Shown here piece after piece: positions 1 through 11,429 of a DNA stretch of 11,429 bases. The translations under genes were made by a program, and so were the position numbers. The notes beneath the pieces were generated by a model. The model did no database searches. It saw only the letters and a list, made by a program, of their open reading frames with translations, and was not told where the DNA came from. Origin of the DNA: Capsulimonas sp. GTDB taxonomy: Bacteria; Armatimonadota; Armatimonadia; Armatimonadales; Capsulimonadaceae. Numbering within the stretch: position 1 is the stretch's first letter; each line of letters starts with the position of its first letter. The stretch covers positions 1 to 11,429 of the forward strand of contig JAOQAA010000023.1 of the NCBI GenBank assembly GCA_025963815.1. The letters run 5' to 3'.

Positions 1-574
1 CTTGAGGTTGTCGTTCATTTCAGGTCTTTCTGACTGTGGTAAGAAAGAAATACCCGAGAACGGCAGCCTTATTGCTTGCTAGCTAACTCCAACAATTATC
101 AACGGCGATTTTGTGTACGGTAGTGAATCGCGAAACAGATTAACCCTGCTGGACCCGACAGTGACATCGATCATTATTTCGGAGGGCTGATTGAGCGGTC
201 CCGTCCCGTTTCTGATGACGCAGATACTCGCAAGCAGGTCGTTTGTTTAATCCGCGCCGATACACAAAAAATATATGTGGTGGAGGGATTTAACATCTTA
301 TACCACGGCGTGGGGCGCCATTTTGAAGAATACTTGGTAAATACTGAGCAAATGGCAGAGCTGGTTGGCCAGGCGGTTTACCATGCGGCTGAGGATCTTG
401 TGTGGGCTGATGTGGTAGTTGATCGAGACACAGGGGCAGACGCCGAAGCGGTGTAGAAGACACTGGTGTATGGGCGTGGGCGGTTTATCGGCTTGGCTAC
501 TTTCGGCGACGCAAGGATCATGTATGGTAGCGCAGGAAATCTAATGATGCGACTAATGATCAGGACGCCACCAC
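1..574. other. Mostly non-coding left edge, with one start-less reading frame
   Basis: Apart from the open frame at 127-456 (listed separately), I see no supported gene here. The first 18 bases on the minus strand read ATG followed by five codons (M N D N L K), which could be the start of a gene leaving the window. The sequence before it has only a weak AGAAAG, and six codons cannot be assessed. Positions 457-574 lie between the open frame and the stop of the minus-strand gene; I found no convincing terminator or promoter there. Confidence 0.4.
127..456 (+). pseudogene. Start-less open frame of about 109 codons, possible gene remnant
   Basis: This frame stays open from just after in-frame stops at 121-126 to a TAG at 454-456. 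Its translation is protein-like: acidic, with mixed hydrophobics, for example a stretch reading DSDIDHYFGGLIER and a later QAVYHAAEDLVWADVVVD. There is no ATG near the beginning. The first in-frame ATG is at 349, close to the end, and the only other candidates are GTG at 283/286 or a CTG at 187 that directly follows GGAGGG. It could be the 3' part of a gene broken by recombination, a gene with an unusual start, or chance. I do not recognise the family. It lies convergent to the minus-strand gene ending at 575, in the region that may be the end of an integrated element, where gene fragments are common. Confidence 0.3.
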
Positions 575-1393
575 CTAAAACCCAGCCTTGAAAACCTCGA
601 CTGGGTCGATGTCGCCCATTATTTTCCCGACAACGTAGCCAGGGACATTTTGCTGTTGGAGATGCGGGACCAGCGCGGCCACGCCGCCATGCAATTTCGC
701 CCAAGCTTTACAGCGCTCCAGGAACGTCTCGTAGGTTGTTCCCTGTACCTCGGCCCAGTCATCGCCAGCGTTCACGGGATGCATCGGAAGTCCTTGCACT
801 GGCGATGGAACGCCGCCGCCGATCTGGGCGGCATCGTTCGCTTGGTATCCCGTTTCCACGCCTTTTTCGTACTGTTTTATGTAGCGTCTACAAGTGTTAA
901 GGATTTTCTGAATCTGGAAAAACAACTGCTGGTTTCCCCCTGCCAGAGTATTCCGCGACAAGCCCTCGATTACCTTGATCTGATTTTCCAATCCCATCAC
1001 GTTTGTTTCTCCCGCCACTCGCCGTAGTTTTCCCTGGCCGATTTCTGCTGACACAGGCTGATTTTGTCCTAGTAAACTCAGCGCCGCCTGAAGCTGAGTT
1101 GCCAGCACCTGGCGAAGTTCGGTGGGGATAGTTGTGTTGTTCGTTATGGACTTTTTCAATCCTTCGATGCGCGCCAGCAACGTCGAGACGCCTGAGTTAT
1201 TCGGTTCAGGGCGTGGAATATTCCACACATTTGAGGCTTGTTGAATGCTCAGTGTCGGTTGAATCTGGACTACTCTGTCCATGGATGCTACGGATGTCGC
1301 GATCCTGAACAGTACGTCTGCCTCGTTATATAAACCTGTCGCATCAAGATCATGAGCGCATGCGATCATCTGGGCGATTAATCCTGTATTCAT
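575..1393 (-). CDS. Hypothetical protein with N-terminal LDxxGLYxEAD-like motif
   Basis: This is a 272-residue soluble-looking protein with no signal peptide or membrane segment. Near the N-terminus (about residues 13-30) it reads HDLDATGLYNEADVLF. This resembles short helical LDxxGLxxEADxL motifs I associate with uncharacterised proteins of phages and other mobile elements; that association is from memory. The middle is Gln/Asn-rich and probably helical (about residues 75-175). The end has an aromatic and charged helical part around ETFLERCKAWAKLHGG, then a short PGYVVGKIMGDIDP segment. I assign no function. The start ATG overlaps the stop of the upstream minus-strand ORF (ATGA), and no good Shine-Dalgarno precedes it, so coupled translation is plausible. 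Codon use is less GC-biased than in the efflux operon, which fits an acquired segment. Confidence 0.6.
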   Translation of the reverse strand: MNTGLIAQMIACAHDLDATGLYNEADVLFRIATSVASMDRVVQIQPTLSIQQASNVWNIPRPEPNNSGVSTLLARIEGLKKSITNNTTIPTELRQVLATQLQAALSLLGQNQPVSAEIGQGKLRRVAGETNVMGLENQIKVIEGLSRNTLAGGNQQLFFQIQKILNTCRRYIKQYEKGVETGYQANDAAQIGGGVPSPVQGLPMHPVNAGDDWAEVQGTTYETFLERCKAWAKLHGGVAALVPHLQQQNVPGYVVGKIMGDIDPVEVFKAGF

Positions 1394-1599
1394 GTTAGAT
1401 TTTTCGGTCCACTCAGGGAGTACACCTGGATATCTGTGGGATCATCTCTGTCTGCAAAAAACTTGCAACGTATCGGTTTTTTAGCCTGCATCGGGATTGC
1501 GCCGCCCAGCATGTGACAACGATCCGTATGGGAGCGCCCTCGACGACTACCAGGTAGCAAGTGAGTTATGCAAGTGGCGCCACGGCTGTGGACGTACAT
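1390..1599 (-). CDS. Small hypothetical ORF coupled to the 272-residue gene
   Basis: This is a 69-codon ORF whose TGA overlaps the ATG of the next minus-strand gene by four bases, the main reason to list it. The N-terminal half (His, Arg and Cys mixed without pattern) does not look convincing. The C-terminal half, starting at an internal Met (about residue 37), reads more like a real polypeptide, with CKFFADRDDPTDIQVY. The true protein may be only about 33 residues from that Met. Neither start has a clear Shine-Dalgarno. I do not recognise it. It may be a remnant of a longer gene in the possible element end. Confidence 0.3.
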   Translation of the reverse strand: MYVHSRGATCITHLLPGSRRGRSHTDRCHMLGGAIPMQAKKPIRCKFFADRDDPTDIQVYSLSGPKNLT

Positions 1600-1842
1600 A
1601 GAATTGACGATTCTGCGTCATCAGCTTCCGTCACTGGCAACACGAATGCGGGAGCAGACTTATTCACCATCTCACTGGTAGCCGTGGACTTTTTGCGGCG
1701 GTGGCGGCAGTAAAATTGATGCTCTAACCCCTTGCTTCAGTATATATTTTGAGGGTATAACACTGTCGTGGGTGAGCACCGATACCTGACGGCATTGATT
1801 TGTAGTCGGATGTGCGCATCTGGAAGAATTAACATCATGACG
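1600..1842. other. Intergenic stretch before the tRNA-like sequence
   Basis: No gene is supported here; short open frames on either strand have no ribosome-binding site and a random composition. The only promoter-like match pointing toward the tRNA-like sequence is TTGCTT at 1732-1737, an 18-base spacer and TATAAC at 1756-1761. It is a weak match. If the tRNA-like sequence is an attachment-site remnant, the match is probably accidental. Confidence 0.35.
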
Positions 1843-1915
1843 TGGCGTTTGGCTCAATCCGAGCGCTGCCCTGTCAAGGCAGAGGCCGCGGGTTCAAGTC
1901 CCGTCATCCCCGCCA
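1843..1915 (+). tRNA. tRNA-Asp (GTC)-like sequence with defective 5' half, probable att remnant
   Basis: The 3' part is a textbook tRNA-Asp. The anticodon stem CTGCC/GGCAG (1866-1870 with 1878-1882) encloses the loop CTGTCAA, with anticodon GTC. The T arm GCGGG-TTCAAGT-CCCGT follows (1888-1904), then the acceptor strand CATCCCC, discriminator G and encoded CCA ending at 1915. The 5' part does not match. The strand that should read GGGGATG is TGGCGTT (1843-1849), leaving about three mismatches. The D arm (GCTC 1852-1855 with GAGC 1861-1864) has a loop of only five bases. A functional product is unlikely. The bases from about 1859 to 1915 look like the 3' end of a tRNA-Asp gene joined to unrelated or decayed sequence, as at the far end of an element integrated into a tRNA gene. 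Confidence 0.6.
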
Positions 1916-1927
1916 CTTAAGAATTAG

Positions 1928-1974
1928 CCGCAGAATCGACGCAATGAAGAAATTGCCCGATTCTGCGGTTTTTT
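1928..1974 (+). terminator. Strong intrinsic terminator after the tRNA-like sequence
   Basis: An 11-bp perfect stem (CCGCAGAATCG at 1928-1938 with CGATTCTGCGG at 1958-1968) is extended inside a small bulge by GCAAT/ATTGC (1941-1945 with 1952-1956). It is followed by six T at 1969-1974 and another T-rich run. It starts 13 bases after the tRNA CCA, the normal place for a tRNA terminator, so it was probably the native terminator of the original tRNA-Asp gene. Confidence 0.9.
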
Positions 1975-1986
1975 CGTTTTTATACT

Positions 1987-2018
1987 GGTTCCGCTGTGCG
2001 ACGGTTCCACTATGGAAC
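1987..2018. promoter_or_regulatory. Possible operator: 16-bp-phased direct repeat plus inverted repeat
   Basis: GGTTCCGCTGTG at 1987-1998 recurs as GGTTCCACTATG at 2003-2014 (10 of 12 bases identical), sixteen bases apart. The second copy overlaps an inverted repeat GTTCC-actat-GGAAC (2004-2018). The site is about 56 bases upstream of the first gene of the metal-efflux locus, a suitable place for a regulator-binding site. I cannot identify the regulator, and no regulator gene is in the window. Confidence 0.3.
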
Positions 2019-2073
2019 TATTTTCTTCGTTCCTTTGTAAACTAAGGAGAAGCGGGGTACGATAAACGCAGAG

Positions 2074-2589
2074 ATGAAACGGCGACTTTACAATCTGGTG
2101 ATGCTGGTCCTCCTCCTGACGATGTTCGTACAGGCGGTTGTTCCTGCATGCGCTCTCGCGGACGTCAGCGTTCGTTGTGTGTGGGCATCCCCGTCGTCGA
2201 GTCCGTGTATGCACGCCGTTATTCCTATTTCTGGAGCGACGCCGTCACAAATTCGCTGTTCGCAAATGTCCTGCTGCCGCTCCAAAGCGGCGCTGATGCG
2301 CGCTTGCGGGATGGCGATGTCACATATGGGCTCGTCTCCGCAGTCGAACCTGCATGCCGCGACGTGTTTGATCACGGTGAAGTCGCTTCGAAACTCTCAG
2401 GGCGCGTTCACTCCCACCACTCAGCGATGGATGCTGGACACGGCGCCCGCAAATGCGCCGCCTGCTCCTGTTGTTTCTGTTTTCTCGCCGATTGAAATCC
2501 CTGTGGACGCCCCTCGTCCGCAGTCTGTCCCTTATTCACCATGCCCATCGATTCGTTCGCATGGGTTACGTGCGCCTCCAATTTCCTAA
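2074..2589 (+). CDS. Secreted Cys/Met/His-rich protein of a metal-efflux locus
   Basis: This is a 171-residue protein with a clear signal peptide: positively charged MKRRLYN, a hydrophobic core of Leu/Val/Met, and likely cleavage near residue 29 after ALA. The mature part has several cysteines. A dense cluster lies at residues 62-85 (Cys62, Cys67, Cys68, Cys78, then GMAMSHM with Met80, Met82, His84, Met85), the ligand set typical of periplasmic copper or other soft-metal proteins. The second half is Pro-rich and probably unstructured, ending in SHGLRAPPIS. It precedes an efflux operon and resembles in layout the poorly conserved secreted proteins often found beside copper-resistance genes (CopL-like), but this is inference, not a family match. 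AAGGAG at 2044-2049 lies 24 bases before the ATG, so initiation is not ideal. No better in-frame start is visible. Confidence 0.7.
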   Translation: MKRRLYNLVMLVLLLTMFVQAVVPACALADVSVRCVWASPSSSPCMHAVIPISGATPSQIRCSQMSCCRSKAALMRACGMAMSHMGSSPQSNLHAATCLITVKSLRNSQGAFTPTTQRWMLDTAPANAPPAPVVSVFSPIEIPVDAPRPQSVPYSPCPSIRSHGLRAPPIS

Positions 2590-2722
2590 CCCTTCGATCC
2601 AAGTCGCTTTGGCGTAACGCCCTTTGCGGCCGATCAAATCTACCCGACTAAGATATCCACCCCTGTCTTGATGTGGGAGGCTAGCTCCTGCCTCAAGCCA
2701 TAGCCCACGCCACACGGAAGTC

Positions 2723-2743
2723 CCTTTTGTGACTTTCACAAGG
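2723..2743 (+). promoter_or_regulatory. Small hairpin covering the Shine-Dalgarno of the next gene
   Basis: CCTTTTGTGA (2723-2732) can pair with TCACAAGG (2736-2743) with one bulge. The 3' arm includes the first bases of the AAGGAG Shine-Dalgarno (2740-2745), nine bases before the ATG at 2755. Such pairing could lower translation until the leader is unfolded. The loop is tight, so the effect may be small. Confidence 0.3.
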
Positions 2744-2754
2744 AGAAAAACAAC

Positions 2755-3006
2755 ATGAAGACCGCGATTGCTCTCGCCGTTCTGGCGATCAGCCTGACGC
2801 CACTATCCGCAAACGCCGCCAAGCCCATGGCGCACGCCACGGCCATGCCGACGACCTATGTGTGCTCCAAGTGCCATATGAAGTATGACGCCGCCACGGC
2901 GAAGAAGGATCATTTCAAAGATCCGATGGACGGCGGGAAACTCGTTCCTGTTGTGGTGTCGAAGAAAGCCGTGCCCGCGAAGCCAATGGGCGGCATGAAG
3001 ATGTAG
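2755..3006 (+). CDS. Small secreted protein with one CxxC...DPMDGGKL putative metal-binding domain
   Basis: This is an 83-residue protein with a signal peptide (MKTAIALAVLAISL, cleavage near ANA at residues 19-21) and a strong AAGGAG nine bases before the ATG. After a short Met/His-containing linker comes one 32-residue module (residues 35-66). It begins YVCSKCHM (Cys37, Cys40, His41, Met42) and ends DPMDGGKLVPV. The tail is Lys/Met-rich and ends GGMKM. The same module occurs twice in the adaptor protein encoded next. The opening half resembles the heavy-metal-binding domain of metal RND adaptors (YxCPMHP...CPxCGM), but the second CxxC is replaced by DPMDGG. By inference it is a periplasmic metal-binding protein or chaperone that feeds the efflux pump. 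CxxCH could suggest haem, but the equivalent site in one paralogous module is CxxCG, which argues against it. Confidence 0.75.
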   Translation: MKTAIALAVLAISLTPLSANAAKPMAHATAMPTTYVCSKCHMKYDAATAKKDHFKDPMDGGKLVPVVVSKKAVPAKPMGGMKM

Positions 3007-3074
3007 CCTGCGGGCAGACAAATGTCGCCTTCGGGCGGCAAGGCGCCGGGAACGCAAGCTTGGCGCCCTCCTGG

Positions 3075-3108
3075 CCTCGGCGGTTCTTAGGGATGAGAAC
3101 CGCCGAGG
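3075..3108 (+). terminator. 13-bp perfect stem-loop without T-tract between small gene and pump genes
   Basis: CCTCGGCGGTTCT (3075-3087) pairs perfectly with AGAACCGCCGAGG (3096-3108) across an eight-base loop. The sequence after it (GTTGAACC) has no T-run, so this is not a full intrinsic terminator. It may partly stop transcription or protect the 3' end of the upstream message. A second, tiny but stable hairpin CGCC-TTCG-GGCG lies at 3026-3037, just after the stop codon of the small gene. Confidence 0.5.
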
Positions 3109-3168
3109 GTTGAACCAACTATCACCAAGACGCTTTTTTGAGATCGGCTTTCTGGATCGGATACTTCT

Positions 3169-4968
3169 ATGCGCGGACTCTGGAAAAATACGCTGAGCCT
3201 CCTGGCTCTTGTCATCGTGATTGCGATCACTCTTGTGGCTGTGCGGAGCTTCCATAAGCCTGGACAGCTCGATGTGATTTCCGCCCAGGCGATGGATATG
3301 AGCGCCATGCGTCCGCCCACCGGCGCCGCTCCGGTTTCCCTCGCGTCCGTGCGGCGCGGATCACTGGACGATACGGTGACTTACACGGGATCGGTCCTGC
3401 CCTTCAACGAGCAGGAGATATCACCGCGTATCACGGGGGCGCTCGTCTCGCTGCCCGTTTATCCTGGGGACCGCGTGCGTGCGGGGCAATTGGTCGCGCA
3501 GCTTGACAGCGCTGAACTTTCCGCCAAAACGCAGCAGGCGATCCAGGCGGCGAACGGGGCGCGGATCAACGCACAGGTTGCGCATCTGACGCACCATCTG
3601 CACCACCGCGCCGCCGTCGCCCAGGCGACCGCCCAATACTCCGCGGCGGCGCAGGGCGTGTCCGACGCTCAGGCCGAGGCGCAGGCCGGAGCCGACGCCA
3701 TTGCCGACGCGCAGGCGGGCGTACAAAGCGCTCAGGCCAGCGCGGAATATTGGAAGACGGAGATTGCGCGCGAGAAGCAGCTCGCCGACGCCGGAGCGGT
3801 CTCGCGGCAGGAATATCAGAGTGAACAGGCGCAGGCGCAGGCGGCGTTCGCGGCGCTCACCCAATCTCAGGCGAAGGTCAATCAGGCAAAGGCAATGGCG
3901 CGGGCGGCGCAGGCAAAGGTGCTTGTGGCGAAACGGCAGGTGGACGCGGCGCAGGCCTCCGAGGACATGGCGCAGGCCGATCTCGTCGTCGCGGAGGCGC
4001 AGGCGGCCCAGGCGCAGGCCGGCGCCTCGCAGACCCAGGCGGCGGTTCGCGAAGCCGCCGTGGTTCAGGGCTACACACGTATCACGGCTCCGTTCAGCGG
4101 CGTCGTGACGTCGCGCCCCGTCGCGCCGGGAACGCTGGTGCAGCCAGGGACGGTGATTTTGAAGGTCGCCGATATCGGCCGTGTGCGTGTACAGGCCAAT
4201 ATCGCCGCATCCGATCTGACGGGGATCCATGTGGGAACCGCCGTGGAGATCGCCATGCAGAACGGCGGTGATCCGATCCCAGCGAACGTTTCCTCGGTGT
4301 TTCCCTCCGCGAATACGAGCACGCGAACCGCTGTGATCGAGGCCGTTGTGGCAAACCCCGCGCGTCAATTGCAGCCGGGCGCGTTTGTGACGATGCGCAT
4401 CACGAAGCGGACAGGGGCGGCCGAACTGCTGGTTCCCGCATCGTCCATCGTCTCTCAGGGCGGCCAGTCTTACGTCTGGATCGCCAAAGGCGCGGGCGCG
4501 TCCAAGAAAACAGAGTACGAGTGCGCCATCTGTCATATGTATTATTCGGCGGAGCAGGCCGCGAAATACCACTATATAGATCCCATGGACGGCGGCAAGC
4601 TTACGCCGATCCAATCCTCCAATACGCCGACGTCCAATGGCGGAGCGACCGCCCACAAGGTCATCGTTCAAATCGGCGCGTCGGATGGGGTTTCCTCGGA
4701 AGTCACTTCCGACGAACTCACGTCAACGGATAAAGTGATCGATCATGGAATGGCGGGTCTCACGGAAGGCGCGCGAATGGTAGTGACCGAGTGGGCGGAG
4801 AATGGACCGAAATCGCTGCCTGACGCCGCTTCCGCCAACGCGGGCCTCACCGTGTATCGCTGCGAGAAATGCGGCATGACTTACTCCGAGGCGGACGCAA
4901 AGAAGAATAACTTCATCGATCCCATGGACGGCGGCAAGCTGACGCCCGTGAAGGGGAGCGCCCAATGA
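3169..4968 (+). CDS. RND efflux membrane-fusion (adaptor) protein with two embedded metal-binding modules
   Basis: This 599-residue periplasmic adaptor of an RND pump links the inner-membrane permease to the outer-membrane channel. It has an N-terminal membrane anchor (about residues 8-26) and a first lipoyl half at about 75-115 (SPRITGALVSLPVYPGDRV). A very long Ala/Gln-rich alpha-hairpin follows (about 120-298), then the second lipoyl half (YTRITAPFSGVVTSRPVAPG, from residue 302) and beta-barrel segments to about 425 (PASSIVSQGG). Two 32-residue modules are unusual: 450-481 (Cys452, Cys455, His456, Met457, DPMDGGKL) inserted in the membrane-proximal region, and 563-594 (Cys565, Cys568, DPMDGGKL) at the C-terminus. 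A His cluster, HLTHHLHH (139-146), sits near the start of the hairpin. The family usually has about 350-450 residues, so the extra length is the hairpin plus the modules. No strong Shine-Dalgarno is visible. The stop overlaps the permease start by four bases. Confidence 0.9.
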   Translation: MRGLWKNTLSLLALVIVIAITLVAVRSFHKPGQLDVISAQAMDMSAMRPPTGAAPVSLASVRRGSLDDTVTYTGSVLPFNEQEISPRITGALVSLPVYPGDRVRAGQLVAQLDSAELSAKTQQAIQAANGARINAQVAHLTHHLHHRAAVAQATAQYSAAAQGVSDAQAEAQAGADAIADAQAGVQSAQASAEYWKTEIAREKQLADAGAVSRQEYQSEQAQAQAAFAALTQSQAKVNQAKAMARAAQAKVLVAKRQVDAAQASEDMAQADLVVAEAQAAQAQAGASQTQAAVREAAVVQGYTRITAPFSGVVTSRPVAPGTLVQPGTVILKVADIGRVRVQANIAASDLTGIHVGTAVEIAMQNGGDPIPANVSSVFPSANTSTRTAVIEAVVANPARQLQPGAFVTMRITKRTGAAELLVPASSIVSQGGQSYVWIAKGAGASKKTEYECAICHMYYSAEQAAKYHYIDPMDGGKLTPIQSSNTPTSNGGATAHKVIVQIGASDGVSSEVTSDELTSTDKVIDHGMAGLTEGARMVVTEWAENGPKSLPDAASANAGLTVYRCEKCGMTYSEADAKKNNFIDPMDGGKLTPVKGSAQ

Positions 4969-7900
4969 GGATCGTGAAGAAAGCAAGGTCTGGCGATCCG
5001 AAGGGCGGCGGCTTTAACGTCTCGGCGTGGAGCATCCAGCATCCATGGGTCGTGGTCTCATTCTATGTGGCGGTCGTGGCGCTGGCTCTGGTGGCGATCT
5101 TTGGCGGCGTAATGCCTCGCCGTATGATGCCCTATGTCGAGAGCCCGATGGTCGGGATCGTCACCATGATGCCGGGGCTTTCGGCGCAGGAGATGGAAAC
5201 GTATCTCTCCAAGCCGATCGAAGAACGCATGACCGACATTCGCGGCGCGCGCTATATCCGGTCCACGTCGCAAGATGGTCTCAGCATCGTTTCTCTGGAA
5301 TTCCCCTATGGGACGAACATGCAGAAGGCGGTCACGGATGTACAGTCGCTGATGAATGCGGTTCAGGCGGATCTGCCGCAGACGGGCGCCAATCTTAAGC
5401 CAAGCTGGGTGCTGCCGATCGATCCGCTGAACATCCCCATTTTGTCGGTGAGCGTGACGGGCGACGCCGACAAGGGCTGGACGCCGATGGCGCTTCGGCA
5501 ATTCGCCGAAAATGAAGGCGTTCGGTCGATCAAGCAGGTGGGGGATGTGCAGTCCGTTGAGATCTACGGCGGGCAAAAGCGCCAGTTGCGTGTCGAAATC
5601 AATCGCGACAAGCTCGCTGCCTACGGCTACTCCATCATGGACGTGCGCGACGCCATCGACAAAAACAGCGTGGCGAAGCCTGCGGGCGTGATTACGGCGG
5701 GGGGCGGCGAGAGTATTATTCGCGTGGCCGATCTCGCGCAGAGCGCGGGCGCAGTGGCGCAGTACCCGCTTGGCTCCAAGAACGGTCAGGTCGTGTATCT
5801 GCGGGATGTCGCGAGTGTGAAGGACGACATCCGCGAGCAGCGCAGCGGATATCACTTCGTCGACGGACAGCGTAAAACCATCGAAGGGCTCGGCAATGAA
5901 TCCGTGGAGATGGCCGTCATCCAAAACCCTGCATCCGGGTCGCCGCCCGTCGTGCAGGCGGTCCAGAAGCAACTCGATCAGCTTGCGGAGGATCACCCCG
6001 GTCTGCATTTTCGTGTGGCCTATGATAACTCGCACTTCGTCAATATCCTGTTCCAAAACACTGCTGAAGAACTGGCTGTCGCCATTCTCCTCTGCGGTCT
6101 CGCCGTAATGTTCTTTCTCGGCAATTGGCGCGGAACGATGATCTCCGTGATCACCATTCCCGTGAGCATGGCGATGGCGATCCTGCTCATGGTCCCTTTT
6201 GGGTTTAGCCTGAACTCTTCCACGCTGATCGGGCTCTTGATTTCCATCGGACGATTGGTGGACGATTCGGTCATCGATATTCACGCCGTCGAACGGCATC
6301 TGGCGATGGGAAAGAAGCCGATCCAGGCGACGGTGGACGGCATCACCGAAGTACGCGTCGCGGTCGCGGCGTCCACGATCATGCTGGTGCTGGCCCTGCT
6401 GCCGCTTGTCTTCTGCGGCGGCATCACGCAGCTGATGTTTGTGGGATTGGCCTATCCGATCATCTTTGGATTGATCGCCTCGTTTTTAGTCTCGCTGACG
6501 CTGACCGCCGTACTGTCGTCACGACTGCTCAGACACGAGCATGTTTCCCAGCGGCGCGGCGCCTTTCAGCGGCATGTGCTTGCGCCTGTCCAGCGCTGGC
6601 TGGGGCGCAAGGAAAGCCGCTATGAGCGCTTGGTGCGGACGCTGCTGCGAAACAAGTTCTCGGTGATCGCCGCGGCGCTCTGCACGATTGTCTTGGGCTT
6701 CGGCTTCTACAACTTTATCGGCTCGGAAATGATGCCGCTTGCCGATGTCGGTCAGGCGTACGGCGTGCTCGAGATGCAGCCGGGAGCGAGCTATGCGCAG
6801 ACCCAGTCCGCGACGGCGGCCTTAGAGAAGATCATTTTGAAGCACCCTGAGATCCAAAAGGTTTCCACGGAGATCGGTGAGGAGCCGGGTGGAACGTATT
6901 TCACAGGTTACGCCATGAACCAGATCAACACCGCCACGATGATGATCACGCTGTCCGATAAGGACGAGCGCCATCACACGGTCTGGCAGGTGATTGACGA
7001 CGTGCAGAAAGAAGCCCTGCGCACGATCCCCAACATCCGACGACTTCAGATCAAGGAGATGGGCAGCGACGTCATGGCGTCCTCGGAGGCGCCCGTCACG
7101 GTGCTTGTCTCTGGGCAGGATCTGAATGTTCTCTCGAAGCTTGCCGGCCAGGTCGCGGACATCGCGCGTCAGACGCCTGGCGCCTCTCAGGTCTCGACCT
7201 CATGGGCCATGGAGAAGCCTTCGTATTTGCTGAACGTGGATGCGCGTCGCGCGGCGGAGGTCGGCCTCACGCCCGCCGATGTCGCGGATCAGGCGTATTA
7301 CGCCATGGGCGGCGCGCTGGCCGACGAGTTTTATCGACTGCCGAATGTTCGACAGGACACCATTAATATCCGCTATCAGGGTGATCAGCGTCGCTCCGTT
7401 TACGATCTTATGCAAATGCCGATCACGGGAAAAGACGGCGTTCAGGTTCCGCTCAAAACGCTGGCGACGGCGGCGCAGCAGCTTGCGCCGACGGTCATCG
7501 AGCACGATGGTCTGCGTCGCACCGTGTCCGTACTGGCATACTATCGCAAGGGCGGGCCGCCGTCGATGGACCTCGCGATGGCGATCATCGGCAAGGCGTC
7601 GGCAAAGCTCAACTTTCCGCCTGGATACTCCATGGAGATGCGCGGCGACATGACGCAGATGATGGATAGCTTCGCACGGCTGCTGCGCGGCTTGGAGATC
7701 GCCGTGCTGCTGATCTTTCTCGTACTGGTCGCCCAGTTCGGCGGACTGCTCTCGCCTTTGCAAATGGTGCTGTCCATTCCGCTGGAGCTGTCGGGGGTGT
7801 TCTTCGGGCTGTGGGTGGCGCATCAGGCGTTCTCCAGCGTCTCGATCATGGCGATCATCGTGCTTACGGGCATGGACATCACCACGGCCATTCTGATGAT

Positions 7901-8249
7901 CGATCAGATCATGCGCCGGCGGCGCGAGCGGTCCGGTCTGCCGCGCGATGAAGCCATCGCTTTGGCGTGCCGCGACCGATTGCGTCCCATCTTGATGACC
8001 TCGCTGATCACGATCATCACGATGCTCCCCGTAGCACTGGCGCCGCGCACGGGGATGGACGCCTACCAGCCGCTCGGTACGGTGATTGTGGCCGGGCTGA
8101 CCGTGGGAACGCTGCTCTCTTTGCTCGTGATCCCAGTGATGCACGCCCTGGTCGACGATCTTGAGAAATGGGCGGCTCGAAAGCTTGGTGGACGTCAGGA
8201 CACCCGCCGCGATGAGACGAAATCGATTTCCGTCAGCGAAATAGGATAA
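4965..8249 (+). CDS. RND-superfamily efflux permease
   Basis: This 1094-residue inner-membrane pump subunit should use the proton gradient to drive periplasmic export. It has the RND duplicated layout. TM1 is at about 28-48 (after SAWSIQHPW), followed by a first periplasmic porter region (about 50-355). A block of TM2-6 around 360-545 follows, then TM7 near 588-608 (NKFSVIAAAL), a second periplasmic region and TM8-12 from about 915 to the end. TM4 carries the Asp pair, Asp433-Asp434, in GRLVDDSVIDIHAVERH, matching the AcrB/HAE proton-relay pair. It differs from AcrB by an Arg at 430 and extra Asp438 and His440. The TM10 Lys of AcrB is replaced in GMDITTAILMIDQ (969-981). It lacks the single-Asp signature of classical CusA-type (HME) pumps, so metal specificity is suggested by its neighbours rather than by its own motifs. 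Its start overlaps the adaptor stop, indicating coupled translation. Confidence 0.95.
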   Translation: MRIVKKARSGDPKGGGFNVSAWSIQHPWVVVSFYVAVVALALVAIFGGVMPRRMMPYVESPMVGIVTMMPGLSAQEMETYLSKPIEERMTDIRGARYIRSTSQDGLSIVSLEFPYGTNMQKAVTDVQSLMNAVQADLPQTGANLKPSWVLPIDPLNIPILSVSVTGDADKGWTPMALRQFAENEGVRSIKQVGDVQSVEIYGGQKRQLRVEINRDKLAAYGYSIMDVRDAIDKNSVAKPAGVITAGGGESIIRVADLAQSAGAVAQYPLGSKNGQVVYLRDVASVKDDIREQRSGYHFVDGQRKTIEGLGNESVEMAVIQNPASGSPPVVQAVQKQLDQLAEDHPGLHFRVAYDNSHFVNILFQNTAEELAVAILLCGLAVMFFLGNWRGTMISVITIPVSMAMAILLMVPFGFSLNSSTLIGLLISIGRLVDDSVIDIHAVERHLAMGKKPIQATVDGITEVRVAVAASTIMLVLALLPLVFCGGITQLMFVGLAYPIIFGLIASFLVSLTLTAVLSSRLLRHEHVSQRRGAFQRHVLAPVQRWLGRKESRYERLVRTLLRNKFSVIAAALCTIVLGFGFYNFIGSEMMPLADVGQAYGVLEMQPGASYAQTQSATAALEKIILKHPEIQKVSTEIGEEPGGTYFTGYAMNQINTATMMITLSDKDERHHTVWQVIDDVQKEALRTIPNIRRLQIKEMGSDVMASSEAPVTVLVSGQDLNVLSKLAGQVADIARQTPGASQVSTSWAMEKPSYLLNVDARRAAEVGLTPADVADQAYYAMGGALADEFYRLPNVRQDTINIRYQGDQRRSVYDLMQMPITGKDGVQVPLKTLATAAQQLAPTVIEHDGLRRTVSVLAYYRKGGPPSMDLAMAIIGKASAKLNFPPGYSMEMRGDMTQMMDSFARLLRGLEIAVLLIFLVLVAQFGGLLSPLQMVLSIPLELSGVFFGLWVAHQAFSSVSIMAIIVLTGMDITTAILMIDQIMRRRRERSGLPRDEAIALACRDRLRPILMTSLITIITMLPVALAPRTGMDAYQPLGTVIVAGLTVGTLLSLLVIPVMHALVDDLEKWAARKLGGRQDTRRDETKSISVSEIG

Positions 8250-8262
8250 GTCGAAGGTACAA

Positions 8263-9630
8263 ATGATGATTGACACTTCCCAGCGATACGTTGGCGCGGT
8301 TCTGATCGCAGCGCTTTTCCTCAGCGGATCCTCGGTGGCGAGCGCCGCAGAACCCGTCACGAGTGCAGCGTCACCCACAGGGGCGATCACGCTTTCCCTG
8401 GCTCAGGCGGTGGCGCTTGCGAATAAGAATAGCCCCGTCGCCTTGCGCCAGCGAGCCGACGCCGCCATTGCCGCCGCAGCGGCGCGGGGCGCGCAGGCGC
8501 AGCAGAGGCCCACGCTGTCCGCGACGGCCTACGGATCGCTTGGTGACTCCAGCAATATCTTGTCGTCTGCGCCTGGAGTGACGCCGCAGAATCTGTTCGC
8601 GGTTCCGCCGCGCGGCTTCGCCGATCAGAACCTGACGCTGATGGTTCCGATCTCGACGGGCGGTAAGATTCGCGGGACAATTGACTTCGCTCAGCGCCAA
8701 GCCGAAGCGGCTTCTTTGATGACCCAAGCGACCCGGCTGACCATCCAGCAGGGCGTGACGGAAGCCTATGCTGCGGTTTTGCTGTCCCATGAGCTGGTGT
8801 CCTCCGCGCAGGCGCGCCTGGATGCGGAGGAAGAACAGGTGCGTATCACGGGCGAGCGCGTGACGGCGGGGCGCTCCGCGCCGGTGGATCTGCTGCGTGA
8901 GCAGGCCGAGGAGGCCGATGCGAGCCAAATGCTGCTTTCGGGCCAAAACGACGAGCAAATCGCGAAGGTGAACCTCAAAGCAGCGCTCGCCATGCCGCAG
9001 GATCAGCAAATCGAACTGTCCGACACGCTCGACGCTTTACTGGCGGCGCGGCCCGATGCGCCGCTCAGTCAGCAGGAAGCGATCCACAAGGCGGAAGATC
9101 AGCGTCCTGAAATTGCGTCCGCACAGCGGCAAGTCGAAGCGGCGCAGGCGGCGGTGGCGTCGGCGAAAGGCGCATATTCGCCGCAAGTGTACGCCGTGGC
9201 GATGGGGGACGCGATGGCGATGCAGGGAGGGGGACGGACCGGCTACACCATCGGCTTATCCGCAAGCTTGCCATTGATAGACGGCGGGCAGCGGCGCTCT
9301 GACGTGGACGGGGCAAAGGCGCGTGTAGACGCCGCGCAGGCGGATGTTCTCAGCATTCGACAGCAAGTGGATAAGGAAGCGGCGTCCGCATGGCTGGCGC
9401 TCCAGACGGCCACGGCGCGTGTGGCGGCGACGGCGACTGGAGTGACCGCCGCGCAGCAGGGGTACGAGCTTGCGGCAATGCGTTACAACGCGGGGAAATC
9501 CGTGGCGGCGGAACGGCTCGATTCGCTTTCGGCGCTGACGCGCGCCAAAAGTACGGAAGCGCAGGCGAAGGCTGACCTGATCGTTGCGCGAGCACGACTA
9601 AACACCGCTCTGGGACATCTCGCGCCATAA
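8263..9630 (+). CDS. TolC-family outer-membrane efflux channel protein
   Basis: This 455-residue protein has a signal peptide (GAVLIAALFLSGSSVASA, cleavage near residues 27-29). Two outer-membrane efflux repeats follow. The first opens ITLSLAQAVALANKNSP (about residues 43-59), a standard TolC/OEP beginning. The second opens near PLSQQEAIHKAEDQRPEIASA (about residues 267-287). Long Ala/Gln-rich helices form the periplasmic tunnel, and short strands such as YTIGLSASLPLIDGGQRR belong to the barrel. Length is normal for the family. Translation most likely starts at the first of two adjacent ATGs, after a GAAGG about five bases upstream. The gene begins 13 bases after the permease stop, so the two are co-transcribed. 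It should form the exit duct for the adaptor and permease. I see no feature that sets substrate specificity. Confidence 0.93.
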   Translation: MMIDTSQRYVGAVLIAALFLSGSSVASAAEPVTSAASPTGAITLSLAQAVALANKNSPVALRQRADAAIAAAAARGAQAQQRPTLSATAYGSLGDSSNILSSAPGVTPQNLFAVPPRGFADQNLTLMVPISTGGKIRGTIDFAQRQAEAASLMTQATRLTIQQGVTEAYAAVLLSHELVSSAQARLDAEEEQVRITGERVTAGRSAPVDLLREQAEEADASQMLLSGQNDEQIAKVNLKAALAMPQDQQIELSDTLDALLAARPDAPLSQQEAIHKAEDQRPEIASAQRQVEAAQAAVASAKGAYSPQVYAVAMGDAMAMQGGGRTGYTIGLSASLPLIDGGQRRSDVDGAKARVDAAQADVLSIRQQVDKEAASAWLALQTATARVAATATGVTAAQQGYELAAMRYNAGKSVAAERLDSLSALTRAKSTEAQAKADLIVARARLNTALGHLAP

Positions 9631-9650
9631 GTATCCGTTACGCCCAGCAA

Positions 9651-9696
9651 AGAAACGACCGCTCCATATCTTTTAAAGAATGGAGCGGTCGTTTCT
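9651..9696. terminator. Bidirectional terminator between efflux operon and convergent gene
   Basis: A 17-bp perfect stem (9651-9667 with 9680-9696) surrounds a 12-base loop. The arms begin AGAAACGACC and end GGTCGTTTCT, so the T-rich part of the terminator falls at the base of the stem on either strand. It lies 20 bases after the channel gene stop and 54 bases from the stop of the opposing minus-strand gene, suited to ending both transcripts. Confidence 0.85.
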
Positions 9697-9750
9697 CATT
9701 ACGCCCTATCGGCGGAATTTGAGTGTGATTGCCGAGGAAATATCTCGAAC

Positions 9751-10161
9751 TTATTCCGCGGATGCGGCGGCCATTTCGGCTTTAGTACGGCGTCGGCGGC
9801 GGGGCTTCGTCGTCTCTCCGCCTGCCAGCGAGGCAAAGAGCACGCCGTCCACTTCTTCAAAGTTCCCCTCGATTGCTTCCGTGAGCGGCGAAAGTCCAAA
9901 TCGCTCAAAGAGTTTCTTAGCGGAGACTTGATGCTGAATCCCGCGTCCACGGCGCGCGAGTTTAAACGCCGTCTTATCGCCGGCCTCGGCGGGAGCAATG
10001 CCGATGACGTTTTTGTCCGAGTCATATCCCAGCTTGACCTGCGTCACGCCATCTGAAATCTTAAAGATTCCCGATTCCGTAATGACGATACTTGACTTGA
10101 CAATCTTATAATCGAATTGCTGTCGCTGGGGTGTTTGAGGTGAGAACCATTCGAGGGCCAT
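9751..10161 (-). CDS. Conserved-looking hypothetical protein with Arg-rich tail, paralogue 1
   Basis: This is a 136-residue soluble protein opening MALEWFSPQ. A first half of probable beta-strands follows (IVKSSIVITESGIFKI, then VKLGYDSDKNVIGIAPAE at about 42-59). Next is a strongly conserved basic segment GDKTAFKLARRGRG (about 61-74) and a helix SAKKLFERFGL. The protein ends in a basic, Ala-rich tail starting KPRRRRRTK. By hand alignment about two thirds of the first 115 residues match the product of the next upstream minus-strand gene. I do not recognise an annotated family. The strand-then-helix order and basic tail suggest a nucleic-acid-associated role, but this is weak inference. AAGGA lies 10 bases before the ATG, and a TATAAT sits at 10210-10215. 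It converges on the efflux operon and shares its terminator. Confidence 0.8.
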   Translation of the reverse strand: MALEWFSPQTPQRQQFDYKIVKSSIVITESGIFKISDGVTQVKLGYDSDKNVIGIAPAEAGDKTAFKLARRGRGIQHQVSAKKLFERFGLSPLTEAIEGNFEEVDGVLFASLAGGETTKPRRRRRTKAEMAAASAE

Positions 10162-10209
10162 ATTTTTTACATCCTTATTTTTTATTCACTTGAGAAAGCG
10201 CCATTGGGC

Positions 10210-10215
10210 ATTATA
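10210..10215 (-). promoter_or_regulatory. Probable -10 box (TATAAT) for paralogue 1
   Basis: Read on the minus strand this is a perfect TATAAT, 48 bases before the ATG at 10161. It sits in the context GGGTATAATGCC, nearly the same as the -10 of the other paralogue. I do not see a good -35 at normal spacing; TTGAAC lies too far upstream (21-base spacer). Confidence 0.5.
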
Positions 10216-10338
10216 CCCAACAATAAAAACGTCATGGTTCAAATTGAGATTATTTTGCAAATATCTGCGCTTATATTTAATTTTGATCCGAAATATTTCC
10301 GGTATAAATGAGAGTATGGAGGAGAGGTATTGTCGATG

Positions 10339-10379
10339 GCGCCGTCACCGAATCGAATTGTCTCGCCTTGTGACGGCGC
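10339..10379. other. 10-bp inverted repeat after the end of paralogue 2
   Basis: GCGCCGTCAC (10339-10348) and GTGACGGCGC (10370-10379) are perfectly complementary and separated by 21 bases. The repeat lies about 14 bases beyond the stop of the upstream paralogue. No T-run follows on either strand, so it is a hairpin or binding site rather than a classical terminator. It could limit read-through from paralogue 2 into paralogue 1. Confidence 0.4.
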
Positions 10380-10392
10380 GCAATCTATCAGA

Positions 10393-10791
10393 TTATTTGG
10401 TTTCTGAGGCGGCGTTTTTGCGTCGTCGTCGTCGGACCGGCGCGTCGCCGCCCATCAGAGAAGCGAAGATCACATCGCCCTCGACTTCGAAGTTACCGTC
10501 GATGGATTTCGCAAACGGAGCGATCATAAACCGCTCAAAAAGCTTCTTCGCCGTGATCTGATGCTGCGCTCCGCGTCCACGTCGCGCAAGTTTGAACGCG
10601 GTCTTATCGCCGGGTTCGGCGGGGGCGATCGCAATCACATTGCGCTCGGCATCATACCCGAGCTTGACGAGAGCTGCTCCGCTCGGGAGCTTATTGAGGC
10701 CCGATTCGGTGATGACAATCGTGGATTTTGCGATTTTATAATCAGATTTCTGCTGCTGAGGGGCTTGTGTTGTGAACCATTCGAGCGCCAT
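10393..10791 (-). CDS. Conserved-looking hypothetical protein with Arg-rich tail, paralogue 2
   Basis: This 132-residue protein has the same plan as its neighbour. It opens MALEWFTTQAPQ, followed by probable strands around STIVITESG and VKLGYDAERNVIAIAPAE, the nearly invariant basic stretch GDKTAFKLARRGRG, a helix AKKLFERF, and a short Arg-rich tail (VRRRRRKN). The stretch GDKTAFKLARRGRG is identical in both copies, while the tails and the region around residues 90-110 differ. This suggests that the core is under constraint and the tail needs only to be basic. AAGGA lies 11 bases before the ATG, and a near-consensus promoter is found upstream. The two genes are tandem in the same direction, with separate promoters. 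I do not recognise a family. A DNA- or RNA-binding role is a guess from composition. Confidence 0.8.
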   Translation of the reverse strand: MALEWFTTQAPQQQKSDYKIAKSTIVITESGLNKLPSGAALVKLGYDAERNVIAIAPAEPGDKTAFKLARRGRGAQHQITAKKLFERFMIAPFAKSIDGNFEVEGDVIFASLMGGDAPVRRRRRKNAASETK

Positions 10792-10847
10792 ATTTTTTAT
10801 ATTCCTTGTGAGATCGCTTTGGATGACGCAGGAAAAGCGTCAGCGGC

Positions 10848-10875
10848 ATTATACCGTCTGAATCGATCCTGTCGA
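10848..10875 (-). promoter_or_regulatory. Near-consensus sigma-70-type promoter for paralogue 2
   Basis: On the minus strand TCGACA (10870-10875) is followed by a 16-base spacer and a perfect TATAAT (10848-10853), 56 bases before the ATG at 10791. Five of six -35 bases match TTGACA. Confidence 0.65.
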
Positions 10876-11011
10876 TGCTGCGGCCTCACAATTTATCTGG
10901 AATATCTTTGAGATGGATCAGGGGTAGCGGTGGATTCGTGTGTATGTATTCGCGAAAAAACTAGCCAATTGTACCCGTTTACATAGATCGTAAGACAGGA
11001 TCAAATGCTTT

Positions 11012-11266
11012 TTACTTCATCTCGATATTATTCCGCTCGCTTTCATATTTAGCCGCATCGAGATGCTCCTGATAAGCCTTTTTCCAAATAAGAAATGCAA
11101 ACGGGGCGACAGGAAAAACGAGGATAAAGACGGCGACCCATATGAGCTTATCCCAGCGTCCTCGAAATGAATCGTCTTCAAACATCATCAACTGAGCGAA
11201 CTGGACAACCCAAACGACCGCGAGAACAAAATACAGAATGACCGTGGCGGTCGGATCGATAAACAT
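11012..11266 (-). CDS. Small two-helix membrane protein
   Basis: This 84-residue protein begins MFIDPTATVILYFVLAVV. Its first membrane helix is at about residues 8-27. A short charged loop follows (EDDSFRGRWDK), then a second helix at about 41-61 (LIWVAVFILVFPVAPFAFLIWKK), and a hydrophilic tail of about 20 residues rich in Glu, Asn and Lys. The second helix, with its VFPVAPFAFLIWKK end, resembles the short membrane domain (PLDc_N type) found in small bacterial envelope proteins, but this is a visual resemblance only. AAGGAAA lies directly upstream at suitable spacing, which supports the start. It is not obviously co-transcribed with the paralogue pair, since about 220 bases with a separate promoter lie between them. 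Confidence 0.75.
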   Translation of the reverse strand: MFIDPTATVILYFVLAVVWVVQFAQLMMFEDDSFRGRWDKLIWVAVFILVFPVAPFAFLIWKKAYQEHLDAAKYESERNNIEMK

Positions 11267-11429
11267 TGGGTTTCCTTCAGCTCAAAGCCCCGGCGTTGTC
11301 CATCAATGTACCCCAAAACAACTTGTGAAGCGGAACAATCCCGAGAAACCCTGCGTCACTAAGGGTGTCGGCGTCTTGCCGAAGCCGCTACGACCTAGCG
11401 TCTTCCGCCATACGCCGATGAAAGTGTAA
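11267..11429. other. Right edge with no supported gene
   Basis: This stretch is upstream of the small membrane-protein gene and should hold its promoter, but I find no convincing -35/-10 pair. An open frame crosses it on the plus strand to the last base, but it mostly overlaps the membrane-protein gene and has no ribosome-binding site. Confidence 0.4.

Follow-up and report, generated by a model that had tools for sequence, protein, structure and literature searches.

Introduction

In E. coli, a secreted carrier, CusF, is found beside an adaptor, CusB, which receives Cu(I) at its heavy-metal-binding domain (HMBD; PF19335) region, as passages of PMC6235853 and PMC6715271 describe. The HMBDs of CusB-type adaptors are short, ribbon-like Cys/Met units. 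That of E. coli CusB itself, i.e., residues 44-71 (2.4e-12), reads FWYDPMYPNTRFDKPGKSPFMDMDLVPK, and has lost its Cys while keeping M49, M64, and M66. Those three Met serve as Cu(I) ligands and as contacts for CusF according to passages of the same two papers, with PMC6235853 numbering the ligands M21, M36, and M38. In SilB, as a portion of PMC4446572 has it, a metal-chaperone domain is known both standing alone and fused to the adaptor, that domain being CusF-like, single-copy, and C-terminal.

The locus considered here resembles the Cus pair in placing a small, seemingly secreted protein beside an adaptor, and resembles SilB in its use of one domain both free and fused. It differs from SilB in the domain employed, and from Cus in that CusF is of another fold (PF11604) whereas here the proposed carrier and the adaptor share one module. 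The window, by which is meant the whole stretch of DNA that was analyzed, is 11,429 nucleotides from a Capsulimonas sp. genome (phylum Armatimonadota) that consists of 734 contigs totaling 4.77 Mb and is 69% complete. Five genes follow one another on its + strand, encoding a 171-aa protein, the 83-aa module protein, a resistance-nodulation-division (RND) adaptor, an RND permease, and a TolC-type channel:

2074..2589, +, Cys/Met-rich 171-aa protein with C-terminus HGLRAPPIS, probably secreted, the upstream partner gene
2740..2745, +, AAGGAG, likely ribosome-binding site for the free module gene, as read from the sequence
2755..3006, +, free module protein of 83 aa, the proposed carrier
2755..2817, +, likely signal peptide, residues 1-21 of the 83-aa protein (called by eye)
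2857..2952, +, module in the free protein, residues 35-66 (profile match)
2983..3003, +, Met-rich tail PMGGMKM, residues 77-83 of the 83-aa protein
3169..4968, +, RND periplasmic adaptor of 599 aa (PF16576, 2.9e-26; TIGR01730, 1.1e-45, over cut-off)
3292..3309, +, MDMSAM motif of the adaptor, residues 42-47 (pattern)
4516..4611, +, adaptor module 1, residues 450-481 (profile match)
4855..4950, +, adaptor module 2, residues 563-594, near the C-terminus (profile match)
4965..8249, +, RND permease of 1094 aa (PF00873, 1.9e-208)
8263..9630, +, TolC-type outer-membrane channel of 455 aa (PF02321, 3.1e-51)

The adaptor matches the profiles for RND periplasmic adaptors, TIGR01730 and PF16576, at 156 and 92.5 bits, respectively, and its AF2 model resembles known adaptors. 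The 83-aa reading frame, as seen from sequence, is a real gene because it is preceded by the AAGGAG box, has an orthologue beside the adaptor gene in Capsulimonas corticalis (CCAX7_30960, adjoining the adaptor CCAX7_30970), and belongs with 60 further homologous clusters. Secretion of its product was judged by eye, from the N-terminus alone. A scan of positions 1600-3300 returned one promoter-like site (1.1 expected) along with five terminator-like sites (1.6 expected).

The three modules and their conservation

An earlier note on this DNA had described three copies of one module, each of exactly 32 residues, and they are indeed present at the residues that it gave, that is, 35-66 of the free protein as well as 450-481 and 563-594 of the adaptor. 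All three fit the pattern that had been offered, Y-x-C-x-x-C-[HG]-M-x-Y followed later by DPMDGGKL-x-P-[VI], and the replacement of the usual second CPxCGM by an acidic turn, D-P-M-[DE]-G-G, is confirmed. Pairwise, the modules share 19, 21, and 19 of 32 residues, levels reached by none of 20,000 shuffles for any pair (best shuffle 8-10). Their DNA identity is merely 60-62 of 96, and they therefore are not recent copies of one another, i.e., recent internal duplication is ruled out. A profile built from 22 modules, the window's own three among them, finds exactly three places in the 4.77-Mb source genome (E 2.2e-20 to 2.2e-21).

AF2 models the free protein with strands at 34-37 and 43-45, a helix at 46-51, and a further strand at 62-66, and in the adaptor model module 1 lies between strands 433-440 and 493-505. 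The module reads as a small ribbon-like unit, having CxxC as first knuckle and an acidic DxxD as second, and is most likely a metal site.

Homologues of the 83-aa protein comprise 61 clusters at E <= 10 among 95 candidates, query counted. In their alignment Y35, C40, H41, M42, A49-K51, and D56-L63 are invariant and C37 is nearly so, P0052 having Arg. A loose pattern fits 123 of the 131 proteins filed as free, at least three of which are adaptor pieces (P0183, P0201, P0237), and the eight misfits consist of five with PMGH for PMDG and three in which P57 is replaced. For the C-terminal region of the adaptor, 133 proteins were retrieved at E <= 0.001 among 1634 candidates, and modules were counted in the best 120 of these, i.e., the window's adaptor and 119 others. 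The strict pattern occurs twice in 110 and once in 10, with the second module found in all 120. The first differs from the strict pattern at one position in P0078, P0143, P0166, and P0173, is altered and bears CPM[DE] in P0171, P0174, and P0178, and is missing from P0179-P0181. An N-terminal MDMSxM plus PP pattern is found in 118 of the same best 120. The two exceptions are P0116, a fragment, and P0133, where the stretch reads MDMSQMGPP. Met-rich tails are frequent in the free family, and the adaptors P0173 and P0178-P0181 likewise have a Met-rich C-terminus, in MKM form.

Distinct 32-residue sequences were also compared, 90 from free proteins and 102 each from module 1 and module 2, following removal of those failing a relaxed pattern which itself demands C, C, D, and P. 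Each of the three classes has M24 and A15 at 1.00. Position 25 holds D, except that 25% of distinct module 1 sequences have E there, and position 7 is H in free proteins (0.99) and module 1 (0.96) but G in module 2 (0.99). The earlier note had named variability of the Cys and DPMDGG positions as grounds for abandoning its proposal, and both are conserved in homologues.

The H at position 7 gives rise to a CxxCH, present in nearly all free proteins and in 96% of distinct module 1 sequences, which could be read as a c-type haem site, with the proteins being tiny cytochromes. A weak Cytochrome_C7 match in 57 of the 61 free proteins (best E 0.0021, by default to be read as chance-level) points the same way. 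The motif is not found in all copies, however, since His has become Gly in 99% of distinct module 2 sequences and is absent as well from relatives with CxxCK or CxxCE, and the module has just 32 residues. Haem attachment is, as a consequence, a highly improbable explanation.

Exchange of the module and HMBD

The key result is positional: to judge from the alignments, the module sits at the sites that are held by canonical HMBDs in homologous adaptors. Six such homologues, from Armatimonadota families designated f5, f9, and f13, carry canonical HMBDs. All six of these adaptors, which lie outside the window's family (f1, taken to be Capsulimonadaceae), have an HMBD at the site of module 1 (site 1), with two in tandem in L019, while four of the six (L015-L018) have one at the C-terminal site and L019 and L020 have none there. 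Pfam marks two PF19335 stretches in each of L015 and L019. In an alignment of the window's adaptor with L015, L016, L018, L019, and L020, module 1 is what the HMBDs at site 1 line up with. Y-x-C and [CD]-P-x-[CD]-G-x-x-L keep their register, and the HMBD has five fewer residues between these motifs than does the module. At the C-terminal site gaps are placed differently and there is no clean register. The module, that is, has an HMBD's placement within an RND adaptor, and it differs from HMBD in having Asp for the second-knuckle Cys, CxxC instead of CxMH, and five additional residues.

Consistent with an exchange, PF19335 matches are found in none of the seven f1 genomes versus 21 of 61 overall (20 of them over cut-off). 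The source genome, though incomplete, is accompanied within those seven by G001, of the same genus and available as a single contig of 7,645,051 bases at 95% completeness. Compared with five pumps from HMBD-type genomes, the window's pump shows 54-61% identity. A free-plus-fused layout occurs with HMBD too, as seen in one genome, G049, where a 141-aa probable lipoprotein bearing two canonical HMBDs is encoded just upstream of an HMBD adaptor on the same strand, with a Cys-rich reading frame ending LRAPPQTV further upstream, again on that strand. The G049 locus is like the window in this layout beside a like pump, and in its upstream Cys-rich LRAPP frame, but its domain is the canonical HMBD.

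By profile, nevertheless, the module is not an HMBD. PF19335 matches neither the 83-aa protein nor the adaptor of the window, has no match in P0061, P0174, P0178, or P0182, and has none in the 61 free proteins among the matches listed (25 of 34 families). In profile-profile comparison hhalign pairs ten columns only, and out of register, setting the module's CxxCHM against the second knuckle, CPxCGM, of HMBD (probability 72%). The link to HMBD, which the earlier note had seen in the opening of the module, extends to location and to the alignment of DPMDGGKLxP with CPxCGMxLxP at site 1, but not to a profile match, nor to membership in the family.

That the module might be a known non-metal domain had been raised as well, and here no family exceeds cut-off on the module: Pfam and NCBIfam assign none to the 83-aa protein or to the adaptor's modules, and family-profile matches to the 61 free proteins are all weak among those listed (25 of 34 families). 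When PDB sequences were searched using the module profile, 20 matches were obtained, all of them weak and for the most part to eukaryotic zinc fingers (best E 0.21). A weak fold match exists also to the LID zinc ribbon of adenylate kinase (PF05191), in which CxxCGxxY is followed by CDxCGGxL or CDxD forms. That LID is part of an enzyme, in contrast to the module, and keeps its second-knuckle Cys in the six sequences compared.

These resemblances bring us to the main rival to a Cu(I)/Ag(I) reading, namely that the module is a LID-like Cys2Asp2 site for Zn(II), or for Cd or Co, with the pump exporting divalent metal or with zinc playing a structural role. The combination of CxxC and DxxD would suit Zn(II). 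We consider this explanation unlikely.

Alternatively, CxxC might serve as a thiol switch or disulfide, whether gating the pump via redox sensing or being purely structural. The periplasm is oxidizing, such that a CxxC is able to form a disulfide there, and adenylate kinase LIDs of the E. coli type hold their fold without metal. The DPMDGG stretch, however, varies no more than the Cys do, and the HMBD exchange and Met tails point instead to metal, making a thiol role improbable.

Distribution and origin

A scan for [FY][KVI]DPMDGG across 84,980 species, each represented by a single genome, returned 13 stretches. Seven of these encode relatives, all in Armatimonadetes or Capsulimonadaceae metagenome-assembled genomes. 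The module profile matches 11 of 291 Armatimonadota genomes, i.e., seven from f1, three from its sister family f2 (G008, G014, G017), and one from f4 (G020). The strict form, with DPMDGG, is present in six of the seven f1 genomes and, in the genomes covered by these searches, was seen only in Capsulimonadaceae-type Armatimonadota. The weak profile matches are small Met-rich proteins with CxxC...[DC]PMGHK[LM] in G004, G008, G014, G017, and G020. In G004 the C-terminus of an LptB-like ATPase is matched as well.

Arrangements vary within f1. Both adaptor modules are present in G000, G001, G002, and G006. The adaptor of G005 has two in tandem at site 1, one of which reads HPMDGG, and lacks a C-terminal one, while that of G003 has module 1 alone in open frame, a TGA being reported in frame. 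The free gene directly precedes the adaptor gene in G000, G001, and G003, and is on a separate contig in G002, G005, and G006.

Whether it arose by divergence or by displacement, the module occupies HMBD's place. One of two options is divergence from an HMBD in situ, for which P0171, P0174, and P0178, with their CPM[DE], would be in-between forms. The other, compatible with the main reading, is that HMBD was displaced by a module from a Met-rich family of free proteins. Speaking for displacement are the CxxC...[DC]PMGHK[LM] free relatives of G004, G008, G014, G017, and G020, genomes where no module adaptor was found, the lack of an in-register hhalign match to HMBD, and the Met tail that is common to the free family and some adaptors. 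The same in-between forms, together with the shared register at site 1 of Y-x-C and [CD]-P-x-[CD]-G-x-x-L, speak against it, and we place displacement just short of an even chance.

The strings 'DPMDGG' and 'DPMDGGKL' were not found in a full-text literature search and, among the matches listed, those parts of the Capsulimonadaceae and armatimonad copper-efflux literature that were covered do not announce the module. Within the literature searched we thus found no record of it in print.

The upstream partner

Homologues of the 171-aa protein occur in six of 61 genomes, which are the six possessing a module adaptor, and in all six they are encoded immediately before the adaptor gene, or before the free gene where that comes first. 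G005 has a second homologue, located upstream of the free module gene in that genome. Of the seven copies, six were aligned, L080 falling outside of the pattern used. The protein matches no Pfam family at E <= 1. Seen by eye, Cys-rich reading frames ending LRAPPQTV (G049) and RAPPSSL (G039) lie upstream of HMBD-type adaptors.

The metal and its proposed transfer

Evidence as to metal comes in part from the pump. M604, M660, and M704 of the window's permease are invariant in nine pumps, being three of the 17 Met that are so, and each lies 1-3 columns from the CusA residues M573, M623, and M672. With 17 Met spread evenly over 1094 residues, the chance of all three CusA sites having a Met within three columns is ~0.001. 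Counted against copper, the alignment places no Met of the window's pump in any of CusA's three Met columns, AcrB has a Met in the M573 column, and the pump is 24% identical to CusA. Further, TIGR00914 (CusA/CzcA, HME-RND) scores 367 bits, under its cut-off of 701, a multidrug model scores higher than does this CusA/CzcA model (it too under cut-off), and MdtB is the pump's best match in the PDB.

Counted for the main reading are the HMBD exchange, the occurrence of similar pumps with both kinds of domain, the free-plus-fused HMBDs of G049, the adjacency of free and adaptor genes in G000, G001, and G003, the Cu(I) and CusF-contact Met within CusB's HMBD, the three invariant pump Met near CusA's triad, the Met-rich tails, the MDMSxM motif, and a YHS gene that precedes the free gene in G002. 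Before the free gene in that genome are also found genes for a BlaI-type repressor, an M56 peptidase, a multicopper oxidase, and a YtkA/FixH protein, and on its other side lie a Fur-family gene and a HAD-hydrolase piece that resembles a P-type ATPase fragment. A YHS-like protein, identified by eye, adjoins the free gene in G006. Counted against the main reading are the lack of module 2 in G003, the differing arrangement in G005, the location of the free gene on a separate contig in G002, G005, and G006, and the module's want of both an HMBD profile match and an in-register hhalign match.

CusF itself was considered as a carrier. Its profile, PF11604, does not match the 83-aa protein at E <= 1 and is found in three of 61 genomes, over cut-off in one, the source genome (31.4 bits with neighbors). 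The frame that holds this match is long and Gly-rich, measuring 259 aa when counted from its first start codon, and is not CusF-sized, on which basis it was rejected as a CusF, though a CusF-like role for the frame may exist.

While the modules, their conservation, their gene order, and the exchange of sites are read directly, metal binding is something that we infer, as are the identity of the metal and its transfer. Cu(I) or Ag(I) is probably the metal of this system. That a Cys2/Asp2 ribbon-like module stands in for HMBD, furnishing a putative periplasmic Cu(I)/Ag(I) carrier along with acceptors on the adaptor, is a reading that we consider evenly balanced. By analogy with transfer from CusF to CusB, metal could plausibly be relayed from the carrier to the adaptor, and SilB with its fused CusF-like domain offers a further precedent. 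The free protein, i.e., module plus Met tail, would take up Cu(I) or Ag(I) in the periplasm through its CxxC, helped by Met, and would then hand this metal to module 1 or module 2 of the adaptor, one of which would be inserted in its membrane-proximal part. Metal so received would be exported by the RND pump and TolC-type channel.

More tentatively still, and at somewhat less than even confidence, the relay may be described as homotypic. Here f1 would have exchanged HMBD, free as well as fused, for an undescribed Cys2/Asp2 ribbon, with carrier and acceptor consisting of the same module. Metal could then pass from one near-identical site to another by exchange of ligands, stopping on its way at the Met tail and at the MDMSxM motif of the adaptor.

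Implications

If nature has exchanged the domain at which an adaptor docks metal, at the same sites and while retaining the pump, this would reveal which features of such domains are interchangeable. The pair is small, an 83-aa carrier and a 32-aa acceptor, and as such suits study of periplasmic metal hand-over. The locus points as well to two unannotated families of secreted proteins in a little-studied phylum.

A Cys/Met-rich family upstream of the adaptors

Preceding the adaptor, the window encodes a Cys/Met-rich protein for which a Pfam search matched no family:

2074-2589, + strand: 171-aa Cys/Met-rich protein with a C-terminal HGLRAPP, probably secreted

Further copies of this family are found in genomes G001, G002, G003, G005 (two copies) and G006, with a member lying 5' of the adaptor in all six of the six genomes that possess a module adaptor. 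Resembling this family are Cys-rich ORFs, with LRAPP or RAPP endings, which precede HMBD-type adaptors in two other Armatimonadota genomes, G049 and G039.

The window's minus strand carries two further ORFs, close together, alike in sequence (MALEWF...DYKI.KS.IVITESG...) and looking like paralogues, for neither of which did a Pfam search return a family over the cut-off:

9751-10161, - strand: 136-aa ORF
10393-10791, - strand: 132-aa ORF

Module arrangement and in-between forms

The G005 adaptor (L014/L063) carries its modules as a tandem pair at site 1, with none at the C-terminus. That is the same layout as is seen, with canonical HMBDs, in the G029 adaptor (L019). In module 1 of proteins P0171, P0174 and P0178, the first Cys of the CxxC is gone or displaced and a Cys has been gained before the PM[DE] of the second knuckle. 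These are in-between forms, as if a ligand had shifted from one of the knuckles to the other.

Relatives, look-alikes and genomic company

Small, very Met-rich proteins carrying CxxC...[DC]PMGHK[LM] (L054-L058; G004, G020, G014, G017 and G008, respectively) may be related to the free module protein and older than it. The C-terminus of an LptB-like ABC ATPase (L065; G004, C299:11860-11955), reading CxxCGEMYSPEQAAEAGFRHDQDGGRLIPV, is a cytosolic look-alike of the module. Within the window's family, there are adenylate kinase LIDs whose second knuckle is CDxD (L089, G004; L092, G001). Module proteins P0077 and P0248, labelled by NCBI as from a Janthinobacterium lividum MAG, are perhaps mislabelled Armatimonadota.

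In G002 the free module gene is clustered with genes for a BlaI-type repressor, an M56 peptidase, a multicopper oxidase, YtkA/FixH and YHS (L073; C167:7000-20000), which is a copper-type cluster.
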